From: Micropruina sonneratiae
GTDB lineage: Bacteria > Actinomycetota > Actinomycetes > Propionibacteriales > Propionibacteriaceae
Reading direction: 5' to 3'
NCBI RefSeq assembly: GCF_025972045.1
Contig: NZ_JAPDHX010000002.1
Span: 248,001-312,000 of the forward strand
Length of the DNA stretch: 64,000 nucleotides
Below, in pieces: positions 1 through 64,000 of this stretch. Position numbers and translations under genes: made by a program. Numbering within the stretch: position 1 is the first letter of the stretch; every line of letters starts with the position of its first letter. Below the pieces are notes generated by a model. That model was not told the DNA's origin, ran no database searches, and saw only the letters and a program-made list of their open reading frames with translations.

Positions 1-835
1 TCGCCAGCGCCATCACCACCAGGCTCATCGTGAACGAGCCGTGGCGGAAGGCCCGCAGGTCGAGCAGCGCCCGCTCGCGCAGCCGGAGCTGCCGCCAGAC
101 GAAGGCCACCAACGCGACGCCGGCCAGCCCGAAGGCGAGGGCAGCCTCGGTGAGGGGTGCGCCGGCGTCCCCGATCAGGCTGAGCCCGTAGACCAGACCG
201 CCGAAACCGATCACGGTCAGCGGGATCGACCACACGTCGAGGGGGATCGCGGCGGGCTCGTTGACGTCGGCGATCCGACGGACACCCAGCACCAGCATGG
301 TGAGCGCGATCGGCACCATCAACGCGAACACTCCGCGCCAGTTGGTGAAGTGGAGCACCAGGCCGGACAGGGTCGGGCCGAGAGCCGGTGCCACCGAGAT
401 GACCATCGACACATTGCCCATCACGGCGCCGCGATGCGCCGGCGGCACCACCTGCATGATGGTGGTCATCAGCAGTGGCAGCATCACCGCTGTTCCACTG
501 GCCTGGACCACCCGGCCGGCCACCACCAGCGCGAAGCTCGGAGCCACCGCGCAGGCCAGCGTGCCGGCCAGGAACAGGCTGATGGCGAGCAGGAACGCCG
601 ATCGGGTCGGGATGCGCTCCAGCAGCCAGCCGGTGACCGGGATCACCACGGCCATGGTTAGCAGGAAGGCGGTGGTGAGCCACTGCACCGTGCGCTCGTC
701 GACACCCAGGTCGGTCATCACCGAGGTGAGCGCGACGTTCAGCGCGGTCTCGTTCAGGATCACCACGAACGTGGCGACCAGCAGGATCGTGATCACCGAG
801 CGATCCCGCGCGGTGAGCCAGTGGCTGTCGGTCAT
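1..835 (-). CDS. MFS multidrug efflux transporter, EmrB/QacA (DHA2) type, partial
   Basis: Drug:proton antiporter of the inner membrane, inferred from family. The reverse strand is open from an ATG at 835 to the window edge, about 278 codons, so the C-terminal part is missing. The N-terminus starts MTDSHWLTARDRSV, followed by a first membrane helix containing LNETALNVAL, the typical motif D1-like stretch of DHA2 pumps. About seven hydrophobic helices are readable, with a GxxxGPxxSG-type motif in helix 5 (APALGPTLSG). It is divergent from the VOC gene at 974. Substrate unknown. Confidence 0.85.
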   Translation of the reverse strand, partial: MTDSHWLTARDRSVITILLVATFVVILNETALNVALTSVMTDLGVDERTVQWLTTAFLLTMAVVIPVTGWLLERIPTRSAFLLAISLFLAGTLACAVAPSFALVVAGRVVQASGTAVMLPLLMTTIMQVVPPAHRGAVMGNVSMVISVAPALGPTLSGLVLHFTNWRGVFALMVPIALTMLVLGVRRIADVNEPAAIPLDVWSIPLTVIGFGGLVYGLSLIGDAGAPLTEAALAFGLAGVALVAFVWRQLRLRERALLDLRAFRHGSFTMSLVVMALA

Positions 836-973
836 GCGTCGCCGTCCCGTCGTCGTGCCGCCCCATCTCCGAGCCGGGCAACGCTACGGCGCCTTTGGGC
901 ACCGATCAAATCGGAGGCCGGGCCCGGCCACATCCTGGTCGCGCCGCCCGCCGATGCGTCTAGCCTGATCGCC

Positions 974-1372
974 ATGTCGATCGCCATCTCCCGTTGCTTC
1001 GTGGTCGTGCACGATGTCGAACTCGCCCTGGGGTTCTACGGTGATCTGCTGGGCCTGCAACTCCTCAACGACGTCGCCCAGGACACCTATCGCTGGGTGA
1101 CCCTCGCCGCACCCGGCCAGGAGGGGGTCGCTGTGGTGCTGAGCAACTACCTGGACGGTTCGCCCGCCGACATCGAGTCGGTGCGCGACCTGCTGGCCAA
1201 GGGGGCATTGAACGGGGTGCACTTCCGCGCCGACGATCTGGACGCGCTGTTCGACCGGCTGGTGGCGGGTGGCGCCGAGGCGCTCGAGCCGCCCACCGAC
1301 CAGTTCTGGGGAGTCCGGGACTGCGCCCTGCGCGACCCGTCGGGCAACGTGGTCAGGATCGACCAGGGCTGA
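974..1372 (+). CDS. VOC (glyoxalase/bleomycin-resistance) superfamily protein
   Basis: A 132-residue protein with one vicinal-oxygen-chelate module: an N-terminal beta strand (SRCFVVVHDVELALGFY) followed by GDLLGL, and a C-terminal strand ending RDPSGNVVRIDQG, the usual end of this fold. Length fits a single-domain VOC protein. ATG 974 is chosen because residues further upstream in the open frame are Arg/Pro-rich and do not match the fold. Metal-dependent enzyme or drug-binding protein; substrate unknown. Its 3' end overlaps the convergent HD gene by 20 nt. Confidence 0.75.
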   Translation: MSIAISRCFVVVHDVELALGFYGDLLGLQLLNDVAQDTYRWVTLAAPGQEGVAVVLSNYLDGSPADIESVRDLLAKGALNGVHFRADDLDALFDRLVAGGAEALEPPTDQFWGVRDCALRDPSGNVVRIDQG

Positions 1373-1946
1373 GCGATTCGAGCTCGGCGGTCAGGTTCCG
1401 CCGTGCGGCCGCCTCGCGTGCCGCCACCTCGGCGCCGTGGTAGATCGGCCGCGCCAGTCGCTGCAGCAGCCGCACCCGGCGCCAGGGGCGCCAGTCGGCG
1501 ACGGCCGGGCCCAGCTCGGCCCGCAGGTCGCGCACCGATTCGGTGTAGCGGACGGGGTCGGCGCCGAGCACCCACAGGTCGGCGTCACACACCACCGCCC
1601 CGGCCCGATCGTCGGGGGACACCCGATGGTCGCGGGTGAGCAGCACCAGCCGCTCGACCTCGGCCACGTCGCCCTCGGGCAGGACGCCGGAGAGCAGGTC
1701 GCGGGCGAGCGCGGCCGAAGCAGCCTCGTCGATGCCGGGGCGGTTGCGATGGATCGCGTCGTGGAACCACAGCGCCAGCAACTCCGCACGCCCGGCATCG
1801 CGGTCGGCCGCCGCCGCCAGGCACTCGAACAGGTGCCTGCGGTCGTGGTAGCGCCGGTGCGGTTCGCTCCACGCCGCTAGCAGTCGCTCGGCGATGGCGC
1901 GGTGGCCGGACAGCGGCCAGCGACTCAGAACAGCCTGATCAGCCAT
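1353..1946 (-). CDS. HD-domain metal-dependent phosphohydrolase-like protein
   Basis: 197 residues. Metal-binding HD motifs are visible: YHDRRHL near residue 34, LWFHDAIH near residue 61 and an Asp in VVCDADLWVLG near residue 121. This matches the bacterial group described as predicted metal-dependent HD-superfamily phosphohydrolases. Substrate unknown. The ATG (1944-1946) lies inside the 3' end of the preceding membrane-protein gene, so translation is probably coupled. It is the last gene of a three-gene reverse-strand operon (SatD-like, membrane protein, HD) and its tail overlaps the VOC gene. Confidence 0.75.
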   Translation of the reverse strand: MADQAVLSRWPLSGHRAIAERLLAAWSEPHRRYHDRRHLFECLAAAADRDAGRAELLALWFHDAIHRNRPGIDEAASAALARDLLSGVLPEGDVAEVERLVLLTRDHRVSPDDRAGAVVCDADLWVLGADPVRYTESVRDLRAELGPAVADWRPWRRVRLLQRLARPIYHGAEVAAREAAARRNLTAELESLSPGRS

Positions 1947-2350
1947 GCCGCCAACCCCGCGCAGGCACAGGCGAACAGCACACTGACGAAGGTGCCGATG
2001 ATGAACCGCTCTGCAGCGCCGGTCGAGGTCGCCTTCAGCTCGGGGTAGCGCGCGAAGCCCTTCAGCACCATCGCCACCGCCAGGCTCTCGGGCGAGCCGG
2101 CCAGCACCGCGGCGAACACGGCGAGCCGCTCGAGCATGCCGATCCACTCGCCGCCGCGAAGGGTGGCGGCCGCCCGGGTGAGCGGCGCGACGGTCTGCTC
2201 GGCCGCTTCGGGGTCGTGCGGCAGTTCGGCCGCCCGGGAACGTTCTGCGCGGCGGAACACGGCGAGTACCACCCGGCCGCCGGTCAGCACCGCGACCGCT
2301 GCCAGGGCGGCCACGACAACGACCTTCGCAACCACCAGCCAGGCCGTCAC
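1925..2350 (-). CDS. Hypothetical two-helix membrane protein
   Basis: 141 residues from a GTG start at 2350 that overlaps the TGA of the SatD-like gene by 4 nt (GTGA). One hydrophobic helix is at the N-terminus (AWLVVAKVVVVAALAAVAVL). Others are in the C-terminal half (RLAVFAAVLAGSPESLAVAM and FIIGTFVSVLFACACAGLAA), with a conserved-looking GFARYPELK segment between. I do not recognise a named function. Operon position between a SatD-like protein and an HD hydrolase is the only hint. Confidence 0.6.
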   Translation of the reverse strand: MTAWLVVAKVVVVAALAAVAVLTGGRVVLAVFRRAERSRAAELPHDPEAAEQTVAPLTRAAATLRGGEWIGMLERLAVFAAVLAGSPESLAVAMVLKGFARYPELKATSTGAAERFIIGTFVSVLFACACAGLAAWLIRLF

Positions 2351-3033
2351 GACTCGACGCCCATCGCCTCGGCCAGCAACGAGCGGGCGAGTTCGGCACC
2401 GAGGCTCGACTCGGCCCGGCCGGCGCGGGCGAGCCGCTGGGACACCGCGGAGGGGCTGATGCCCAGACTGTGCGCGGCGGCCCGGCCGGTGCCCGCCTCG
2501 TCGAGGACGTCCATGATCTCCCAACCCTCCGGGGTACGTCTGCTGACCAGCGCACGCAGCATCACCAGGGCAGCCTCGGCTCGCTGCGTGACCCGTTCAC
2601 CATAGGGGCCGGTTCCGACAGAACCGGGGGAGGCGGGGCCGGACGGCCCGGGGCCCGGTTCGGCGCCGGCGATCAGCCGCAGGTTCGCGGGGGAGGTGCG
2701 GGCCTCCTCGACGGCGCGGCGGGCGGCCAGGTAGGCGGCACCGCGGGCCTCCCGGGTGGACCCGGGCAGCGGCTGTTCGACGGTGCCCAGGCCGATGCCG
2801 AGGTGCCAGTCCGGCAGTCGGGTGAGGGTCAGGACCGTGGCCACCACGGCGTCCGGGTCGTCGGTGAGTCCCTGGATCTCGTCGCCGGCGGTGCGCTCGA
2901 AGGGCAGGGTGAAGGCGTGGCCCACCTCCTCGGCGAGCGCCGCCAGGGCGTCCGGCACCCGATCGGTTGAGCGGCGGCTGTTGCGCTGGTCCGCCGTCAC
3001 CACGGCCCAGATAGTTAACGATCCATCCTTCAT
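2347..3033 (-). CDS. SatD-family protein with C-terminal helix-turn-helix
   Basis: 228 residues from ATG 3033; a GTG two codons upstream at 3039 is an alternative. The N-terminal part reads VVTADQRNSRR ... FERTAGDEIQGL, the layout of SatD-family proteins (D.x.SR near the start, then a GDE.QGL motif). The last 50 residues (AAAHSLGISPSAVSQRL) look like a sigma-region-4 or MarR-like HTH. Family role is poorly known. First gene of the operon ending at 1353. The 168-bp gap to the divergent GlsB-type gene is AT-richer than its surroundings. Confidence 0.6.
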   Translation of the reverse strand: MKDGSLTIWAVVTADQRNSRRSTDRVPDALAALAEEVGHAFTLPFERTAGDEIQGLTDDPDAVVATVLTLTRLPDWHLGIGLGTVEQPLPGSTREARGAAYLAARRAVEEARTSPANLRLIAGAEPGPGPSGPASPGSVGTGPYGERVTQRAEAALVMLRALVSRRTPEGWEIMDVLDEAGTGRAAAHSLGISPSAVSQRLARAGRAESSLGAELARSLLAEAMGVES

Positions 3034-3201
3034 CTGCACATATTCAGTGTGAAGGCTGAACTATCGGGAGTCCAGTGAGTTGATAGGTCTTCACCCCAAG
3101 GGGTTGAGTGGCCGACCCAGGGCATCCCTGAGGGTGTCGCGGCGGTAGCTCGGCCTACAGTGGTTGAGGTACTGACTACCACGAGACAAGGAGCGATACT
3201 C

Positions 3202-3468
3202 ATGATCGGTTGGGGATTCTTCGGTTGGATCATCCTCGGCGGCCTCGCCGGGTGGATCGCAAGCAAGATCATGAAGACCGATGCCCAGATGGGCATCCTG
3301 ATGAACATCATCGTCGGCATCGTCGGCGGTCTGCTGGGCGGCTGGATCCTCAGCGCGTTCGGCGTCGATGTGGCCGGGGGTGGTCTCATCTTCAGCATGC
3401 TGACCGCGATCGGCGGCGCGGTGCTGCTGTTGTGGATCGTCGGCCTGGTCACCGGACGCAAGTCCTGA
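3202..3468 (+). CDS. GlsB/YeaQ/YmgE family stress-response membrane protein
   Basis: 88 residues, almost wholly hydrophobic, with the glycine-zipper pattern typical of the transglycosylase-associated family: GWIILGGLAGWIASKIMK, then GILMNIIVGIVGGLLGGWIL and a third helix ending GLVTGRKS. Start at ATG 3202 is supported by AAGGAG at 3188-3193; the upstream in-frame start at 3160 has no such site. Family members are small stress-associated inner-membrane proteins of uncertain mechanism. A strong hairpin follows at 3485. Confidence 0.85.
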   Translation: MIGWGFFGWIILGGLAGWIASKIMKTDAQMGILMNIIVGIVGGLLGGWILSAFGVDVAGGGLIFSMLTAIGGAVLLLWIVGLVTGRKS

Positions 3469-3484
3469 CCCGAACACACGGCGA

Positions 3485-3517
3485 AAGGGCCGGCACCCGT
3501 CACGGGTGCCGGCCCTT
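3485..3517 (+). terminator. Rho-independent-type hairpin after the GlsB-like gene
   Basis: Near-perfect inverted repeat with 14-15 bp arms (AAGGGCCGGCACCC on the left) and a tiny loop, 17 nt after the stop codon. There is no long T-tract after it, as is common in high-GC actinobacteria. Confidence 0.75.
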
Positions 3518-3586
3518 CGTCATCAATGCGACGACGACCGTCGAACGGGTGTTGCCCGCGCCGCCGATGCGGACGAGAGTGGGCCG

Positions 3587-4927
3587 GTGACTGATACCTA
3601 CGATTTCCTTGTCATCGGCGCCGGGCCCGTGGGCGAGAACGCCGCCCAGTACGCCGTTCAGGGCACGGACCTGACGGTGGCACTGGTGGAGTCCCACCTG
3701 ATCGGTGGAGAGTGTTCCTACTACGCCTGCATGCCGAGCAAGGCCCTGCTGCGGCCGGCCGCGGTCGCGGCCACCAGTCGGGACCTGCGCGGCGTCCGGC
3801 CCACCGAGGTGGACGCCGAAGCCCTGCTCGCGCGCCGCGACTACTGGGTGAGCGACTACGACGATTCGGGACAGCAGTCCTGGGCCGAATCGGCGGGGAT
3901 CGACATCGTCCGGGGCGAGGGCCGGGTCACCGGTCCTCGGCAGGTCACCGTCGGCGACCGGACGCTGACCGCCCGACACGCCGTCGTGGTCGCCACCGGC
4001 AGCCGCGCCAGCATTCCGCCGAACCTCGCCGGGGTGGCCCCGTGGGACAACCGGGACGCCACCGGCGTCCGTGAGATCCCCGAGACGCTGGCGATCGTCG
4101 GCGGCGGCGTGGTCGCCTGCGAGGCCGCGACGTGGATGGCCGCGCTCGGCACCAGGGTGACGATGATCGTGCGCAGCAGGCTGCTGGACAGGATCGAACC
4201 CTTCGCGGCCGACCTGATCCGCGAGTCGCTCGAAAGGTCGGGCGTCGAGGTGTTGCTCGAGGTGAGCGTCGAGGAGGCGCAACGCCCGGGCGCACTCTCC
4301 GCCGACCTCGGACGCCGGCACGGCGGACCGGTGTTCCTCACCTTGGCCGGTGAGGTGCGGGAGTTCGACGAGGTGCTGGTCGCCGCGGGCCGGACACTGA
4401 ACACCGACGCCCTGCCCGATGGCGACACGGCCGAGACGCGGCCCGACTGGCTGCACCTGGTCGGCGACGTGTCCGGCGAACCGCAACTCACCCACTGGGG
4501 CAAGTACCGGGCCCGCGTCCTCGGCAACCGGCTCAAGGCCGAGGCGCTCGACCGCCCCGCGCCGGCGGTCCCCGACGGCGTCCCGGTGCCGCAGGTGATC
4601 TTCACCGACCCCGAAGTGGCCGCAGTGGGGCCCACGCTCGCCCAGGCCCAGGCGGCGGACCCGGGTGCGCGTGCGCTGGACGTGCCGATCACGGCGGCGT
4701 CCGGGGTCGGCCTGCTGATCGACCACCCGCACGGACAGGCCCGGCTGGTGGTCGGCACGGACGACCGCGTGCTCGGGGCCACCTTCGTCGGTCCCGAGGT
4801 CGCCGAGCTCCTGCACGCGGCGACGGTGGCGATCGTGGGCAGGATGACGCTGGACCAGCTCTGGCACGCGGTGCCGAGCTACCCCACCGCTTCCGAACTC
4901 TGGCTGCGGCTGCTGGAGGCCTCCTGA
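3587..4927 (+). CDS. FAD-dependent pyridine-nucleotide disulfide oxidoreductase (MerA/Lpd-like)
   Basis: 446-residue flavoprotein from a GTG start (3587) just before the FAD-binding VIGAGPVGENAA. The redox-active disulfide is Cys43/Cys48 in GGECSYYACMPSK. A second Rossmann motif (IVGGGVVACEAA) binds NAD(P)H, and a C-terminal dimerisation domain starts near VPQVIFTDPEVAAVG. In dihydrolipoyl dehydrogenases the C-terminal catalytic motif is HxHPTxxE; here it reads VPSYPTASE, so the base His is replaced by Tyr, as in mercuric reductase. The C-terminal vicinal cysteine pair of MerA is absent. Substrate unknown; it stands alone between two repeat-bearing gaps. Confidence 0.85.
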   Translation: MTDTYDFLVIGAGPVGENAAQYAVQGTDLTVALVESHLIGGECSYYACMPSKALLRPAAVAATSRDLRGVRPTEVDAEALLARRDYWVSDYDDSGQQSWAESAGIDIVRGEGRVTGPRQVTVGDRTLTARHAVVVATGSRASIPPNLAGVAPWDNRDATGVREIPETLAIVGGGVVACEAATWMAALGTRVTMIVRSRLLDRIEPFAADLIRESLERSGVEVLLEVSVEEAQRPGALSADLGRRHGGPVFLTLAGEVREFDEVLVAAGRTLNTDALPDGDTAETRPDWLHLVGDVSGEPQLTHWGKYRARVLGNRLKAEALDRPAPAVPDGVPVPQVIFTDPEVAAVGPTLAQAQAADPGARALDVPITAASGVGLLIDHPHGQARLVVGTDDRVLGATFVGPEVAELLHAATVAIVGRMTLDQLWHAVPSYPTASELWLRLLEAS

Positions 4928-4950
4928 CCCGAGCCCTCGGTGGGAACGGA

Positions 4951-5088
4951 AGATTCCGGCGTGCCCCGCCATGACGAGGAGGCTGAAGGAGGGGACCCAC
5001 CCGCGGCATCCCGAGCTTGCCCCGGGATCCCGGACGGATCAGAGATTCCGGCGGCCCCCGGAATGACGAGGGCCGCCGGAATGACGGG
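4951..5088. repeat. Cluster of REP-like palindromic repeats
   Basis: The gap between two convergent genes holds at least four copies or partial copies of a palindromic unit: AGATTCCGGCG...GCCATGACG at 4951-4976, GCATCCCGAGCTTGCCCC... at 5005-5031, AGATTCCGGCGG...GAATGACGAG at 5043-5070 and GCCGCCGGAATGACGGG at 5072-5088. Related units occur at 23718, 24428, 29630, 37780, 37850 and 54026. They form stem-loops and may act in 3'-end formation. Confidence 0.7.
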
Positions 5089-5097
5089 AAGGGCGGC

Positions 5098-5445
5098 TCA
5101 GGCCAGGGCGGTGTGGTTGGCGGCGTGCCGTTCGTCGCCGGTCAGCGCCACCAGCACCCGGCGCATCCCGGCCGCCTCGTCGTGCCGGCTCTGCCGTTCG
5201 AGCACCCGCGCCAGCAGCAGGGTGATGTACTCGTTGGTCGGATCGCTCTCGAGGATGAGGCGCGCCTCGCGCTCGGCCAGCGGCAGGGACGCCCGCAGGT
5301 AGTGGGCGCGGGCCAGGTACTCGCGGGCATCGGTGTGCCCCGGCTGTGTCCGCAGCACCTTCTCGAACCCGTCGATCGCGGAGCGGTAGTCACGGGTGTT
5401 GAAGGCGAGCACGGCCGCCTGGAAGTCGTCCAGCGTGGTGGTCAT
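5098..5445 (-). CDS. Small tetratricopeptide-repeat protein
   Basis: 115 residues made of two to three TPR-like helical pairs (AAVLAFNTRDYRSAIDGFEKV, then AREYLARAHYLRASLPLAER, then ITLLLARVLERQSRHDEAAG). Such proteins act as protein-protein adaptors; partner unknown. ATG 5445 is chosen over the in-frame ATG six codons upstream, because that upstream stretch carries the GAAGGAG ribosome site, which is itself made from the last codons of the LLM oxidoreductase gene. The two genes are therefore coupled. Confidence 0.75.
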   Translation of the reverse strand: MTTTLDDFQAAVLAFNTRDYRSAIDGFEKVLRTQPGHTDAREYLARAHYLRASLPLAEREARLILESDPTNEYITLLLARVLERQSRHDEAAGMRRVLVALTGDERHAANHTALA

Positions 5446-5450
5446 GGGTT

Positions 5451-6467
5451 TCACTCCTTCCATCCCAGGTCGCGGGCGACCGCGGCCAGGTTCTCGAACA
5501 GGTGGGCGTTGTATTCCACGCCCAGCATCGACGGCAGCGCGAACAGCACGTAGTCCGCCTCCTGCACCGCCTCGTCGGCGGCCAGTTGGGCGGCCACCCG
5601 CTCGGGGCTGCCGGCGAACGTGGGGCCCGAACGGGCCGTGGTGCCGTCCAGGAAGCCGACGCCGTCACCGGTGCCGCCCTCCAGGCCGAAGTACTGCCGG
5701 TCCTCGTCGGTGGTGATCGGGAACACGCTGCGGGTGACCGCGGCCTGCCCGCCGGTCCCACCGGCGGCGGCGAACGCCGCACGATAGTCGCGGACCTGGT
5801 CGGCCTGCTGGATGTGGAACGGACGCCCGTCGTCGGCCAGCAGCAGCGTGGACGACAGCAGGTTGTAGCCCTCCTGTCCGGCCCACACCCCGGTGGCGTG
5901 CGATCCGGCGCCCCACCAGATCCGGTGCGCAAGGCCGGGGGAGACCGGCGAGATCGGCAGGTCCGGCCCACGGCCGGAGCTGACGGCGCGCTGGGACCGG
6001 GCCACCGGCCCGCCCCCGATCGCGCGGCGGAACAGCTCCGCCCGCCGGCGCGTCACGCGTCCCCAGTCCTCACCCTCGGCGAGGGTGTAGCCGAACGCGG
6101 CCTGCCCGTCGGCGGCAGGCTCGGGCGATCCGCGACTGATCCCCAGCTGCAGGCGTCCGGCACTGATCAGGTCCGTGGCCGCGGCCTCCTCGGCCAGGTA
6201 CAGCGGGTTCTCGTAGCGCAGGTCGACCACGCCGGTGCCCACCTCGATCCTGGACGTCCGCGCGGCCATCGCCGCCAGCAGCGGGAACGGTGCGGACAGG
6301 CTGTGGTCGAAGTGGTGCACCCGCAGCCAGGCGCCGTCCAGGCCCGCCGCCTCGGCGGCCTCGGCCAGGCCGATGTGGTCGCGCAGCGCTGCCCCGGGCG
6401 TCCGGACCCGCGAACCGGGAACGTCGCGGTGGTGCCCGAAGGACAGGAAGCCGATCTTCTTGGTCAC
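5451..6467 (-). CDS. LLM-class flavin-dependent oxidoreductase (luciferase-like)
   Basis: 338-residue TIM-barrel monooxygenase of the bacterial-luciferase-like family, using FMN or F420. Typical segments are visible: IGFLSFGHHRD at the start, HFDHSLSAPFPLLAAMAART, VGTGVVDLRYENPLYLAEEA, the RLQLGISRGSPEP loop and the C-terminal FAGSPERVAAQL. GTG 6467 is the start. Substrate unknown. It is divergent from an HxlR regulator across a 71-bp gap with a perfect inverted repeat, so it is probably the regulator's target. Confidence 0.85.
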   Translation of the reverse strand: MTKKIGFLSFGHHRDVPGSRVRTPGAALRDHIGLAEAAEAAGLDGAWLRVHHFDHSLSAPFPLLAAMAARTSRIEVGTGVVDLRYENPLYLAEEAAATDLISAGRLQLGISRGSPEPAADGQAAFGYTLAEGEDWGRVTRRRAELFRRAIGGGPVARSQRAVSSGRGPDLPISPVSPGLAHRIWWGAGSHATGVWAGQEGYNLLSSTLLLADDGRPFHIQQADQVRDYRAAFAAAGGTGGQAAVTRSVFPITTDEDRQYFGLEGGTGDGVGFLDGTTARSGPTFAGSPERVAAQLAADEAVQEADYVLFALPSMLGVEYNAHLFENLAAVARDLGWKE

Positions 6468-6497
6468 GATGAGGTTCCTTCGTCGAGTGGTATCGTC

Positions 6498-6514
6498 ACT
6501 ATGAACACCATAGT
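6498..6514. promoter_or_regulatory. Probable HxlR operator in divergent promoter
   Basis: Perfect inverted repeat ACTATG-AACAC-CATAGT, 17 bp, centred in the 71-bp gap between the LLM oxidoreductase and the HxlR-family regulator. Spacing and size suit a dimeric winged-helix regulator. Assignment to the neighbouring regulator is inferred from position. Confidence 0.55.
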
Positions 6515-6538
6515 TGCTTGGTTATTCCAAGGGGAGTC

Positions 6539-6862
6539 ATGGACGACGAGTGCGCCGCCATCGAGACGGCGTTGGCGGTGCTGGGCCGGGCCTGGGCCGC
6601 AGCCACGCTCAAGGCGATGCTGTCCGGGGCGGAGCGGTTCTCGGAGATCCGGCGCGGACTGCCCGGGATCACCGACGCCGTGCTCTCCACCCGGCTCAAG
6701 GAGCTGTGCGAGGCGGGCATGGCACAGCGGCTCGTGGAGCCAGGCCCGCCGGTGGTCGTCCGCTACCGGCTGACCGCCGCCGGGCGGGACGTCGAGCCGG
6801 TGCTGGCCGCCCTGGTGTCGTTCGGGCGCCGGCACGGTGGCCACCCGGCGCCGACCGGCTGA
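6539..6862 (+). CDS. HxlR-family winged-helix transcriptional regulator
   Basis: 107 residues from ATG 6539, directly after GGGGAG at 6531-6536. The fold is readable: LAVLGRAWAAATLKAML (helix 1), ERFSEIRRGLPGITDAVLSTRLKELCEAGM (recognition helices), then the wing PPVVVRYRLTAAGRDVEPVL. HxlR proteins respond to electrophiles, aldehydes or redox change and often control a divergent oxidoreductase, as here. The family's usual N-terminal cysteine is present (ECAAIETAL). Confidence 0.85.
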   Translation: MDDECAAIETALAVLGRAWAAATLKAMLSGAERFSEIRRGLPGITDAVLSTRLKELCEAGMAQRLVEPGPPVVVRYRLTAAGRDVEPVLAALVSFGRRHGGHPAPTG

Positions 6863-6882
6863 GCGAGCCTGGACAGCGGCCG

Positions 6883-7572
6883 TCAGGCGACGTCGTGACC
6901 GCCGCTCGGGTCCGGCCGGGCGGGCAACTCGACGGGCCCGTACCGGGCCGCTCGGGCCCCGGTGCCGAACGCCCAGTACCGCTCGCCGTAGGACCAGTGC
7001 CACCACTCGGTCGGATAGTTGACCAACCCGACGTCGGTCAGCGCGCCGACCAGGACGGCCCGGTTGGCCGCGCCGGGCTGGGGAACGGCGGCAGCGGTGA
7101 AACAGCCGCCCGAACTCTGCTCGGGGGTTGCGTCGAGGGCGGTGCCGAGATCCAGTTCGACCCCGGCGGCGTCGCACAGGGTCAGGTCGACCGCGCCGCC
7201 GGTGCAGTGCGGCGCCACGTCGGGCGGGGCAACCCAGCGACTCGCCAGGCGGTAAAGCCGGTCGGCGGACAGGTCGGGGTGGTGCGCCAGGAGCTCGGAT
7301 CGATAGCCCTCCCAGTAGCGGCGTTGCCGAGTGGGGGAGCGGAAGCCCTCGACGACCAGCAGGTCGATGCCCGCCGGCAGGGACGCCGCCGCCGCGGCCA
7401 GCCGGTCGGCGAGCGCCGCGCGGACGAAGCGCCAGGCACCACCGGGGGACGCCTTGCGGGGGTCGATCCGGACGCGATCGACCCCGGCCAGGTCGACCAG
7501 CGGCTCACCGGTCTCGAGCACGGGGACGGCCACCACCCGCGGGTCGCTGATCAGCACGATGTGCGAGTCCAC
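6883..7572 (-). CDS. D-alanyl-D-alanine dipeptidase, VanX/DdpX-like (peptidase M15D)
   Basis: 229 residues. Zinc-dependent dipeptidase hydrolysing D-Ala-D-Ala. Key motifs: the FRSPTRQRRYWEGY loop with its substrate-binding Arg, PHCTGGAVDLTL carrying the zinc His and Asp, and EWWHWSYGERYW carrying the catalytic Glu and third zinc ligand. No signal peptide, so it should be cytoplasmic like VanX. No vanH, vanA or vanRS lies nearby, which suggests peptidoglycan-dipeptide recycling rather than glycopeptide resistance. Confidence 0.85.
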   Translation of the reverse strand: MDSHIVLISDPRVVAVPVLETGEPLVDLAGVDRVRIDPRKASPGGAWRFVRAALADRLAAAAASLPAGIDLLVVEGFRSPTRQRRYWEGYRSELLAHHPDLSADRLYRLASRWVAPPDVAPHCTGGAVDLTLCDAAGVELDLGTALDATPEQSSGGCFTAAAVPQPGAANRAVLVGALTDVGLVNYPTEWWHWSYGERYWAFGTGARAARYGPVELPARPDPSGGHDVA

Positions 7573-7604
7573 GCCGCGATTGTCTCAGTCGCCGACGGTC
7601 GCCG

Positions 7605-7901
7605 TCACAGCGGGCGTCGCGCCGGCACGCCCGGCGCGAAGGATTCCGCCGGGCTCAGCAGTAGGTGGCGCCCCCGAGTTCCTCGTCCTCGGATGATAAG
7701 CAGCATGCCGATCAGGGCGAGGAAGAACGGCATCAACGGTGTGATGACGTCCTCGACCTTGAGCCCAGCCGTCCTGGCACCGACGTACAGCACCGGTGCC
7801 GACGGCGGGGAGATCACCGCGATGCACATGGTGAAGACCATCAGCACGCCGAAGTGGATCGGACTGATCCCGTACTGGATGGCGATCGGACTGAAGCGGT
7901 A
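7605..7901 (-). pseudogene. C-terminal remnant of a TRAP transporter large permease (DctM)
   Basis: The reverse strand encodes about 100 residues that match only the C-terminal end of DctM-type TRAP permeases: FSPIAIQYGISPIHFGVLMV, then FTMCIAVISPPSAPVLYVG, then VEDVITPLMPFFLALIGML. No start codon or upstream membrane domains exist; the sequence breaks near 7901, 38 bp beyond the stop of the siderophore-interacting protein. The tail after about 7690 also departs from the family. I read it as a 5'-deleted relic. Confidence 0.65.
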
Positions 7902-7938
7902 CCCGGTGCAGGCGCCGCGCTGGAGGGCGTCGGGCGGG

Positions 7939-8739
7939 TCAGGCCTTCCAGAAGCCCGAAAAGGTGATCCGGTCCTTGGCCAGCCCGGCCCGGCACAACG
8001 CCCGCCGGCCACGGGTGGCCAGGCTCGATTCACCCACGACGAACGCGTAGGCGTCGTCGCGGGGCGCGTCCAGTTCGGCCAGCGCCTGCAACGCGCAGGC
8101 GCCGACGCAGTCAGTGCTGTCGTTGCGGGCCAGCACGCACACCCGGACGCCGGGCGGCGCCTGCACCGGCGCAGCGTCCTCGGGGGCAGGCACCTCGATG
8201 ATGGCGGTGCCCACGGCGTCCGGCGGCAGGTCACGCAGGATGCCCCGCACGGCGGGCAGGCCGCTCTCGTCGGCCACCAGCAGGTACGACGAGGTGCCCG
8301 CCGGCGGATCGAACAGCACCCCCTGGTCGAGGATGCCCACCGGGCTGCCGGGCCGCGCGGACGACGCCCAGCCGGCGACCCCGCCCAGGCGTCCGTCGTT
8401 CCAGTGCAGCACGACGTCGATGTCCAGCTCGGCGTGATCGTCGAAGCGCCGGTAGCCGGCCACGGTGTAGTTGCTGCAGTGCGGTCGCTTGTCGTCGGGG
8501 ATCGCCAGGTACGACTTCCACCACAGCCGGCCGGACACGTCGGGCAGCTGCAGGTCGGTGGTGTCGCCCAGCGGGAAGAAGAGCCGGAACCAGTGGTCGA
8601 GGCCGCGCCAGTCGAAGCCGGCCAGTTCGGCCGACGCGATCGTCACCCGCTGGAAAGAAGGGGAGAGCCGGGTCGATCTCACGACCTCGGCGGTGAACAT
8701 CCGCGGGTCGCTGGGCATCAGGCGTGGGTAGGTGGCCAT
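7939..8739 (-). CDS. Siderophore-interacting protein (FAD ferric reductase, SIP/ViuB family)
   Basis: 266 residues. Cytoplasmic flavin-dependent reductase that releases iron from imported ferric siderophores using NAD(P)H. The N-terminal FAD barrel (RVTIASAELAGFDW ... HWFRLFFPLG) is followed by GRLWWKSYLAIPDDKR and HCSNYTVAGYR, with the characteristic GWASSARPG and SSYLLVADESGLPAV segments. The C-terminus contains VVGESSLATRGRRAL. Divergent from the FecCD permease with an iron box between them, so repression by iron is expected. Confidence 0.88.
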   Translation of the reverse strand: MATYPRLMPSDPRMFTAEVVRSTRLSPSFQRVTIASAELAGFDWRGLDHWFRLFFPLGDTTDLQLPDVSGRLWWKSYLAIPDDKRPHCSNYTVAGYRRFDDHAELDIDVVLHWNDGRLGGVAGWASSARPGSPVGILDQGVLFDPPAGTSSYLLVADESGLPAVRGILRDLPPDAVGTAIIEVPAPEDAAPVQAPPGVRVCVLARNDSTDCVGACALQALAELDAPRDDAYAFVVGESSLATRGRRALCRAGLAKDRITFSGFWKA

Positions 8740-8757
8740 GCATCGTCCTTCGAAGCG

Positions 8758-8776
8758 TTAGGTTAGGCTAACCATA
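8758..8776. promoter_or_regulatory. DtxR/IdeR iron box 1
   Basis: TTAGGTTAGGCTAACCATA matches the 19-bp DtxR/IdeR consensus TTAGGTTAGGCTAACCTAA at 17 of 19 positions. It sits in the 48-bp gap between the siderophore-interacting protein and the first permease, so one dimeric repressor could shut off both directions under iron-replete conditions. Confidence 0.85.
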
Positions 8777-8787
8777 AGTCATCGCCG

Positions 8788-9795
8788 GTGTTCGCTGCCA
8801 CGCATCCGGCGAGACTCAACACCCTGGCCCTGCTGGGCGTTGCACTGCTGGCGGCCGTCCTGGCCAGCCTGGCCCTGGGCAGCAATCCGATCTCCGTGGC
8901 GCAGGTGCTGCAGGCGCTGCTCGACCCGGCGTCCGACCCTGACGCGGTGGTGTGGGGTTCGCGGGTTCCGCGCACGCTGGTCGGGTTGCTGGTCGGCGCC
9001 TGCCTCGGGGTCGCGGGCACGATCATGCAGGGCCAGACCGGCAACCCGCTGGCCGATCCGGGCCTGTTCGGGGTATCCAGCGGCGCGAGCCTCGCGGTGG
9101 TGCTCGGCGCCTACCTGCTGGGTCACGACTCGATGAGCGTGTCGCTGCTGCTCGCGATGGCCGGGGCGCTGGTGGCCAGCGTGCTGGTCTTCGGGGTGGC
9201 GTCGTTGAGCCGCGACCTCGCCAATCCGGTGCCGTTGGCGATCGCCGGGACGGCGGTGAGCGCCCTGTTGAACGCGGTCATCTCGTTCCTGGTGCTGACC
9301 AATGCTAGCTCACTGGAGGCGTACCGGGTGTGGGTGGTCGGCTCGCTGGGTGGCCGTGGGCTCGAGGGCCTGTCACTGGTGCTGGTGCCGGCACTGGCCG
9401 GGCTGGTGCTGGCACTGGTCAACGCCCGGTCGCTGAACAGCCTGACACTGGGCCTCGACCTGGCCCGCGGCCTGGGCGAGACGGTGTGGCGGGCACGGCT
9501 GGTCGGGCTCGGCGCCATCACCCTGACCACCGCCAGCGCGGTGGCGGTCGCCGGACCGTTGGGGTTCATCGGGCTGACCGCGCCGCACGTTGGGCGTGCA
9601 CTGGTCGGCGGCAACCACTATCGGCTGCTGCCGGCGTCCGCTCTGGTGGGGGCGGTGACCCTGCTCGCCTGCGACGTGATCGGCCGGCTGATCGGCGGCG
9701 GGCAGGCCGAGGTGCCGGTCGGCGTCGTGCTGGCCGTGCTCGGCGGCGTCGCCTTCGTCGCCATCGTCCGCCGCGCCAAACTGGCGGCGATGTGA
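8788..9795 (+). CDS. FecCD-family iron-siderophore ABC permease 1
   Basis: 335 residues, about nine to ten membrane helices. Typical FecCD segments: SNPISVAQVLQALL near the N-terminus, WGSRVPRTLVGLLVGACLGV, MQGQTGNPLADPGLFGVSSG (the coupling loop to the ATPase), and VAGPLGFIGLTAPHVGRALV near residue 250. Start is GTG 8788, 11 bp after the iron box. No clear ribosome site was seen, so the transcript may be leaderless or nearly so. Its stop overlaps the next gene's GTG (GTGA at 9792). Confidence 0.88.
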   Translation: MFAATHPARLNTLALLGVALLAAVLASLALGSNPISVAQVLQALLDPASDPDAVVWGSRVPRTLVGLLVGACLGVAGTIMQGQTGNPLADPGLFGVSSGASLAVVLGAYLLGHDSMSVSLLLAMAGALVASVLVFGVASLSRDLANPVPLAIAGTAVSALLNAVISFLVLTNASSLEAYRVWVVGSLGGRGLEGLSLVLVPALAGLVLALVNARSLNSLTLGLDLARGLGETVWRARLVGLGAITLTTASAVAVAGPLGFIGLTAPHVGRALVGGNHYRLLPASALVGAVTLLACDVIGRLIGGGQAEVPVGVVLAVLGGVAFVAIVRRAKLAAM

Positions 9796-10967
9796 CGGGG
9801 CAGGGCGAGGCGGCGCTGGACCGCGAACAGGGCACCCGCGCGACAGCCGAACCGGGGGAGCGGACCCCGGCCGGGCCCGTGGGGACGGCGGCGCTGCCGT
9901 CCACCGGTGGCCGACCCCCGACGTCCGGGATCGACCTCGGAGTGATCGCGCTGCCGTGGCGGTGGCGCGTGCTGGCCGTCACCTTGGGCTGCGGCGTGCT
10001 GGTGCTGGCCGCGTTCACCGTCGGCATCGCCGCCGGGTCGTCACGGATGGGCGTGCTGGACGTATGGAGCACCCTGCTGGGCGGCGGCACCCAGACCCTG
10101 CAGTTCATCGTGTTCGAGCTGCGGCTGCCGCGGGCCTGCGTCGCGGTCGGGGTGGGCCTGTGCCTGGGCTTGGCCGGTGCGCTGACCCAGACCTTCTCCC
10201 GCAACCCGCTGGCCACCCCCGACATCCTCGGCGTCACCTCGGGGGCGTCCGCCGGGGCGGTGGTCGCCATCGTGCTGGGTGGTGGCGGCTACTCGGTAGG
10301 CGCCTCGCTGCTCGGCGTGGGCATTCCCGCGGTCGCGATCATCGGCGGCCTGCTCGCCGCGGCGGCCGTGTACGGACTGTCCTGGCGGCAGGGGGTGGAC
10401 AGCTTCCGGCTGATCCTGATCGGCATCGGCCTGACCGCGATCCTCGGCGGGCTGACCAGCTTCCTGCTGGTGCGCGCCCAGCTCACCCAGGTCACCGCCG
10501 CCACCCAGTGGATGGTGGGCAGCCTCAACGGCGTGTCGTGGGCGAGCCTGTGGCCGATGGTGGTTGTGCTGGCCGTCCTGCTGCCCTTCGCGCTCACCCA
10601 GTCGGCGCCGCTGGAGATCAACCAGCTGGGCGACGACTTCTCGACCGGCCTGGGGGTGGCGGTGCAGCGGCACCGAATGCTGGTCATCGCCACCTCGGCG
10701 GTGCTGGCCGGGGTGGCCGTCTCCGCCGCGGGCCCGGTCGAGTTCGTGGCCTTCGTGGCACCCCAGGTGGCGTGCCGGCTGGCCCGCACCGCGCGTCCGC
10801 CGCTGATCGCCTCGGCGTTGGTCGGGGCCGCTCTGGTGCAGCTGTCCGACGTGGCGGCACGGGTCGCGTTCGGCACCGAGGTGCCGGTCGGCATCGTCAC
10901 CGCCATCGTCGGCGCCCCGTACCTGATCTGGCTGATCACCCGTCACAACCGCAAGGAGCGTCGATGA
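9792..10967 (+). CDS. FecCD-family iron-siderophore ABC permease 2
   Basis: 391 residues from GTG 9792, overlapping the preceding permease by 4 nt. A hydrophilic N-terminal extension of about 55 residues (rich in Glu, Pro, Thr) precedes the first membrane helix, longer than usual for the family. Then come standard FecCD motifs: FELRLPRACVAVGVGLCLGL, FSRNPLATPDILGVTSGASA and VSAAGPVEFVAFVAPQVACR. Forms the heterodimeric membrane channel with permease 1. Its TGA overlaps the ATPase ATG (ATGA at 10964). Confidence 0.88.
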   Translation: MTGQGEAALDREQGTRATAEPGERTPAGPVGTAALPSTGGRPPTSGIDLGVIALPWRWRVLAVTLGCGVLVLAAFTVGIAAGSSRMGVLDVWSTLLGGGTQTLQFIVFELRLPRACVAVGVGLCLGLAGALTQTFSRNPLATPDILGVTSGASAGAVVAIVLGGGGYSVGASLLGVGIPAVAIIGGLLAAAAVYGLSWRQGVDSFRLILIGIGLTAILGGLTSFLLVRAQLTQVTAATQWMVGSLNGVSWASLWPMVVVLAVLLPFALTQSAPLEINQLGDDFSTGLGVAVQRHRMLVIATSAVLAGVAVSAAGPVEFVAFVAPQVACRLARTARPPLIASALVGAALVQLSDVAARVAFGTEVPVGIVTAIVGAPYLIWLITRHNRKERR

Positions 10968-11764
10968 CCGATTCCGCGTTGCTGGCCGACCGGGTCACCC
11001 TCGGCTACGACCAGGTGGAGGTCTTCCGTGACCTGACCGTCGAGGTCCGGCAGGGCAGCGTCACCGCCCTGATCGGCGCCAACGGCTGCGGGAAGTCGAC
11101 CCTGTTGAAGGCGTTCGGACGCCTGCTGCAGCCCACTCGGGGCAGCGTCGGATTGGCGGGGACGCCGATCCGCAGCCTGTCGGCACGCGAGGTGGCGAGG
11201 CGGCTGGCGATCCTGCCGCAGAAACCCCTGACGCCCGCCGCCACCACCGTGCGCGACCTGGTGATGCGTGGCCGCCACCCCCACCAGACGCTGCTGCGAC
11301 CGTGGACGGCCACCGACGCCGCCGCCGTCGAGCGCGCGATCGCCGCCACCGGGATGACCGAACTGGCCGACCGTGAGGTCGACGCGTTGTCCGGCGGGCA
11401 GCTGCAGCGGGCCTGGATCGCGCTGGTGCTGGCCCAGCAGACCCCGGTGATCCTGCTCGACGAACCCACCACGTTCCTCGACCTGAGTCACCAGCTCGAG
11501 GTGCTGCGGCTGGTCCGCCGGATCAACGCCGAGCAGGGCAGCACGATCGTGATGGTGCTGCACGATCTCAGCCTGGCCGCCCGGTTCTCCGACCGGCTGA
11601 TCGTGCTGCACGAGGGCCGGGTGTTCGCCGACGGCGAGCCGTGGGAGGTGATCACCCCCGAGGTGCTCGCGACGGCCTTCGGGCTCGAGGCGCTGGTCAT
11701 TCCCGATCCGGCGTCCGGACGGCCGCTGGTGGTGCCGCTCGACCCCACCGACGTGCCTTCCTGA
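10964..11764 (+). CDS. Iron-siderophore ABC transporter ATP-binding protein (FepC-like)
   Basis: 266 residues. Walker A GANGCGKST near residue 38, Q-loop LPQKPLTP, signature LSGGQLQRAWIAL, Walker B VILLDEPTTFLDL and switch His in MVLHDLSLAARF. This is the standard layout of FepC/FecE ATPases that drive FecCD permeases. ATG overlaps the stop of permease 2, so permeases and ATPase form one translational unit. Confidence 0.9.
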   Translation: MTDSALLADRVTLGYDQVEVFRDLTVEVRQGSVTALIGANGCGKSTLLKAFGRLLQPTRGSVGLAGTPIRSLSAREVARRLAILPQKPLTPAATTVRDLVMRGRHPHQTLLRPWTATDAAAVERAIAATGMTELADREVDALSGGQLQRAWIALVLAQQTPVILLDEPTTFLDLSHQLEVLRLVRRINAEQGSTIVMVLHDLSLAARFSDRLIVLHEGRVFADGEPWEVITPEVLATAFGLEALVIPDPASGRPLVVPLDPTDVPS

Positions 11765-11793
11765 CGTCCGCCGAGACGAGTGCGCACGACGAG

Positions 11794-11812
11794 TTAGGTT
11801 AGGCTAGCCTTC
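11794..11812. promoter_or_regulatory. DtxR/IdeR iron box 2
   Basis: TTAGGTTAGGCTAGCCTTC, a 19-bp iron box just 5 bp before the ATG of the binding protein. A second box between the ATPase and the binding protein implies that the lipoprotein has its own iron-controlled promoter. Confidence 0.8.
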
Positions 11813-11816
11813 CTGC

Positions 11817-12824
11817 ATGATCATGAAGTCTCGACTGCTGGTGGCGGCCGTGCTGGCGCTGCTCACCCTGGCCGCCTGCAGTTCCACCGGAACCCCCGCC
11901 GCTTCGTCGTCCGCCACCCAGTCGGCCGTTGCCGACACCGGCTGGAGCTACACCGACGACACCGGCAAGACCGTCACCCTCGCGGCGCGTCCCGAGCGCA
12001 TCGCCGGCTTCGCCGACCAGATGCTGACCCTGCTCAGCTACGGCATCCGCCCGGTCGCAATCTTCGGCCGGGTCGATGTGGCGTCGGATCCCCGTTTCGC
12101 CGACTACGACCTGACCGGGATCGAGATCGTCGGCAACGCCTACGGCGAGATCGACCTCGAGGCGTTGGCCGAGGCGCAGCCCGACCTGATCGTGTCGGCG
12201 GTCTACCCGTCCGACCGCGAGGGCACCGTCGATTCCACCTCGCCCTACTACGGCATGAAGGATCTCGAGCAGCAGGGCAAGATCGAAGCGATCGCCAAGG
12301 TGATCGCGGTCAAGGTCGGCGGAACCGGACTCGGTCTGATCGAGAGCAACGCCAAGGTTGCGCTCGCGCTCGGCGCCGAGCAGGCCACCGTCGACGCCGC
12401 GAAGGCGACCTTCGACACCGCGGCGGCCAACCTCACCAAGGTGGCCGCCGAGCACCCGCTCGAGGTGACCGTGATGTACGCCGACGCCGACGGCATCTAC
12501 CTGGTGAAGCCCGAAGACGAGCCGCAGACCGAGCTGTACAAGAGTCTCGGCGTCAAGCTGACCGAGCTCGACCCCGACGGCGCGTACTACTGGGACATCT
12601 ACAGCTGGGAGAACGCCGGCAAGGTGATGGGCGGCGACATCATCCTGCTGTCCAACGAGGGCTACCAGATCGAGGACCTGAAGAAGCAGGCCACGTTCGC
12701 CACGCATCCGGCGCTGGTCGCCGGGCAGGTGCACTCCAACCCCTACGTCGCCATGGATTACGCCGCCCAGGCCAAGACCATGGATCAACTCGCCGCCTGG
12801 CTGTCCGAGTCGCAGGACGTCTAG
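11817..12824 (+). CDS. Iron-siderophore ABC transporter substrate-binding lipoprotein
   Basis: 335 residues. Signal peptide with lipobox LTLAAC (Cys near residue 22), a Ser/Thr/Ala linker, then a Fhud/FepB-type helical-backbone fold: WSYTDDTGKTVTLAARPERI, the DQMLTLLSYGIRPVAIFGR segment, and ALAEAQPDLIVSAVYPSD. It captures ferric siderophore outside the membrane and hands it to the FecCD permeases. Starts are ATG 11817 or the ATG two codons on. A hairpin terminator follows. Confidence 0.88.
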   Translation: MIMKSRLLVAAVLALLTLAACSSTGTPAASSSATQSAVADTGWSYTDDTGKTVTLAARPERIAGFADQMLTLLSYGIRPVAIFGRVDVASDPRFADYDLTGIEIVGNAYGEIDLEALAEAQPDLIVSAVYPSDREGTVDSTSPYYGMKDLEQQGKIEAIAKVIAVKVGGTGLGLIESNAKVALALGAEQATVDAAKATFDTAAANLTKVAAEHPLEVTVMYADADGIYLVKPEDEPQTELYKSLGVKLTELDPDGAYYWDIYSWENAGKVMGGDIILLSNEGYQIEDLKKQATFATHPALVAGQVHSNPYVAMDYAAQAKTMDQLAAWLSESQDV

Positions 12825-12850
12825 GGTCCAGCACCCGGCGACCAGGCCCC

Positions 12851-12879
12851 GGGGGCGTCCGTTTCGTTCGGACGCCCCC
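12851..12879 (+). terminator. Terminator hairpin of the siderophore locus
   Basis: GGGGGCGTCCG and its exact complement CGGACGCCCCC around a TTTCGTT loop, 27 nt after the stop of the binding protein. Confidence 0.75.
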
Positions 12880-12892
12880 TACGCTGTGCCGC

Positions 12893-13660
12893 GTGGCGAT
12901 CGAACTGCTCAATCCCCGGCAACTGGACGAGATGCGGCCCGCCGGCCGCTTCGTCGCCGAGGTGCTGTCCGCGCTGGCCGAGGCGGCCAAGGTCGGGGTC
13001 GACCTGCTCGACCTGGACGCCCTGGCGCACCGGATGATCCGCGAGCGCGGCGCGACGTCGTGCTACATCGACTACGCACCGTCGTTCGGTCGCGGACCGT
13101 TCGGCAAGGTGCTGTGCACCAGCGTCAACGAGGCCGTCCTGCATGGCCTGCCGCATCACTACCGGCTGGCCGACGGCGACCTGCTGAGCCTCGATTTCGC
13201 GTGCAGTGTGGACGGCTGGGTCTGCGACTCGGCGCTGAGCCTGAACGTGGGGACGCCGCGGGCCGAGGACCAGAAGCTGATCGAGGCCACCCAGGTGGCG
13301 CTCTCCAGGGCCATCGAGGTGGCCAGGCCCGGCAACCGGGTCGGCGACCTGAGCGCGGCCATCGGTGCGACGGCCCGCGAGTACGGCTACCTGGTGAACA
13401 CCCAGTTCGGTGGCCACGGCGTGGGCCGCACCATGCACGGCGACCCGCACATCTCCAACGACGGACGCGCCGGCCGCGGCTTCCCCCTTCGCCCCGGCCT
13501 GGTGATCGCCATCGAACCGTGGTTCCTGGCCGGCACCGACGAGATCAAAATGGCCGACGACGGCTGGACGATCGTCTCGGCCGACGGCTCCCGAGGTGCA
13601 CACAGCGAGCACACCATCGCCATCACCGAGGGCGACCCGATCGTCATGACTGCCCGCTGA
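12893..13660 (+). CDS. map: Methionine aminopeptidase, type I
   Basis: 255 residues from GTG 12893. Removes initiator methionine from nascent proteins. Metal ligands are recognisable: the first Asp in LSLDFACSVDGWVCDSAL (two Asp), His in GGHGVGRTMHGDPHI, Glu in LVIAIEPWFL and the final Glu in GAHSEHTIAI. CTSVNEAVLHGLP is the conserved substrate-pocket loop. No SH3-like or zinc-finger N-terminal extension. Actinobacteria usually carry two map genes; this may be a second copy. Confidence 0.9.
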   Translation: MAIELLNPRQLDEMRPAGRFVAEVLSALAEAAKVGVDLLDLDALAHRMIRERGATSCYIDYAPSFGRGPFGKVLCTSVNEAVLHGLPHHYRLADGDLLSLDFACSVDGWVCDSALSLNVGTPRAEDQKLIEATQVALSRAIEVARPGNRVGDLSAAIGATAREYGYLVNTQFGGHGVGRTMHGDPHISNDGRAGRGFPLRPGLVIAIEPWFLAGTDEIKMADDGWTIVSADGSRGAHSEHTIAITEGDPIVMTAR

Positions 13661-13665
13661 CCGCC

Positions 13666-13788
13666 GGCCTGAAATGGGGACGGTTCCTTTTCAGGCCATC
13701 CTCAGGATTGCCTGAAAGCCCTGGTGGGCAGGGTGTTCGCCCGACCCCTCAGGCGGACGGAGGGGCGGCCTGAAATGGAACCGTCCCC
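13666..13788. repeat. Pair of inverted palindromic repeats with GGGGACGGTTCC core
   Basis: First unit 13666-13697: GGCCTGAAA ... TTTCAGGCC, a perfect 9-bp palindrome around TGGGGACGGTTCCT. The 22-bp half 13676-13697 recurs in inverted orientation at 13767-13788 with one mismatch, giving a 70-bp loop between them. The GGGGACGGTTCC core resembles repeats I recall next to REP-associated tyrosine transposases. No transposase gene is present here. Confidence 0.7.
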
Positions 13789-13790
13789 AT

Positions 13791-14096
13791 GTGCTGCGGC
13801 TGCTGGGCAGCCTGCAGACCGCGGACCGGTTCGGCTACGCCGCCGTGCGCCGGGCGCTGGCCGGCTTCGACGCCCGCGACGCTGGCCGGTGTGGGTCACC
13901 AGGCACCCGCCGAGGCCCCCGCGCGGGTGGCGGCCCCGCTGCGCGGGTTCGTGAACGGAGGGATGGACGGGTGAACGGCTATGACGAGGGCATGAGGGGC
14001 CGTGAGGTGCTGGGTGACGCGCACGCCGACCGGGCGCAGGCCGGCCGCAGGCGACGCTGCGCGAGGAGGGCCTGCTCGAGGACTGACCCGCGGGGC
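13791..14096 (+). pseudogene. Decayed pcaD-pcaC remnant (beta-ketoadipate pathway)
   Basis: Four fragments in order but in different frames. 13791-13881 reads TADRFGYAAVRRALAGFDARD, like the lid region of 3-oxoadipate enol-lactonase (PcaD). 13879-13974 reads AGVGHQAPAEAPARVAAPLR, the catalytic-His C-terminus of such alpha/beta hydrolases. 13971-14046, overlapping that stop by a GTGA, reads YDEGMRGREVLGDAHADRAQ, the N-terminus of 4-carboxymuconolactone decarboxylase (PcaC). 14045-14096 ends LREEGLLED, like the PcaC C-terminus. Internal parts of both genes are missing. Reading based on remembered family sequences. Confidence 0.6.
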
Positions 14097-14099
14097 CGC

Positions 14100-15002
14100 T
14101 CACCACTCGGTGCCCTGGCAGGCGCCCGAACCGGACGGCTCGACCTGCAGGGTCGCGTGGTCGATGCCGAACTCGTCGCGCATCACCGCGCTGGCGTCCT
14201 TCAGCACCCCGGCCGGGTCGGCGCCGGTCGCACTGACCAGATGGGCGGTCGCTACGTTCATTCCCGAGGTCAGCGTCCACAGGTGCAGGTCGTGCACCTC
14301 GACCACACCGCGCACCCCGGCCAGCCGCTCCCTGGCGTGGGCCGGGTCGATGCCATTGGGCGCGGCCTGGCCCAGCACCCGCAGCACCTCACGACCCAGC
14401 AGCACCGCCCGGACGCCGACGAACACCGCCAGCGCCGCCGCCACCACGGCGTCCCACAGCGACGCGCCGGTCCACCAGGTGAGCAGGCCGGCGAGCAGGA
14501 CGCCGACGGAGCCGAGGGCGTCGGCCAGCACCTCGAGGTAGGCGCCCTTGACGTTGAGATTCTCCTGCGACCCACCTCGCAGCAGCAGCAGCGCGACGAC
14601 GTTGACGGCCAGGCCGACGACGCCGATGACCAGCATCACGCCGGCATGCACCTCGACCGCGGTGCCCAACCGCTGGACGGCGCTGACCAGCACGTAGCCG
14701 CACACCGCGATCATCAGCAGCACGCTGAGCCCGGCGGCGAAGATCTCGACCCGGTAGCGGCCGTAGGTGCGGCGGCCGGTCGGGTCGGGTCTGGTCGCCC
14801 AGTGGGACGCCGACAACGCCACCACCAGTCCGACGGTGTCCGCGGCCATGTGACCGGCGTCGGACAGGACGCTCAGGGAGCTCGACCAGAGTCCCGCGAC
14901 GAGCTCGACCACGAAGAAGGACCCGACCAGGGCGAGCGCGACCTGCAGCCGCCAGCGGTGCACGGTGCCGCTGTGGCCGTGGTGGTCGTGCGTGTGCGCC
15001 AT
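14100..15002 (-). CDS. Cation diffusion facilitator (CDF) metal efflux transporter
   Basis: 300 residues, about six membrane helices. Metal:proton antiporter exporting Zn2+ or a similar divalent cation. The His-rich N-terminus (MAHTHDHHGHSG), the metal site in helix 2 (LSDAGHMAADTVGLVVAL) and the matching helix 5 site (EVLADALGSVGVLLAG) place it in the ZitB/CzcD group. The C-terminal cytoplasmic domain carries HDLHLWTLTSGMNVATAHLV. It stands alone, transcribed away from the small ORF at 15165. Confidence 0.88.
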   Translation of the reverse strand: MAHTHDHHGHSGTVHRWRLQVALALVGSFFVVELVAGLWSSSLSVLSDAGHMAADTVGLVVALSASHWATRPDPTGRRTYGRYRVEIFAAGLSVLLMIAVCGYVLVSAVQRLGTAVEVHAGVMLVIGVVGLAVNVVALLLLRGGSQENLNVKGAYLEVLADALGSVGVLLAGLLTWWTGASLWDAVVAAALAVFVGVRAVLLGREVLRVLGQAAPNGIDPAHARERLAGVRGVVEVHDLHLWTLTSGMNVATAHLVSATGADPAGVLKDASAVMRDEFGIDHATLQVEPSGSGACQGTEW

Positions 15003-15164
15003 CGGACAGGGTCACCTCCACTCCCGAGCCTAGGACGCCGCGGCGCGCGTGTCCGATCGTGTCCAGCCGACTCGGGCGGCTCATGTATCCGGCGAGCGCG
15101 TGGATGTATCTGGCGGGCGCAGTCGTGACTCCTGCGGGTGAACCCCCTACCGAGGAGCTGCGCC

Positions 15165-15260
15165 ATGATCGCGATCCAGAACACCATCCTTGTGCGTGCC
15201 GGCATCCTGCTGGCTGCGGTGACGGTGCTGGGCGTCCTTCTGGCCGGCGCGCTCGGCTAG
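15165..15260 (+). CDS. Possible 31-residue membrane peptide
   Basis: ATG 15165 preceded by GAGGAG at about 15152-15157. The peptide is a single hydrophobic helix (RAGILLAAVTVLGVLLAGAL) with a short polar N-terminus. Its stop TAG overlaps the stop of the convergent GNAT gene (CTAG). A good ribosome site and clean single-helix composition argue for translation; there is no homology evidence. Confidence 0.4.
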   Translation: MIAIQNTILVRAGILLAAVTVLGVLLAGALG

Positions 15261-15760
15261 TCGCCGGCGTCCAGCATCAGCTGCCAGAACTGGACGTCGC
15301 GCCAGGCGCCCAGCTTGTGCCCCACTTCGGCGAATGTACCGACCGGCTCGAAACCGGACGCTCGGTGCAGTGCCGCGCTGGCGGGGTTGGGCAGCGCCAC
15401 GACCGCCAGCACGGTGTGCATCCCGTCGGCCCGCACACGCTCCAGCAGCTCGGCGTACAGCGCCCGGCCCGCTCCCTGGCCCTGGGCGGCCGGGGTGAGG
15501 TACACCGTGGACTCCCGCGTGCGCGCATAGGCGCCGCGGGGCCGGTAGATGCTGCTGCAGGCGAAGCCGGCGATGCCCTCGGCGTCCTCGGCGACGAGGA
15601 AGTGCAGGCCCGCCCCGGCCTCGGTGATGCGCCCGCGCCAGTACCCGGCGTCCGGTGCCGCAGTGTCGAAGGTGGCGTAACCGGTTTCGACCTCGCGCGC
15701 GTAAATGGCGGCGACCGCCGGGGCGTCGGCCGCGGTGGCGGTCCTGAACAGCATCAGCAC
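15257..15760 (-). CDS. GNAT N-acetyltransferase, phosphinothricin-acetyltransferase-like
   Basis: 167 residues. The order of motifs matches the PAT/Bar branch: AIYAREVETGYATFDTAAPD near the N-terminus, the GAYARTRESTVYLTPAAQG segment, the acetyl-CoA loop QGQGAGRALYAELLERV, and ALHRASGFEPVGTFAEVGHK at the end. Predicted acetylation of an amino-acid-like substrate; specificity unproven. Start ATG 15760 or the ATG two codons downstream. Confidence 0.85.
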   Translation of the reverse strand: MLMLFRTATAADAPAVAAIYAREVETGYATFDTAAPDAGYWRGRITEAGAGLHFLVAEDAEGIAGFACSSIYRPRGAYARTRESTVYLTPAAQGQGAGRALYAELLERVRADGMHTVLAVVALPNPASAALHRASGFEPVGTFAEVGHKLGAWRDVQFWQLMLDAGD

Positions 15761-16100
15761 ACCCTAGACACTCGATGACCCGGCTGCGCCCAGGAGTTTC
15801 TGCCGCGACGTCCGCGGGTGGGCGACTCACGACCGGCCACCGTGGGGGCGCCGCAGCCGCGTTCGTCGAGACCGTCCCGCCCAGCGGCCAGGCTTGTGAC
15901 TTTTGCTGTGGAAATTCACAGCCGGGATGGGTACCTGGGCCGACCGGATGCGATAGCTTGAACACAGGCACGACCCGGCACCGACGTCGGGATCGAATGC
16001 CACGAGCAAGGTTCACCGGCCCGCAGACGTGGCCTTTGCCGCGGTCACGTCCCGGCCGGACGACGGTGCGGCACACGCACGGACAGGAGAGGAACCACAC
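15761..16100. other. Intergenic region upstream of dhaK with a palindrome
   Basis: 340 bp without a convincing gene. It contains CTGTG-GAAATT-CACAG at 15906-15921, a 16-bp palindrome in the only AT-richer stretch, about 180 bp before dhaK. This could be an operator for a regulator of glycerol/dihydroxyacetone use. It does not fit the CRP consensus spacing (TGTGA-N6-TCACA). The segment just before ATG 16101 has AGGAGAGGAA, a good ribosome site. Confidence 0.4.
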
Positions 16101-17090
16101 ATGAAGCGCCTACTCAACGACGGTTACGACGCGGTGGAGGAGATGCTGGACGGCTACGTCAAGGCCCACGGCGACGTGGTGAAGCTGGCCGAGAACGAAC
16201 GCGTCGTCGTGCGCACCGAACTGAGCACCGAGCCGAAGGTGGGCATCATCTTCGGCGGTGGCAGCGGGCACGAGCCGCTGTTCCTGGGCTACGTCGGCGA
16301 GGGTGTCGCGGACGCCGCCGTGATCGGCAATGTGAACACCTCACCCGACCCGATGGCCTGCTACGACGCGGTCACCGCGGCCGATCAGGGCAAGGGCTGC
16401 CTGTTCCTGTACGGCAACTACCAGGGCGACGTGCTGAACTTCGACATGGGCGCCGAGATGGCCGCCGATGACGGCATCCGGGTCGAGACCGTGCTGATCA
16501 CCGACGACGTCTACTCGGCCAAGGACAAGGCCGACCGCCGGGGTGTGGCCGGCGACGTCATCGTGCTGATGGCCGCCTGCGCCGTGGCCAACACCGGCGC
16601 CGATCTGGACGCTGTGAAGGCCGCCGCCGAGAAGGCCAACGACAACACCTACTCGATGGGCGTGGCGCTGTCGTCGTCCACCCTGCCGGTCACGGGCGAA
16701 CCGATCTTCGAGATCGGCCCTGACGACATGGAGGTCGGCATGGGCATCCACGGCGAGCCCGGCATCGAACGCAAGAAGCTCGAGCCGGCCGACGCCGTGA
16801 TGGACGAGATCCTCGACATCGTGCTGCCCGACATGGACCTGAAGTCGGGCGAGGAGGTCGCGGTGATGATCAACGGCCTCGGCGGGCTGCCGCTGATGGA
16901 CCAGTACATCTGCTACCGCCGGGTCCACGACGTGCTCACCGACAAGGGCGTCACGATCGCCAAGTCGATGGTCGGCAACTACGCCACCAGCATGGACATG
17001 ATCGGCATGGGCGTCACCCTGGTGCGGCTCGACGACGAGCTCAAGGGCTGGCTGAACGCGCCGTTCAACGCTCCCTACCTGGTGCAGTGA
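16101..17090 (+). CDS. dhaK: Dihydroxyacetone kinase subunit DhaK
   Basis: 329 residues. Binds dihydroxyacetone covalently through a His hemiaminal; phosphoryl transfer comes from DhaL-ADP in the PTS-dependent enzyme. Visible: KVGIIFGGGSGHEPLFLGYV near residue 49, AVIGNVNTSPDPMACYDAV, and the active His in MGIHGEPGIERKK near residue 218. ATG 16101 is favoured by AGGAGAGGAA just upstream. Followed after 12 nt by dhaL. Confidence 0.92.
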   Translation: MKRLLNDGYDAVEEMLDGYVKAHGDVVKLAENERVVVRTELSTEPKVGIIFGGGSGHEPLFLGYVGEGVADAAVIGNVNTSPDPMACYDAVTAADQGKGCLFLYGNYQGDVLNFDMGAEMAADDGIRVETVLITDDVYSAKDKADRRGVAGDVIVLMAACAVANTGADLDAVKAAAEKANDNTYSMGVALSSSTLPVTGEPIFEIGPDDMEVGMGIHGEPGIERKKLEPADAVMDEILDIVLPDMDLKSGEEVAVMINGLGGLPLMDQYICYRRVHDVLTDKGVTIAKSMVGNYATSMDMIGMGVTLVRLDDELKGWLNAPFNAPYLVQ

Positions 17091-17102
17091 GGGCCGCCTC
17101 GG

Positions 17103-17735
17103 ATGGCTGACTTCGACCGCGACTACTTCATCGCAGTCTTTCGCCGGATGGCGGAGACCGCCGAGACCAACCGCGACGAGTGGACGAGACTCGACGGCGA
17201 CATCGGCGACGGCGACCACGGGATCAACATGAGCATCGGCTTCCGCGAGGTGGTCAAGCAGCTCGACGCGATCCCCGACGACACCGACATCGCCGGCACC
17301 TTCAAGCTGGTCGGCATGACCCTGCTGCGCAAGGTGGGCGGGGCGTCCGGCCCGCTGTACGGCAGCTTCTTCATGAAGGCCGGCGCCGAGGTGGCCGACC
17401 AGACCGAGGTGAGCTTCGACGACCTGCGGCGGATGCTCCGGGCCGGAGTCGATTCGATCCAGGCCCGCGGCAAGGCCCAGCTCGGCGACAAGACGATGCT
17501 GGACAGCTACCTGCCCGGCCTCGACGTGCTCGAAGCCGCGGACGCCGCCGACCCGGGCGCCGCGCTCACGGAGTTCGTCGCCCGGATGAAGCAGGGCTCC
17601 GACGACACCATCCCGCTGGTCGCCAAGAAGGGACGCGCGATGCGCCTGGGCGAGCGGTCGGTCGGCCACCGCGATCCCGGTTCGCAGAGTTCCTGGCAGC
17701 TGATGAACTGCTTCGTGGAGGAACTCGCGCGCTAG
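17103..17735 (+). CDS. dhaL: Dihydroxyacetone kinase subunit DhaL
   Basis: 210 residues. ADP-binding subunit that phosphorylates dihydroxyacetone held by DhaK. The Mg-ADP motif LDGDIGDGDHGINM is at residues 29-42, with KVGGASGPLYGSFF and the C-terminal AMRLGERSVGHRDPGSQSS nucleotide loop. As a separate DhaL subunit it should need the phosphotransferase DhaM, which is not adjacent. Ends 30 bp before the convergent lectin-like gene. Confidence 0.92.
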   Translation: MADFDRDYFIAVFRRMAETAETNRDEWTRLDGDIGDGDHGINMSIGFREVVKQLDAIPDDTDIAGTFKLVGMTLLRKVGGASGPLYGSFFMKAGAEVADQTEVSFDDLRRMLRAGVDSIQARGKAQLGDKTMLDSYLPGLDVLEAADAADPGAALTEFVARMKQGSDDTIPLVAKKGRAMRLGERSVGHRDPGSQSSWQLMNCFVEELAR

Positions 17736-17764
17736 CTGTATCCGAGAGGGGATGACCAACCGGC

Positions 17765-18919
17765 TCACACGCTGGCGCTCAGGTCTGTGTGCCTCCACTG
17801 GCCCTGGTACCAGAGTTGGTGCACGTGGTTGTCTGCGGCCACGTAGAACACCTGTTGCGGCTGCGGGGTGTTCAGTGCCACCAGGTCGCTGCCGGCCACC
17901 GGTGGCGGGGCGTTGGTGGTCACGGTCAGGTCGGTGCAGCGCCAGTGATCCTGGAACCACAGCTGGGTGACGTGGCCGGAGTCGGCCAGGTAGAAGAGCT
18001 GGGCCTGCGGGTCGCTCAGGCTCGCCAGGGGCGTCCCCTCACCTGCCGGGGGCGCTCCGGCGGCGGCGGTCAGGTCGACCAGTTTGGGCCCCGGTACCGC
18101 CACCCGGATCCAGATGTGGCCGTCGCCGCCGACCAGGAGCACCGCCCGGTAGCTCGCGGACAGCGCCGTGCCTGCCCGTGGGCGCATCGCCGGGGCGGTG
18201 GCGCTCAGATCGATGTGATGCCAGCCCTGCGGATCGCAGTACAGGCAGTGCAGATGAGCGTCGACGCCGAAGTAGTAGACGAACTGACCGGGTCCGCCTG
18301 CCGCGATCGCCGTCCCGGGAGCCGGCCCTGGCGCACCGGTCAACCCGCTCAGGTCGGTGTCCTGCCAGCCGTTCTGGTACCACAGACAGTGCAGGGCGCC
18401 ATCGGTGGCGGCGTAGTACAGCTGCCGCTGTGGGCTGGTCAGTGTCGCGAAACGGGAATCGCCGCGGCACCCGGGCGCCTTCGCCGCCGCGGTGAGATCG
18501 GTGCAGTGCACCACGCCTTGCTCGCGCCACAGCTGGATGATCGCTCCGTCGGCGCTACGGTACAGATGCTGGTCGCCGGACCAGCCCGCCACCGCCGTGA
18601 CTGGGTCCTCCGCAGGGGCGGGGAAGGAAGCGTCGGCGCTCAGGTCGGTCAGCGTCCAGCCGTTCGAGTAGCGCAACAGCATCAGGCCCCCGTCGCTGTC
18701 GCTGAGGTGGGCGACCTGCTGTGGGCCGCCCATGGCGAGCAGCGGCGCCGGAAACGCCGTGCGGGGCTGATTCACGTTCATGATCCAGGCCATCAGGTAC
18801 TGGGCGGTCGCGGTCACCGCCTCGGACAGGATCTGGCCCATTGCGGGGCGGGAGAGCTTCGACAGGTCCCACACCGGCCTCAGCGACCACGGCATCCACG
18901 GATTGATCGCGATCGCCAC
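17765..18919 (-). CDS. Seven-repeat lectin-like beta-propeller protein
   Basis: 384 residues from GTG 18919; the frame extends to GTG 19036 but that stretch is Arg/Ser-rich and looks non-coding. After an N-terminal region (INPWMPWSLRPVW...), seven repeats of about 50 residues follow, each with a core like LYYAATDGALHCLWYQNGW then a TDLS/TDLT strand. The pattern recalls fungal fucose-binding and similar sugar-binding propellers. No signal peptide or anchor is visible. Function unknown; carbohydrate binding is inferred from the repeat chemistry (paired Trp, Asp, His). Confidence 0.65.
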   Translation of the reverse strand: MAIAINPWMPWSLRPVWDLSKLSRPAMGQILSEAVTATAQYLMAWIMNVNQPRTAFPAPLLAMGGPQQVAHLSDSDGGLMLLRYSNGWTLTDLSADASFPAPAEDPVTAVAGWSGDQHLYRSADGAIIQLWREQGVVHCTDLTAAAKAPGCRGDSRFATLTSPQRQLYYAATDGALHCLWYQNGWQDTDLSGLTGAPGPAPGTAIAAGGPGQFVYYFGVDAHLHCLYCDPQGWHHIDLSATAPAMRPRAGTALSASYRAVLLVGGDGHIWIRVAVPGPKLVDLTAAAGAPPAGEGTPLASLSDPQAQLFYLADSGHVTQLWFQDHWRCTDLTVTTNAPPPVAGSDLVALNTPQPQQVFYVAADNHVHQLWYQGQWRHTDLSASV

Positions 18920-19247
18920 GTCACGCCGGTAGTGCGGCTTCGACCGGGTAACGGAGAGGACCGATGGGGACGGCCCGGCCGAGCGGCATCGCCGCACGAC
19001 CGGGCCGTTGCTGCTCCGTGCAGCGGCGCGGCTCACGACACGCCGCCGGCTACGGGCCTCCCCCCGGCCGAGCCGGACTTCCGGGACCGGCTCGACTTCG
19101 ACGCTACGGTGCCGCGGTCCGGGCGTCGTTGCCCGCGAGCACGCTCGGTGTGTCGCGAGCGCTACACAGCCGGGCGGCGTCGCGAGACCGTCGTGGCGAT
19201 CGGCCTGGTCGCACGCACGTGATCCGGGGCGAGGCTCGACCGCTGCC
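18920..19247. other. Intergenic region between two reverse-strand genes
   Basis: About 330 bp with no supported gene. It may contain the promoter of the lectin-like gene. Open frames here are Arg/Pro-rich shadows. Confidence 0.4.
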
Positions 19248-19928
19248 TCAGATGTTGCCGCTGAGCCGCCACTGGGCCGAGTCGCCGGTGCTGTTCATGT
19301 AGCGGACGCCGGAGAGTTGCGACCCGTTCGGCACGTCGAACACGATCCAGCCCTTGGCGCACTGGCCGGGTTTGTACAGCCGGCCGTTGCCGTTGGGGTA
19401 GACCGGCGCCGGCTCGTTGGTGCCCTTGACCGTGCTGGCCGGGTACTCCTCGGAGTCGGGGCCCAGCAGCACCCAGGTGTCCCAGGTGAGTTCGATGCCG
19501 GCTTGAGCGTTGGTGTTGCACGTCTTCGCCATCACCAGCACCTGGCTGTTGCGATGCCCCGACACCTTGGCGCGCTTGCTGTCCAGCACGGTGATGGTGA
19601 CCTCGCCGGACAGGTCGAGCACCTCGCCGGGGGAGCGGAACTCCCCGGCCGAACCGGACGTCGAAGCGCTGGGCGACACCGAATCGGTCGGCTGCATCGA
19701 GCCGCTGGCCGAGGGCGACCCGGAGTCGCTCGGGTAGCCGCTGGCGCCGTCGGTCGCGCTCGGCGTCGGGCTGGCCTCGCCGCTCTCGTCGGAACTGGCC
19801 GTGGGCGAGGTGCTGGTTTCGCTGCTGGGCGAGGTACTGGACGCCGGGGTCGAGGCCGGCGTCCCACCGATCGTGCAGCCGGTCAGCAGCAGCGCCGCCA
19901 GCGTCAGTGCGGGGATCACGCGCTTCAT
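19248..19928 (-). CDS. Secreted lipoprotein with Ser/Thr linker and DUF4352-like domain
   Basis: 226 residues. Lipoprotein signal with lipobox LLTGC (Cys near residue 18). Residues about 20-95 are a low-complexity Ser/Thr/Pro/Gly wall-spanning linker. The C-terminal domain of about 125 residues contains GEVTITVLDSKRAKV and PGQCAKGWIVFDVPNGSQL, resembling DUF4352 (telomeric-repeat-factor-like) immunoglobulin-type domains of Gram-positive lipoproteins. Role unknown; surface location is the safe inference. Confidence 0.75.
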   Translation of the reverse strand: MKRVIPALTLAALLLTGCTIGGTPASTPASSTSPSSETSTSPTASSDESGEASPTPSATDGASGYPSDSGSPSASGSMQPTDSVSPSASTSGSAGEFRSPGEVLDLSGEVTITVLDSKRAKVSGHRNSQVLVMAKTCNTNAQAGIELTWDTWVLLGPDSEEYPASTVKGTNEPAPVYPNGNGRLYKPGQCAKGWIVFDVPNGSQLSGVRYMNSTGDSAQWRLSGNI

Positions 19929-20061
19929 GGCCAGACCCTACGGCGCCGCAGGTTCCGGCGGAACCCCGGGGCGGGTGGGGCCGCGGCAGGGGCTCGGCCG
20001 TGGATCGCCCGCGCCGGCCCCGCTTGGCGGCTCGGTCGCAGCTGTGGCGTCCAGGTCGGCG

Positions 20062-20529
20062 TCAGCCCAGGGCGCTCTTGACCAGCGCCGCCGCCGTCCG
20101 GCCGTCGCCACGTCCGGCGATGCGCGGGGTGACGCCCTTCATGACCTGGCCCATCTGCCGCATGGTGGGCTTCTCGCCGAGAGCCGACGCCACCGCGGCG
20201 ACCTCCTCCTCCACGATCGCGGCGATCTCGGCCTCGGTGAGCGGCTGGGGCAGGAACTCGGCCAGGATGCCCGCCTCGGCCAGCTCCTTCTCGGCCAGTT
20301 CGGGGCGGTGTCCGTCGGTGTAGGCCTGGGCGGAGTCCTTGCGCTTGGAGACCTCGCGGGCCAGCACCTGCTGCTCCTCGCCCTCGCTGAGCTCGCGCGC
20401 CGCCTTGCCGGCCACCTCCTCGTTGGCGATGGCGGCCAGCGCCATCCGCACCGTCGACTTGCGCGCCTCGTCGTGGGCCTTCATCGCCGCCACCAACTCG
20501 GTCTTCAGGCGGTCCTTGATCGCTGCCAT
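20062..20529 (-). CDS. GatB/YqeY domain-containing protein
   Basis: 155 residues, the normal YqeY length. MAAIKDRLKTELVAAMKAHD at the start, ISxRKDS-type segment (EVSKRKDSAQAYTDGHRPEL), ILAEFLPQPLTEAEI and the C-terminal MGQVMKGVTPRIAGRGDGR. The domain is shared with the tail of GatB, the amidotransferase acting on misacylated tRNA, but free YqeY function is unproven. A shorter divergent relative lies at 32246. Confidence 0.88.
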   Translation of the reverse strand: MAAIKDRLKTELVAAMKAHDEARKSTVRMALAAIANEEVAGKAARELSEGEEQQVLAREVSKRKDSAQAYTDGHRPELAEKELAEAGILAEFLPQPLTEAEIAAIVEEEVAAVASALGEKPTMRQMGQVMKGVTPRIAGRGDGRTAAALVKSALG

Positions 20530-20602
20530 GGGTGATCGTGTCCTTTCGTAACGGTTCATTGTCTCACCCACCGCCGACGGCCCCGCGCCTACACTTCCCG
20601 CG

Positions 20603-21166
20603 ATGACCACACGCCTGTTCGCCGCCGTCGTTCTGCCCGCCTCCGTGCTCGACGCGCTGGACGCCTTCGTCGAGCCACGCCGCGACGCCGACCCCGACCT
20701 GCGCTGGACGCCGCGCGACAACTGGCACCTGACGCTGGCGTTCTTCGGCGACGTCGCCGACGAGCGTGTCGAGCCGTTGCAGGAGGCCCTCGACGGCGTC
20801 CGGCTGGAGACCTTCCGGCTCACCCTGGACGGGTCCGGCGCCTTCCCCGACCCGGCGGCAGCCCGCGTCCTGTTCCACGCCGTCACCGACGGTGCGAGCG
20901 AACTGAGCAGGCTGGCCCGCCGGGTGCGGACGGCGGCCGATCGCGTGGGGGTGCCCTCCGACAACGCCAAGCACCGCCCCCACCTGACCCTGGCCCGGCG
21001 CCGTCGTCCGGGCCAACTGACCCGCTGGCTGCGCATCGTGGAGAGCTTCCCGGCCCAGGACTTCGACGTCTCCGGCTTCGCCCTGCTGGCCTCCGACCTG
21101 CGACCGGCCAGCCCGGTCCACCGGGTCGTCCACACCGTCCCCGCCCGCCCCCTGCCGCTCGCCTGA
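20603..21166 (+). CDS. thpR: RNA 2',3'-cyclic phosphodiesterase (2H family)
   Basis: 187 residues. Two HxTx motifs of the 2H phosphoesterase fold, HLTL in NWHLTLAFFGDV (near residue 43) and HLTL in HRPHLTLARRRR (near residue 132), with the spacing expected for ThpR/LigT. The family hydrolyses RNA 2',3'-cyclic phosphate ends. Divergent from the YqeY gene across about 73 bp. Start ATG 20603 directly precedes the first strand TRLFAAVVLP. Confidence 0.88.
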   Translation: MTTRLFAAVVLPASVLDALDAFVEPRRDADPDLRWTPRDNWHLTLAFFGDVADERVEPLQEALDGVRLETFRLTLDGSGAFPDPAAARVLFHAVTDGASELSRLARRVRTAADRVGVPSDNAKHRPHLTLARRRRPGQLTRWLRIVESFPAQDFDVSGFALLASDLRPASPVHRVVHTVPARPLPLA

Positions 21167-21259
21167 CGATTCGCCGAGCGTCCGGAGTGCGGGTGCTCAC
21201 CGACCACCGCAACGCCGTCGCTAGGCTGGCCGGGTTGTCCAACGAGGGGTGAGCCACCG

Positions 21260-22540
21260 ATGACCTACCAGCCCGAAACGCTGGCCGTCCACGCCGGCCA
21301 GGAGGACGCCGATCCGGCGACCAATGCCCGCGCCGTGCCGATCTACCAGACCACGTCGTACGTGTTCGACGACACCCAGCACGCGGCGGACCTGTTCGCG
21401 CTGAAGGTGCCCGGCAACATCTACACCCGCATCATGAACCCGACCCAAAACGTCTTCGAGGCCCGGATGACGGCGCTCGAGGGCGGCGTCGGCGCGCTCG
21501 CCACCAGCTCGGGAGCGGCGGCGATCACCTACGCGGTGCTCAACCTGACCTACGCCGGCGACAACATCGTCGCGCTGTCCACCCTGTACGGCGGCACCTA
21601 CGCCTTGTTCGCCCACACCCTGCCGCAGTTCGGCATCGAGGTGCGCTTCGTCGACCCGGAGAAGCCCGACGAACTCGCGCAGCACGTCGACGACAAGACC
21701 AAACTGGTGTTCGGCGAGACCGTCGGCAACCCGCTGGTCAACGTGGTCGACCTGGACGCCTGGTCGGCCGCCGCGCACAGCCTCGGCCTGCCGTTCATCG
21801 TCGACAACACCGTCCCCACCCCGTACCTGTGCCGGGTCTTCGACCACGGCGTCGACGTCGCGGTGCACTCGGCGACCAAGTACATCGGCGGTCACGGCAC
21901 CTCGGTCGGCGGCATCATCGTCGATTCCGGCACCTTCGACTGGACGGCACACGCCGACCGGTTCCCGGGCCTCACTCAGCCCGACCACGCCTATCACGAG
22001 GTGGTCTGGACCGAGGCGGTCGGCAACCTGGCCTACATCATCCGGGCCCGCACCGTGCTGCTGCGCAACACCGGGGCCGCGGTGACGCCGATGAACTCCT
22101 GGCTCTTCCTGCAGGGACTGGAGACACTGCACCTGCGGATGGAGCGGCACAGCAGCAACGCCCTGGAGGTGGCCCGCTACCTGGAGCAGCATCCGGCGGT
22201 GGCCTGGGTGAACTATCCGGGGCTGGAGTCCTCCCAGTGGCACGAGGCGGCGCAGCGCATCCTGCCCAAGGGTGCCGCCGGCATCGTGTCGTTCGGCCTG
22301 AAGGCGGGTCGCGAGGGCGGTTCGAAGCTGGTCGAGTCGTTGCAGTTGTTCAGCCACCTGGCCAACATCGGCGACGCCAAGTCGCTGGTCATCCACAACG
22401 CCTCGACCACCCACAGCCAGCTGACCGAGGACGAATTGAAGGCGGCCGGGGTGGCTCCCGAGATGGTCCGGCTCAGTGTCGGCATCGAGAACGTCGCCGA
22501 CCTGATCGCCGACCTGGACCAGGCGCTGGCCCAGTTCTGA
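21260..22540 (+). CDS. metY: O-acetylhomoserine sulfhydrylase (aminocarboxypropyltransferase)
   Basis: 426 residues. PLP enzyme making homocysteine from O-acetylhomoserine and sulfide. N-terminal ETLAVHAGQEDADPATNARA and PIYQTTSYVFDD are diagnostic of MetY; the PLP Lys lies in VHSATKYIGGHGTSVGG, and the C-terminus has HNASTTHSQLTEDEL and VRLSVGIEN. Preceded by GAGGGGTGAGC. It is followed 18 bp later by metX, whose product is its substrate. Confidence 0.93.
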   Translation: MTYQPETLAVHAGQEDADPATNARAVPIYQTTSYVFDDTQHAADLFALKVPGNIYTRIMNPTQNVFEARMTALEGGVGALATSSGAAAITYAVLNLTYAGDNIVALSTLYGGTYALFAHTLPQFGIEVRFVDPEKPDELAQHVDDKTKLVFGETVGNPLVNVVDLDAWSAAAHSLGLPFIVDNTVPTPYLCRVFDHGVDVAVHSATKYIGGHGTSVGGIIVDSGTFDWTAHADRFPGLTQPDHAYHEVVWTEAVGNLAYIIRARTVLLRNTGAAVTPMNSWLFLQGLETLHLRMERHSSNALEVARYLEQHPAVAWVNYPGLESSQWHEAAQRILPKGAAGIVSFGLKAGREGGSKLVESLQLFSHLANIGDAKSLVIHNASTTHSQLTEDELKAAGVAPEMVRLSVGIENVADLIADLDQALAQF

Positions 22541-22558
22541 CCCGGACGCCGCACCCGC

Positions 22559-23695
22559 ATGGCTGACACCACCCCGCTTGGCCTGGTCGAGACCCAGGTC
22601 GCGCGCCTGTTCACCGCGGACGACCCGCTGCGGCTGACCGGCGGCGCGACGCTGGGCCCGGTCGACGTGGCCTACGAGACCTACGGCACCTTGTCGCCCG
22701 ACCGGGACAACGCCGTATTCATCTGCCACGCGCTGACCGGGGACGCCCACGCCGCCGGCTTCCACGAGGGCGCGAAGCGACCGGGCTGGTGGGACAACCT
22801 GATCGGGCCGGGGCGTCCGCTCGACACCGACCGGTTCTTTGTGATCTGCGCGAACCTGATCGGGGGCTGCCAGGGCAGCACCGGGCCGTCGTCGATCGAC
22901 CCGGCCACCGGACGGGCCTACGGGCTCGACTTCCCGTTGCTCGACATGGCCGACTTCGTCGCCGTGCACCGCGCGCTGCTCGCCCATCTCGGCATCGACC
23001 GGTTGTTGGCAGCGCTGGGCGGGTCGCTGGGCGGCATGCAGGTGCTGGAGTGGGCGCTACGATACCCCGAGCAGCTGACCAGCGCGGCGGTGGTGGCGGC
23101 GTCGTCGCGGCTGACCGCGCAGAACATCGCCTTCTCGGCGGTGGCCAGGCGGGCCATCATGGACGACCCGGATTTCCGCGACGGACGCTACCTCGAGGCG
23201 GGCGTGGTGCCTCGGCTCGGGCTGCGGACCGCGCGGATGATGGCACACATCACCTACCTGTCCGAGGACGCCTTCAGCGAGAAGTTCGGCCGCACGCCGC
23301 ACCCGGACCGGGACAAGCCCGGTTTCGGCATCGATTTCGCGGTGGAGAGCTACCTGGATCACCAGGGCAGGGTGTTCCTGGAGCGCTTCGACGCCCTGTC
23401 GTACCTGTACCTGTCACGGGTGATGGACTACTTCGACCCGTTCAGCAGGCCGGACGCCGTGGCCGGCATCGCGGCGGACCCGGTGCGCTTCCTGGTGATG
23501 TCGTTCGACACCGACTGGCGGTTCAGCACCGACCATTCGCGGCGCATCGTCAAACACCTGGAGCACGCGCGACAGCCGGTCAGCTTCCGCGACATTCCGT
23601 CGCATTGGGGGCACGACTCGTTCCTGTTGCCCGTACCGCGCTACCACGACACGCTGCGCGCCTGGTTCGACCGGGCCTTGCGGGAGGGGCTGTGA
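22559..23695 (+). CDS. metX: Homoserine O-acetyltransferase
   Basis: 378 residues, alpha/beta hydrolase fold. Acetylates homoserine with acetyl-CoA. Nucleophile Ser in AALGGSLGGMQVLEW, catalytic Asp in MSFDTDWRFSTDHSR and His in IPSHWGHDSFLLP. ALTGDAHAAG and FFVICANLIGGCQGSTGP are family landmarks. The residue set fits the acetyl rather than succinyl branch by overall similarity, not by experiment. Middle gene of metY-metX-metW. Confidence 0.92.
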   Translation: MADTTPLGLVETQVARLFTADDPLRLTGGATLGPVDVAYETYGTLSPDRDNAVFICHALTGDAHAAGFHEGAKRPGWWDNLIGPGRPLDTDRFFVICANLIGGCQGSTGPSSIDPATGRAYGLDFPLLDMADFVAVHRALLAHLGIDRLLAALGGSLGGMQVLEWALRYPEQLTSAAVVAASSRLTAQNIAFSAVARRAIMDDPDFRDGRYLEAGVVPRLGLRTARMMAHITYLSEDAFSEKFGRTPHPDRDKPGFGIDFAVESYLDHQGRVFLERFDALSYLYLSRVMDYFDPFSRPDAVAGIAADPVRFLVMSFDTDWRFSTDHSRRIVKHLEHARQPVSFRDIPSHWGHDSFLLPVPRYHDTLRAWFDRALREGL

Positions 23696-23717
23696 TGAGC
23701 GGCGTTGCACCACCTGC

Positions 23718-23741
23718 CACCCCGGCGAACGCCGGGATCTC
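23718..23741. repeat. REP-like palindrome in the metX-metW gap
   Basis: CACCCCGGCGAACGCCGGGA followed by TCTC; the same unit as at 54026 (CCCGGCGAACGCCGGGATCTC identical). It lies between two genes that should be co-transcribed and may tune metW expression. Confidence 0.65.
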
Positions 23742-23774
23742 TTCACGCACCCGCGCGGCGGGGGAGCCGGTCCG

Positions 23775-24368
23775 GTGAGCCTGCGTCCCGACCTCGCCCT
23801 GATCGCCCACCTGGTGCCCAACGACACCCGGGTGCTCGACCTAGGCTGCGGCGACGGCACCCTGCTGGCGCACCTGATCGCCGAGCACGGCTGCGCCGGC
23901 ACCGGGGTCGAGATCGATCCCCAGAAGGTGTTGGCCGCGGTCGCGGCCGGCGTGCCGGTGATGGAGCTCGACCTGGATTCCGACCTGGAGCTGTTCGCGT
24001 CGGAGTCCTACGAGACGGTGGTGCTGTCGCGGACGGTGCAGACGCTGTTGCGGCCCAAGGTCGTGCTGCGCGAGATGGCGCGGATCAGCGGGCGGCTGAT
24101 CGTGTCGGTGCCGAACTTCGGCCTGCTGCAGCACCGGCTGAGGCTGCTGCGCGGCCGGATGCCGATGTCGAAGGAGCTGCCGCACTACTGGTACGAGACT
24201 CCGAACCTCCGGTTCACCACCCTCGTCGAGGTCGAGCAGCTGTTCGCCGAGCTCGGCCTGGTGATCGACCAGCGGATCAACCTGTCGCTGGCCGGCGAAC
24301 CCCTCGGCAAGCGCTTCCGGGCCGCGAACCTGCGCGCGGGGGCCGCGGTGTACGTGCTCAGCCGCTGA
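23775..24368 (+). CDS. metW: Methionine biosynthesis protein MetW (methyltransferase fold)
   Basis: 197 residues from GTG 23775. SAM-binding motif VLDLGCGDGTLLAHL at residues 20-34, then GVEIDPQKVLAAVAAGVPVM and the MetW signature ETVVLSRTVQTLLRPKVVLR and FGLLQHRLRLLRGRMP. In other bacteria MetW works with MetX in homoserine acylation and methionine synthesis. The 79-bp gap to metX holds a palindromic repeat. Confidence 0.9.
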   Translation: MSLRPDLALIAHLVPNDTRVLDLGCGDGTLLAHLIAEHGCAGTGVEIDPQKVLAAVAAGVPVMELDLDSDLELFASESYETVVLSRTVQTLLRPKVVLREMARISGRLIVSVPNFGLLQHRLRLLRGRMPMSKELPHYWYETPNLRFTTLVEVEQLFAELGLVIDQRINLSLAGEPLGKRFRAANLRAGAAVYVLSR

Positions 24369-24427
24369 CCGCCGCCCCGAGCTGCGACGCCACTCGTCAC
24401 CGGGGGTCTCCGACCAACTGCGGGGAA

Positions 24428-24456
24428 GGGATCCCGGCGTTCGCCGGGAGGACGGG
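24428..24456. repeat. REP-like palindrome after metW
   Basis: GGATCCCGGCGTTCGCCGGG and flanks, the reverse of the unit at 23718, between the convergent metW and HNH genes. It may serve as a bidirectional 3'-end hairpin. Confidence 0.6.
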
Positions 24457-24465
24457 CGCCGGCCG

Positions 24466-24906
24466 TCAGGCCACCATCAACTGCGACCTCGTCGGCGCGT
24501 ACGCCTTGAGTCGCAGCGGCATGCCGGCCTCGACCGGCGTCCGGTTCGCCTTGCGCGCATTGCAGACGTGACAAGCGGCGACGGTGTTCGTCCAGGTGTT
24601 GTTGCCGCCGCGCGAGATCGGCATGATGTGGTCGACCGTCGCGGCCCGTTCGCCGCAGTAGCCGCACGTGTGGGCGTCCCGCTTCAGCACTCCACGCTTG
24701 GTCCAGCCCGGCGTCCGGCTGTACAGGAACGTGGTCTTGACGTAGCGGACCAGCCGCAGCACCTCCGGCTGCGGAAAGGGTCCGAACAACAGGTCGGGGT
24801 GGGCGCTTTCGACCACGGCGACCTTGCGCAGCAGCATGCCGACCGCATGCTGCAACGACACCGTGTGCAGGGCTGTGTTGTCGGTGTTCAGGACGAGGAC
24901 GGCCAT
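24466..24906 (-). CDS. HNH endonuclease family protein
   Basis: 146 residues. The zinc-finger HNH core is at residues 80-125: CGYCGERAATVDHIMPISRG, then NNTWTNTVAACHVCNARKAN, giving two CxxC pairs and the DH catalytic pair. The N-terminus (VLVLNTDNTALHTVSLQHAV) is typical of a widespread actinobacterial group, often involved in DNA repair or of unknown role. Its ATG immediately follows the TGA of a 53-residue leader ORF (TGA-ATG), whose last codons supply the AGAAGGAG ribosome site. Confidence 0.88.
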   Translation of the reverse strand: MAVLVLNTDNTALHTVSLQHAVGMLLRKVAVVESAHPDLLFGPFPQPEVLRLVRYVKTTFLYSRTPGWTKRGVLKRDAHTCGYCGERAATVDHIMPISRGGNNTWTNTVAACHVCNARKANRTPVEAGMPLRLKAYAPTRSQLMVA

Positions 24907-25068
24907 TCAACGACTCCTTCTGGTGACAGCTGGCTGCTGCCGGCAAAAAGAAACCGCCCCGCACGAGCGCGGGACGGTGCCAACTCCTCCGACTGGTAGA
25001 GGGTTCTCAACCACGCTCACTATCCGCACGCCGGCGAGCGGCGCGACGTGGGTGCTCGTGCTGCTCAT
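24907..25068 (-). CDS. 53-residue leader ORF upstream of the HNH gene
   Basis: ATG 25068 with a clear CAAGGAG ribosome site, reading MSSTSTHVAPLAGVRIVSVV to a C-terminal RRSR and TGA at 24907-24909, directly abutting the HNH ATG. The composition (no hydrophobic core, four Cys/His only) does not suggest a folded enzyme. A strong intrinsic terminator is embedded inside it at 24945-24977, so translation of this ORF could decide whether transcription continues. I do not know the peptide. Confidence 0.6.
   Translation of the reverse strand: MSSTSTHVAPLAGVRIVSVVENPLPVGGVGTVPRSCGAVSFCRQQPAVTRRSR
24945..24977 (-). terminator. Intrinsic terminator inside the leader ORF (possible attenuator)
   Basis: Read on the reverse strand: CCGTCCCGC, loop GCTCGT, GCGGGGCGG (9-bp stem with one G-U), followed at once by TTTCTTTTT. 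This is the only hairpin in the window with a classical T-tract, and it lies within codons 31-42 of the 53-residue ORF, upstream of the HNH gene. Confidence 0.75.
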
Positions 25069-25181
25069 CGGAACTCCTTGGCTGAGGACGTTGCCAAGAC
25101 TAACCCCGCAATCGGCCTTTCCGGTTGCGACACGATGTCGGACACGTGTCACCGGCCCCGTGGGCGGGGGAGGGCCGCAGC

Positions 25182-26096
25182 CTATGCGTTGAGCGACAGC
25201 GCCTTCAGCAGGCGGTCGGCGGCCCCGCCGAGGTTGAGCAGTTCGGCGAGCTCGGCGAACATCTCGGGCTGGACGGGCTCGGTCGGCAGCCGCAGGTCGT
25301 CGAGGCTGACGCCCAGATCGAGGTCACGACGCACCGCCACCACCTCCCGGGCGGCGGCGAGGTAGTCGATGCCTGCGGTGAGCTTCGCGGTCAGCCCGGG
25401 GGAAAGCTTCCTCGCCGACGCCGCGGCGAGCACGCCTTCCAGGTCGCCGTGGTCGGCGATCAGCTTCGCCGCGGTCTTCTCGCCGATCCCCGCGACGCCG
25501 GGCAGGCCGTCGGAGGCGTCCCCCCGCAGCGTGGCGAAGTCGGCGTACCCGGCTCCGGTGATGCCGTACTTGGCCAGCAGCCAGTCGTCGGTCACCCGTT
25601 CGTGGTTGCGGACGCCCTTGACCACCGACAGCACCCGGACGCCGCGGGCGTCGTCGACCAGCTGGAACAGGTCGCGGTCGCCGGTGATCACGTCCACGGG
25701 TCCGGCCGCGGTGCTGGCCAGAGTGCCGATCACGTCGTCGGCCTCGTGGTCGGCGGCACCGACGATGGCGATGCCGACGGCGTCCAGCACGGCCCGGATC
25801 AGCGGCACCTGCGGCACCAGCTCGTCGGGCACCTGTTCGACGGCACCGTGCAGCACCCGGTGCGCCTTGTAGCTGGGCACCAGCTGCACCCGCCACGTGG
25901 GCCGCCAGTTGTCGTCCCAGCAGGCGGCGACGTGCGTGGGCCGGTACTCGGTCACGAACCGGGCGATGAAGTCGAGCAGCCCCCGCACGGCGTTGACGGG
26001 GCGTCCGTCAGCCCCGGTCAGCGAGGTCGGCAAACCGTAGAAAGCACGGAAGTAGAGCGATGCCGTGTCATAAAGTTGCAGAAACGGCCGGTTCAT
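25182..26096 (-). CDS. 5'-3' exonuclease (PolI N-terminal-like, stand-alone)
   Basis: 304 residues, matching the 5'-nuclease domain of DNA polymerase I without the polymerase. Acidic metal sites: LYDTASLYFRAFYGLP, CWDDNWRP, ADHEADDVIGTLA and VITGDRDLFQLV. The helix-3-turn-helix DNA-binding motif is GLPGVAGIGEKTAAKLI near residue 195. ATG 26096 is chosen because family members begin right before LQLYDT. Removes RNA primers or flaps. Divergent from an Lrp-type regulator. Confidence 0.9.
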   Translation of the reverse strand: MNRPFLQLYDTASLYFRAFYGLPTSLTGADGRPVNAVRGLLDFIARFVTEYRPTHVAACWDDNWRPTWRVQLVPSYKAHRVLHGAVEQVPDELVPQVPLIRAVLDAVGIAIVGAADHEADDVIGTLASTAAGPVDVITGDRDLFQLVDDARGVRVLSVVKGVRNHERVTDDWLLAKYGITGAGYADFATLRGDASDGLPGVAGIGEKTAAKLIADHGDLEGVLAAASARKLSPGLTAKLTAGIDYLAAAREVVAVRRDLDLGVSLDDLRLPTEPVQPEMFAELAELLNLGGAADRLLKALSLNA

Positions 26097-26121
26097 CCGC
26101 ACATAGTGACACGATTGAGCC

Positions 26122-26559
26122 ATGGAGAGTACGGATCGCCAGATTCTCACCCTGCTGTCCCGCGACGGTCGGATGTCCTACACCGACATCGGTCGGGAGA
26201 CCGGACTGTCGACGTCAGCGGCGCAGCAGCGGGTCCGGCGGCTCGAGCAGCGGGGCCTGATCACCGGGTATCGCGCCGAGATCAGTTCCGACGCCCTGGG
26301 ACTGCTGCTGACCGCGTTCATCTCCCTCAAGGCCTCCGATCCGGCCGTCGACGAACTCATCCCCGACAAGCTCGCGCAGATCCCGAACGTGGTCTCCTGC
26401 TACTCGGTGGCCGGCGAGGCCAGCCACCTGTGCATCGTGCAGGTCGAGAACCCGGGCGAACTGGAGGCGCTGCTGTCGCAGCTGCGGGTCGGTGTGGGGG
26501 TCCAGACCCTGACCACGCTGGTGCTGTCGGTCCCGTTCAAGGATCGCCCGGTCCTTTGA
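26122..26559 (+). CDS. Lrp/AsnC-family transcriptional regulator
   Basis: 145 residues. N-terminal HTH (TDRQILTLLSRDGRMSYTDI, then GRETGLSTSAAQQRVRRLEQ) and a C-terminal RAM domain (LLLTAFISLKAS ... VVSCYSVAGEASHLCIVQVE). Such regulators sense amino acids as octamers. The target is not obvious; the 25-bp gap to the divergent exonuclease leaves little room for a large operator. Confidence 0.88.
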   Translation: MESTDRQILTLLSRDGRMSYTDIGRETGLSTSAAQQRVRRLEQRGLITGYRAEISSDALGLLLTAFISLKASDPAVDELIPDKLAQIPNVVSCYSVAGEASHLCIVQVENPGELEALLSQLRVGVGVQTLTTLVLSVPFKDRPVL

Positions 26560-26621
26560 GGCGGACCGCGGCGGGCCGGTCTCCGGCGGGGACGACCTCG
26601 AGCGCTGGGTAGCATCCCTTC

Positions 26622-28226
26622 GTGATCGACCGCGTGCGTGCCGTGCCCTGGTGGGCCCGGGCCCTGCTGGGGCTGGCGGTCGGCGCCGCCGGCGGAATGG
26701 CCTTCATGGTGGGGTCGTGGGCGCTGACGATCGGCTGCGTCGCCGCGCTCAGCATGCTGGTCCTGCCCGCCCCGAGTTGGTGGCAGGCGGCGCTCACCGG
26801 GTTCTGCTTCGGTCTCACCCAGTACCTGCTGGGCGTCACCTGGCTGAGCGTCATCTTCGTCGAGGCGCTGTTCGGACTGGCCGCACTCGAGGCCTGCTTC
26901 AGCGCGCTGCTGGCGGTGCTGCTGCGCTGGTCGGGCCGGACGCCGTGGTGGCCGCCCCTGGCGGCCGGCTGCTGGCTGGCCGTGGAGTACGCCTTCTCCC
27001 ACTTTCCCTTCGAAGGCTTCCCCTGGCTGCGGTTGGGCTACTTGAGCGTCGACTCCCCACTGGCCGGCCTGTTGCCGCTCGTGGGCGTCCCCGGTGCGAC
27101 GTTCGCCCTCGCCCTGGCCGGACAGTTCGTGGCCTGGGCCGTGCTGGTCGGCGACGGTCCCACACAGTGGGTGCGCGGGTTGGCGGGCGTGGTGGCGGTG
27201 CTGTGCACCGGCCTGCTGGGCCTGCTGGTGCCGGCCGGGGCCGAGACGGGCAGCGTCAGCGTGGGCTACGTGCAGGGCAACGCACCGGGCGGCGGCATCT
27301 ACGGGCTGGGGGAGGCTCGCACCATCACCCGCAACCACGTCGCCGAGACCCAACGCCTCGCCGGACGGATCGAGTCCGGTGAGCTGCCGCGGCCAGACTT
27401 CGTGGTGTGGCCGGAGAACGGCACCGACATGGACCCGTTCGCCGACGCCCAGACCAACGCCCTGGTGAAGCAGGCGGTGGCCGCGGTCGGCGTCCCGGTG
27501 CTGATCGGCACCATCACCGACGGTCCGGGGGTCGACGAGCGGCAGACCGCGGCGATCGTGTGGGATCCTGCCACCGGCGCCCAGGCCCGCTACGACAAGC
27601 GCAACCTGGTGCCGTTCGGCGAGTGGGTGCCGCTGCGCAGCATCCTGGAGCCACTGTTCCCGGTGGTGCGCTACGTCGGCGCCCAGTCCGTCCCGGGCAC
27701 CGGCCCGGGCGTGCTGCCGATCGACCTGGGCGAGCGAGTGGTCACCGTCGGGGACCTGATCTGCTACGAGGTGGCCTACGACGCCACCGTGCACGACACC
27801 GTCCGCGCGGGCGCCCAACTCAGCGTGGTGCAGAGCAGCAACGCGATGTACGTGGGGACGGGACAGGTGGCGCAACAGTTCCGGATCACCCGGGCCAGGG
27901 CCGCCGAACTGCGCCGCGACATCCTGGTGGTCACCACCACCGGCACCTCGGGCCTGATCCGCCCCGACGGCAGTGTCGCCTTCACCCTGCCGGAGTTCGA
28001 AGCGGCGTCCGGGGTGGTGGAGTTGCCGCTGCGCAGCGGCCTGACGCCCGCGGTGCTCGTCTCGGGCTGGCTGGAACTCGCCGGCATCGCCGTCACCGTG
28101 CTGGGGCTCGCCGTGGTGTTGTGGCGACGCCGGGGAGACACAGCCGGCGCACAACCGGCGCAGGGCCACCACTCCGGGCGGGTGCGGCAGAATGGACAAT
28201 CGGAAGCGAACCAGGAGACCCAGTGA
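26622..28226 (+). CDS. lnt: Apolipoprotein N-acyltransferase
   Basis: 534 residues from GTG 26622. About six to eight N-terminal membrane helices, then a periplasm-side nitrilase domain with the catalytic triad: Glu in FVVWPENGTDMDP, Lys in RYDKRNLVPFGEWVPLR, and Cys in GDLICYEVAYD. Adds the third acyl chain to lipoproteins; several lipoproteins are encoded in this window. Overlaps the next gene by GTGA, the same lnt-ppm coupling known from mycobacteria, where the two may be fused. Confidence 0.92.
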   Translation: MIDRVRAVPWWARALLGLAVGAAGGMAFMVGSWALTIGCVAALSMLVLPAPSWWQAALTGFCFGLTQYLLGVTWLSVIFVEALFGLAALEACFSALLAVLLRWSGRTPWWPPLAAGCWLAVEYAFSHFPFEGFPWLRLGYLSVDSPLAGLLPLVGVPGATFALALAGQFVAWAVLVGDGPTQWVRGLAGVVAVLCTGLLGLLVPAGAETGSVSVGYVQGNAPGGGIYGLGEARTITRNHVAETQRLAGRIESGELPRPDFVVWPENGTDMDPFADAQTNALVKQAVAAVGVPVLIGTITDGPGVDERQTAAIVWDPATGAQARYDKRNLVPFGEWVPLRSILEPLFPVVRYVGAQSVPGTGPGVLPIDLGERVVTVGDLICYEVAYDATVHDTVRAGAQLSVVQSSNAMYVGTGQVAQQFRITRARAAELRRDILVVTTTGTSGLIRPDGSVAFTLPEFEAASGVVELPLRSGLTPAVLVSGWLELAGIAVTVLGLAVVLWRRRGDTAGAQPAQGHHSGRVRQNGQSEANQETQ

Positions 28227-29029
28227 CCACTCCAGAGCTCGGTAAGGTGCTCGTCATCATCCCGACCTACAACGAGGCCGACAACATCACCCCGATCGTG
28301 CAGCGGTTGCGGGTGGCGGTTCCGGACGCCGACGTGTTGATCGCCGACGACAACTCGCCGGACGGCACCGGCCGGATCGCCGACGAACTGGCCGCGGACG
28401 ACGACCAGGTGCACGTCATGCACCGGGAGGCCAAGCAGGGCCTGGGCGCGACCTACGTGGCCGGCTTCCGCTGGGGTCTCGAACGCGGCTACGGCGTCCT
28501 GGTCGAGCACGACGCGGACGGCTCGCACCAACCCGAGCAGTTGCCCAGCATGCTGGCCGCGCTCGAGAACGCGGACATGGTCAAGGGCTCGCGGTGGGTC
28601 AAGGGCGGCTCGGTGGTGAACTGGCCGTGGCATCGCAAGCTGCTGTCGCAGGGCGGCTCGCTGTGGTCGCGGACGATCCTCGGCCTGCCGATCAAGGACG
28701 TCACCGGCGGCTTCACCGCCTTCCGTGCCGACACCCTGCGCGGCATCGGCCTGGACGACATCGAGTCCGCCGGCTACGCCTTCCAGGTCGACCTGGCGCG
28801 GCGGGCCATCGCCAAGGGCTACCGGGTGGCCGAGGTGCCGATCGAGTTCATCGAGCGTGAGCGGGGCGACTCCAAGATGAGCGGCAACATCGTGGCCGAG
28901 GCCATGCTGTTGACCACCCGCTGGGGCGTCACGCACCGCGTCGACCAGGTCAAGCAGTGGCTGGGCATGGACCGCGGCCGGGCGCCCGAACCGGCCGCCG
29001 TCCGAACCGACCAGGACGCCGCGAAGTGA
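28223..29029 (+). CDS. Polyprenol monophosphomannose synthase (Ppm1-like GT2)
   Basis: 268 residues from GTG 28223. GT2 dolichol-phosphate-mannose synthase type: VLVIIPTYNEADNI at the start, VLIADDNSPDGTG, and the catalytic HDADGSHQPEQLP. VTGGFTAFR and FQVDLARRA match bacterial Ppm. No membrane domain of its own, consistent with partnering with Lnt encoded immediately upstream. Supplies lipid-linked mannose for cell-envelope glycolipids and glycoproteins. Confidence 0.92.
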   Translation: MTTPELGKVLVIIPTYNEADNITPIVQRLRVAVPDADVLIADDNSPDGTGRIADELAADDDQVHVMHREAKQGLGATYVAGFRWGLERGYGVLVEHDADGSHQPEQLPSMLAALENADMVKGSRWVKGGSVVNWPWHRKLLSQGGSLWSRTILGLPIKDVTGGFTAFRADTLRGIGLDDIESAGYAFQVDLARRAIAKGYRVAEVPIEFIERERGDSKMSGNIVAEAMLLTTRWGVTHRVDQVKQWLGMDRGRAPEPAAVRTDQDAAK

Positions 29030-29622
29030 CCACGCCGCAGCGCCCCTACCAGGCCTCGGGAGCCCAGCCGGGCTCGCCGGCGACGCGGGGCCGCCGGCCG
29101 TGGCTGGCGCCGCTGGTGCTGCTCACCTTTCTGCTGGTGCCCATCGTGGAGGTGTGGCTGATCGTCAGCGTCGGCAACTGGATCGGCGCGCTGCCCACCA
29201 TCGCCATCCTGGTCGGCGAGGCCGTTCTCGGCGCCTGGCTGATGCGTCGCGAGGGCGCCAAGGCGTGGCGGGCGCTGAACCAGTCGGTCGCCTCGGGCAA
29301 ACTGCCCGGCGGAGAGCTGCTCGACCCCGTGCTGATCGTGGTCGGCGGCATCCTGGTGATGCTGCCCGGCTTCTTCACCGACATCTTCGGCCTGGTCTTC
29401 CTGCTGCCGTTCACCCGGCCGCTGGCCCGCGGTCTGCTGCAGTTGTTCATCACCCGCCGCGCCGCCCGGTCGGGCATCAACATCGACGTGATGCGGGCCC
29501 GGGTCGACCGCGAGAACATCGTCGAGGGCGACACCGTGCCCGATCCCGCGCCGAAGGCCGCGGACCAGCCGCGCCAGCGGCCGTCCGACCCGATGGTGAT
29601 CAAGGGCGAAATCGAACCCTGA
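29026..29622 (+). CDS. FxsA-family membrane protein
   Basis: 198 residues from GTG 29026 (GTGA overlap with the mannosyltransferase). A basic N-terminal tail, then FxsA helices: LLTFLLVPIVEVWLIVSVGN, LPTIAILVGEAVLGAWLM, and the family landmark LDPVLIVVGGILVMLPGFFT. The C-terminal 55 residues are charged and Pro-rich. FxsA proteins affect phage exclusion in E. coli; role here unknown. Third gene of lnt-ppm-fxsA. Confidence 0.88.
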   Translation: MTTPQRPYQASGAQPGSPATRGRRPWLAPLVLLTFLLVPIVEVWLIVSVGNWIGALPTIAILVGEAVLGAWLMRREGAKAWRALNQSVASGKLPGGELLDPVLIVVGGILVMLPGFFTDIFGLVFLLPFTRPLARGLLQLFITRRAARSGINIDVMRARVDRENIVEGDTVPDPAPKAADQPRQRPSDPMVIKGEIEP

Positions 29623-29629
29623 CGTGGCG

Positions 29630-29658
29630 GAGATCCGGGCGTCCTCCGGGATGACGAG
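29630..29658. repeat. REP-like palindrome between fxsA and rbpA
   Basis: AGATCCGGGCGTCCTCCGGG followed by ATGACGAGA; same family as at 4951-5088 and 54067. Located between the convergent 3' ends, so it probably forms the shared hairpin. Confidence 0.6.
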
Positions 29659-29667
29659 AGACGGGGC

Positions 29668-30000
29668 TCAGTCTGTACCGCGGATCTCGTCCAGGCGTTC
29701 GGCCAGCAGATCCTCGAGCTCCTCGATGGAGCGGCGCTCGCGCAGCATGTCCCAGTGGGTGCGCGGCGGCTTGACCTCTTTGGCCTCGGGTTCGACGCCG
29801 TCCGAACGGCGCGCCACGGCGCCGCAGCGCGGGCACTCCCACTCGGTCGGCAGGTCCGCCTCCTCGGCGAACGTGACGCTGAAATGGTGTCCCTTGGGGC
29901 AGTCGAAGCCGACGTCCTGACGGGCCGCGAACTCGACTCCGGAACCGTCGGCGAAGCTCTTCGAACCCAGTCCGGAACCTCGCAGCGATCGCTCAGCCAT
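29668..30000 (-). CDS. rbpA: RNA polymerase-binding protein RbpA
   Basis: 110 residues, ATG 30000. Actinobacteria-specific transcription factor binding RNA polymerase and the principal sigma factor. N-terminal tail, then the core with CPKGHHF and ECPRCG (zinc-ligand positions), the basic linker after SDGVEPEAKEVKPPRTHWDM, and the sigma-interacting helix RRSIEELEDLLAERLDEIR. Strong taxonomic marker. Promoter and control not evident. Confidence 0.93.
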   Translation of the reverse strand: MAERSLRGSGLGSKSFADGSGVEFAARQDVGFDCPKGHHFSVTFAEEADLPTEWECPRCGAVARRSDGVEPEAKEVKPPRTHWDMLRERRSIEELEDLLAERLDEIRGTD

Positions 30001-30075
30001 GTCGTCTCCCTCCACCGGACGCCCCGTGCGAGGGGGGCCGCTCCGGTACCACGCTACTCCGTGAGCCCAAGCGGC

Positions 30076-31425
30076 TCACAGGACTTTGGGCAACGCATTT
30101 CCGGCGTCGGTGATTCCCTTCCGCAGGTCGACCCGGGCCAGCAACAGACCGCCGACAAGGAAAAAGACCACCAAAGTGAGGATCGCCCAGCGATAGGACT
30201 GGCTGAACTGGAACACCAGCGCGAAGCTCAGCGTGCCCAGCCAGCTCGTGCCGCGCTCCATCGCCTGGTAGAAGCTGAAGTACTCCGATTCGCGACCCCT
30301 CGGGACCAGCTGCGAGTAGATCGACCGGCTCAGTGCCTGGGTGCCGCCCATCACCAGGCCGATCGCCGCGCCCAGTGCCAGCAGGGCGCCGAACACGCCG
30401 GCAGGCAGGAAGAACGCCACCGACACCACCGCGAACCAGATCGTGATGCCGATCAGCACGGTGCGCTTCGCGCCGAGACGTCCGGCGATGCGGCCGAACA
30501 GCAGCGCCCCACCGAAGGCGACGAACTGGGTGAGCAGGAAGGTGATCATCACGTTCGTCGTCGACATGCCCAGTTCGAGCTGCGCATACAGCGACGACTG
30601 GCCGATGACCGTCTGGATGCCGTCGTTGAAGAACAGGTAGGCGACCAGGAACAGCAGGGTCTGCGGGTAGCGGCGCAGGTCGATGAACGTGTCGGCCAGT
30701 TGGCGCAGCGGGTTGCGGCGGGCGGCGGGGGAGTGCACCACCTCGTCCAGGGCCCGCTCGGGCAGGTTCCGCAGCCCCAGCACCGGGATCAGCGTGAAGA
30801 TGCCCCACCACAGCCCCGCCGACAGCAGGCTCAGCCGGATCGCGAGCCCGTAGCTGATCCCCAACGACTCGTAGGCCGTCATCAGGCCCAGGTTGCCGGC
30901 CAGCAGCAGGCCGCCGCCGAGGTAGCCCAGCGCCCAGCCGCGGCTGGACACCCGGTCGCGGTCGTCGGGCGGGGCGATCCGGACCAGGATGCCGTCGTAG
31001 ATCACCTGGGACGACCCGACGCACAGGTTGGCGACGATCATCAGCACCGCACCGAGCTGCCAGTTGTCACCGGCGAGCAGGAACATCGCCGACGCCGCCG
31101 CGGCCCCCACCCAGGCCAGGCCGCCGAGCCACCACTGCGGATGCCTCGACCGGTCGGCGATCACCCCGACCAGCAGGAGCGCGACGGTGGTGATGATGGT
31201 CGAGATGGTGACCAGGAACGGGTGCACCGCCCCCGGCAGCACCTGCAATCCGAGCAGCGACACAGGAGTGCTGCAGAGCTGACCCTCGGCCAGATCGGGA
31301 CAGGCGGCGTTGTTCGCCAGGCTGGTCAGGTACGGCCCGAGGATCACCGTCGCGGTGGTCGTCACGTAGGCCGAGTTGGCCCAGTCGTAGAAGTACCAGG
31401 CGCGCTGCTTGGGCGTGCTCCGCAT
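30076..31425 (-). CDS. MFS transporter, UMF1/Atg22-like family
   Basis: 449 residues, about 12 helices. WYFYDWANSAYVTTTATVIL at the N-terminus and VSSRGWALGYLGGGLLLAGN are hallmarks of the UMF1 (vacuole effluxer Atg22-like) family; family substrates are not established. The ATG at 31425 shares one base with the TGA of the upstream glycerophosphodiester phosphodiesterase gene, so the two are coupled and the transporter may move a product of phosphodiester breakdown. Confidence 0.85.
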   Translation of the reverse strand: MRSTPKQRAWYFYDWANSAYVTTTATVILGPYLTSLANNAACPDLAEGQLCSTPVSLLGLQVLPGAVHPFLVTISTIITTVALLLVGVIADRSRHPQWWLGGLAWVGAAAASAMFLLAGDNWQLGAVLMIVANLCVGSSQVIYDGILVRIAPPDDRDRVSSRGWALGYLGGGLLLAGNLGLMTAYESLGISYGLAIRLSLLSAGLWWGIFTLIPVLGLRNLPERALDEVVHSPAARRNPLRQLADTFIDLRRYPQTLLFLVAYLFFNDGIQTVIGQSSLYAQLELGMSTTNVMITFLLTQFVAFGGALLFGRIAGRLGAKRTVLIGITIWFAVVSVAFFLPAGVFGALLALGAAIGLVMGGTQALSRSIYSQLVPRGRESEYFSFYQAMERGTSWLGTLSFALVFQFSQSYRWAILTLVVFFLVGGLLLARVDLRKGITDAGNALPKVL

Positions 31426-32207
31426 CAGTTCCCTTCCCACAGCTCCCGTTCGACCAGCACCTGCTTGAGCAGACCGATGTCGTCACTGACCAGGCCGTCG
31501 ACGCCGATATCGATCAGCCGCTCCAGCTCTGCACGCTCGTTGATCGTCCACACGTGGACGGCGCGCCCAGCCCGGTGGGCTGCACGGACGAGACCCCGGG
31601 AGACCACCGGCACCCGATCGTGCCAGGTGCGTGGCGGGATCTGTAGCACCACACCGGGGGAGCGGACGATCCGCCTGGCCAGCGGCGCGTAGGCGTACCA
31701 GGCCACCCCCCGCGCTCCGACGGCGGTCGGCACCCGGCGTCCGACCAGCCGGCGGAAGGCGGCGATCGTCGACGGCCGGAACGAGCCGACACAGACGCGG
31801 TCGTGGGCGTTGTGCGCGGCGATGGTCCGGGCGAGCGGTTCGACCGCGGCCGGCACCTTGAGGTCGATGTTGAACCGGGCCTCGGGCAACGCGTCGAACA
31901 GTTCGTCGAAGCTCGGGATCGGATCGACCCCGGACACCCGGACCCGCTGCAGTTCCGCCCAGGGCAGCAGCTCGGGGACGCCGGTGGCGTCGGTGACCCG
32001 GTCGAGGGTGTCGTCGTGGAAGGAGAACAGCACCCCGTCGGTGGACACGTGGGCGTCGGTCTCCAGGTAGCGGTAGCCGAGACCGACCGCACGGCGGAAC
32101 GCGTACAGGGTGTTCTCGCGCGCGGCGTCGGACGCGCTCAGGAAGCCGCCCCGGTGCGCCAGCGCAGCGAAACGTGTGTCGAAGTATCGGTAGTCGCCGG
32201 CTCGCAC
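31425..32207 (-). CDS. Glycerophosphodiester phosphodiesterase
   Basis: 260 residues from GTG 32207. TIM-barrel GDPD motifs in order: LAHRGGFLSASDAARENTLY (catalytic His, Glu), ETDAHVSTDGVLFSFHDDTL (metal Glu/Asp and second His), FNIDLKVP and VHVWTINERAELERLI. No signal peptide, so cytoplasmic. Releases glycerol-3-phosphate from deacylated phospholipids. First gene of a two-gene unit with a UMF1 transporter. Confidence 0.9.
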   Translation of the reverse strand: MRAGDYRYFDTRFAALAHRGGFLSASDAARENTLYAFRRAVGLGYRYLETDAHVSTDGVLFSFHDDTLDRVTDATGVPELLPWAELQRVRVSGVDPIPSFDELFDALPEARFNIDLKVPAAVEPLARTIAAHNAHDRVCVGSFRPSTIAAFRRLVGRRVPTAVGARGVAWYAYAPLARRIVRSPGVVLQIPPRTWHDRVPVVSRGLVRAAHRAGRAVHVWTINERAELERLIDIGVDGLVSDDIGLLKQVLVERELWEGN

Positions 32208-32245
32208 GGGCTCAGTATGGGTGACCGGGGACCATAATCGGAGGC

Positions 32246-32617
32246 ATGAACGACTCCACCGTGCCGCTGCGGCAGGCGCTGCGCGACGCCTTGCCGGGGG
32301 CGATGAAGGCCAGGGACACCCCGGCCCGGACGGCGATCCGCTCGGCGCTGGCCGCGATCGAGAACGCCGAGGCGGTCACCGTCGAGACCTCCGGACCGAA
32401 TCTCGCCACCAGCGAGCACGTCGCCGGGGGGACCGTCGGCGTGGGTGCCGCCGAGGCGTCCAGGCTGGAGCTCGACGACGAACGCATCCTCGAGATCGTC
32501 AGCGCCGAGCGCGACGAGCGCCTGGCCGCCGCCGCCGAATACCGGACGGCCGGTCGCGAGGCAGAGGCGGCCACGTTGGAGGCCGAGGCCGCGGCCCTCG
32601 ACGCCTTCCTGTGCTGA
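32246..32617 (+). CDS. Short GatB/YqeY-like protein
   Basis: 123 residues. The first 45 residues (LRQALRDALPGAMKARDTPARTAIRSALAAIENAEA, written in parts LRQALRDALPGAMKARDTPA and RTAIRSALAAIENAEA) match the YqeY N-terminus, and the ERDERLAAAAEYRTAGREAE helix matches the middle. The C-terminal subdomain of the full-length family is missing, so it is about 30 residues shorter than the copy at 20062. Divergent from GDPD. Confidence 0.7.
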   Translation: MNDSTVPLRQALRDALPGAMKARDTPARTAIRSALAAIENAEAVTVETSGPNLATSEHVAGGTVGVGAAEASRLELDDERILEIVSAERDERLAAAAEYRTAGREAEAATLEAEAAALDAFLC

Positions 32618-32717
32618 CCTCGCCCAGACCCCTCGAACGGCACTGGGAGCCGGCCGGCGACCAGACCCGGTGCCGACGTTTCCCAGGCGCCCGCGCAGTG
32701 GGCCACAATAGGCCCTC

Positions 32718-33572
32718 GTGACAACCATCCTGTCGATCCAGTCCTCCGTCGCCTACGGCCACGTCGGGAACAGTGCGGCCACCTTCCCGCTGATGCGCTC
32801 CGGGGTCGAGGTCTGGCCGGTGCTGACGGTGCACTTCTCGAACCACACCGGCTACGGCGAGTGGCGCGGGCCGCTGCTGGCGGCGTCCGACGTGGCCGAC
32901 GTCATCCGTGGCATCGACGAGCGGGGCGTGCTGGGCAGGGTGGACGCCGTGCTCTCCGGCTACCAGGGGGCCGAGGAGGTGGGCGCCGTCGTGCTGGACG
33001 CCGTGGCGCTGGTCAAGCAGCGCAGCCCCCGGGCCGTCTACTGCTGCGACCCGGTGATGGGCGACGTGGGCCGGGGCTTCTTCGTCCGGCCCGGCATTCC
33101 CGAGTTCATGCGTGACCAGGTGGTGCCGCAGGCGCAGATCGTCACCCCCAACCACTTCGAACTGGACTTCCTCACCGGCCGCGAGACGCACACGCTCGAC
33201 GAGGTGATCGACGCCGCCCACGCCCTGCGCGCGGTGGGCCCCGAGACGGTGCTGGTCACCTCCGTGGTCACCGCCGCCACGGCCGAGGACGAACTGACGA
33301 TGCTGGCCGTGACCGGTGACGGCGCCTGGCAAGTGACCACGCCCCGGCTGGACCGCACCTTCACCGGCTCGGGCGACCTGACCGCAGCCATGTTCCTGAG
33401 CCATTGGCTGGCGACGGAGTCGGCCGAGAAGGCCGTCGGCGCCACCGCCGACGTCGTTTATTCGGTGCTCAAGCAGACCGCCGATTCGGGGCTGCCGGAG
33501 TTGCAGCTGGTGGCGGCCCAGGACGAGATCGTCGCACCCACGTACCACTTCGACGTGAGCCGGGTCCGCTGA
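32718..33572 (+). CDS. pdxY: Pyridoxal kinase (PdxY/PdxK type)
   Basis: 284 residues from GTG 32718. Ribokinase fold; phosphorylates pyridoxal in B6 salvage. ILSIQSSVAYGHVGNSAATF is the diagnostic N-terminus, followed by TVHFSNHTGYGEWRG, YCCDPVMGD and TPNHFELDFLTG. The anion-hole motif reads FTGSGDLTAAMF where GTGDLF is usual; the catalytic Asp is kept. Convergent with the MurA-like gene. Confidence 0.9.
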   Translation: MTTILSIQSSVAYGHVGNSAATFPLMRSGVEVWPVLTVHFSNHTGYGEWRGPLLAASDVADVIRGIDERGVLGRVDAVLSGYQGAEEVGAVVLDAVALVKQRSPRAVYCCDPVMGDVGRGFFVRPGIPEFMRDQVVPQAQIVTPNHFELDFLTGRETHTLDEVIDAAHALRAVGPETVLVTSVVTAATAEDELTMLAVTGDGAWQVTTPRLDRTFTGSGDLTAAMFLSHWLATESAEKAVGATADVVYSVLKQTADSGLPELQLVAAQDEIVAPTYHFDVSRVR

Positions 33573-33615
33573 GCGGCGACGACGCCTCGTCCTGCCGGGG
33601 CTGAGGCCCGGGGGC

Positions 33616-35154
33616 TCAGTCGCGGAACACCTCGATCTGGGCGCCCAGCGCGTTCAGCCGGTTGGGCAGGTCCTCGTAGCCGCGGTTGATCACATACACG
33701 TCGCGCAGCACGCTGGTGCCGCGGGCGGCCAGCGCCGCGAGCAGCAGACAGACGGCGGGCCGCAGCGCCGGGGGAGAGATGATCTCCTGGCCACGCCAGC
33801 GGGTCGGGCCGGTGACGATGATCCGGTGCGGGTCGAGCAGCTGCACGTTCGCGCCCAGCTTGGTCAGTTCGACCAGATGGATGGCGCGGTTCTCGTAGAC
33901 CCAGTCGTGGATCATCGTGCGCCCCTGCGCGACCGCCGCGATGACGGCGAAGAACGGCAGGTTGTCGATGTTCAGCCCCGGGAACGGCATGGGGTGGATC
34001 TTGTCGGCGTTGGCGTGCAGCTCGGAGGGGTGGATCGTGATGTCGACCAGCCGCGTCCGGCCGTTCTCGGCCGGGTACTCCGGGGTCAGGTCGTAGGCCT
34101 GGCCCATCTCGCCCAGCAGCGCGAGTTCGATCTCGAGGAACTCGATGGGGCAGCGCCGCACGGTCAGTTCCGAACCGGTGACGATGGCGGCGGTGAGCAG
34201 GCTCATCGCCTCGATCGGGTCCTCCGAGGGGGCGAACGACACGTCGGTGTCGATCACCGGCAGCCCGCGCACCCGCAGGGTGGTCGAGCCGATTCCGTCG
34301 ATCTGGACGCCGAGCTGCTGCAGGAAGAAGCACACGTCCTGGACCATGTAGTTGCTGCTGGCGTTGCGGATCACGGTCTCGCCCGGGTGCCGGGCAGCAG
34401 CCATCAGCACGTTCTCGGTAACGGTGTCGCCGCGCTCGGTGAGCGTGATGGACCGCGACGACTGCGGGTCGATCGGGGTCACCGTGGCGTGGTAGGAGCC
34501 CTCGGTGGCAACGATGTCGAGGCCGAATTGGCGTAGTGCGTGCAGGTGCGGCGTGACCGTCCGAGTGCCCAGGTTGCAGCCGCCGGCGTAGGGCAGTTCG
34601 AAGGCCATCTCGTCGTGCAGCAGCGGCCCAAGGAACATGATGATCGAACGGGTCCGGCGCGCGGCCACCACGTCCATACTGGCCAGGTCGAGCCGGGCCG
34701 GGCGATCCAGCTCGAGTTCGGTGCGGTCCGGCGACCAGGTGGCCCGCACCCCGATGCTGGTGAGCACCTCGAGGATGCGGTTCACCTCCTCGATCTGGGC
34801 GATGCCCTTCAGCACCGTCCGTCCGCGGTTGAGCAGGGACGCGCACAGCAGCGCGACCGCCGCGTTCTTCGACGAGCGGACGTCGATCGAGCCGGACAGG
34901 TGTGTCTCGCCGCGGATCCTGAGATGCAGGGCGCCGCCGGTGGTCAGGGGTTGTTCGAGAGCCTCGGCGACCCGGTTGACCAGTTCGACCGACAGGGCCC
35001 GGTTGCCGGCCTCAAGGTCGTCGACGACATCGGCGGAGGTACCCAGTTCGTCGGCCAGTTCCTGCTGGCTCAACCCGCGCTGCTTGCGGGCATCGCGGAT
35101 CAGGAAGCCGATACTGGTGGGGGAGAGCTCTGCCACCCGGGCAGCATAGGCCAT
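33616..35154 (-). CDS. XRE helix-turn-helix fused to MurA-type enolpyruvyl transferase
   Basis: 512 residues from ATG 35154 (GTG 35163 possible). Residues about 15-70 form an XRE/Cro HTH ([20 protein letters not shown]). The rest is a full UDP-GlcNAc 1-carboxyvinyltransferase fold: [15 protein letters not shown] (active Lys-Asn), [13 protein letters not shown] with the PEP-reactive Cys loop, and [16 protein letters not shown]. MurA starts peptidoglycan synthesis and normally has no DNA-binding domain. It may be a second MurA, a regulatory paralogue, or both. Confidence 0.85.
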
Positions 35155-35251
35155 GGGCCGCACCGATGATCGCTACCGGCGGACCACAAGGGTGATCGCT
35201 CCGCGGCCACGGGGCGGCAACACGCCGTCCGGTCCACTAGTCTGCTGTTCC

Positions 35252-36649
35252 ATGAGCGCACATTTCGACGTTGTTGTCCTTGGCGCCGGCCCTGGCGGCT
35301 ACGTGGCCGCGATCCGGGCCGCGCAACTCGGCCAGAAGGTGGCCATCATCGAGAAGCAGTGGTGGGGCGGTGTCTGCCTCAACGTGGGCTGCATCCCCAC
35401 CAAATCGCTGCTGCGCAACGCCGAGCTGGCTCACATCTTCACCCACGAGAAGGACCTGTTCGGCATCGAGGGTGACGTCACGTTCAACTTCGGCAAGGCG
35501 TTCACCCGCAGCCGCGACGTGTCCAATCGGATGGTCGGCGGCATCCACTACCTGATGAAGAAGAACAAGGTCACCGAGATCAACGGCTGGGGGACGTTCA
35601 CCGACGCCAAGACGATCGAGGTCAAAACCGACAAGGGCACCGAGGTCGTCACCTTCGACAATGTGATCATCGCGGCCGGTTCGACCACCCGCCTCATCCC
35701 GGGCACGACGCGCAGCGCTCGCGTGTTCACCTACGAGGAGCAGATCCTCTCCGACAACCTGCCCGAGTCGATCATCATCTGCGGGTCGGGAGCCATCGGC
35801 ACCGAGTTCGCCTACGTGCTGGCCAACTACGGGGTCAAGGTCACGATCGTCGAGTTCCTGGACCGGATGGTGCCGCTGGAGGATCCGGAGATCTCCCGCG
35901 AGCTGGCCAAGGCGTACAAGAAGCTCGGCGTCGAGGTGCTGACCTCCACCAAGGTCGAGGCCATCGAAGAGACCGATTCGGGGGTCAAGGTGACCGTCAG
36001 CCCGGCCAAGGGCGGCGATACCAAGGTGCTCGAGGCCGACCGCGTGCTGCAGTCGATCGGCTTCGCCCCGCGCACCGAGGGCTACGGCCTGGACAAGCTC
36101 GGGGTCGAGCTCACCGAACGCGGTGCGATCAAGATCGACGACTACATGCGCACCAACGTGCCCGGGGTGTACGCGATCGGCGACGTGACGATGAAGCTGG
36201 CCCTGGCGCACACCGCCGAGGCCCAGGGCGTGGTGGCGGCCGAGACGATCGCCGGCGCCGAGACGATGCCGATCGACTACGACATGATCCCGCGCGCCAC
36301 CTACTGCCAGCCGCAGATCGGCTCCTTCGGGTACACCGAGGAGCAGGCCAAGGAGCGCGGCTACGACGTGAAGGTGTCGAAGTTCCCGTTCAGCGCCAAC
36401 GGCAAGGCGTGGGGGCTGGGTGACGCGTCCGGCTTCATCAAGATCGTGGCGGACGCCGAACACAACGAGATCCTGGGCGCCCACATGATCGGCCCCGACG
36501 TCACCGAGCTGCTGCCGGAACTGACGCTGGCGCAGCAGTGGGACCTCACCGCCGACGAGGTCGGCCGCAACATTCACGCGCACCCGACCCTGTCGGAGGC
36601 CCTGAAGGAGACCGTCGAGGGCATCGCGGGCCACATGATCAACTTCTGA
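35252..36649 (+). CDS. lpdA: Dihydrolipoyl dehydrogenase
   Basis: 465 residues, E3 of 2-oxoacid dehydrogenase or glycine cleavage complexes. FAD motif [20 protein letters not shown], redox disulfide [19 protein letters not shown] motif [16 protein letters not shown], and intact catalytic [15 protein letters not shown] 35252 directly precedes the first beta strand; the 33 codons upstream do not fit. No E1 or E2 gene adjacent, as for the actinobacterial single-copy lpd. Contrast with the Tyr-bearing relative at 3587. Confidence 0.92.
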
Positions 36650-36674
36650 GCCGTTCTGGCGCCGAGAGGCACGA

Positions 36675-36699
36675 ACGGTTCGCGCAGGTTTCGAACCGT
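36675..36699 (+). terminator. Hairpin after lpdA
   Basis: ACGGTTCG ... CGAACCGT, perfect 8-bp arms around a 9-nt loop, 25 nt past the stop. No T-tract. Confidence 0.5.
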
Positions 36700-36742
36700 G
36701 GGTCGGCGCGGGATTGTTGGCCGCGGTTGCCATGATGGCGGC

Positions 36743-37747
36743 ATGCGTTCTGCCCCTGCCCGCGCCGCCATCGCCCTGGCCGTCGCGCTGACTCTTGCCG
36801 GCTGCGGTACCGCCGCTCCGGTCACCTCGGCTCCCACCGACGAGTCCCCGCCGACGGCCAGCCAGTCGTCCTCGACCGCCGGCCCGACCGGGACGACCTC
36901 GGCCACTGCGTCCGCATCGACACCGGCGTCGCCCAGCCAGCCTGCGACGCAGGAGTTGCCGCGCGGCGGCACCGAGTTGTTCCCCCGGTACCGGCTGTTC
37001 GGCTACTCGGGCTACCCGGGGGCGCCCGGGCAGGGACGGCTGGGCATCGGCAGCCTGGACGAGCGGATGAAGGAGATCGAGAAGCGCGGCCAGCAGTGGC
37101 TGGGCGGCCGGGAGCTGATGCCGGTGATGGAGCTCATCGCCGTCACCGTGCACGGTTCGCCGGGCTCTGACGGAATGTTCCGCAGCCGCACCGATGAAGC
37201 GATCATCAAGAAGTGGTACGACGCGGCCGTCGCCCACAAGGCGCTGCTGCTGCTCAACATCCAGCCGGGGCGCGCCGACTTCATCGATGAGGTGAAGTAC
37301 TTCGAGAAGTGGCTCAAGCACCCCAACGTCGGGGTCGCGCTCGACCCGGAGTGGGCGGTCAACAAGGGTCAGATTCCGGGACGGGTGTACGGCAGCACGA
37401 GCGGCAAGGAGTTGGACGGGGTCGCCCGCTACCTGTCCGACCTGACCGAGGCGAACAACCTGCCGCAGAAGGTGATGCTGTTCCACCAGCTGCACGTGAA
37501 CATCATCGCCAAACCCAAGGCACTCAAGGAGCACCCCGGAGTCGTCTACATCAACTCCGTCGACGGCATCGGGTCGCCGGGCGCCAAGATCGCCACCTAC
37601 AAGCGGGTGATCAAGACCCGCCCGTCCTACGTGCACGCCGGCTTCAAGCTCTTCTATGAAGAGGACGTCGCGACCGGCGGTCGATTGATGACCCCCAAGG
37701 AAGTGCTCAAACTCAAGCCGCAACCGGAGTACATCCTGTTCGAGTGA
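36743..37747 (+). CDS. Secreted lipoprotein of unknown function
   Basis: 334 residues. Lipobox LTLAGC (Cys near residue 21), a Ser/Thr/Pro/Ala linker to about residue 72, then a folded domain starting GGTELFPRYRLFGYSGYPG. Segments such as VMELIAVTVHGSPG, KALLLLNIQPGRADFIDEVK, NVGVALDPEWAVN and QKVMLFHQLHVNIIAKP look like the successive strands of a TIM barrel, so an extracytoplasmic glycosidase-like fold is possible. No catalytic assignment can be made. Two REP-like units follow. Confidence 0.7.
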   Translation: MRSAPARAAIALAVALTLAGCGTAAPVTSAPTDESPPTASQSSSTAGPTGTTSATASASTPASPSQPATQELPRGGTELFPRYRLFGYSGYPGAPGQGRLGIGSLDERMKEIEKRGQQWLGGRELMPVMELIAVTVHGSPGSDGMFRSRTDEAIIKKWYDAAVAHKALLLLNIQPGRADFIDEVKYFEKWLKHPNVGVALDPEWAVNKGQIPGRVYGSTSGKELDGVARYLSDLTEANNLPQKVMLFHQLHVNIIAKPKALKEHPGVVYINSVDGIGSPGAKIATYKRVIKTRPSYVHAGFKLFYEEDVATGGRLMTPKEVLKLKPQPEYILFE

Positions 37748-37779
37748 CCCCGGCCCAACGCCGGGGGGGTCGGTGAACC

Positions 37780-37880
37780 CGTCATCCCGGGCTTGCCCGG
37801 GGATCCCGACAGCGGGGGAGCGGTACCCGCGGTTCGAGCCCCGACACTCCGTCATCCCGGGCTAGCCTCGGGATCTCGAC
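37780..37880. repeat. Two REP-like palindromes
   Basis: 37780-37811 carries CGTCATCCCGGGCTTGCCCG then GGGATCCCGACAG; 37850-37880 carries CGTCATCCCGGGCTAGCCTC then GGGATCTCGACAG. Direct tandem copies 70 bp apart between a lipoprotein gene and a VOC gene; they share a CCCGAC/TCTCGAC tail. Confidence 0.7.
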
Positions 37881-37938
37881 AGAGCGCGACGTCACCCGCA
37901 CTATGGCGGTATTCGAAACTATGTTCTAGGGTACCGTC

Positions 37939-38397
37939 ATGGCTCTCGAGTTCCAGGTGACGTTCGACTGTGCCGACCCGCGCACCCTCTCCACCTTCTG
38001 GCGCGACGTGCTCGGCTACATCCATCCGGCCCCGCCAGGCATGCAACTGGGTGAGGGCGACGACCCTCTCGAGGCCTGGGACGTGTTCCTCGAGAAGGCG
38101 GGCGTGCCGGCCGAGGAGCGGAACTCCAGCTCGGCACTGGTCGATCCCGACGGTCGCGGTCCGCGGATCTTCTTCCAGCAGGTCCCCGAGGGCAAGAAGG
38201 TCAAGAACCGCCTGCATCTCGACCTGCGAGCCGCTGCCGGTTTGACGGGCGAGGAGCGGATGGCCGCGCTCGAGGCCGCCTGCGAGCGAGTCGTCGGGCT
38301 GGGCGCCACCCGGGTGCAGCGCTTCGAGGCCGACGCGATCGACCAGGGTTTCATCGTGATGCAGGATCCCGAGGGCAACGAGTTCTGTCTCGATTGA
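37939..38397 (+). CDS. VOC-superfamily protein (glyoxalase-like)
   Basis: 152 residues. Two half-modules of the VOC fold: ALEFQVTFDCADPRTLSTFW at the N-terminus and FIVMQDPEGNEFCLD at the end. The central KVKNRLHLDLRA strand matches the 'glyoxalase-like domain' group common in actinobacteria. Substrate unknown. The AT-rich GGTATTCGAAACTATGTTCTAG just upstream may contain its promoter. Convergent with a phosphatase 4 bp away. Confidence 0.8.
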   Translation: MALEFQVTFDCADPRTLSTFWRDVLGYIHPAPPGMQLGEGDDPLEAWDVFLEKAGVPAEERNSSSALVDPDGRGPRIFFQQVPEGKKVKNRLHLDLRAAAGLTGEERMAALEAACERVVGLGATRVQRFEADAIDQGFIVMQDPEGNEFCLD

Positions 38398-38401
38398 CGC
38401 C

Positions 38402-39118
38402 TCAGCCGGGCGCCCGGTCGGCCGTCCCGCGCCAGGTCGTCACCGCCACTCGCGTCGCGTCATCGATTCGGGCCCGGCTGAACCAGGCGTCGAGGTCGAG
38501 GTTGCGATAGGCGTCGCGGAACGCCGACTCGGCGGTGTGGCCGAAGCGGGCGAGGATGGCGTGGCGGGCGTCGACGTCGAACGAGCGACCGTGCAGTGTC
38601 GCCATCGCCTCGGCGTTGTCGAACGACGCCAGATAGTCGGCGGCAGCAGCGTCCTCGGTCACGTCGATCGCGCGCAGCAGGACGGCGGCGATCAGGCCGG
38701 TGCGGTCCCAACCGGCCCCGCAATGGAACAGGATCGCGCCGTCGCCGGCCGAGGCGATCGCCCGTAGGACGGCCGCGAGTCGATCGGGCAGCCGCGCCAG
38801 ATGATCGGCGTAGTACAGCGGCGTACCCCAACGCCCGTCCGCTTCGAACGGTTCCCAGAACTCCGGATCGGCGCCGTCCAGATCGATCCGGACAGATCGG
38901 ACGTCGCCGGGGACCTCACCGCTGTGTTCGTCGGGTCGCCGCAGGTCGAGCACGGTCCGCACCCCATAGCCGGCCAGGAACTCCCAGCCCGCCGGCGTGA
39001 CCCGGTCGAGCAACTCGGCACGTAGGAAGACCCGCGACGGCGTCAGCGAACCGTCACAGCGCCGCAGCCCACCCAGATCGCGAACGTTGGCGAGCCCGGC
39101 GACGGTCAGATCAGGCAT
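38402..39118 (-). CDS. Tyrosine-protein phosphatase (PTP-like, Y_phosphatase3)
   Basis: 238 residues. The active-site P-loop is FHCGAGWDRTGL near residue 132 (HCxxGxxRT). Upstream VANVRDLGGLRR-like start (LANVRDLGGLRR) and TVLDLRRPDEHSG are typical of the PtpB/Y_phosphatase3 group. Cytoplasmic; could act on protein phosphotyrosine/serine or on phosphoinositides, as PtpB does. Monocistronic. Confidence 0.87.
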   Translation of the reverse strand: MPDLTVAGLANVRDLGGLRRCDGSLTPSRVFLRAELLDRVTPAGWEFLAGYGVRTVLDLRRPDEHSGEVPGDVRSVRIDLDGADPEFWEPFEADGRWGTPLYYADHLARLPDRLAAVLRAIASAGDGAILFHCGAGWDRTGLIAAVLLRAIDVTEDAAAADYLASFDNAEAMATLHGRSFDVDARHAILARFGHTAESAFRDAYRNLDLDAWFSRARIDDATRVAVTTWRGTADRAPG

Positions 39119-39471
39119 CCGTTCAGGCTAGGCCAGCAGGACGAGTTCCGGATCGATTCCGTTCGGGCCAACCAATTGCCAGTCGACGGTGGGCAAGGGA
39201 GCAGGCCCGGGCCTGTTCGATCGTGTCGCCACCCATCCAGCCTCTGTCCGATAAGCAGCATTATGTCATTACGGGGCGAAAGGACTGCCTCCTCGCCAGG
39301 CACCGGTTCCGACCCGGTTGGAGCAGGGTCCACGGCTCAAACCTAACCCGCGCGTCGGCCAGTTCTGGTCGCGTGACGGGGAGCAGTCCCCATGCCGGGG
39401 CAAGGGCCTGCGCCCCGAAGACTGGCAGACTGTCGGGCGAGCTTGACCATGCTCGCGCAGAAAGGACACCG
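39119..39471. other. Intergenic region with possible promoter
   Basis: 353 bp, no supported gene. The segment GATAAGCAGCATTATGTCAT near 39249-39268 is the most AT-rich and may hold a -10 element. GGGGAGCAGTCCCC near 39378 could fold. AAAGGA at 39461-39466 is the ribosome site for the following gene. Confidence 0.35.
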
Positions 39472-40008
39472 ATGAGCGCGAACCAACCGCCCGGCAGCAA
39501 CGACCCGCAGGCCCAGAACCCGGATCCGGCCGCCGGGTACCCCGGACCGATTCCGCAGGGTGACCCCAACCAGCCCCAGGGGTACCCGACCGGGCCGCAG
39601 GGCCAAGGTCAGCCGCAGGGTCAGGGCCAGCCGCAGGGCTATCCCCCGGCGGCGGGCGGCTTCGTCCCGCCCCAGGAGCCCGCCAAGAAGAGCAACGGCA
39701 TCGGCAAGCGGCTGATCAGCGCCGTGATCGCGATCGTGGTCGCTCTGGGCATCGGCTTCCTGGTCCGCAGCGGCATCTTCGACTCGAAGATGGCGGTCGG
39801 CCAGTGCGTCCAGCAGACCGGCGACGACAGCGTCAAGGTCGTCGACTGCGGCTCGGCGGACGCCGAGTACAAGATCCTCGGCATCGTCGAGAGGCAGAGC
39901 CGGGTGATGGCCACGATGGCCTGCGGCGACTGGCCCGACACCACCAGCGTCTACTGGGAGGGTCGCAGCGACAGCAGCGGCACCGTCTACTGCCTGCAGG
40001 AGGTCTGA
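39472..40008 (+). CDS. Membrane-anchored LppU/SCO3897-like protein
   Basis: 178 residues. Residues 1-70 are disordered and rich in Pro, Gln and Gly, with repeats of QGQGQPQGQ type. One transmembrane helix (RLISAVIAIVVALGIGFLV, near residue 82) is followed by an extracellular domain starting MAVGQCVQQTGDDSVKVVDC and ending GTVYCLQEV with four Cys. The exported domain resembles actinobacterial LppU/SCO3897 proteins of unknown function. ATG 39472 has a good ribosome site. Confidence 0.75.
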   Translation: MSANQPPGSNDPQAQNPDPAAGYPGPIPQGDPNQPQGYPTGPQGQGQPQGQGQPQGYPPAAGGFVPPQEPAKKSNGIGKRLISAVIAIVVALGIGFLVRSGIFDSKMAVGQCVQQTGDDSVKVVDCGSADAEYKILGIVERQSRVMATMACGDWPDTTSVYWEGRSDSSGTVYCLQEV

Positions 40009-40037
40009 CCCGCACGGGTCCGCACCACCGAAACCAT

Positions 40038-40070
40038 CGACGGGTCCCGGCGCCACGCCGGGGCCCGTCG
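40038..40070 (+). terminator. Strong hairpin after the LppU-like gene
   Basis: 15-bp arms with a single G-U pair (CGACGGGTCCCGGCG, loop CCA, CGCCGGGGCCCGTCG), 30 nt past the stop codon. No T-tract. Confidence 0.75.
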
Positions 40071-40167
40071 GCGCGTCCTGGGCCGGCCACGGCACCCACG
40101 CCCGGGTCGACGCTTGACCGACCCCGCCACCATGACCCGGCAGGTCGAGAGCCTGACGTCGGCGCTG

Positions 40168-40342
40168 CCCCGTGCTGTTGCTGTGGTTGTGGCTGACCAG
40201 CTACGCCGTCCGGCTCGGCGCCGAGATCAACACAGAGGCCGAGGACGAGACCGTGCGCGACACCACCCCCGGCCCTGAGCAGCCCTTGGGCACCCGGGGT
40301 GCGGGGTATGCCGACTCGGTGCCGTCGGGCGAGCAGACCTGA
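40168..40342 (+). pseudogene. C-terminal fragment of a YihY/BrkB-family membrane protein
   Basis: An open stretch without a start codon reads LLLWLWLTSYAVRLGAEINT followed by EAEDETVRDTTPGPEQPLGT and RGAGYADS. This is the last helix and cytoplasmic tail of the YihY/virulence-factor-BrkB family. The preceding five helices are absent; upstream sequence is unrelated. A 5'-truncated relic. Confidence 0.65.
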
Positions 40343-40363
40343 TCGGGGCGGTGACGGCCCGGG

Positions 40364-41149
40364 TCAGCCGGCCAGCAGGGACTGGGCGCCGTCCACCCAG
40401 ACCTCGGTGCCGGTGATGTGCGAGGCCGCCGGCGAGGCCAGGAAGGCGATCAGCTCGGCGACCTGGTCGGCGCGTCCGGGGGTCGTGCCGGTGAGCGGGA
40501 TCTGACCCTGCGGGAACTCCACCGGCAGCCGCAGGCCGCCGGTGTTGCGTTGCTCGGTGTTGTCGTCGATCTCGGTCTCGATCGCGCCCGGGCAGACGAC
40601 ATTGACCCGGACGCGGTCCCGGGCCAGTTCAACGGCGATCATCTTGGCGAAGGCGACCTGTCCGGCCTTGCTGGTGGCGTAGGCGGAGGCGCCGGTGTTG
40701 CTGAACATCCTTGTGCCGTTGACCGACGACACCACGACCACGGCGCTCTCCCCCGCCGCACGAAGCAACGGAAGAGCGTGCTTGACGGTCAGGAACGTGC
40801 CGGTGAGGTTGACGGCGAGGGTGTGGCTCCACTCCTCGGCGCTCAGGTCGTCCAGCGACGCCCACACACCGTTGATGCCGGCGTTGGCGACCACGGCGTC
40901 CAGCCTGTCCCACCGCTGCCCCACCTGCGCGAAGAGCTCCTCGACCTCGGACGGCTCGGCCAGTTCGGCCGCGAAGGGCTCCGCGACCCCGCCGGCGGCG
41001 CGGATCTCGGCCACCGTGTCGTCGGCGGTGCCGCGGCTGTGCGCCACCACGGCCACCTCGGCACCTCGGGCGGCGAACATGATCGCGCTGGCGCGGCCGA
41101 TGCCGGACCCGGCGCCGGTGACCAGAACGGTGCGTGCGGTGTCGGTCAT
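40364..41149 (-). CDS. Short-chain dehydrogenase/reductase (SDR)
   Basis: 261 residues, classical SDR. NAD(P) motif VLVTGAGSGIGRASAIMF, NAG motif VVANAGING, catalytic Ser in VVVSSVNGTRM and YxxxK in SAYATSKAGQVAFAK, C-terminal FLASPAASHITGTEVWVDGA. Closest in style to 3-oxoacyl-ACP reductase or glucose dehydrogenase-like SDRs; substrate unknown. Monocistronic, divergent from an ABC exporter. Confidence 0.88.
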   Translation of the reverse strand: MTDTARTVLVTGAGSGIGRASAIMFAARGAEVAVVAHSRGTADDTVAEIRAAGGVAEPFAAELAEPSEVEELFAQVGQRWDRLDAVVANAGINGVWASLDDLSAEEWSHTLAVNLTGTFLTVKHALPLLRAAGESAVVVVSSVNGTRMFSNTGASAYATSKAGQVAFAKMIAVELARDRVRVNVVCPGAIETEIDDNTEQRNTGGLRLPVEFPQGQIPLTGTTPGRADQVAELIAFLASPAASHITGTEVWVDGAQSLLAG

Positions 41150-41299
41150 GGTGGTGCTCCCGGGTGTGTGGCGGTGGCATGGAAGCCGGCCACGCTACCC
41201 GGTCCGCACGCCGCAGGTCAGCCACCCCGCAGGGTGTCCCCCGTGGCCCGTTGGGGGCCGACGGGAACGTTTGTCGGTGCCGCGTGGTTATGTGGTGCC

Positions 41300-43180
41300 G
41301 TGAGCAACGGCTGGCAGGTCATGAACTCGATGACCCGCGACGCGTCCGTCCGCAGTCACCAGTTGGCTCCGGGGACGCGCCGGCGGGTGATGTCGTACGC
41401 GGCCGCCTACAAGGGCTACATCGCGATCTTCCTGGGCCTCACCGTGCTCGACTCGTTGCTGGTGGTCGCCTCGCCGCTGCTTCTGCAACGGCTGGTCGAC
41501 GACGGGGTGATTCCCGGTGACGCGGGCCTGGTCGTCCAGTTGGCGATCCTCGTCGCGCTGCTCGCCCTGGCCGATGCCGCGTTGACCCTGGTCGAACGGT
41601 GGTTCTCCAGCCGGATCGGTGAAGGCCTCATCTACGACCTGCGCACCGAGGTGTTCAGCCACGTGCTGCGCCAGCCGATCGCGTTCTTCACCCGCGCCCA
41701 GACCGGCGCCCTGGTCACCCGGCTGAACAGTGACGTCATCGGCGCGCAACAGGCGTTCACGTCGGTGCTGCAGAACCTCGTCGGCAACGCGATCAGCCTG
41801 GTCGTCATCGTCGTGGCGATGGCGTCGCTGTCGTGGCAACTGACGGTCGGCGCCTTCCTGCTCGTCCCGCTCTTCCTGATCCCCGCCCGGGTCATCGGCC
41901 GCAGACTCGCCGGCCTGACCCGCGACCAGATGGTGCTGAACGCCGACATGGGCGCCCAGATGAGCGAACGATTCAACGTGGCTGGAGCCCTGCTCGTGAA
42001 GCTGTTCGGTGACCCCGGGCGCGAAGATGCCGAGTACGCCACCCATGCGAGGGGCGTCCGCGATGTCGGGGTACAGCTGGCCGTGAACCGGTCGGTCTTC
42101 TTCGTCGCCCTGGGCCTGGTGGCCTCACTGGCGACCGCCATGATCTACGGCTTCGGTGGCGTGATGGCGGTCAACGGCACCCTCACGGTGGGCACCCTGC
42201 TGGCCCTCGCCGCGCTGCTGGCCCGGTTGTACGCCCCGCTGACCGCACTGTCCAACGTCAGGGTCGACGTGATGACCGCCCTGGTCTCGTTCGAACGCGT
42301 GTTCGAAGTGCTCGACCTGCAGCCGCTGGTTTCCGAGAAGCCCGACGCCGTGACGATCCCCGACCGCCCGGTGGGTCTCGAGGTCGATCACGTCAGCTTC
42401 CGCTACCCGTCGGCCGACGAGATCTCGCTGGCCTCGCTCGAGGGCAACGCCACCGGTGACCGGCTCGGCAGCGGCGACATCCTGCACGACCTGTCGTTCC
42501 GGGTACCCCCCGGCACGATGCTGGCCCTGGTCGGCCCGAGCGGGGCCGGGAAGACCACCATCACGTCGCTGGTGGCCCGGTTGTACGACCCGACCTCGGG
42601 TTCGATCCGGGTGAACGGCCTCGACCTGCGTGATGCCACCCTGGCGTCGCTGCGCGACCGGATCGGCGTGGTCACCCAGGAGGCGCATCTCTTCCACGAC
42701 ACGCTCCGGGCGAATCTGCTGTACGCCAAGCCAGACGCGAGCGAGGCAGAACTCGAGGCGGTGCTGCGGGCAGCCCAGGTCTGGAATCTGGTGGAGTCGC
42801 TGCCCGAGCGTCTCGACACGGTGGTCGGCGACCGGGGTCATCGGCTGTCCGGCGGCGAGAAGCAGCGGTTCGCCATCGCCCGGTTGCTGCTGAAGTCGCC
42901 CGGCCTGCTGGTGCTCGACGAGGCCACCGCGCACCTCGACAGCGAGAGCGAGGCGGCCGTGCAGCGCGCCCTGGAGGCCGCTCTGGCCGACCGGACGTCG
43001 ATCGTCATCGCGCACCGCCTCTCAACGGTGCGCGGCGCCGACCAGATCCTGGTGATCGAGGGCGGCCGGGTCGCCGAACGCGGTACTCACGTCGAGCTGC
43101 TCGCCCGCGGCGGCCTGTACGCCGACCTCTACCACACCCAGTTCGCCGACCAGGCCGGCAGCGACTCGCACCCTGCCTGA
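41300..43180 (+). CDS. ABC exporter, fused permease and ATPase
   Basis: 626 residues from GTG 41300; ATG 41321 is an alternative. Type-IV exporter half-transporter: six N-terminal helices, FFTRAQTGALVTRLNSDVIG after helix 2, then the nucleotide-binding domain with Walker A GPSGAGKTT, signature HRLSGGEKQRFAIARLLL, Walker B LLVLDEATAHLDSES and switch His in VIAHRLSTV. Works as a homodimer or with an unlinked partner; exports lipid, peptide or drug. No regulator is adjacent. Confidence 0.88.
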   Translation: MSNGWQVMNSMTRDASVRSHQLAPGTRRRVMSYAAAYKGYIAIFLGLTVLDSLLVVASPLLLQRLVDDGVIPGDAGLVVQLAILVALLALADAALTLVERWFSSRIGEGLIYDLRTEVFSHVLRQPIAFFTRAQTGALVTRLNSDVIGAQQAFTSVLQNLVGNAISLVVIVVAMASLSWQLTVGAFLLVPLFLIPARVIGRRLAGLTRDQMVLNADMGAQMSERFNVAGALLVKLFGDPGREDAEYATHARGVRDVGVQLAVNRSVFFVALGLVASLATAMIYGFGGVMAVNGTLTVGTLLALAALLARLYAPLTALSNVRVDVMTALVSFERVFEVLDLQPLVSEKPDAVTIPDRPVGLEVDHVSFRYPSADEISLASLEGNATGDRLGSGDILHDLSFRVPPGTMLALVGPSGAGKTTITSLVARLYDPTSGSIRVNGLDLRDATLASLRDRIGVVTQEAHLFHDTLRANLLYAKPDASEAELEAVLRAAQVWNLVESLPERLDTVVGDRGHRLSGGEKQRFAIARLLLKSPGLLVLDEATAHLDSESEAAVQRALEAALADRTSIVIAHRLSTVRGADQILVIEGGRVAERGTHVELLARGGLYADLYHTQFADQAGSDSHPA

Positions 43181-43215
43181 CCCGCGGGCCACCGGCGTCC
43201 CCGGGTGGAGAACCC

Positions 43216-43581
43216 CTAGCGGGCGGCCGGTTCGCTGCGCAGGATGTTCTCCAGCTTCTTGCCGCGGGCGAGCTCGTCGACGAGCTTGTCGAGGTACCGC
43301 AGCTTCCGCATCAGCGGATCCTCGATCTCTTCGACCCGGTGGCCGCAGATCACCCCCTTGATCAGTGCGGCGTTCGGGTTGAAAGCGGGCGCCTGCTCGA
43401 GGAAGGTCCCCAGGTCGACCTGCCTGGACAGCGCCCGCTGCAGTCCGTCGTCGTCATAGCCGGTCAGCCACCCGATGATGGCGTCGACCTCGGATCTGGT
43501 GCGACCCTTGCGCTCGGCCTTGGTGACGTAGTTGGGGTACAGGTCGGCGAAACGCATGTCGAACACGCGGTGTCGTGCCAT
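43216..43581 (-). CDS. DUF2200 family protein
   Basis: 121 residues, ATG 43581. The whole length matches DUF2200: HRVFDMRFADLYPNYVTKAE, RSEVDAIIGWLTGYDDDGL, NPNAALIKGVICGHRVEEIE and PLMRKLRYLDKLVDELARGK. Small cytoplasmic protein of unknown function found in many bacteria. GAGGA upstream of the ATG supports the start. Confidence 0.85.
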   Translation of the reverse strand: MARHRVFDMRFADLYPNYVTKAERKGRTRSEVDAIIGWLTGYDDDGLQRALSRQVDLGTFLEQAPAFNPNAALIKGVICGHRVEEIEDPLMRKLRYLDKLVDELARGKKLENILRSEPAAR

Positions 43582-43662
43582 GGGTCCTCCTCGGTGGTGC
43601 TGTCTCCCAGTGTCGCCCACAGGCCCCGGCGGCGGCCACGCGGCCCGGCGCGGCTGTGGCGC

Positions 43663-44694
43663 TCAGCTGCGGAAGGCGGCCACGGCCTGCCAGGACGGGT
43701 CCGGCTCGCCGCGGACGCCGACCGTCCCCTGCTGCCAGCCCGTGCTGGCCACCCGCAGTTGATCGGCCGCGGGGGTGGTCGAGTCGACGTAGAAGTGGAA
43801 CGTCCGGACGCCGGCGCTCGACTCGACGGCCACCAGCCGACCCGACCGCCCGACGATCTCGCTGAGGTGGTCTTCAAGCCCCTGCAACAGCGCCAACGAG
43901 CCGCGACCGGGCCAGCCGTCCGGGGTGCGGTCACTGAACGGTACCGACACCGCCACATGTTGGTCGTAGTCAGGGGCTTGCACCGACGACAGCCGATTGA
44001 GGCAGGCGACCAGCACCGGGCCGTTCGGTCCGGCGCCGCGCAGCAGCGTCCAGCCCATCTCTCCGTCGGGTGCCCCCTGCGCCGCCACCTCGGCGAGCAG
44101 CCCCGGCAGGTCTGCCAGTGGCCGGGCACCCTCGGGCCGGTCGACCGCGGTGGCGATCTCCCCCAGCCACAACTCCACCGCCTCCTCACCGACCGCGCTG
44201 TCGAGTCCCAGGAAACTGATCTGGGTCCGCAGGCCCTCCGGCATACGGGCGAACGCCGGGTGGTGGACCAGCACGTCCAGGCCCGTGCCCCGAGGGGTGG
44301 CCGCAACGTTCAGGTCATCCAGGTGCAGCTCCACCCCACCGATCTCGAGGGTGTCGGACAGCCCTGACGCCGGGCGCAGGTCGCCGTACTCCCAGGTGGC
44401 GTCCGGCGCGGGCGCGCCGCGCAACCAGCGCCTGGCCACCTGGCGCAGGGACGGATCGCCGCCGGCGGTGACGGTCAGCCGGTGCATGCTGGTGGTGCCG
44501 GGCCCGAACTCCCAGGCCAACCCCGGATCGATGCCGCCCACGTTGCTGCTCATCCCGTCCACCCATTGGCGGATGCTCCCGTCGCCGATCGCCAGGGCCA
44601 GTTCGTCGCAATGGTCGGCCCACCACGTCCAGAACGCCTCGATCGCCCGGGCCTTGCCGCGGGCGGACGTCCGGTGCCCGAACAGGTTCACCAT
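43663..44694 (-). CDS. Hypothetical protein, possibly two-domain
   Basis: 343 residues, ATG 44694. N-terminal half begins VNLFGHRTSARGKARAIEAF and includes WTWWADHCDELALAIGDG; this opening resembles a family of cytoplasmic proteins with a W-rich start. The C-terminal part (FHFYVDSTTPAADQLRVAST) recalls DUF695-type domains, which contain an RTFHFYVD strand. No catalytic motif, signal peptide or helix. It starts 5 bp after the lipoprotein gene ends, so the two are likely one operon. Confidence 0.6.
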   Translation of the reverse strand: MVNLFGHRTSARGKARAIEAFWTWWADHCDELALAIGDGSIRQWVDGMSSNVGGIDPGLAWEFGPGTTSMHRLTVTAGGDPSLRQVARRWLRGAPAPDATWEYGDLRPASGLSDTLEIGGVELHLDDLNVAATPRGTGLDVLVHHPAFARMPEGLRTQISFLGLDSAVGEEAVELWLGEIATAVDRPEGARPLADLPGLLAEVAAQGAPDGEMGWTLLRGAGPNGPVLVACLNRLSSVQAPDYDQHVAVSVPFSDRTPDGWPGRGSLALLQGLEDHLSEIVGRSGRLVAVESSAGVRTFHFYVDSTTPAADQLRVASTGWQQGTVGVRGEPDPSWQAVAAFRS

Positions 44695-44699
44695 GGGCG

Positions 44700-45029
44700 T
44701 CAGCCGAAGTTCTGCAGGGTGTAGCCGTGCGTCGCGCACCCGTCCCTGAGGAACTGTTTGTCGGCTTCGCTCACCTTGTCGGGATCGCCCAGGAAGGTGA
44801 TGGATCGCTCCACCCACACCTTGGCCTCACCACTCACCTGACCCGAGTCGCGCAACTTCTCCAGCCCGACCAAAGCGACCTTGCCGACGGTTTCGCCCGA
44901 GGCGGCCACCGCGTCAAGGGCTGGGCAACCTACTCGGTAGGCGTCCTCGGCGGTTAGACCGGCCTCGGCGCAACCGGCGAAGGTGAGCACGCCGACGGCT
45001 GCGGCGGCGGCAAGGCGGCGGTAGGACAT
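44700..45029 (-). CDS. Small secreted lipoprotein, unknown function
   Basis: 109 residues, ATG 45029. Signal peptide with a lipobox-like FAGC (Cys near residue 20), then a helical domain of about 88 residues (ALDAVAASGETVGKVALVGL, SITFLGDPDKVSEADKQFLR) with two further cysteines that could pair (VGCPALDAV, RDGCATHG). Not recognised. Likely co-transcribed with the following hypothetical gene. Confidence 0.6.
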   Translation of the reverse strand: MSYRRLAAAAAVGVLTFAGCAEAGLTAEDAYRVGCPALDAVAASGETVGKVALVGLEKLRDSGQVSGEAKVWVERSITFLGDPDKVSEADKQFLRDGCATHGYTLQNFG

Positions 45030-45170
45030 GCGCCCCAGTCTAGGAAGCACGGCAACGTGACCGCCGCAATCCCGGGGGCCGCGCGACGATGTCGCGGGGC
45101 GAGCGCGGAGAGGGTCGTGCCCGCACTACCCTCGCTGTCGCGCTGCCGCCCTTGGCTGCCCGGTTCGCCC

Positions 45171-45191
45171 CTGGTGTGCTGGACACACCAG
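45171..45191. promoter_or_regulatory. Perfect inverted repeat, operator or hairpin
   Basis: CTGGTGTG-CTGGA-CACACCAG, 8-bp arms around 5 nt, upstream of the broken small membrane gene at 45214 and within the 184-bp gap to the divergent lipoprotein gene. Size fits a dimeric regulator's site. Confidence 0.45.
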
Positions 45192-45213
45192 AACCTCCAC
45201 CGGACGGACTCCC

Positions 45214-45433
45214 ATGAACCTCGACGCACTACTCGCCCAGCCCCTACTCGCTATCGGAATGGTTCTGTTCGGCCTCGGGTCGTGCTGGCCGCTGCGGCCT
45301 CGATCAGTTTCCGCTGGCGGGCCATCGCCAATGAACGCGCCTGGGGGCGGTATCGCCGTGCCCGCGTGTGAGCGGCACAGTTCTGCTGATCGTCGGCGTC
45401 GCGTTGATCGGGCTGCACCCGGCCGGCCGCTGA
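45214..45433 (+). pseudogene. Possible frameshifted small membrane protein
   Basis: Three in-order pieces in different frames look like one about 72-residue two-helix protein: MNLDALLAQPLLAIGMVLFG from ATG 45214, then VLAAAASISFRWRAIANERA, then VSGTVLLIVGVALIGLHPAG ending at TGA 45431-45433. Frame changes fall near 45283 and 45368. Either a decayed gene or overlapping short ORFs; no homologue is recognised. Confidence 0.4.
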
Positions 45434-45542
45434 GCCGGTGCGGCAGCAGACGTATCGGGGCCCGGCCCGCGCTGCTCCTGTGAGCACGGCCCATCGCGTC
45501 AGAGCCGACGCGTGGGTGGACCACGGATCCTGGGAGGACTTC

Positions 45543-47096
45543 ATGCGAGCACGTACAGCCCTGGCCATCGCCGGCCTGGTCGCCGGCGTCGGCGTCGCGG
45601 TGCCGGTCGCGCCGGCGTGGGCGGACGCCGACGGCTGCGAACCGGGGATGCTGTCCGACTTCAACGGGGACGGATACAGCGACGCCGTCGTGGCCGACCC
45701 GCGCGCCACCGTCTCAGGCCATCCCGACGCGGGCCGGATCGTGGTGCTCTACGGGGACAACGACGGCCGGATCGGCGAAGGCAGCCGGCAGACCCTCTTC
45801 GAAGGGGCCGCCGGCGTCGGCGGAACGGCAGAAACCGGTGACCGGTTCGGCAGTTCGGTGACCGCGTTCGACGCCGACTGTGACGGCTACACCGACGTGG
45901 CGGTCGGCATTCCGCTCGAGGACGTCGGCGCAGTCGCCGACGCCGGCCAGGTCAGGCTGCTGTGGGGCGGGCCGGGCGGGCTCGGCAGCGGCGGCGCGGC
46001 GACGTTGTACCAGTCGACGACCTTCGGCATCCCGTTGCAGGCCGCCGCGCGCTTCGGTGCCGTGGTGGACGGGGTCGAGGACGTCGGTCAGGGCGGCACC
46101 CCGGAGCCGGATGCCCACGTGCTCGCCATCGGTGTGCCCGGCGCCACCGTGGAGGGCCACCCCAACGCCGGGGCCGTCGCGGTGCGCGCCGCCTATGACG
46201 GGGGCTGGGAGTACCACTGGATCACCGAGGCGTCACCCGGCATCCCCGGCAACCCCGAGACCGGTGACGGCTTCGGCTCGGCCGTGTCGTGCAACTGGCT
46301 GCTCGGCGGCAGCGACATCGACTGCGTGGTGGGGGTGCCCGGTGAGAACGTCGGCAGTGTCGTGGACGCGGGCAACGCCGTGCTGATCCGCGACCTGTAC
46401 TTCTCCGACGAGTACACCGCCACCTCGATCGGGCAGAACAGTGCGGGGGTGCCCAACTCGGCGGAGACCGGCGACCGGTACGGCTTCTCCGTCGACACCG
46501 TCCGGGTCGGTTCGACCGGCCGGGTCGCGATCGGGGCTCCGGGCGAGGGCGTCGGCAGCCGCCGCAACGCCGGCCTGGTGCAGCTGTTCGCCACCTCGGG
46601 CGGATCGCTGGTGGCGCAGACCGCGCTGCACCAGAACACGCCGGGGGTCGACCAGACCGCCGAGGCGGGCGACCGGTTCGGCTGGTCGCTGGCCTGGATC
46701 GCGCCCGGGCTGGGTGGCAGCCGGACGAGGCTCGCGGTAGGGGTGCCCGACGAGAACACCTCGGCCGGCGTCAATGCCGGCCTGGTGCAGGTCTTCCCGA
46801 TGGGTGCGCTGACCAGTGACCGGACGTGGACCCAGGACAGCGCGGGAGTGCCCGGCGCGGCCGCCGAGGGCGACCGGTTCGGCGCCAGCCTGGCCGCCGT
46901 CCACGGCGTCACCGAACGGGCCTTCCTGGTGGGCGTCCCGGACGACGCGGGCAACGGTGACGGCATGGTCGACGTGATCCCGCTGGGCGGCGGCAGCCCG
47001 CGCGCCTGGATCCCCGGGCAGGGCGGCGTCCCGGGTTCGGCCACCCGCTTCGGCACGGCGATGGCCGCCGTGCACGGCGGCGGCTCGGCCGGCTGA
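45543..47096 (+). CDS. Secreted FG-GAP (integrin-alpha-like) beta-propeller protein
   Basis: 517 residues. Cleavable signal peptide (TALAIAGLVAGVGVAVPVAP ... WADA), no anchor. Seven repeats with the FG-GAP pattern, e.g. DFNGDGYSDAVVADP, DADCDGYTDVAVGIP, and repeated ETGDRFGSSV / EAGDRFGWSL / AEGDRFGASL loops, with Asp-rich calcium loops in the first two. Seven blades make a complete propeller. ATG 45543 follows GGGAGGA. Function outside the cell unknown; binding or adhesion is inferred. Confidence 0.85.
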   Translation: MRARTALAIAGLVAGVGVAVPVAPAWADADGCEPGMLSDFNGDGYSDAVVADPRATVSGHPDAGRIVVLYGDNDGRIGEGSRQTLFEGAAGVGGTAETGDRFGSSVTAFDADCDGYTDVAVGIPLEDVGAVADAGQVRLLWGGPGGLGSGGAATLYQSTTFGIPLQAAARFGAVVDGVEDVGQGGTPEPDAHVLAIGVPGATVEGHPNAGAVAVRAAYDGGWEYHWITEASPGIPGNPETGDGFGSAVSCNWLLGGSDIDCVVGVPGENVGSVVDAGNAVLIRDLYFSDEYTATSIGQNSAGVPNSAETGDRYGFSVDTVRVGSTGRVAIGAPGEGVGSRRNAGLVQLFATSGGSLVAQTALHQNTPGVDQTAEAGDRFGWSLAWIAPGLGGSRTRLAVGVPDENTSAGVNAGLVQVFPMGALTSDRTWTQDSAGVPGAAAEGDRFGASLAAVHGVTERAFLVGVPDDAGNGDGMVDVIPLGGGSPRAWIPGQGGVPGSATRFGTAMAAVHGGGSAG

Positions 47097-47154
47097 TCGC
47101 CGGCCCGGGACGGCCGGTGCGGCGTCCGAGGTCGCCAGGCACTACCGTCGGGGG

Positions 47155-48939
47155 GTGACCTCCACCGATTCAGCGGCCGACGCGGTCGACTTCGACGACC
47201 TCGGCCTCGACGAGCGACTGCTGTCGACGCTGCGCGGGCTGGGCTATGAGCACCCGACCCCCATTCAGGCCGAGACGATCCCGACCCTGCTCGAGGGTCG
47301 CGACGTCGTCGGCCTGGCCCAGACCGGCACCGGCAAGACCGCGGCCTTCGCCCTGCCCGCACTGCAGCTGCTCGACGCCCACAGCCGCCACCCGCAGGTG
47401 CTGGTGCTGGCCCCGACCCGCGAGCTCGCGCTGCAGGTGTGCGAGGCGTTCCAGAGCTACGCGGCCAAGCTGGCCGGCGTCCATGTGCTGCCGGTGTACG
47501 GCGGGCAGGGCTACGGCGTCCAGCTGAGTGCGCTGGCCCGCGGCGTCCAGGTGGTGGTCGGCACCCCCGGCCGGATCATGGACCACCTCGAGAAGGGCAC
47601 GCTCGACCTGTCCCGGCTGCGCTTCCTGGCGCTCGACGAGGCCGACGAGATGCTCAACATGGGCTTCGTCGACGACATCGAGACGATCCTGGCCGCCACC
47701 CCGGCCGAGAAGCAGGTGGCTCTGTTCTCGGCGACCATGCCCCCGGCGATCCGGCGGCTGTCGAAGAAGTACCTGACCGACCCGGTCGAGGTGAGCGTCA
47801 AGGGCAGCACCGCGACCGCGCCGAACGTCCGGCACCGGTACCTGTTGGTGCCCTACCCGCAGAAGGTGGACGCCCTCACCCGGCTGCTCGAGACCGAGAA
47901 CTTCGAGGGCATGATCGTCTTCGTCCGGACCAAGAACGAGACCGAGACGCTCGCCGAGAAGCTGCAGGCCCGCGGCTTCTCGGCGTCCGCGATCAACGGC
48001 GACGTGGCTCAGGCCCAACGCGAGCGCACCATCAACCAGCTGAAGTCGGGCCGGCTCGACGTGCTGGTGGCCACCGATGTGGCCGCGCGCGGCCTCGACG
48101 TCGACCGGATCAGCCATGTGGTCAACTTCGACATTCCGACCGACACCGAGTCGTACGTGCACCGGATCGGCCGCACCGGCCGGGCCGGTCGCAGCGGTGA
48201 GGCGATCTCGTTCGTGACGCCCCGCGAGCGGCGGCTGCTGCGCGACATCGAACGCGCGACCGGGCAATCTCTGGAGCTGGTGCCGGTGCCGAGCGCCGAG
48301 GACGTGAACGCCACCCGGCTGAGCCGGTTCGACGGCGAGATCACCCAGGCGCTCGCCTCCGACCGGCTGGCCTTCTTCCGCGCCGTCGTCGGGCACTACG
48401 TCGAGGAGTTCGACGTGCCCGCGCTGGACGTCGCCGCCGCCCTGGCGCTGCGCGGCCAGGGCGAGCAGCCGCTGCTGCTCGAACCCGATCCGGAACCCTC
48501 GGAGCGCCGAGGGCGGGACCGCGACCGCGCCGACCAGGACGAACGCGGCGGCGCGGGGCAACGCACGCCACGGGGCGACACCCCGGCGCTGGCCGCGTAC
48601 CGGATCGCCGTCGGCAAGCGGCACCGGATCACGCCGCGACACATCGTTGGAGCGCTGGCCAACGAGGGCGGGCTGCGCCGAGAGGACTTCGGTCACATCG
48701 ACATCCGGCTCGACCACTCGATCGTCGAACTGCCGGCCGCCCTCTCCCAGGACGCCTGGGACGCCCTGCGGACGACCCGCATCTCGGGCCGGCTGATCGA
48801 CCTGACCCCGGCGTCCGCCCGCGACCGGGAGGGGGGCCATCCCGGGCAAAGGTCCGGACCCAACCGCGACAAGGGGTTCCACAAGCGGGACAGGTTCAGC
48901 AGGTACGACCGGCCGAAGAAGCCCCGCCGCAAGGGCTGA
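47155..48939 (+). CDS. deaD: DEAD-box ATP-dependent RNA helicase (CsdA/DeaD-like)
   Basis: 594 residues from GTG 47155. Helicase motifs in order: Q motif YEHPTPIQAETIP, I AQTGTGKTAAF, Ia PTRELALQ, II LDEADEM, III FSATMP, V VATDVAARGLDVD, VI HRIGRTGRAGR. Then an Arg/Asp-rich linker near residue 445 and a DbpA-type RNA-binding domain (YRIAVGKRHRITPRHIVGAL), ending in a basic RDKGFHKRDRFSRYDRPKKP tail. Typical actinobacterial cold-shock/ribosome-biogenesis helicase. Confidence 0.92.
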   Translation: MTSTDSAADAVDFDDLGLDERLLSTLRGLGYEHPTPIQAETIPTLLEGRDVVGLAQTGTGKTAAFALPALQLLDAHSRHPQVLVLAPTRELALQVCEAFQSYAAKLAGVHVLPVYGGQGYGVQLSALARGVQVVVGTPGRIMDHLEKGTLDLSRLRFLALDEADEMLNMGFVDDIETILAATPAEKQVALFSATMPPAIRRLSKKYLTDPVEVSVKGSTATAPNVRHRYLLVPYPQKVDALTRLLETENFEGMIVFVRTKNETETLAEKLQARGFSASAINGDVAQAQRERTINQLKSGRLDVLVATDVAARGLDVDRISHVVNFDIPTDTESYVHRIGRTGRAGRSGEAISFVTPRERRLLRDIERATGQSLELVPVPSAEDVNATRLSRFDGEITQALASDRLAFFRAVVGHYVEEFDVPALDVAAALALRGQGEQPLLLEPDPEPSERRGRDRDRADQDERGGAGQRTPRGDTPALAAYRIAVGKRHRITPRHIVGALANEGGLRREDFGHIDIRLDHSIVELPAALSQDAWDALRTTRISGRLIDLTPASARDREGGHPGQRSGPNRDKGFHKRDRFSRYDRPKKPRRKG

Positions 48940-49027
48940 GCGGTGTCGTGGACCGTGTGGGCGGTCCTCATCGGCCCACTCCCGCTCGCCGGTCTCACGC
49001 CCGCCGGTCCCCCGCGAGCGCTGGAGG

Positions 49028-50047
49028 TCAGGTGATGGGTTGCTCCGCAACCAGGGGCGGCACCAGCACTCCCCCGGCCGCCGGATCGCCCAGCCCTAGA
49101 CAGGCCGACAGGATCGCCGTCACCTGCTCGGTGCTCCCCGCACCCGGTGACCAGGGGTCGACGAAGTCGTGGGCCCAGCTCAGCCCGGGATCGATGACCG
49201 CCTCGCCGTAGTAGTCGGCCGAGGGTCCGAAGACGCTGGCGCCGAAGGCGCGGGCGGCGTCCTGCCTGACGGCCAGGTCGTTGCTGTTGCTGACCAGCAC
49301 CGCCCGTTCGAGCCGGTGCCGGACCCGGACGCTGCCGTCGAACAGTGACTCGGACAGATGCAGGAATGGCACCACGCCGGGCAGCGGGAAGCCCGGGTAG
49401 GCGTACGGGCTGTGGCCCAGGTCGGCCTTCACCCGCGGATCCCACCACATGTACATTCCGGGCACGATGCGCGGGTACTTCACGCACAGCCGTACCGCCG
49501 GCATCGGGAACCCCTTGGGTGCGATGAGCGGCGCCGCGATCACCACCCGGCTCACCTCGGGCCGGGTCGCGGCGGCCCAGCCGGCCATCGTCCCGCCCGC
49601 CGACAGTCCGACCACCCAGACCCGCCGCCCCAGCCCCGCCGCGATGTCGGTGCAGGTGTTCACGTGCGCGACCAGTTCGGCCTCGGTCAGGTTCTTCAGG
49701 TCACGGTTCAGCAGGTCGGCCTGCCCGTGGTGCGGCATCCGGGGCAGCAGGACGCGGTAGCCGGCGTCCTGTAGCCGCTCGCCGACGGCGAGAAACTGGG
49801 AGGGCGCGTTGGTGAAGCCGTGCCAGATGACGACCGTGGTCGGCGTGTCCACCTCGGGTTCCAGCAGGCGCGTGCGGGTCATCTCGGGAATGTCGGCCCC
49901 GTCATCGAGCGCGAAGAGCTCGTCGAGGCGGCGCAGCGCGGCGTCCCGCTCATGCGGGGGGTCCGGCGCCGGCACCCTCGGCGCCGGCACAGAAAGACGG
50001 CGGCGGAACCACGCCGTGCGGGTGGCCGGGAAGGGAGCTGTCACCAT
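49028..50047 (-). CDS. Alpha/beta hydrolase
   Basis: 339 residues from ATG 50047. The oxyanion/HG motif is VVIWHGFTNAPSQF and the nucleophile elbow GLSAGGTMAG near residue 148. The lid RDLKNLTEAELVAHVNTC and SNSNDLAVRQDAARAF (acid) precede a C-terminal DPGLSWAHDFVDPWS that may supply the His. The 55-residue N-terminus is Arg/Pro-rich without a signal peptide. Esterase or lipase of unknown substrate. Confidence 0.8.
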   Translation of the reverse strand: MVTAPFPATRTAWFRRRLSVPAPRVPAPDPPHERDAALRRLDELFALDDGADIPEMTRTRLLEPEVDTPTTVVIWHGFTNAPSQFLAVGERLQDAGYRVLLPRMPHHGQADLLNRDLKNLTEAELVAHVNTCTDIAAGLGRRVWVVGLSAGGTMAGWAAATRPEVSRVVIAAPLIAPKGFPMPAVRLCVKYPRIVPGMYMWWDPRVKADLGHSPYAYPGFPLPGVVPFLHLSESLFDGSVRVRHRLERAVLVSNSNDLAVRQDAARAFGASVFGPSADYYGEAVIDPGLSWAHDFVDPWSPGAGSTEQVTAILSACLGLGDPAAGGVLVPPLVAEQPIT

Positions 50048-50159
50048 GCTGTTCCGGTCTGGGTTGAGGACGCGCGCCAGCCGCGCCGGTGGAATCGCTG
50101 CCGTTCTATCACGTCCACGCCCATGCTGACGCCCAGCAGCCGAAATGGCAGCGAATCAC

Positions 50160-50564
50160 CTAGTGGGAGTGCAAATAATGGCTGAATTCCGGTTCAATCT
50201 GGGCAACATCATCTGCTACACGTTGACCATCATCCGTTCGGTTGCGGGTAGCCCGGCCGACAAGAGTGCGCGCGAAGGCCCTGCTGGACGCCGGCACGAT
50301 CGACGCCGGCGAGTACGAGGCGCTGAAGGCCAAGGCCCCCGCCTGATCCCGCCGCGTCACGCGAGGCCCCGTCCGGAACGTCCGGGCCGGGCCCGAGCCC
50401 TCCCCCACCGGTAGTTCGGCGAAGTCGACCGCGACCAGCGCGGCGGCGTTCTGGCCCAGAGTCGTGGTCAGGAAGTCGCCCAGCCAGCTGACCAACCACG
50501 AGGCCAGCAGGGGGATCACCAGCGCCACGCCCACCGCCCAGACCGGAGCGACCTCGACCCGCAT
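50160..50564 (-). CDS. Doubtful short membrane ORF
   Basis: Up to 134 residues. Only the first 60 look protein-like: VWAVGVALVIPLLASWLVSW and LGDFLTTTLGQNAAALVAVD. The rest is Arg/Ser/Ala-rich and antisense to the SHOCT-type relic at 50178-50346. It could be a truncated gene whose 3' end was replaced by foreign sequence at the same deletion. Low support. Confidence 0.25.
   Translation of the reverse strand: MRVEVAPVWAVGVALVIPLLASWLVSWLGDFLTTTLGQNAAALVAVDFAELPVGEGSGPARTFRTGPRVTRRDQAGALAFSASYSPASIVPASSRAFARTLVGRATRNRTDDGQRVADDVAQIEPEFSHYLHSH
50178..50346 (+). pseudogene. Internally deleted PLDc_N/SHOCT-domain protein
   Basis: ATG 50178 with the start MAEFRFNLGNIICYTLTI, the N-terminus of the roughly 130-residue PLDc_N-SHOCT membrane proteins, jumps straight to IRSVAGSPADKSA, a linker normally after the second helix. 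After a frame change near 50266 it reads AKALLDAGTIDAGEYEALKA ending KAPA, the complete SHOCT tail. The two membrane helices between are missing. An internal deletion plus frameshift. Confidence 0.6.
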
Positions 50565-50637
50565 CGGCGTCCACCTCCTCGGCTTGGGACTCTAGCGGTC
50601 GGGAGCGGACCGGGCGCGCCACGGGCAGGATGGGGGC

Positions 50638-51372
50638 ATGGACGACGACCTGGGCGGCGAGGTCCCGCTCCCCCGCCCGCCGCGGCGGGTGGTCTCGTTG
50701 GTACCGTCGCTCACCGAGGCGATCGCCGCCACCGCGCCCGGGCTGTTGGTCGGCGCGACCGACTGGTGCACCCATCCCGCAGACCTGGCCGTGACGCGCG
50801 TCCGCGGCACCAAGAATCCCGACCTGGCCGCGATCAGGGGGCTGGCCCCCGACCTGGTGGTCGCCAACCGTGAGGAGAACCGCAAGCTCGACGTCGAGCG
50901 GCTGCGGGCAGCGGACGTCGCGGTGTGGGTCACCAGCATCGACACCGTGGGCCAGGCACTGACCAGCCTGGACCGGCTGTTCGACCGGGCGCTGGGGCTG
51001 GGCCGGCCCGGCTGGCTGGACGCCGCCGCGGCGACCTGGGCGGCGCCGCCCACCCTGCCGCCGCTACGGGTCGCAGTGGCGATCTGGCGCGACCCGTGGA
51101 TGTGGATCGGTCCGCTGACCTACGGCCACGACGTCCTGCAGCGGCTGGGCCTGGTCAATGCCGTCACCGAACCGCGCTACCCGCACGCCGACCCGGACTC
51201 GGCCGCCCTCGCCGACCTGGTGCTGCTGCCCGACGAGCCCTACCCGTTCACCGACGACGACGGGCCGGAGGCCCTGCCGGTGCCGAGCCGGCTGATCTCG
51301 GGCCGTTCGCTCAGCTGGTACGGGCCGGCGATGGTCGACGGCCGTGGCGACCTGGAGCGGGCCCTCGCCTAG
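50638..51372 (+). CDS. Helical-backbone metal receptor (BtuF-like, no signal peptide)
   Basis: 244 residues. Fold of class III substrate-binding proteins: RRVVSLVPSLTEAIAATAPG, LLVGATDWCTHPADL, IRGLAPDLVVANREENRK and the long helix before TWAAPPTLPPLRVAVAIW. Usually these bind cobalamin or siderophores outside the cell, yet this one lacks a secretion signal and its ABC partners. Cytoplasmic 'cobalamin-binding-like' members exist in actinobacteria; ligand unknown. Confidence 0.8.
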   Translation: MDDDLGGEVPLPRPPRRVVSLVPSLTEAIAATAPGLLVGATDWCTHPADLAVTRVRGTKNPDLAAIRGLAPDLVVANREENRKLDVERLRAADVAVWVTSIDTVGQALTSLDRLFDRALGLGRPGWLDAAAATWAAPPTLPPLRVAVAIWRDPWMWIGPLTYGHDVLQRLGLVNAVTEPRYPHADPDSAALADLVLLPDEPYPFTDDDGPEALPVPSRLISGRSLSWYGPAMVDGRGDLERALA

Positions 51373-51450
51373 CCCGCCCGCAGCAGCGCACACGGAAATG
51401 TTCGGGCCCGCGTCGCGGTTGTGCTGTGGGAGCACACGTTGAGGAGAACA

Positions 51451-52122
51451 GTGACCGATAAGCACACCGACCCCGTCGTCATCGAGTTGTGGACCGACCT
51501 GGGCTGCCCGTGGTGTTACCTGGGCAAGCACCGGCTCGACACGGCCATCGCGCAGCGGCCCGACGCCGACCGCTTCGAACTGCGCCTGCGCTCGTTCGAG
51601 CTCGATCCCAGTGCGTCCGAAACCCCCGAGCCGGTGCACGAGCACCTGGCCGGCAAGTACGGTGCCAGCGCTGCTCAGGTGCAGGCCATGGAGGCGCGGA
51701 TCCGTGACCTGGCCGTCGCCGACGGGCTCGAATGGTCCGAGCTGCGCAGCACGGCGAACAGCTTCGCGGTGCATCGGCTGCTGAAGTACGCCGACACCCA
51801 GGGGGTGGGCACGACCTTCTTCACCGCCCTCCAAGACGGCTACTTCGCCGGCACCCTCGACCCGTTCGACCCTGACCAGCTCGTGACGGCCGCGACAGCG
51901 TCCGGCCTGGACGCCGCGGCCGTCCGGGCCGTGCTGGCCGGCGACGACCACGCCGACGAGGTGCGGGCCGACGAGGCCGAGGCGCAGGCGCTGGGCGCGA
52001 CCGGCGTCCCGTTCACCGTGTACGGACGCCGCTTCGCCACCGCGGGCGCCCAGAGCGTCGAAGGGTACGGCCAGGTGCTCGAGCAGACCGTCGCAGCGCT
52101 GGCCGAGGGTGGTGTGGCGTGA
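51451..52122 (+). CDS. DsbA-family oxidoreductase (FrnE-like)
   Basis: 223 residues from GTG 51451, preceded by GAGGAGA at 51441. Thioredoxin-like fold with CPWC in WTDLGCPWCYLGKHRLD near residue 22, the inserted helical domain (AAQVQAMEARIRDLAVADGL ... SFAVHRLLKYA), and cis-Pro strand GATGVPFTVYGRR near residue 182. No signal peptide, so a cytoplasmic FrnE-type thiol oxidoreductase or 2-hydroxychromene-isomerase relative. Confidence 0.87.
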   Translation: MTDKHTDPVVIELWTDLGCPWCYLGKHRLDTAIAQRPDADRFELRLRSFELDPSASETPEPVHEHLAGKYGASAAQVQAMEARIRDLAVADGLEWSELRSTANSFAVHRLLKYADTQGVGTTFFTALQDGYFAGTLDPFDPDQLVTAATASGLDAAAVRAVLAGDDHADEVRADEAEAQALGATGVPFTVYGRRFATAGAQSVEGYGQVLEQTVAALAEGGVA

Positions 52123-52204
52123 CGACCCCCAGGCTTGTCGACACCGGGGTCGTGGGCTGGTGCGACCCGGCCACCGGGGTCTGCGCGGTACCGGAACCCG
52201 ATCC

Positions 52205-52513
52205 TCAGCCCGCCCAGGCAGTGCCCGGCGACGCCTCGATCCGCCCGCGGGTTCGCTCGGCTGTGCCCGCGGCCCAGACACCGGTGGAGACGATGGCCAA
52301 CGCGGTCACCAGCACACCGCAGCCGGCCATGATCCACCACGCCGGCCGGGCGGCGGCCGCCAGCCCGTCGGCGATCGTTCCCGACAACCCGGCGAACGCC
52401 ACCGTCCCGAACACGGCGACCCCCAGCGAGGTGCCCACCTGACGCCCGGTGGAGGTCATCGCGGCGGCCAGCCCGGCCTGGGCGCGGGGCAGGCCTGAGA
52501 CTGCACCGACATC
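52205..52513 (-). pseudogene. C-terminal remnant of an EmrB/QacA MFS transporter
   Basis: The reverse strand reads VGAVSGLPRAQAGLAAAMTS then TGRQVGTSLGVAVFGTVAFA, the helix 11 motif of DHA2 pumps, followed by a last helix and a short tail. About 100 residues; helices 1-10 are absent and the upstream sequence gives no matching frame. Its 3' end lies 83 bp from the DsbA-like gene. Confidence 0.65.
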
Positions 52514-52680
52514 ATTCCGCTGCCCAGCGCGACAACTAGCCGCCCGCCCACGTCGCGCGCCGCCGGACACGTTGCGCGCGTTGCTGCACCCGCAATGTGT
52601 CCGGACGCGCGCAACGTCCACCCCTGACCTCGGCGGCACCGGCTTGGGTAGCCTCAGCTATCAACCTGGGAAAGGACGGC

Positions 52681-54018
52681 ATGCCCGAGCAGCAGGTTGC
52701 GGCCCGCGCGGACGGCGCCGACGAGGTGGCCGAGAACCGGCTGGCCGGCCGGCTGGACGCCTGGTTGTTCGCCGCCGGCGGAGTGCTGTCGGTGTACCTG
52801 TCGTACCTCACCTTGCTGGAGGGGATTCAGCCGGGCTGGCCCGCCCTGCTGCTGCTCGCCTTCTGGGCCCTGGTCGCCTACCTGGTACTGCCGCGCATCC
52901 ACCGCCTGTTGACCCGCATCTACGTGCCGGACTACTTCATCGGGCGCTCCCGGACCGCCGACGGCCTACTGGGCGACCCGGTGAACCTGGCGCTGCTCGG
53001 GACCGCGGACCAGGTTCATACCGCGATGCGCAACGCCGGCTGGGTCAGGGCCGACGAGGTCACCCTGCGCACCGGTTGGCGGATCGTGGTGTCCTCGGTG
53101 CTGGGTCACACCTACGCCAATGCCCCGGTCAGCCCGCTGTTCCTGTTCCAGCGCCGCCAGGATTTCGCCTACCAGCAGGAGGTCGACGGCAGCCCGAGCC
53201 AACGCCACCACGTCCGGTTCTGGCGCTGCCCCGACGGCTGGCTGCTGCCCGGCGGCAGCCGGGTGGACTGGCTCGCCGCCGGAACCTTCGACCGCCGGGT
53301 CGGGCTGTCGCTGTTCACCCTGCAGGTGACGCACAAGATCGGCCAGGACATCGACGAGGAGCGCGACCACATCGTCAGCACGGTGCGGGCAGCGGACGCC
53401 GCCGTCCGGGTGCGGGTGATCGAGAACTTCGCCACCGGGTACCACGCCCGCAACGGCGGCGGGGACCGGATCGAGACCGACGGGGACCTGCCCGTGCTCG
53501 ACCTGACCGCGGTGGCGCCGTCCGGTACCGGCACCGCCGCCGTGGTCACCCGGGACACCCCCGAGCCGCCCGCACCACTCGCCCCGGTCCGCCGCGAACA
53601 CGCCATCGCCCCTGCTCAGGTGCTGTTCGCGAGCGTCATCACCGGGCTGCGCGGGCTGGCCAACCTGGTGCTGGCCGTGACCGCACTGCTCGGGCTGTAC
53701 GGACCCCTCGGCATCGACCCGGCGGATGCGCCGGGCATCGTGCTGACGGTGGTGGGCGTCACGGTGGGGGCGGCGGCCCTGACCGATCTGGCGCTGATCG
53801 CCCTGCTGCTCGTCCGGCAGAACTGGGCGCGGCTGGTGCTGTGCACGGTCAGCCTGATCAGCGCCTCGGCGGTCTACCTCACCCGCGTGCTGAACCGGGA
53901 ATCCGGACGGCTGGGCGGCGACCTGGTCAACCTGGCGTTCAGCGTGCTGGTGCTGCTGGCCCTGTCCAGCGAGGCGGCCCGGGCCTACACCCACCCGAAG
54001 CACCGCCGGCTGCCCTGA
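52681..54018 (+). CDS. LssY_C-domain membrane protein
   Basis: 445 residues, ATG 52681 after AAAGGA. Two N-terminal helices (LFAAGGVLSVYLSYLTLLEG and PALLLLAFWALVAYLVLP), then an LssY C-terminal-type domain of about 200 residues (VPDYFIGRSRTADGLLGDPV, ALLGTADQVHTAMRNAGW, TFDRRVGLSLFTLQVTHKIG, IDEERDHIVSTV), then four C-terminal helices. Length and layout differ from LssY, which joins a DedA-like part to this domain. Function unknown. Confidence 0.75.
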   Translation: MPEQQVAARADGADEVAENRLAGRLDAWLFAAGGVLSVYLSYLTLLEGIQPGWPALLLLAFWALVAYLVLPRIHRLLTRIYVPDYFIGRSRTADGLLGDPVNLALLGTADQVHTAMRNAGWVRADEVTLRTGWRIVVSSVLGHTYANAPVSPLFLFQRRQDFAYQQEVDGSPSQRHHVRFWRCPDGWLLPGGSRVDWLAAGTFDRRVGLSLFTLQVTHKIGQDIDEERDHIVSTVRAADAAVRVRVIENFATGYHARNGGGDRIETDGDLPVLDLTAVAPSGTGTAAVVTRDTPEPPAPLAPVRREHAIAPAQVLFASVITGLRGLANLVLAVTALLGLYGPLGIDPADAPGIVLTVVGVTVGAAALTDLALIALLLVRQNWARLVLCTVSLISASAVYLTRVLNRESGRLGGDLVNLAFSVLVLLALSSEAARAYTHPKHRRLP

Positions 54019-54025
54019 GGCGATC

Positions 54026-54095
54026 CGTCATCCCGGCGAACGCCGGGATCTCCGCGCGGCACCGACAGATCCCTCAGGGCAGGCCCGGGATGACG
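54026..54095. repeat. REP-like palindromes before lacZ 3' end
   Basis: 54026-54053 is CGTCATCCCGGCGAACGCCG then GGATCTC, nearly the unit at 23718. 54067-54095 is an imperfect inverted copy (AGATCCCTCAGGGCAGGCCC then GGGATGACGA). Placed between convergent gene ends. Confidence 0.7.
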
Positions 54096-54123
54096 AACAC
54101 CCCGGGACGACCGGGACAGGCCG

Positions 54124-57100
54124 TCAGGCGATGCCGCGGAAGGCGAACCGGAAGGTCAGCGGCTCGGTGGCGCCCACCAGGTACTCGGGGTGGGTGCGGG
54201 CGCCCCACGAGTCGTCGCCGCCGACGCCCCGACGCTTCAGTGCCGGACGCAGGATGGTCCGCTGGATCGGCGGTAGGTCGACCGGGTGCAGGGCGTTCTC
54301 GATCTCGAACGGCGTCCAGGGCAGGGCAGAGAACTCCATCGGGCCGGACGCCTCGAAGCGCAGCCCGCGCCCCGCTTCATCGGTCACCTCGGCCCAGCGG
54401 ACGCCGGTGTGGCTGCCCGCCTCCTGCGGGCGGACGTACGGCGTCAGCTGGGTGCTCACGTCGCCCTCCCAAACCCCCAGCCGTGCCCCCAGGCGACGGT
54501 CCGCGTAGCACTCGTGCGGTCCCTCGCCGTACCAGCGCAGCCGGTGCAGGGCGGCGTCGGCCGCGAACAGCATGCCGAACTCCGGCAGGTCCGGCAGTCC
54601 CGCGCCGGCGTCCAGGCTCAGGGTCACCTCGACCCGCCCGTCGCCGTCGACCAGGTAGGCGACCTCGCATGCGCTCGCCGGTTCGGTGGGCAGCAGGTAG
54701 CGGTAGCGGATCTCGACACCGTCGTCCCCGACGCTGACCGATGGCCCGGACTGGTCGGCCGGTTTGGCGTACCGGCTGGCCAGCTGCCATTGCCCGTCGC
54801 GGAACGGCATCCCCCAGCCGCGCTCGTTGGACGTCGGCGCGTGCCAGAAGTTGGGGTGCGGGACGCCGCGCAGCAAGTCGATGCCCCCGTCACGGCCGCC
54901 GATCCGGTAGGACAGCAGCCCGCCGTGGATGCGTGAGAACAGGGCTTGGAAGTGCCGCCCGCGGACGCCGACGTTGTGGATGCCGTCCACGTACTCGGGC
55001 CTGGGACGCGCCGCCGATCTGCCGCCGGCCGCCGAATCGGGGGCCCCGGCCACGGGGAACACGGCCTGCTGGTGGGCGACCACGTGCCCGGCCGCAGCCC
55101 ACGCCGTGGCCTCGGGCAGCGCGAACGTCACCTCGACCACGTACTCGCCGGCGGCGTCCGGCACCGTGAACGGCAGGGCGAACCGACCGCTCTGACCCGG
55201 TGCGACGTCGGTGGCGACCTCCGCGGCGGCGAGCACCTCGCCCTCACGGACGAGTTCGGCGCGGCAGCACAGAGCCGAGCTCGCGGTGAACAGGTACCGG
55301 TTGTCGACCTCGAAGCCGTCGGCGTCCACCCGGATCGCCAGCGGCTGGTAGAGGTACTTCATCTCGGCGACGGCCGGCTTGGGCGTGTGGTCGGCGAACA
55401 GCATGCCGTTGGCGCTGAAGTCGCCGTCGTGCGGGGCCTCGCCGCAGTCGCCGCCGTAGCCGAAGTACTGCTGGCCGTGCCGGTCGGTGAGCCGGATCGC
55501 CTGGTCGGCGAAGTCCCAGATGAACCCGCCCTGGAACAGCGGCTCGCGGTAGGCCAGCTCGAAGTACCGATCGACGGCGCCGAACGAGTTGCCCATCGCG
55601 TGGGCGTACTCGCACAGGATGTACGGCTTGTCCCGGTGCTCGGTCAGGAACTGTTCGATCTCGGACGCCGGGGCGTACATCCGGCTGACGATGTCGGTCG
55701 TGCCCGGATGGCGGGGATCCCAGTGCACCCCCTCGTAGTGCACCGGCCGGGTCGGGTCGTTGGCCCGGAACCAGTCGCTGACGGCCAGGATGTTGCTGCC
55801 GCCGAACGACTCGTTGCCGCACGACCAGATCACCACGCTGGGGTGATTCTTGTCTCGTTCCAGCAGGTTCGCAGCCCGGTCCAGCAGGGCGTCGCGCCAC
55901 TCCGGCCGGTCACCTGGGACGACCTGGTCGAGGCCGATCCGGCCCCGGCCGTGCGCGTCCCACAGTCCGTGCGACTCCAGATTCATCTCGTCGATCAGGT
56001 AGAACCCGTAGCGGTCGCACAGTTCGTAGAAGAACGAGTTGTTCGGGTAGTGGCTGGTGCGGATCGCGTTGACGTTGTTGGCCTTCAACAGCCGCAGGTC
56101 GGCCTCGGTCTGCTCGACCGACATCACCCTGCCGTGCAGCCCGAACTCGTGGCGGTTCACGCCCTTGAACACCACCCGGCGCCCGTTGACGCACAGCACG
56201 CCGCCTTCGATGCCGAAGCGGCGGACGCCGACCTTCAGCGGCACCACCTCGCTGACCGCACCGGCGGCGTCCAGCACCTCGAGGGTCAGGTCGTACAGGT
56301 GCGGATCCTCCGCGCTCCACAGGCGCGGCTGCTCGATCGTGACGCACAGCTCACCGGCACCGCCGGTCAGCTCGCCGACCCCGGCCAGCACGGCCCGGAC
56401 GCCGCCGGCGCCGGTCAGCGTCGTGCGCAGCGTGACGACGGCGCTGGCCAGGTCGTCGGCCACCTCGGTGACGACCCGGACGTCCTGCGCGTGCACCGCG
56501 GGGCGCCGGTACAGCACGACGTCGCGGAACAGTCCGGAGAAACGGTAGAAGTCCTGGTCCTCGATCCACGACCCGGCGCTCCACTTGAACACCTGCGCGG
56601 CCAGCCGGTTCTCGCCCTCGACCAGCGCATCGGTGAGGTCGAACTCCGACGGGGTGAACGAGTCGGTGCCGTATCCGACGAAGGCACCGTTCAGCCACAC
56701 CGCGATCGCGCTCTCGGCGCCCTTGAACGACACGCTGAGCCGCTCACCGTCGGCGAGCGGGTGCTCGAGGGTGAACCAGGTGACGTAGCTGCCGACCGGG
56801 TTGAACCGGGCCGGAACCTGCGGCGGCTCGACCTGCTCGTGACCGTCCCAGGGGTACTGCACGTTGGTGTACTGCGGGCGGTCGTAGCCCTGCAGCTGAA
56901 GATGCCCCGGCACAGTGATGGTGTCCCAGCCGGAGCAGTCGAAACCGGGCTGCTCGAAGCCGGGCACCAGTTGGCCGGGATTGACGGCGAAGTGGAACTT
57001 CCACAGGCCGTTCAGCGACTGCTCGAAGGCGCTGACCCCGGACGCCGCCTCGTCCGCACAGGTGAACCAGCGGTGGTCGGAATGGGCGGCGATCCGGTTC

Positions 57101-57225
57101 GCCGCCAGCCTGGTCGGGTCCGCGATCCACGACGGGTCGAAGCCGGCGGGCGTACCGGCCCCGGCGGCCGGTTCAGCACGCCCGTTCGGGCGCGCGTCGA
57201 TCGGGGTGCGAATATCAGAACTCAC
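54124..57225 (-). CDS. lacZ: Beta-galactosidase, glycoside hydrolase family 2
   Basis: 1033 residues from GTG 57225, close to E. coli LacZ. Domains in order: jelly-roll sugar-binding (LNGLWKFHFAVNPGQLVPGF), immunoglobulin-like, TIM barrel (RTSHYPNNSFFYELCDRYGF; acid/base Glu in WSCGNESFGG; nucleophile Glu in ILCEYAHAMGNSFGAVDRY), and the C-terminal small-chain domain from about residue 760 (RHFQALFSRIHGGLLSYRIG). No signal peptide, so cytoplasmic. Overlaps the broken ABC permease by GTGA, so it once formed the end of a sugar-uptake operon. Confidence 0.92.
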   Translation of the reverse strand: MSSDIRTPIDARPNGRAEPAAGAGTPAGFDPSWIADPTRLAANRIAAHSDHRWFTCADEAASGVSAFEQSLNGLWKFHFAVNPGQLVPGFEQPGFDCSGWDTITVPGHLQLQGYDRPQYTNVQYPWDGHEQVEPPQVPARFNPVGSYVTWFTLEHPLADGERLSVSFKGAESAIAVWLNGAFVGYGTDSFTPSEFDLTDALVEGENRLAAQVFKWSAGSWIEDQDFYRFSGLFRDVVLYRRPAVHAQDVRVVTEVADDLASAVVTLRTTLTGAGGVRAVLAGVGELTGGAGELCVTIEQPRLWSAEDPHLYDLTLEVLDAAGAVSEVVPLKVGVRRFGIEGGVLCVNGRRVVFKGVNRHEFGLHGRVMSVEQTEADLRLLKANNVNAIRTSHYPNNSFFYELCDRYGFYLIDEMNLESHGLWDAHGRGRIGLDQVVPGDRPEWRDALLDRAANLLERDKNHPSVVIWSCGNESFGGSNILAVSDWFRANDPTRPVHYEGVHWDPRHPGTTDIVSRMYAPASEIEQFLTEHRDKPYILCEYAHAMGNSFGAVDRYFELAYREPLFQGGFIWDFADQAIRLTDRHGQQYFGYGGDCGEAPHDGDFSANGMLFADHTPKPAVAEMKYLYQPLAIRVDADGFEVDNRYLFTASSALCCRAELVREGEVLAAAEVATDVAPGQSGRFALPFTVPDAAGEYVVEVTFALPEATAWAAAGHVVAHQQAVFPVAGAPDSAAGGRSAARPRPEYVDGIHNVGVRGRHFQALFSRIHGGLLSYRIGGRDGGIDLLRGVPHPNFWHAPTSNERGWGMPFRDGQWQLASRYAKPADQSGPSVSVGDDGVEIRYRYLLPTEPASACEVAYLVDGDGRVEVTLSLDAGAGLPDLPEFGMLFAADAALHRLRWYGEGPHECYADRRLGARLGVWEGDVSTQLTPYVRPQEAGSHTGVRWAEVTDEAGRGLRFEASGPMEFSALPWTPFEIENALHPVDLPPIQRTILRPALKRRGVGGDDSWGARTHPEYLVGATEPLTFRFAFRGIA

Positions 57226-57510
57226 TTGACTGCTCCTGTGATGCCGTCTGCGAAAGCGCGTTGGAGAACGAGGAAGATGACCATCGTCGGCAGTGAGGCC
57301 AGCAAGACAGCCAGCATCAGCATGCCGTAGTCGGTGACGTACCCGGCACGAAGGTTCGAGATCAGCATCGGCATGGTCTGGTAGGCGCTGTTGACGAGGA
57401 TCACCTTCGGCCACAGGAAGTTGTTCCACGCGGTCATAAAGGTGATCACGGCGGCGGCCGCGTAGGTCGACCGCATGGTCGGCAGGAAGATGCGGGCGAA
57501 GATCTGCAGC
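57222..57510 (-). pseudogene. Sugar ABC permease (MalG/LacG type), 5'-deleted
   Basis: The reverse strand reads LQIFARIFLPTMRSTYAAAA (after the coupling-helix region) then WNNFLWPKVILVNSAYQTMP and the last helix LAVLLASLPTMVIFLVLQRA, ending FADGITGAVK. This is only the C-terminal third of a carbohydrate ABC permease. Immediately upstream of the LQIF codons an in-frame TAG lies near 57511, and the sequence there belongs to another gene. The stop overlaps the lacZ GTG. Confidence 0.8.
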
Positions 57511-57801
57511 TACGTGAGTGTCGCGGGCGCGACCGGCGGCGTCCTGTGGGCGTGGCTGGCTGCCGGCGCCGCGTTCGCTCTGGTCACCGTCCTATGGGGA
57601 TTGTTGCTCGCGCCGAGGGCACCGGTGACGCTGCCGGGCTGGGCCACCTGGACGATCGAGGCGGTGCTGTTCGTGGCCGCAGGCGCCTGGCTGGCGGGCC
57701 TGGGGCATCCCTGGACGGGTGCCGCCATGGTGGTCGTCTGGGCGCTCAACCGCGTCGCTCTTCGCTGGCTGCGACCCGATTTGGTGCCGCCGCCGAGTTG
57801 A
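57511..57801 (+). pseudogene. DUF2568/YrdB-like membrane protein, 5'-deleted
   Basis: The forward frame reads ATGGVLWAWLAAGAAFALVT then VLWGLLLAPRAPVTLPGWAT and EAVLFVAAGAWLAGLGHPWT. This matches DUF2568 (YrdB) except that the first helix (usually a NxxLRFLLEL start) is missing. The frame does run back to an ATG at 57475, but that 5' part is antisense permease sequence and does not resemble the family. Some product could still be made from that chance start. Confidence 0.6.
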
Positions 57802-57848
57802 GCCATCGCCCGTCGTGACCCGGTCCGGTCGTGGCCCGAGCCTGCCGG

Positions 57849-58364
57849 TCAGCGGGCGCGGGCCCGGTGCCGCCGCACCGCGGCCCGGTTGGCGCACCGC
57901 ACCGAGCAGTACTGCTGGCGTCCGTTGCGGGTCACGTCGACGACCACCGCGTCACAGTCGGCCGCGCAACGGTGCAACCGGTGCATGCCGCGGGTGGTGA
58001 GGTGCAGGGCGGTGCCGACGCCGATCACGGCGGCCAGCACCTCCGCCACACTCTTCTCGTCGTCGCGGTAGTGCAGGTGCCAGCCCTCCCCGTCGTGATC
58101 GGTGAGCCGGGGGTACGCGGTCGCCGCCGCCATCTGGCCGTTGAGCAGCGCCGCTCGCAGCCGCGGGTCGCCCTCGTCGACCACCAGCAGCCAGTCGTCG
58201 ATCACCGTCCTGACCTGTGGGTGGTCGTCGCCGGAGCGCGGAAACTCCATCGTCATGCCCAGTTCGTGGGCCCTTTCCACGATTCCGTCGGCGTCCGGCG
58301 GCCAGTCGTTGGCCAGGGACGCCGCCAGCAACACCGCATACTCGCCGTAAGGGTTGAGATGCAT
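57849..58364 (-). CDS. CGNR zinc-finger protein (ABATE domain)
   Basis: 171 residues. N-terminal ABATE-type domain (GEYAVLLAASLANDWPPDAD) and a C-terminal zinc finger: CAADCDAVVVDVTRNGRQQY then CSVRCANRAAVRRHR, matching the CGNR consensus (here CANR). Predicted DNA-binding stress or antibiotic-response regulator. Divergent from the small gene at 58390 across a short AT-rich gap. Confidence 0.82.
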   Translation of the reverse strand: MHLNPYGEYAVLLAASLANDWPPDADGIVERAHELGMTMEFPRSGDDHPQVRTVIDDWLLVVDEGDPRLRAALLNGQMAAATAYPRLTDHDGEGWHLHYRDDEKSVAEVLAAVIGVGTALHLTTRGMHRLHRCAADCDAVVVDVTRNGRQQYCSVRCANRAAVRRHRARAR

Positions 58365-58389
58365 AAGGCCATTACATCACAGTGGAGTC

Positions 58390-58623
58390 ATGACCTCCCT
58401 TGCACCCGATCTCGACCCGATCACGACCGCCACCGACCAGCCCACGCACGAGCACGCCTGGAGCGTTGAATCCCGGCACCGCACCTCCATCGGCCACCTG
58501 TTGTACGTGCGCTGCGCCGAGTGCGGCACCCGTCGCGTCGACGTCCAGAGCCACGTCTATGAGCCGCCCATCGCGCTCAGCCGCCACCTGGGCAGCGCGG
58601 ACGCCGCCGCCGTCCGCGGCTGA
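58390..58623 (+). CDS. Small hypothetical protein with CxxC
   Basis: 77 residues, ATG 58390 in the AT-rich divergent promoter with the CGNR gene. One CxxC ([17 protein letters not shown]) preceded by HEHAW and followed by a His suggests a small zinc ribbon. Conserved-looking core [17 protein letters not shown]. Possibly controlled with its divergent neighbour. Function unknown. Confidence 0.6.
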
Positions 58624-58702
58624 AGAACCCGGCCCGCCCTTTTCGTGGGCGCGTGCACCGGGTAAGAGTGGTGGACAGCAGCAGCGCACCGAGAGTGAGC
58701 AC

Positions 58703-59647
58703 ATGGCCCGCATCCCCAATGAGTTGACCATTCCCGACCTGTCCGGACGCCGTGCCGTCGTCACCGGGGGCAGCGACGGCATCGGGCTGGGCATCGCCAC
58801 CCGGCTGGCCGGAGCGGGCGCCGAAGTGGTCCTGCCGGTCCGCAACCAGGCCAAGGGCGAGCGTGCGATCAGCACCGTTCTCGGCCGGCACCCGGACGCC
58901 GCGGTGTCGTTGCGCGAGCTGGACCTGTCCTCGCTCGCGTCGGTGGCCGCCCTGGGCGAGACGCTTCGCCAGGAGCGCGCGCCGATCAGCATCCTGATCA
59001 ACAACGCCGGAGTGATGACGCCCCCGCAGCGCCAAACCACGGCCGACGGTTTCGAGTTGCAGTACGGCTCGAATCACCTGGGCCACGTCGCACTGGTGTG
59101 GCACCTGCTGCCGCTGCTGCAGCAGGGCCGTGCCCGGGTCACCTCCCAGATCAGCATCGCCGCCAACCAGGGCGCCATCAACTGGGACGACCTGAACTGG
59201 CAGCACGGCTATCGCGGCATGGGCGCGTACAGCCAGTCCAAGATCGCACTGGGACTGTTCGGCCTCGAACTCGACCGCCGCAGCCGATCGCACGGCTGGG
59301 GAATCAGCAGCAATCTCTCCCACCCGGGCGTGGCTGCCACCAGCCTGCTCGCGGCCCGCCCCGAACTGGGACGGTCCGGCGACACGCTGGGCCACCGGCT
59401 GATCGCGGGACTGTCGCGGCGGGGCGTCCTGTTCGGCACACCCGACAGCGCGGGACTGCCGGCCCTGCTGGCCGCGACCGGACCCGACTCGCGCGGCGGC
59501 GCGCTGTACGGGCCGCAGGGCCTGGGCCACCTCGGCGGACCACCCGGTGAGCAGAAGCTGTACTCCCGACTGTGCAGCACCGAGGACGCCGCGCGCAGTT
59601 GGGCGGCGTCGGAGGAGTTGCTGGACCTGGAGTTCCCGACGGCCTGA
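58703..59647 (+). CDS. Short-chain dehydrogenase/reductase (retinol-dehydrogenase-like)
   Basis: 314 residues, longer than classical SDRs. [18 protein letters not shown], the NNAG motif in [36 protein letters not shown], and active Tyr/Lys in [16 protein letters not shown]. The usual catalytic Ser sits in [10 protein letters not shown]. Extension after [11 protein letters not shown] matches the light-dependent-protochlorophyllide-reductase-like/WW-oxidoreductase branch. Substrate unknown. Convergent with an HxlR regulator. Confidence 0.87.
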
Positions 59648-59684
59648 GGCCGGCGAGCCACGTGCGCGCCGAGGGGCGGGGGCG

Positions 59685-60350
59685 TTACCCGGCGTCCGCC
59701 CGGTAGGGGACGCGGAAGATCTCGACGAACTCCGCCAGCAGGGCCGGGTCTCCGGTGACCTCGACGGCACCGCTGGCCACGGCGTCCGCCGGATCGAGCA
59801 CGCCGGCCAGCAGGTCGCGGAATCCTGGGCCGCCCTCGACGATCAGGTCGGACGGCTGGGCGGGGCCCGGCCCCACCACCACGGCCCGATCGGCGACGAT
59901 CGCGTGCGCCACGGCCTGCCCGACTCGGACGGTGAACGCGCGCCGGCGTCCGCGCGGCGGCGTCCGGTGCTGCGACGCGACCCGCAGCGCGGAGACCAGC
60001 GACGCCTCTGTGACGATCTCCCCCTCGCGCGGCTCGCGCAGCTCGGCCGCACCCCAACGGGAGAGCGCATCCAGCGCGGGCTGCAGCTCTTCACCGCGGG
60101 GCGTCAGTGCGTACACCACCGAACGATCGGCACCGGCTCGCGCCTGGCGCACCACCAGCCCGTCCTGCTCGAGCTCCTTGAGGCGGGTCGCCAGCAGGTT
60201 GGACGGGATGCCCGGCAAGCCGGCGGCGAGGTCGGAGTAGCGGCGCGGCCCGACGAGCAGGTCGCGCAGGATCAGCAACGTCCAGCGCTGGCCGAGAATC
60301 TCGGCGGCGCGCGACAACCCGCAGTACTGGCCGTAGGCACGCGTTGGCAT
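59685..60350 (-). CDS. HxlR-family regulator with C-terminal SCP2-like domain
   Basis: 221 residues, ATG 60350. The N-terminal 100 residues are HxlR: YCGLSRAAEILGQRWTLLIL (with the redox Cys), RRYSDLAAGLPGIPSNLLAT, RLKELEQDGLVVRQ and YALTPRGEELQPAL. The remaining 110 residues (FTVRVGQAVAHAIVADRAVV, DLLAGVLDPADAVASGAVEV) look like a sterol-carrier-type ligand domain found fused to such regulators. Divergent from the DHFR-like gene; operator at 60390. Confidence 0.85.
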   Translation of the reverse strand: MPTRAYGQYCGLSRAAEILGQRWTLLILRDLLVGPRRYSDLAAGLPGIPSNLLATRLKELEQDGLVVRQARAGADRSVVYALTPRGEELQPALDALSRWGAAELREPREGEIVTEASLVSALRVASQHRTPPRGRRRAFTVRVGQAVAHAIVADRAVVVGPGPAQPSDLIVEGGPGFRDLLAGVLDPADAVASGAVEVTGDPALLAEFVEIFRVPYRADAG

Positions 60351-60389
60351 GGTCACACGATAACCCGTGACTTGAGGAAGTGATGCATG

Positions 60390-60404
60390 CTTCATTTAAT
60401 GAAG
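60390..60404. promoter_or_regulatory. Probable HxlR operator
   Basis: CTTCATT-T-AATGAAG, a perfect 15-bp palindrome in the only AT-rich stretch between the HxlR-type regulator (start 60350) and the DHFR-like gene (start 60435). Confidence 0.55.
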
Positions 60405-60434
60405 TCATTCTGCGCGATGGAGCGAGGAGGAGCC

Positions 60435-61013
60435 ATGGAACTACTGGTCGACTACATCACCTCTCTGGACGGCTACGGCGCCGCGGAGGGCTGGCCGGGC
60501 TGGTGGGGCCTGGAGGGTCCGGAGTACCTCGGCTGGCTGGCCGAGGATTCGGAGAAACCGCGCACGCTGTTGATGGGCGCCAACACCTACCGGCTGATGT
60601 CGGGCTTCGCCGCCTCGGAGTCCGAGGGCGTCGGCGCGCTCGACACCGTGCCCAAACTGGTCTTCTCGAACACCCTCGACGAGCCGCTGACCTGGCACAA
60701 CTCGACGTTGGTGCGCGGCGACGCGGTCGAGGCGGTGCGGCGACTCAAGGAGCAGGGTGCGGGTCTGCTGTCGACGATCGGCAGCGTGTCCCTCGCGCGC
60801 TCCCTGCTGGTCGCGGGCCTGGTCGACCGCTTCCGTGTCGTGGTGTTCCCGGTGATCACCGGCCGGACCGGGCAGGAGCGCATCTACGACGGCTACCCGG
60901 ACGTCGTGCTCGAACTGATCGAGGCCCGTACCTTCGACGCGGGCCTGCAACTGCTGGACTACCGGCCGCGCCTGCTGGACGCCCCGCTTCCCCCGGGACC
61001 GGGCAGCGCCTGA
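60435..61013 (+). CDS. Dihydrofolate reductase-family protein (RibD C-terminal-like)
   Basis: 192 residues, ATG 60435 with GAGGAGGAG just upstream. DHFR/RibD_C fold: LLVDYITSLDGYGAA (strand A), RTLLMGANTYRLMSGFA, KLVFSNTLDE, LLSTIGSVSLARSLLVAGLV and DRFRVVVFPVITG. These actinobacterial paralogues are not FolA; they reduce unknown substrates with NADPH. Its divergent HxlR neighbour and operator suggest inducible expression. Confidence 0.88.
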   Translation: MELLVDYITSLDGYGAAEGWPGWWGLEGPEYLGWLAEDSEKPRTLLMGANTYRLMSGFAASESEGVGALDTVPKLVFSNTLDEPLTWHNSTLVRGDAVEAVRRLKEQGAGLLSTIGSVSLARSLLVAGLVDRFRVVVFPVITGRTGQERIYDGYPDVVLELIEARTFDAGLQLLDYRPRLLDAPLPPGPGSA

Positions 61014-61397
61014 GTCAAGAAAAGGCCCCGAGATCTCGACACGTGCACCCGACTGTTCAAGACCACGTTCCATTCAGCGATATTGAACGTCCGGGACTCG
61101 TGAACACCGAGAGACGACCTGGCGCGACACGTCCAGCAGACCTTGGTGCGCGGGAAATGAGGGATGCCACTGCCTTTCGGTGCAGCCCTGATGGCCGCAG
61201 CCCGTCCTCAGCCAGACAAATCGGCGGCTCCGCCTGAGTCACGGACTCCGAAGTGCGCCGAGTGCGGGTCATGGCATCAGTGACGACGAGGTAATGGCGG
61301 CGATCGTTCGAGGGATCGTGCACCTGGTCGCTGACCAGCCCGGCGGTGACCTCGTGCGTGAGGTCCGACCGGGGATCACCCGTCAGCCGGAGCCCTC
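61014..61397. other. Island border: degenerate short ORFs
   Basis: 384 bp with lower GC than before. 61191-61283 could encode 30 residues with a zinc-ribbon-like PKCAECGSWHQ; its continuation (VRGIVHLVADQPGG) is in another frame from about 61294, suggesting a frameshifted small gene of the type seen next to methyltransferases in integrated elements. No tRNA, integrase or clear att repeat was seen. Confidence 0.35.
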
Positions 61398-62163
61398 ATG
61401 CACGACCCTCACGACCGAACTCGCCCGCTCAGGGTCGGGTCGCTGTTCTCGGGCTATGGTGGGCTCGACCTCGCCGTCGAGCACGCTTGTAGACCTCGCA
61501 GTTCGACCTCTCCGGGCAGCCGGCGCCGTACTCGGCGACCTGGCCGACCTGCGGTATGACGCGGAATGGGTCGGCCTACCAGCGTCCCTTGTCGGCGCTC
61601 CTCATCCCAGGCTCCGCATCTTCATCGCCGCCCGCAACCAAGGCACTGTTCAGGACGCCGCTCGCCACGGACTCGACGCGCGGCGGAGAGTCACTGGAAC
61701 AGGTGAGGGCACGGCGGGGAACGATCGCGCTCTCGCATCAGATCATCGACCTCGCTCTCAACGGGCCGGCTGGCTCGCAGAGCAGGGGCAGCGAAGCGGA
61801 GATGCTGTGGTCGCTGGTCGAAGACATCTTCATCGCTGGGAACGCCACGCCGGCGCGATCGCCCAGTGGGAGCACATCTCGGGAAGATCGGCTCCCGCAC
61901 CAGCACTCCTGACTGGCGATTCGGGGACACGTCCGGCGCCGGAGTTCGTGGAGTGGCGGATGGGTCTCGAAGCCGGATGGGTCACCGACGTTCGTCACGG
62001 GCTTAGCCCGAACCAGCAGCTAACGGCCCTCGGCAACGGGGTGCTCCCGCTCCAGGCCGTCGCCGCCCTCACCGAGCTCAAGCTGTCTTGGGAGCCGACA
62101 CGACCGGCTTCGGTGCTCGGCAGTCTCGACGCCGGATACACATCTGTGCTGAGCGTTGATTGA
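61398..62163 (+). pseudogene. DNA cytosine-C5 methyltransferase, frameshifted and deleted
   Basis: ATG 61398 leads into VGSLFSGYGGLDLAVEHA, motif I (SAM site) of C5 methyltransferases. The frame then breaks. Later pieces read LGDLADLRYDAEWVGLPASL and VGAPHPRLRIFIAARN (motif V-VI neighbourhood), and the last frame reads EFVEWRMGLEAGWVTDV then ALGNGVLPLQAVAAL (motifs IX-X), ending at TGA 62161. The catalytic PC motif IV is not found, so the enzyme is dead. Typical cargo of actinobacterial integrative elements or phages. Confidence 0.75.
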
Positions 62164-62191
62164 GGGTTTTCGTGATCCATGTGAACTGCTA

Positions 62192-62221
62192 ACTGCACAG
62201 AGTCTCAACCTAATGTGCAGT
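62192..62221. promoter_or_regulatory. Inverted repeat upstream of the Imm-5-like gene
   Basis: ACTGCACA ... TGTGCAGT, perfect 8-bp arms 14 bp apart, just before a -10-like TAGGAT at 62224-62229 and about 150 bp before the gene at 62372. Possible operator. Confidence 0.4.
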
Positions 62222-62371
62222 GATAGGATTGATGTCTGTGGCGCACCGAGTCACTGCTCGCGACGGCCACAGGCGTTTCCGTCCTTCCTCCTGAGCTGTG
62301 CCATCTGCGTGGTCAGCGTCACCGCCGGCGTCGCCTCAGACACCGCCGAAGAACGTGGAAGAGGAATGTGA

Positions 62372-62929
62372 ATGACAGCAGATGCGACCGACTGGCTCGA
62401 CCAAACGAGGTCGAAGCTGAAGCGTGGAAATGTGGTTCTGTTCCCCAAGAACAGTCCGCTGTTCGGTGAGCTGAGCCACATCATCGACCGCGAGAGCCAC
62501 AAGGTGATGGTTCTCTGGGCGTTCGACTTCGCCTCGCAGGCCGTCGAAACACTGAGGCGACGTTACCCAGAAGAGACGCGCCCACAAGTTGCTCTCGACA
62601 CGACTCGTGCATGGGCGGCTGGCGAGGTCAAGATGCCAGTTGCAAAGCGGGCTATCCTGGCCTGTCACGCGTTCGCGAAGGAGTTGGACTCCCCGATCGA
62701 TATTGCCCTGTGTCATGCCGTCGGGCAAGCTTGCGGAGTCGTCCACGCGAATGGGCATGCACTTGGGTTTCCGGTTTACGACCTCACTGCGATCGTGCTG
62801 GGTAGCGGAGTCGACAACTGTCGAGAACCTGTCGAGCGGCGTGTCAGCGAGTACATCGATCGCATCACGTACTGGCGGGAACACCAGGCGGACTACAAGG
62901 GTCCATGGGCGCAGTTCATGACGCGATAG
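62372..62929 (+). CDS. Imm-5-like 'putative immunity' protein
   Basis: 185 residues, ATG 62372 after GAGGAAT. An N-terminal segment KLKRGNVVLFPKNSPLFGEL precedes an Imm-5-like helical domain: FASQAVETLRRRYPEETRPQ, VALDTTRAWAAGEVKMPVAK, and HAVGQACGVVHANGHALGFP. The RPx-AL...AWAxGE core recurs in the gene at 63787. Family members are annotated as putative immunity proteins mainly by domain name; a partner toxin is not visible. GC is clearly lower than in the rest of the window. Confidence 0.7.
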   Translation: MTADATDWLDQTRSKLKRGNVVLFPKNSPLFGELSHIIDRESHKVMVLWAFDFASQAVETLRRRYPEETRPQVALDTTRAWAAGEVKMPVAKRAILACHAFAKELDSPIDIALCHAVGQACGVVHANGHALGFPVYDLTAIVLGSGVDNCREPVERRVSEYIDRITYWREHQADYKGPWAQFMTR

Positions 62930-62954
62930 CGACCTGCCACAGGGTGCTCGCAGC

Positions 62955-63716
62955 TCAGGTAGGCGGATATCGATGCTCTTCTGGCGCATTGAGCGGACCG
63001 AAGATCGGTCCGTCAAAGGCATTGATGTACGCGAAGAGTCGGGCAGCACCGTTCATCTGGGCGAGTCCGCGTAGTCTGAGCTGACTCCGCCATTCGGCCA
63101 ACATCCCTTTGAGTGCCTGGATGCTGCCAGCGTCTCGAAGCTCGACCAAGACGGTTCTGATGGTGCTGAGCGGTTGGCCTCCCCGGCGGAGCAGGTGCGC
63201 CAGCTCGGCGTCACGAACATCCTGAGCGTGGTACTGGCGGTGTCCGGTGTGTGCGTCGCGCTGCGGATTGAGCACTCCGGCGCGTTCCCAGGCCCTTAGC
63301 GTGGCTGGGCTGATCCTGAGGTGGCCGGCAAGTTCGCCGATGCTGTACCTGACCCGTGTTCCGCGCACTTCTGGCGGGATGTCCGCCCCGAGATGTTTCA
63401 ACGCCGTCTCGACTGTTCTGAGCGTGTCGCGGTCACGAGCCAAGAGGGCATGGCCCTGATCGACGAGTTCTAGCGCCTCGTCTAGGGCGCCACGGGTTAC
63501 GGCAAGCATGATGCGACGGCTGAACGGATAGCCGCAGGCGGGGATGAGGGCCATATAGGCTGCCACGCCCGCCGCATGAGCGGCGGTGTAGTCCCGGTAG
63601 CCGCTTGGGCTGCGCTGAGCCCGAGGGATGAGGCCGGCTTCCTCGTAGTTGCGGATCGCCTGCGTGGAGAGGCCGTGCTCGCGGGCGATGTCGATGGACC
63701 TCACCTTGACCTCCAT
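62955..63716 (-). CDS. MerR-family regulator with two HTH domains (TioE-like)
   Basis: 253 residues, ATG 63716. Two MerR DNA-binding domains in one chain: VRSIDIAREHGLSTQAIRNY at the N-terminus (EEAGLIPRAQRSPSGYRDY) and YSIGELAGHLRISPATLRAW near residue 124. This double layout is that of TioE-type regulators. The C-terminal FAYINAFDGPIFGPLNAPEE is unmatched to a known ligand domain. It sits between two Imm-5-like genes, divergent from the second across 70 bp, which suggests it controls them. Confidence 0.8.
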   Translation of the reverse strand: MEVKVRSIDIAREHGLSTQAIRNYEEAGLIPRAQRSPSGYRDYTAAHAAGVAAYMALIPACGYPFSRRIMLAVTRGALDEALELVDQGHALLARDRDTLRTVETALKHLGADIPPEVRGTRVRYSIGELAGHLRISPATLRAWERAGVLNPQRDAHTGHRQYHAQDVRDAELAHLLRRGGQPLSTIRTVLVELRDAGSIQALKGMLAEWRSQLRLRGLAQMNGAARLFAYINAFDGPIFGPLNAPEEHRYPPT

Positions 63717-63786
63717 TTGAGGGTTGGAGTGGCACCTGGCTGGCTTCTTGGCGACAAGTGCCAACGGTTATTCAGGGATACTATTG

Positions 63787-64000
63787 ATGAACATGGCACA
63801 GCACAGCGGCACCGTACCAGGAGACTTCGATCTGACGATGGGCGAGCTCCGCACCGTCGTGCGTTACGTGGTGATGCATGCCGAGGACGTGCTCGATGTG
63901 TTCGAGCAGGCCGTGCCCGATGATCCGCGTCCCCGTGCCGCGATCGAGGCGGCCTGGACGTTCGTCAACGGGGCGAACCGAACCAAGCTGCAGCGCGTCG
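63787..64000 (+). CDS. Imm-5-like protein, N-terminal part (cut by window)
   Basis: ATG 63787 (or 63793), open to the window edge, 71 codons. LTMGELRTVVRYVVMHAEDV, then LDVFEQAVPDDPRPRAAIEA and AWTFVNGANRTKLQRV match the N-terminal half of the Imm-5-like domain and the core of the protein at 62372 (RP, AxEAA, WxxG). The 70-bp gap to the divergent TioE-like gene holds a GGCAC ... GTGCC inverted pair and a TACTAT -10-like box. Confidence 0.65.
   Translation, partial: MNMAQHSGTVPGDFDLTMGELRTVVRYVVMHAEDVLDVFEQAVPDDPRPRAAIEAAWTFVNGANRTKLQRV

Follow-up and report, generated by a model that had tools for sequence, protein, structure and literature searches.

On the reverse strand of the window (the whole 64-kb stretch of DNA that was analysed, part of a genome of 3.5 Mb), a gene encoding an HNH endonuclease is directly preceded by a short leader ORF, inside which lie a rare isoleucine codon, a rare leucine codon and a hairpin followed by a T-tract (Table 1). 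An earlier reading of this locus, made from the sequence alone, had described the leader as an ORF of 53 codons that follows a good ribosome site and whose stop codon abuts the ATG of the nuclease gene, and this description is confirmed. A -10-like hexamer found by eye upstream of the leader ATG is probably the promoter of a common leader-HNH transcript, and the leader is therefore probably part of the nuclease message. Similar TA(C/G)(T/G)CT hexamers, also recognized by eye, precede the leaders of several relatives, and a scan of positions 20000-30000 for the sigma-70 consensus returned zero sites.

Table 1. Features of the leader-HNH locus (window coordinates).
Feature	Position	Strand	Remarks
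-10-like hexamer TAGTCT	25097..25102	-	identified by eye; 29 nt 5' of leader ATG; probable promoter
Shine-Dalgarno AAGGAG of leader ORF	25074..25079	-	upstream of leader ATG
Leader ORF, 53 codons plus stop	24907..25068	-	ATG 25068-25066; spans terminator, ends at HNH start
In-frame AUA (Ile), leader codon 16	25021..25023	-	42 nt 5' of extended stem; proposed pause or control codon
Rare CUA (Leu), leader codon 24	24997..24999	-	in CTACCAGT; 18 nt 5' of extended stem
Candidate intrinsic terminator hairpin	24953..24978	-	11 pairs, 8 of them G-C, loop of 4; conserved in alignments A1 and A2
Terminator T-tract TTCTTTTT	24945..24952	-	directly 3' of stem, inside leader ORF
Shine-Dalgarno AAGGAG of HNH gene	24914..24919	-	within leader ORF
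Leader stop TGA	24909-24907	-	immediately 5' of HNH ATG 24906-24904
HNH endonuclease gene, 146 aa	24466..24906	-	Pfam HNH and HNH_5; member of tRNA-array family; proposed controlled gene

The nuclease matches the phage protein family phrog_16726 over nearly its full length (residues 2-144, 8.3e-27), and models of defence systems gave weak matches to the HNH domain only, the best being PtuB (1.5e-7). Its nearest relatives that carry a name are from Micropruina. It also aligns, over 93-99% of the length, with HNH proteins or HNH-like stretches of four tRNA arrays (H6, H27, H31 and H46). HNH genes within tRNA arrays are already known (PMC5966550, PMC12803027, PMC9569102, in excerpt). By this near full-length relationship the protein belongs to the tRNA-array family, but its gene does not sit among tRNA genes, of which the 64-kb window contains zero. 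Relatives do so in 18 of the 30 Micromonosporaceae loci that were fetched (L142-L147, L149, L151-L154, L156, L157, L160-L163 and L165, with HNH at about 1501-1917), where they adjoin or lie inside the arrays, often beside tRNA-Gly. In five of eight plasmid or phage loci (L171, L173, L174, L175 and L177), tRNA genes lie no more than about 300 nt from the match, and these five include arrays of 27 predicted tRNAs on one Mycolicibacterium plasmid and one Nostoc plasmid. L170 has a single tRNA gene, some 700 nt upstream, whereas L172 and L176 lack any. An HNH protein encoded before a tRNA array on a Nostoc plasmid is 36% identical to that of the window. The Pseudarthrobacter plasmid pACHL01 (L171:2302-2495) offers a minimal tRNA-HNH pair, with a tRNA-Gln(TTG) about 120 nt before the HNH gene.

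The hairpin had been called the only terminator of the window. It is indeed the sole one with a stem longer than 8 bp, although a scan of the whole window also returned two weaker, terminator-like 8-bp hairpins, at 33434-33453 and 42076-42096, both on the forward strand. Taken alone, it is at the level of chance: ten shuffles of the window produced ten hairpin-plus-T sites in total, about one per shuffle, with a longest stem of 12. It is for its conservation, not for the hairpin itself, that we believe the terminator to be real. Five leader peptides matched no NCBIfam family at E up to 10, Rfam gave nothing over its gathering threshold for 24300-25400 (two weak matches scored 19.1 bits against a threshold of 55 and 12.9 against 40), and the fold energy of the whole leader is ordinary (z -0.95). 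The whole-leader fold had first suggested a Shine-Dalgarno trap in which the T-tract would pair with the HNH ribosome site, but this pairing does not exceed that of shuffles and the idea was dropped.

Conservation of the leader in Propionibacteriaceae

Conservation was assessed in a sample of 198 Propionibacteriaceae genomes, 36 of which have an HNH orthologue of at least 63% identity. Upstream DNA was inspected for 34 of these 36 (G526 and G097 were left out, and L025 provides only 92 nt). The sequence-only reading had held that orthologues devoid of both leader and hairpin would count against it. In the upstream regions, a leader ORF with a terminator just before HNH was found to be kept in 21 of the 36 orthologues, and such a layout was not seen in the 13 other orthologues inspected. 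Two hallmarks of ribosome-mediated attenuators are thereby present, namely a short ORF with a ribosome site conserved before the target gene and an intrinsic terminator conserved in place between the start of the leader and the target. A ribosome site was detected by script in 19 of the 21 leaders (none was found in L004 and L016, whose leader starts were set by hand), and the end of the hairpin lies 31-89 nt before the first matched HNH codon in the 20 leaders measured by script, the terminator script having missed L011, which was placed by hand, as well as the Micromonosporaceae locus L059. In a tree of HNH proteins with 96 hand-chosen and labelled rows, a selection rather than all loci, the 21 leader rows group together beside 14 leaderless rows (support 86/89, not firm).

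What the terminator originally served is a matter in which the neighbouring gene has a say. In 17 of the 21 leader loci, the DNA upstream of HNH carries, in the same orientation, a relative of the 5'-3' exonuclease gene of the window, and no such relative was found upstream of HNH in any of 13 distinct leaderless loci (among L022-L030, L166-L169 and L050, with L025 left out). This co-occurrence keeps alive the idea that the hairpin originated as the terminator of the exonuclease gene, and it lowers the weight of an attenuator while raising that of an alternative in which the hairpin is simply the 3' terminator of this upstream gene, the ORF is a frame left open by chance in a GC-rich genome and the nuclease is expressed from a promoter of its own or by leak-through. 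Long chance ORFs are common in the window, the hairpin alone is near chance and the promoter candidate of the leader was found by eye only, all of which would suit such a scenario. Nevertheless, leader and terminator persist in four loci in which no exonuclease gene was found in the available upstream sequence: L010 and L013 have it downstream of HNH instead, in the opposite orientation, and no relative was found in the available sequence around L004 (L033, 3 kb either side) or upstream of L015. The short distance between hairpin and HNH in the 20 measured leaders also argues against it, as do the conserved AUA, the coupling of leader stop to HNH start and a pattern of variation mostly at third codon positions in one group of leaders (see below). 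Overall, this explanation seems to us unlikely.

The leaders were split into two types, A and B, by the string GACGGNTGT, and ATA was counted afterwards. GACGGNTGT is present in 11/11 type-A leaders, in which CGACGG-N-TGT is invariant (11/11) and falls mostly within a peptide like LRRRTIDGC. The ten type-B rows, among them the window and five that are close relatives of each other, are without CGACGG-N-TGT and have GATA in 10/10. The two types also differ in where translation would end. In type A, the stop codon lies 21-46 nt 5' of the stem in 9/11 leaders. Eleven leaders pass through the terminator instead, and 10 of these 11 end 0 to +13 nt from the HNH start: three exactly at it (TGA-ATG), five with a stop that overlaps the start codon (ATGA; in L009 GTGA or TGATG, according to which start is chosen) and two 13 nt past it. 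The read-through leader of L007 shows no coupling to HNH, and the L021 leader ends 2 nt into the stem. In eight type-A rows, a block of nine codons displays 28, 13 and 77 pairwise differences at codon positions 1, 2 and 3, an excess at the third position that is expected of a translated frame. The corresponding differences among five Micropruina leaders are 16, 16 and 25, where the excess is weak. Control by cysteine, an idea prompted by the DGC of type-A leaders, was rejected, the window leader having no Cys before its terminator.

A covariance model (R1) was built from 11 other leaders, all of type A, and 20 candidates out of some thousand were scored per genome. In the window's genome, the HNH leader alone is matched at E <= 0.05 (E 9.8e-4). 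The best match of R1 falls exactly at the HNH leader in 8/10 type-B genomes (G028 and G016 were missed), and at the same threshold it finds no leader in the 12 that were searched of the 13 leaderless orthologues. However, weak matches down to 9.0e-4 also occur in 17 genomes outside the leader group, so that the E-value proves little by itself, and the alignments indicate that the score comes mostly from the terminator. Judged on sequence, types A and B are linked by their agreement in place and not by the E-value of R1.

Several other upstream regions of HNH genes have features of their own. Micromonosporaceae orthologues without nearby tRNAs (L090/L136, L137, L053, L059 and L155) display a leader-like ORF in the upstream 230 nt (e.g. 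..HVTTVPS..GG.RAE.P..GRPD), together with a terminator that the script finds in L053, L090 and L137, not in L059, and that was recognized by eye in L155; this arrangement is possibly an independent attenuator. A distant HNH paralogue in the Propionibacteriaceae genus g9 (L071, L073) is likewise preceded, within 200 nt, by a short ORF and a terminator, with different peptides. In a leaderless sister group (L023, L024, L026, L027, L029, L030, L044, L046 and L166), a common ATAATC stretch in the upstream 150 nt is mostly followed by a TGAC(A/G)-like -35 and then a GCAC(C/T)C-like -10, an arrangement that we take to be, perhaps, an activator-dependent promoter of the WhiB7 type; the excerpts of the papers found contain nothing on WhiB7 control of this group. 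Finally, a second Micropruina HNH paralogue (L083) has tandem GGAAATGGGACGGAAAGAACCGTCCCTCCGTACC-like units in the upstream 150 nt, and the leaderless orthologue L022 has tandem GAGCCGACAAGGCCAGTCTTC-like repeats directly 5' of the HNH start, within the upstream 120 nt.

Rare codons and competition for the terminator arm

All type-B leaders contain a codon that their genomes hardly use. Exactly one ATA is present within 150 nt before the stem, at a distance of 40-60 nt, in 10/10 type-B leaders, and in 10/10 it lies in the leader frame. By comparison, ATA accounts for 0/16,453 codons in the window (47 long ORFs), for 8/34,798 in a larger sample of the window's genome and for 51/104,456 in samples from 8/10 type-B genomes, the last being restricted to ORFs with GC-rich third positions, which lowers the background of rare codons. 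Against this background, the 309 type-B leader codons that precede the stems contain 10 ATA, 6 CTA and 1 TTA, where 0.15, 0.33 and 0.04 would be expected. CTA occurs in L001-L005, close Micropruina leaders in which CTACCA is fixed while the following Val codon takes four forms, and TTA in L007 of the same genus. A ribosome-mediated attenuator would have its control codons, or a site of pausing, at a constant position ahead of the terminator, and the AUA stands at such a position, the pause itself being putative. Since the sole ATA within 150 nt is in frame in all ten leaders, a role as a codon is favoured over a GATA motif acting as RNA, which is nevertheless conceivable.

AUA is decoded by the scarce tRNA-Ile2 (CAU), whose specificity is made by TilS. 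TilS is encoded in the window's genome, and three tRNA genes with the anticodon CAT, each Met or Ile2, are present among 30 examined of 44 tRNA loci. In a model study of E. coli, AUA was very slow and sequences bearing it were highly sensitive to tRNA supply (PMC3783181, in excerpt). Rare codons could also act in a simpler way. The terminator might be a fixed brake that constitutively lowers the expression of a potentially harmful nuclease, with the leader setting a constant read-through and the rare codons its level. No signal for regulation by the leader is shown here, and codon optimisation of the B. subtilis leader bmrB altered basal expression while leaving fold regulation unchanged (PMC4191407, in excerpt), both of which would be in accord with a brake. 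Such a brake would, however, need neither the in-frame AUA, similarly spaced in 10/10 type-B leaders, nor GACGGNTGT in 11/11 type-A leaders, and we regard it as very unlikely.

How a pausing ribosome might affect the terminator was approached by computing, as a function of where free RNA starts, the share of the 5' arm of the terminator that upstream RNA occupies while the 3' arm has yet to be made; as controls for the groups, the 80 nt preceding the stem were shuffled 60 times. With a ribosome paused at the AUA of the window leader, competing pairing is 0.05, vs 0.38 in shuffles. If AUA occupied the A site of a ribosome, RNA would be left free from 26-31 nt in 7/10 type-B rows (from 34 nt in L020, 36 in L009 and 46 in L005), and for RNA that is free from 25-30 nt the arm pairing of the type-B group is 0.22 vs 0.48 and 0.51 in shuffles (z -4.3 and -4.5). 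Row by row, pairing under the AUA ribosome is clearly reduced in three leaders, L001, L020 and L021, each of which is equalled or exceeded by at least 97 of 100 shuffles; it is at the shuffle mean in L004 and above it in L005 and L007. A ribosome at AUA favours termination in the window leader and in the type-B group, then, but not in every member. Apart from L005 and L007, a classical antiterminator that would turn the gene on when the ribosome is stalled at AUA is contradicted for type B as a group (z -4.5 at 30 nt). When no ribosome is present (60-80 nt), arm binding in type B is no better than in shuffles (z +0.5 to +0.9), so that in the window's subtype the switch would have to rely on melting of the hairpin by the ribosome alone. 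Type A (10 rows, without L011) behaves differently, with low pairing at 35-40 nt (z -3.1 and -3.4) and high pairing at 60-80 nt (z +2.6 to +3.5), the latter owing to a predicted antiterminator in which GACGG pairs with CCGTC of the terminator arm. Together with stop codons 21-46 nt before the stem, this antiterminator points to an opposite logic in these relatives, and type A is likely to have the sign of bmrB, slow translation raising read-through.

Could the window leader work in this way too? Slow or stalled leader ribosomes would then allow an antiterminator to form, and the nuclease would be turned on under translational stress, for example by antibiotics. The type-A antiterminator lends itself to this view, and so does bmrB, whose leader is also of 53 residues, with a terminator in the coding region and rare codons, and in which lincomycin and rare codons raise read-through while an untranslated leader gives less (PMC4191407, in excerpt). 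In Anabaena, the trn tRNA operon and the HNH gene all8564 are both up under chloramphenicol (PMC10272220, in excerpt). The low competing pairing under an AUA ribosome argues against this sign for the window leader, whose passage through the terminator and coupling to HNH suit ribosome melting instead; stalling upstream of the AUA would still be compatible with it. We consider this second option rather improbable for the window, though one to be kept in mind. The sequence-only reading had proposed that moving ribosomes melt the hairpin and that slow translation stops transcription. Folding and coupling favour that direction, opposite to bmrB, for the window's subtype with moderate confidence; they fall short of proving it, and the direction is the reverse in bmrB and likely so in type A.

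A proposed ribosome-controlled attenuator and its known counterparts

The interpretation that we prefer, with a probability of about one half (0.52), is that the 5' leader of this chromosomal HNH gene is a ribosome-controlled transcription attenuator in which AUA is the pause site and a pause turns the gene off. RNA polymerase would start at about 25090 and transcribe the leader ORF, the second half of which holds the putative terminator. A ribosome following close behind, once past the rare AUA (and CUA), would reach the terminator, block its folding and end at the TGA beside the HNH ATG, from where it could start on the nuclease in a stop-start hand-over. A ribosome paused at AUA, 42 nt upstream, would leave the terminator free while covering leader RNA that might compete for it, so that transcription would end and the nuclease would be off. 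Expression of HNH would thus be set by the speed of AUA decoding or by the general flow of ribosomes. The anatomy of the locus, the conservation of leader and terminator position, the enrichment of AUA and the stop-start coupling were observed directly and support the earlier proposal of translation-controlled attenuation in part. Translation of the ORF, termination at the hairpin, the pause at AUA and the direction of control are inferences, and the window's subtype has no antiterminator above chance.

Ribosome-mediated attenuation is already known, leader-peptide attenuation being a classical mechanism in the control of amino acid and drug resistance genes. An HNH nuclease as its target and gating by a single AUA appear to be new: in the open-licence literature, searched mainly at the level of titles, neither HNH as an attenuation target nor a single conserved AUA gate was found. 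The sequence-only reading had stated that such control of an actinobacterial HNH gene was not known to it. A single, nearly unused codon held in place across genera would be a clean bacterial example of rare-codon gating. A leader switch of this kind would also link the HNH genes that are found, puzzlingly, in tRNA arrays with the translational state of the cell, making the question of when they are expressed a testable one. A more far-reaching and quite doubtful extension is that the AUA is a gauge, releasing the nuclease when AUA decoding suddenly improves or collapses, i.e. a codon-based alarm for invading DNA. It might be triggered by the arrival of a phage or plasmid tRNA array, or by AUA-rich foreign messages that drain the tRNA. 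If true, the window would harbour a domesticated chromosomal member of the tRNA-array nuclease family that is expressed only when the cell's supply of tRNA permits.

Among known systems, the tRNA-array HNH endonucleases (PMC5966550, PMC12803027, PMC9569102, in excerpt) are of the same protein family by sequence, but the copy in the window stands alone, behind a leader of its own. The table of the TrcR regulon of Anabaena lists two HNH genes, and all8564, which from its context would belong to the HNH family of the window, is >8-fold up without TrcR (excerpts of PMC10272220). HNH genes there belong to the same regulon as a tRNA array responsive to translational stress; however, control is exerted by a repressor, TrcR, and kasugamycin gave no relief, which sets this system apart from the window leader. 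The uORF of the E. coli toxin-antitoxin locus topAI-yjhQ is likewise a leader ORF, one that responds to ribosome stalling and governs the production of a protein with harmful potential (PMC12121999, in excerpt); gene and organism differ from those of the window. Actinobacterial amino acid attenuators (PMC1262725, in excerpt), the main text of which does not contain the word HNH, resemble the window in having a short ORF followed or overlapped by a terminator, and ilv leaders overlap candidate terminators too. They repeat the codons for the pathway's own amino acid, whereas the window leader has one AUA and one CUA before its terminator and precedes an HNH gene that is not biosynthetic. The likeness to bmrB/bmrCD of B. 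subtilis (PMC4191407, in excerpt) is the most detailed, since to the shared leader length and the terminator inside the leader can be added a target gene immediately downstream and the placement of rare codons upstream of the terminator. We also count as a likeness the ribosome acting as sensor and the need for leader translation, both of which are proposed for the window leader. The low read-through of an untranslated bmrB leader is what the preferred interpretation would predict as well. The differences concern the target, an ABC drug exporter in one case and an HNH nuclease in the other; the key rare codon, which in the window is a single conserved AUA; and the direction of control, slow translation raising read-through with the help of a predicted antiterminator in bmrB, whereas the window's subtype has none above chance and probably relies on a moving ribosome to keep the gene on.
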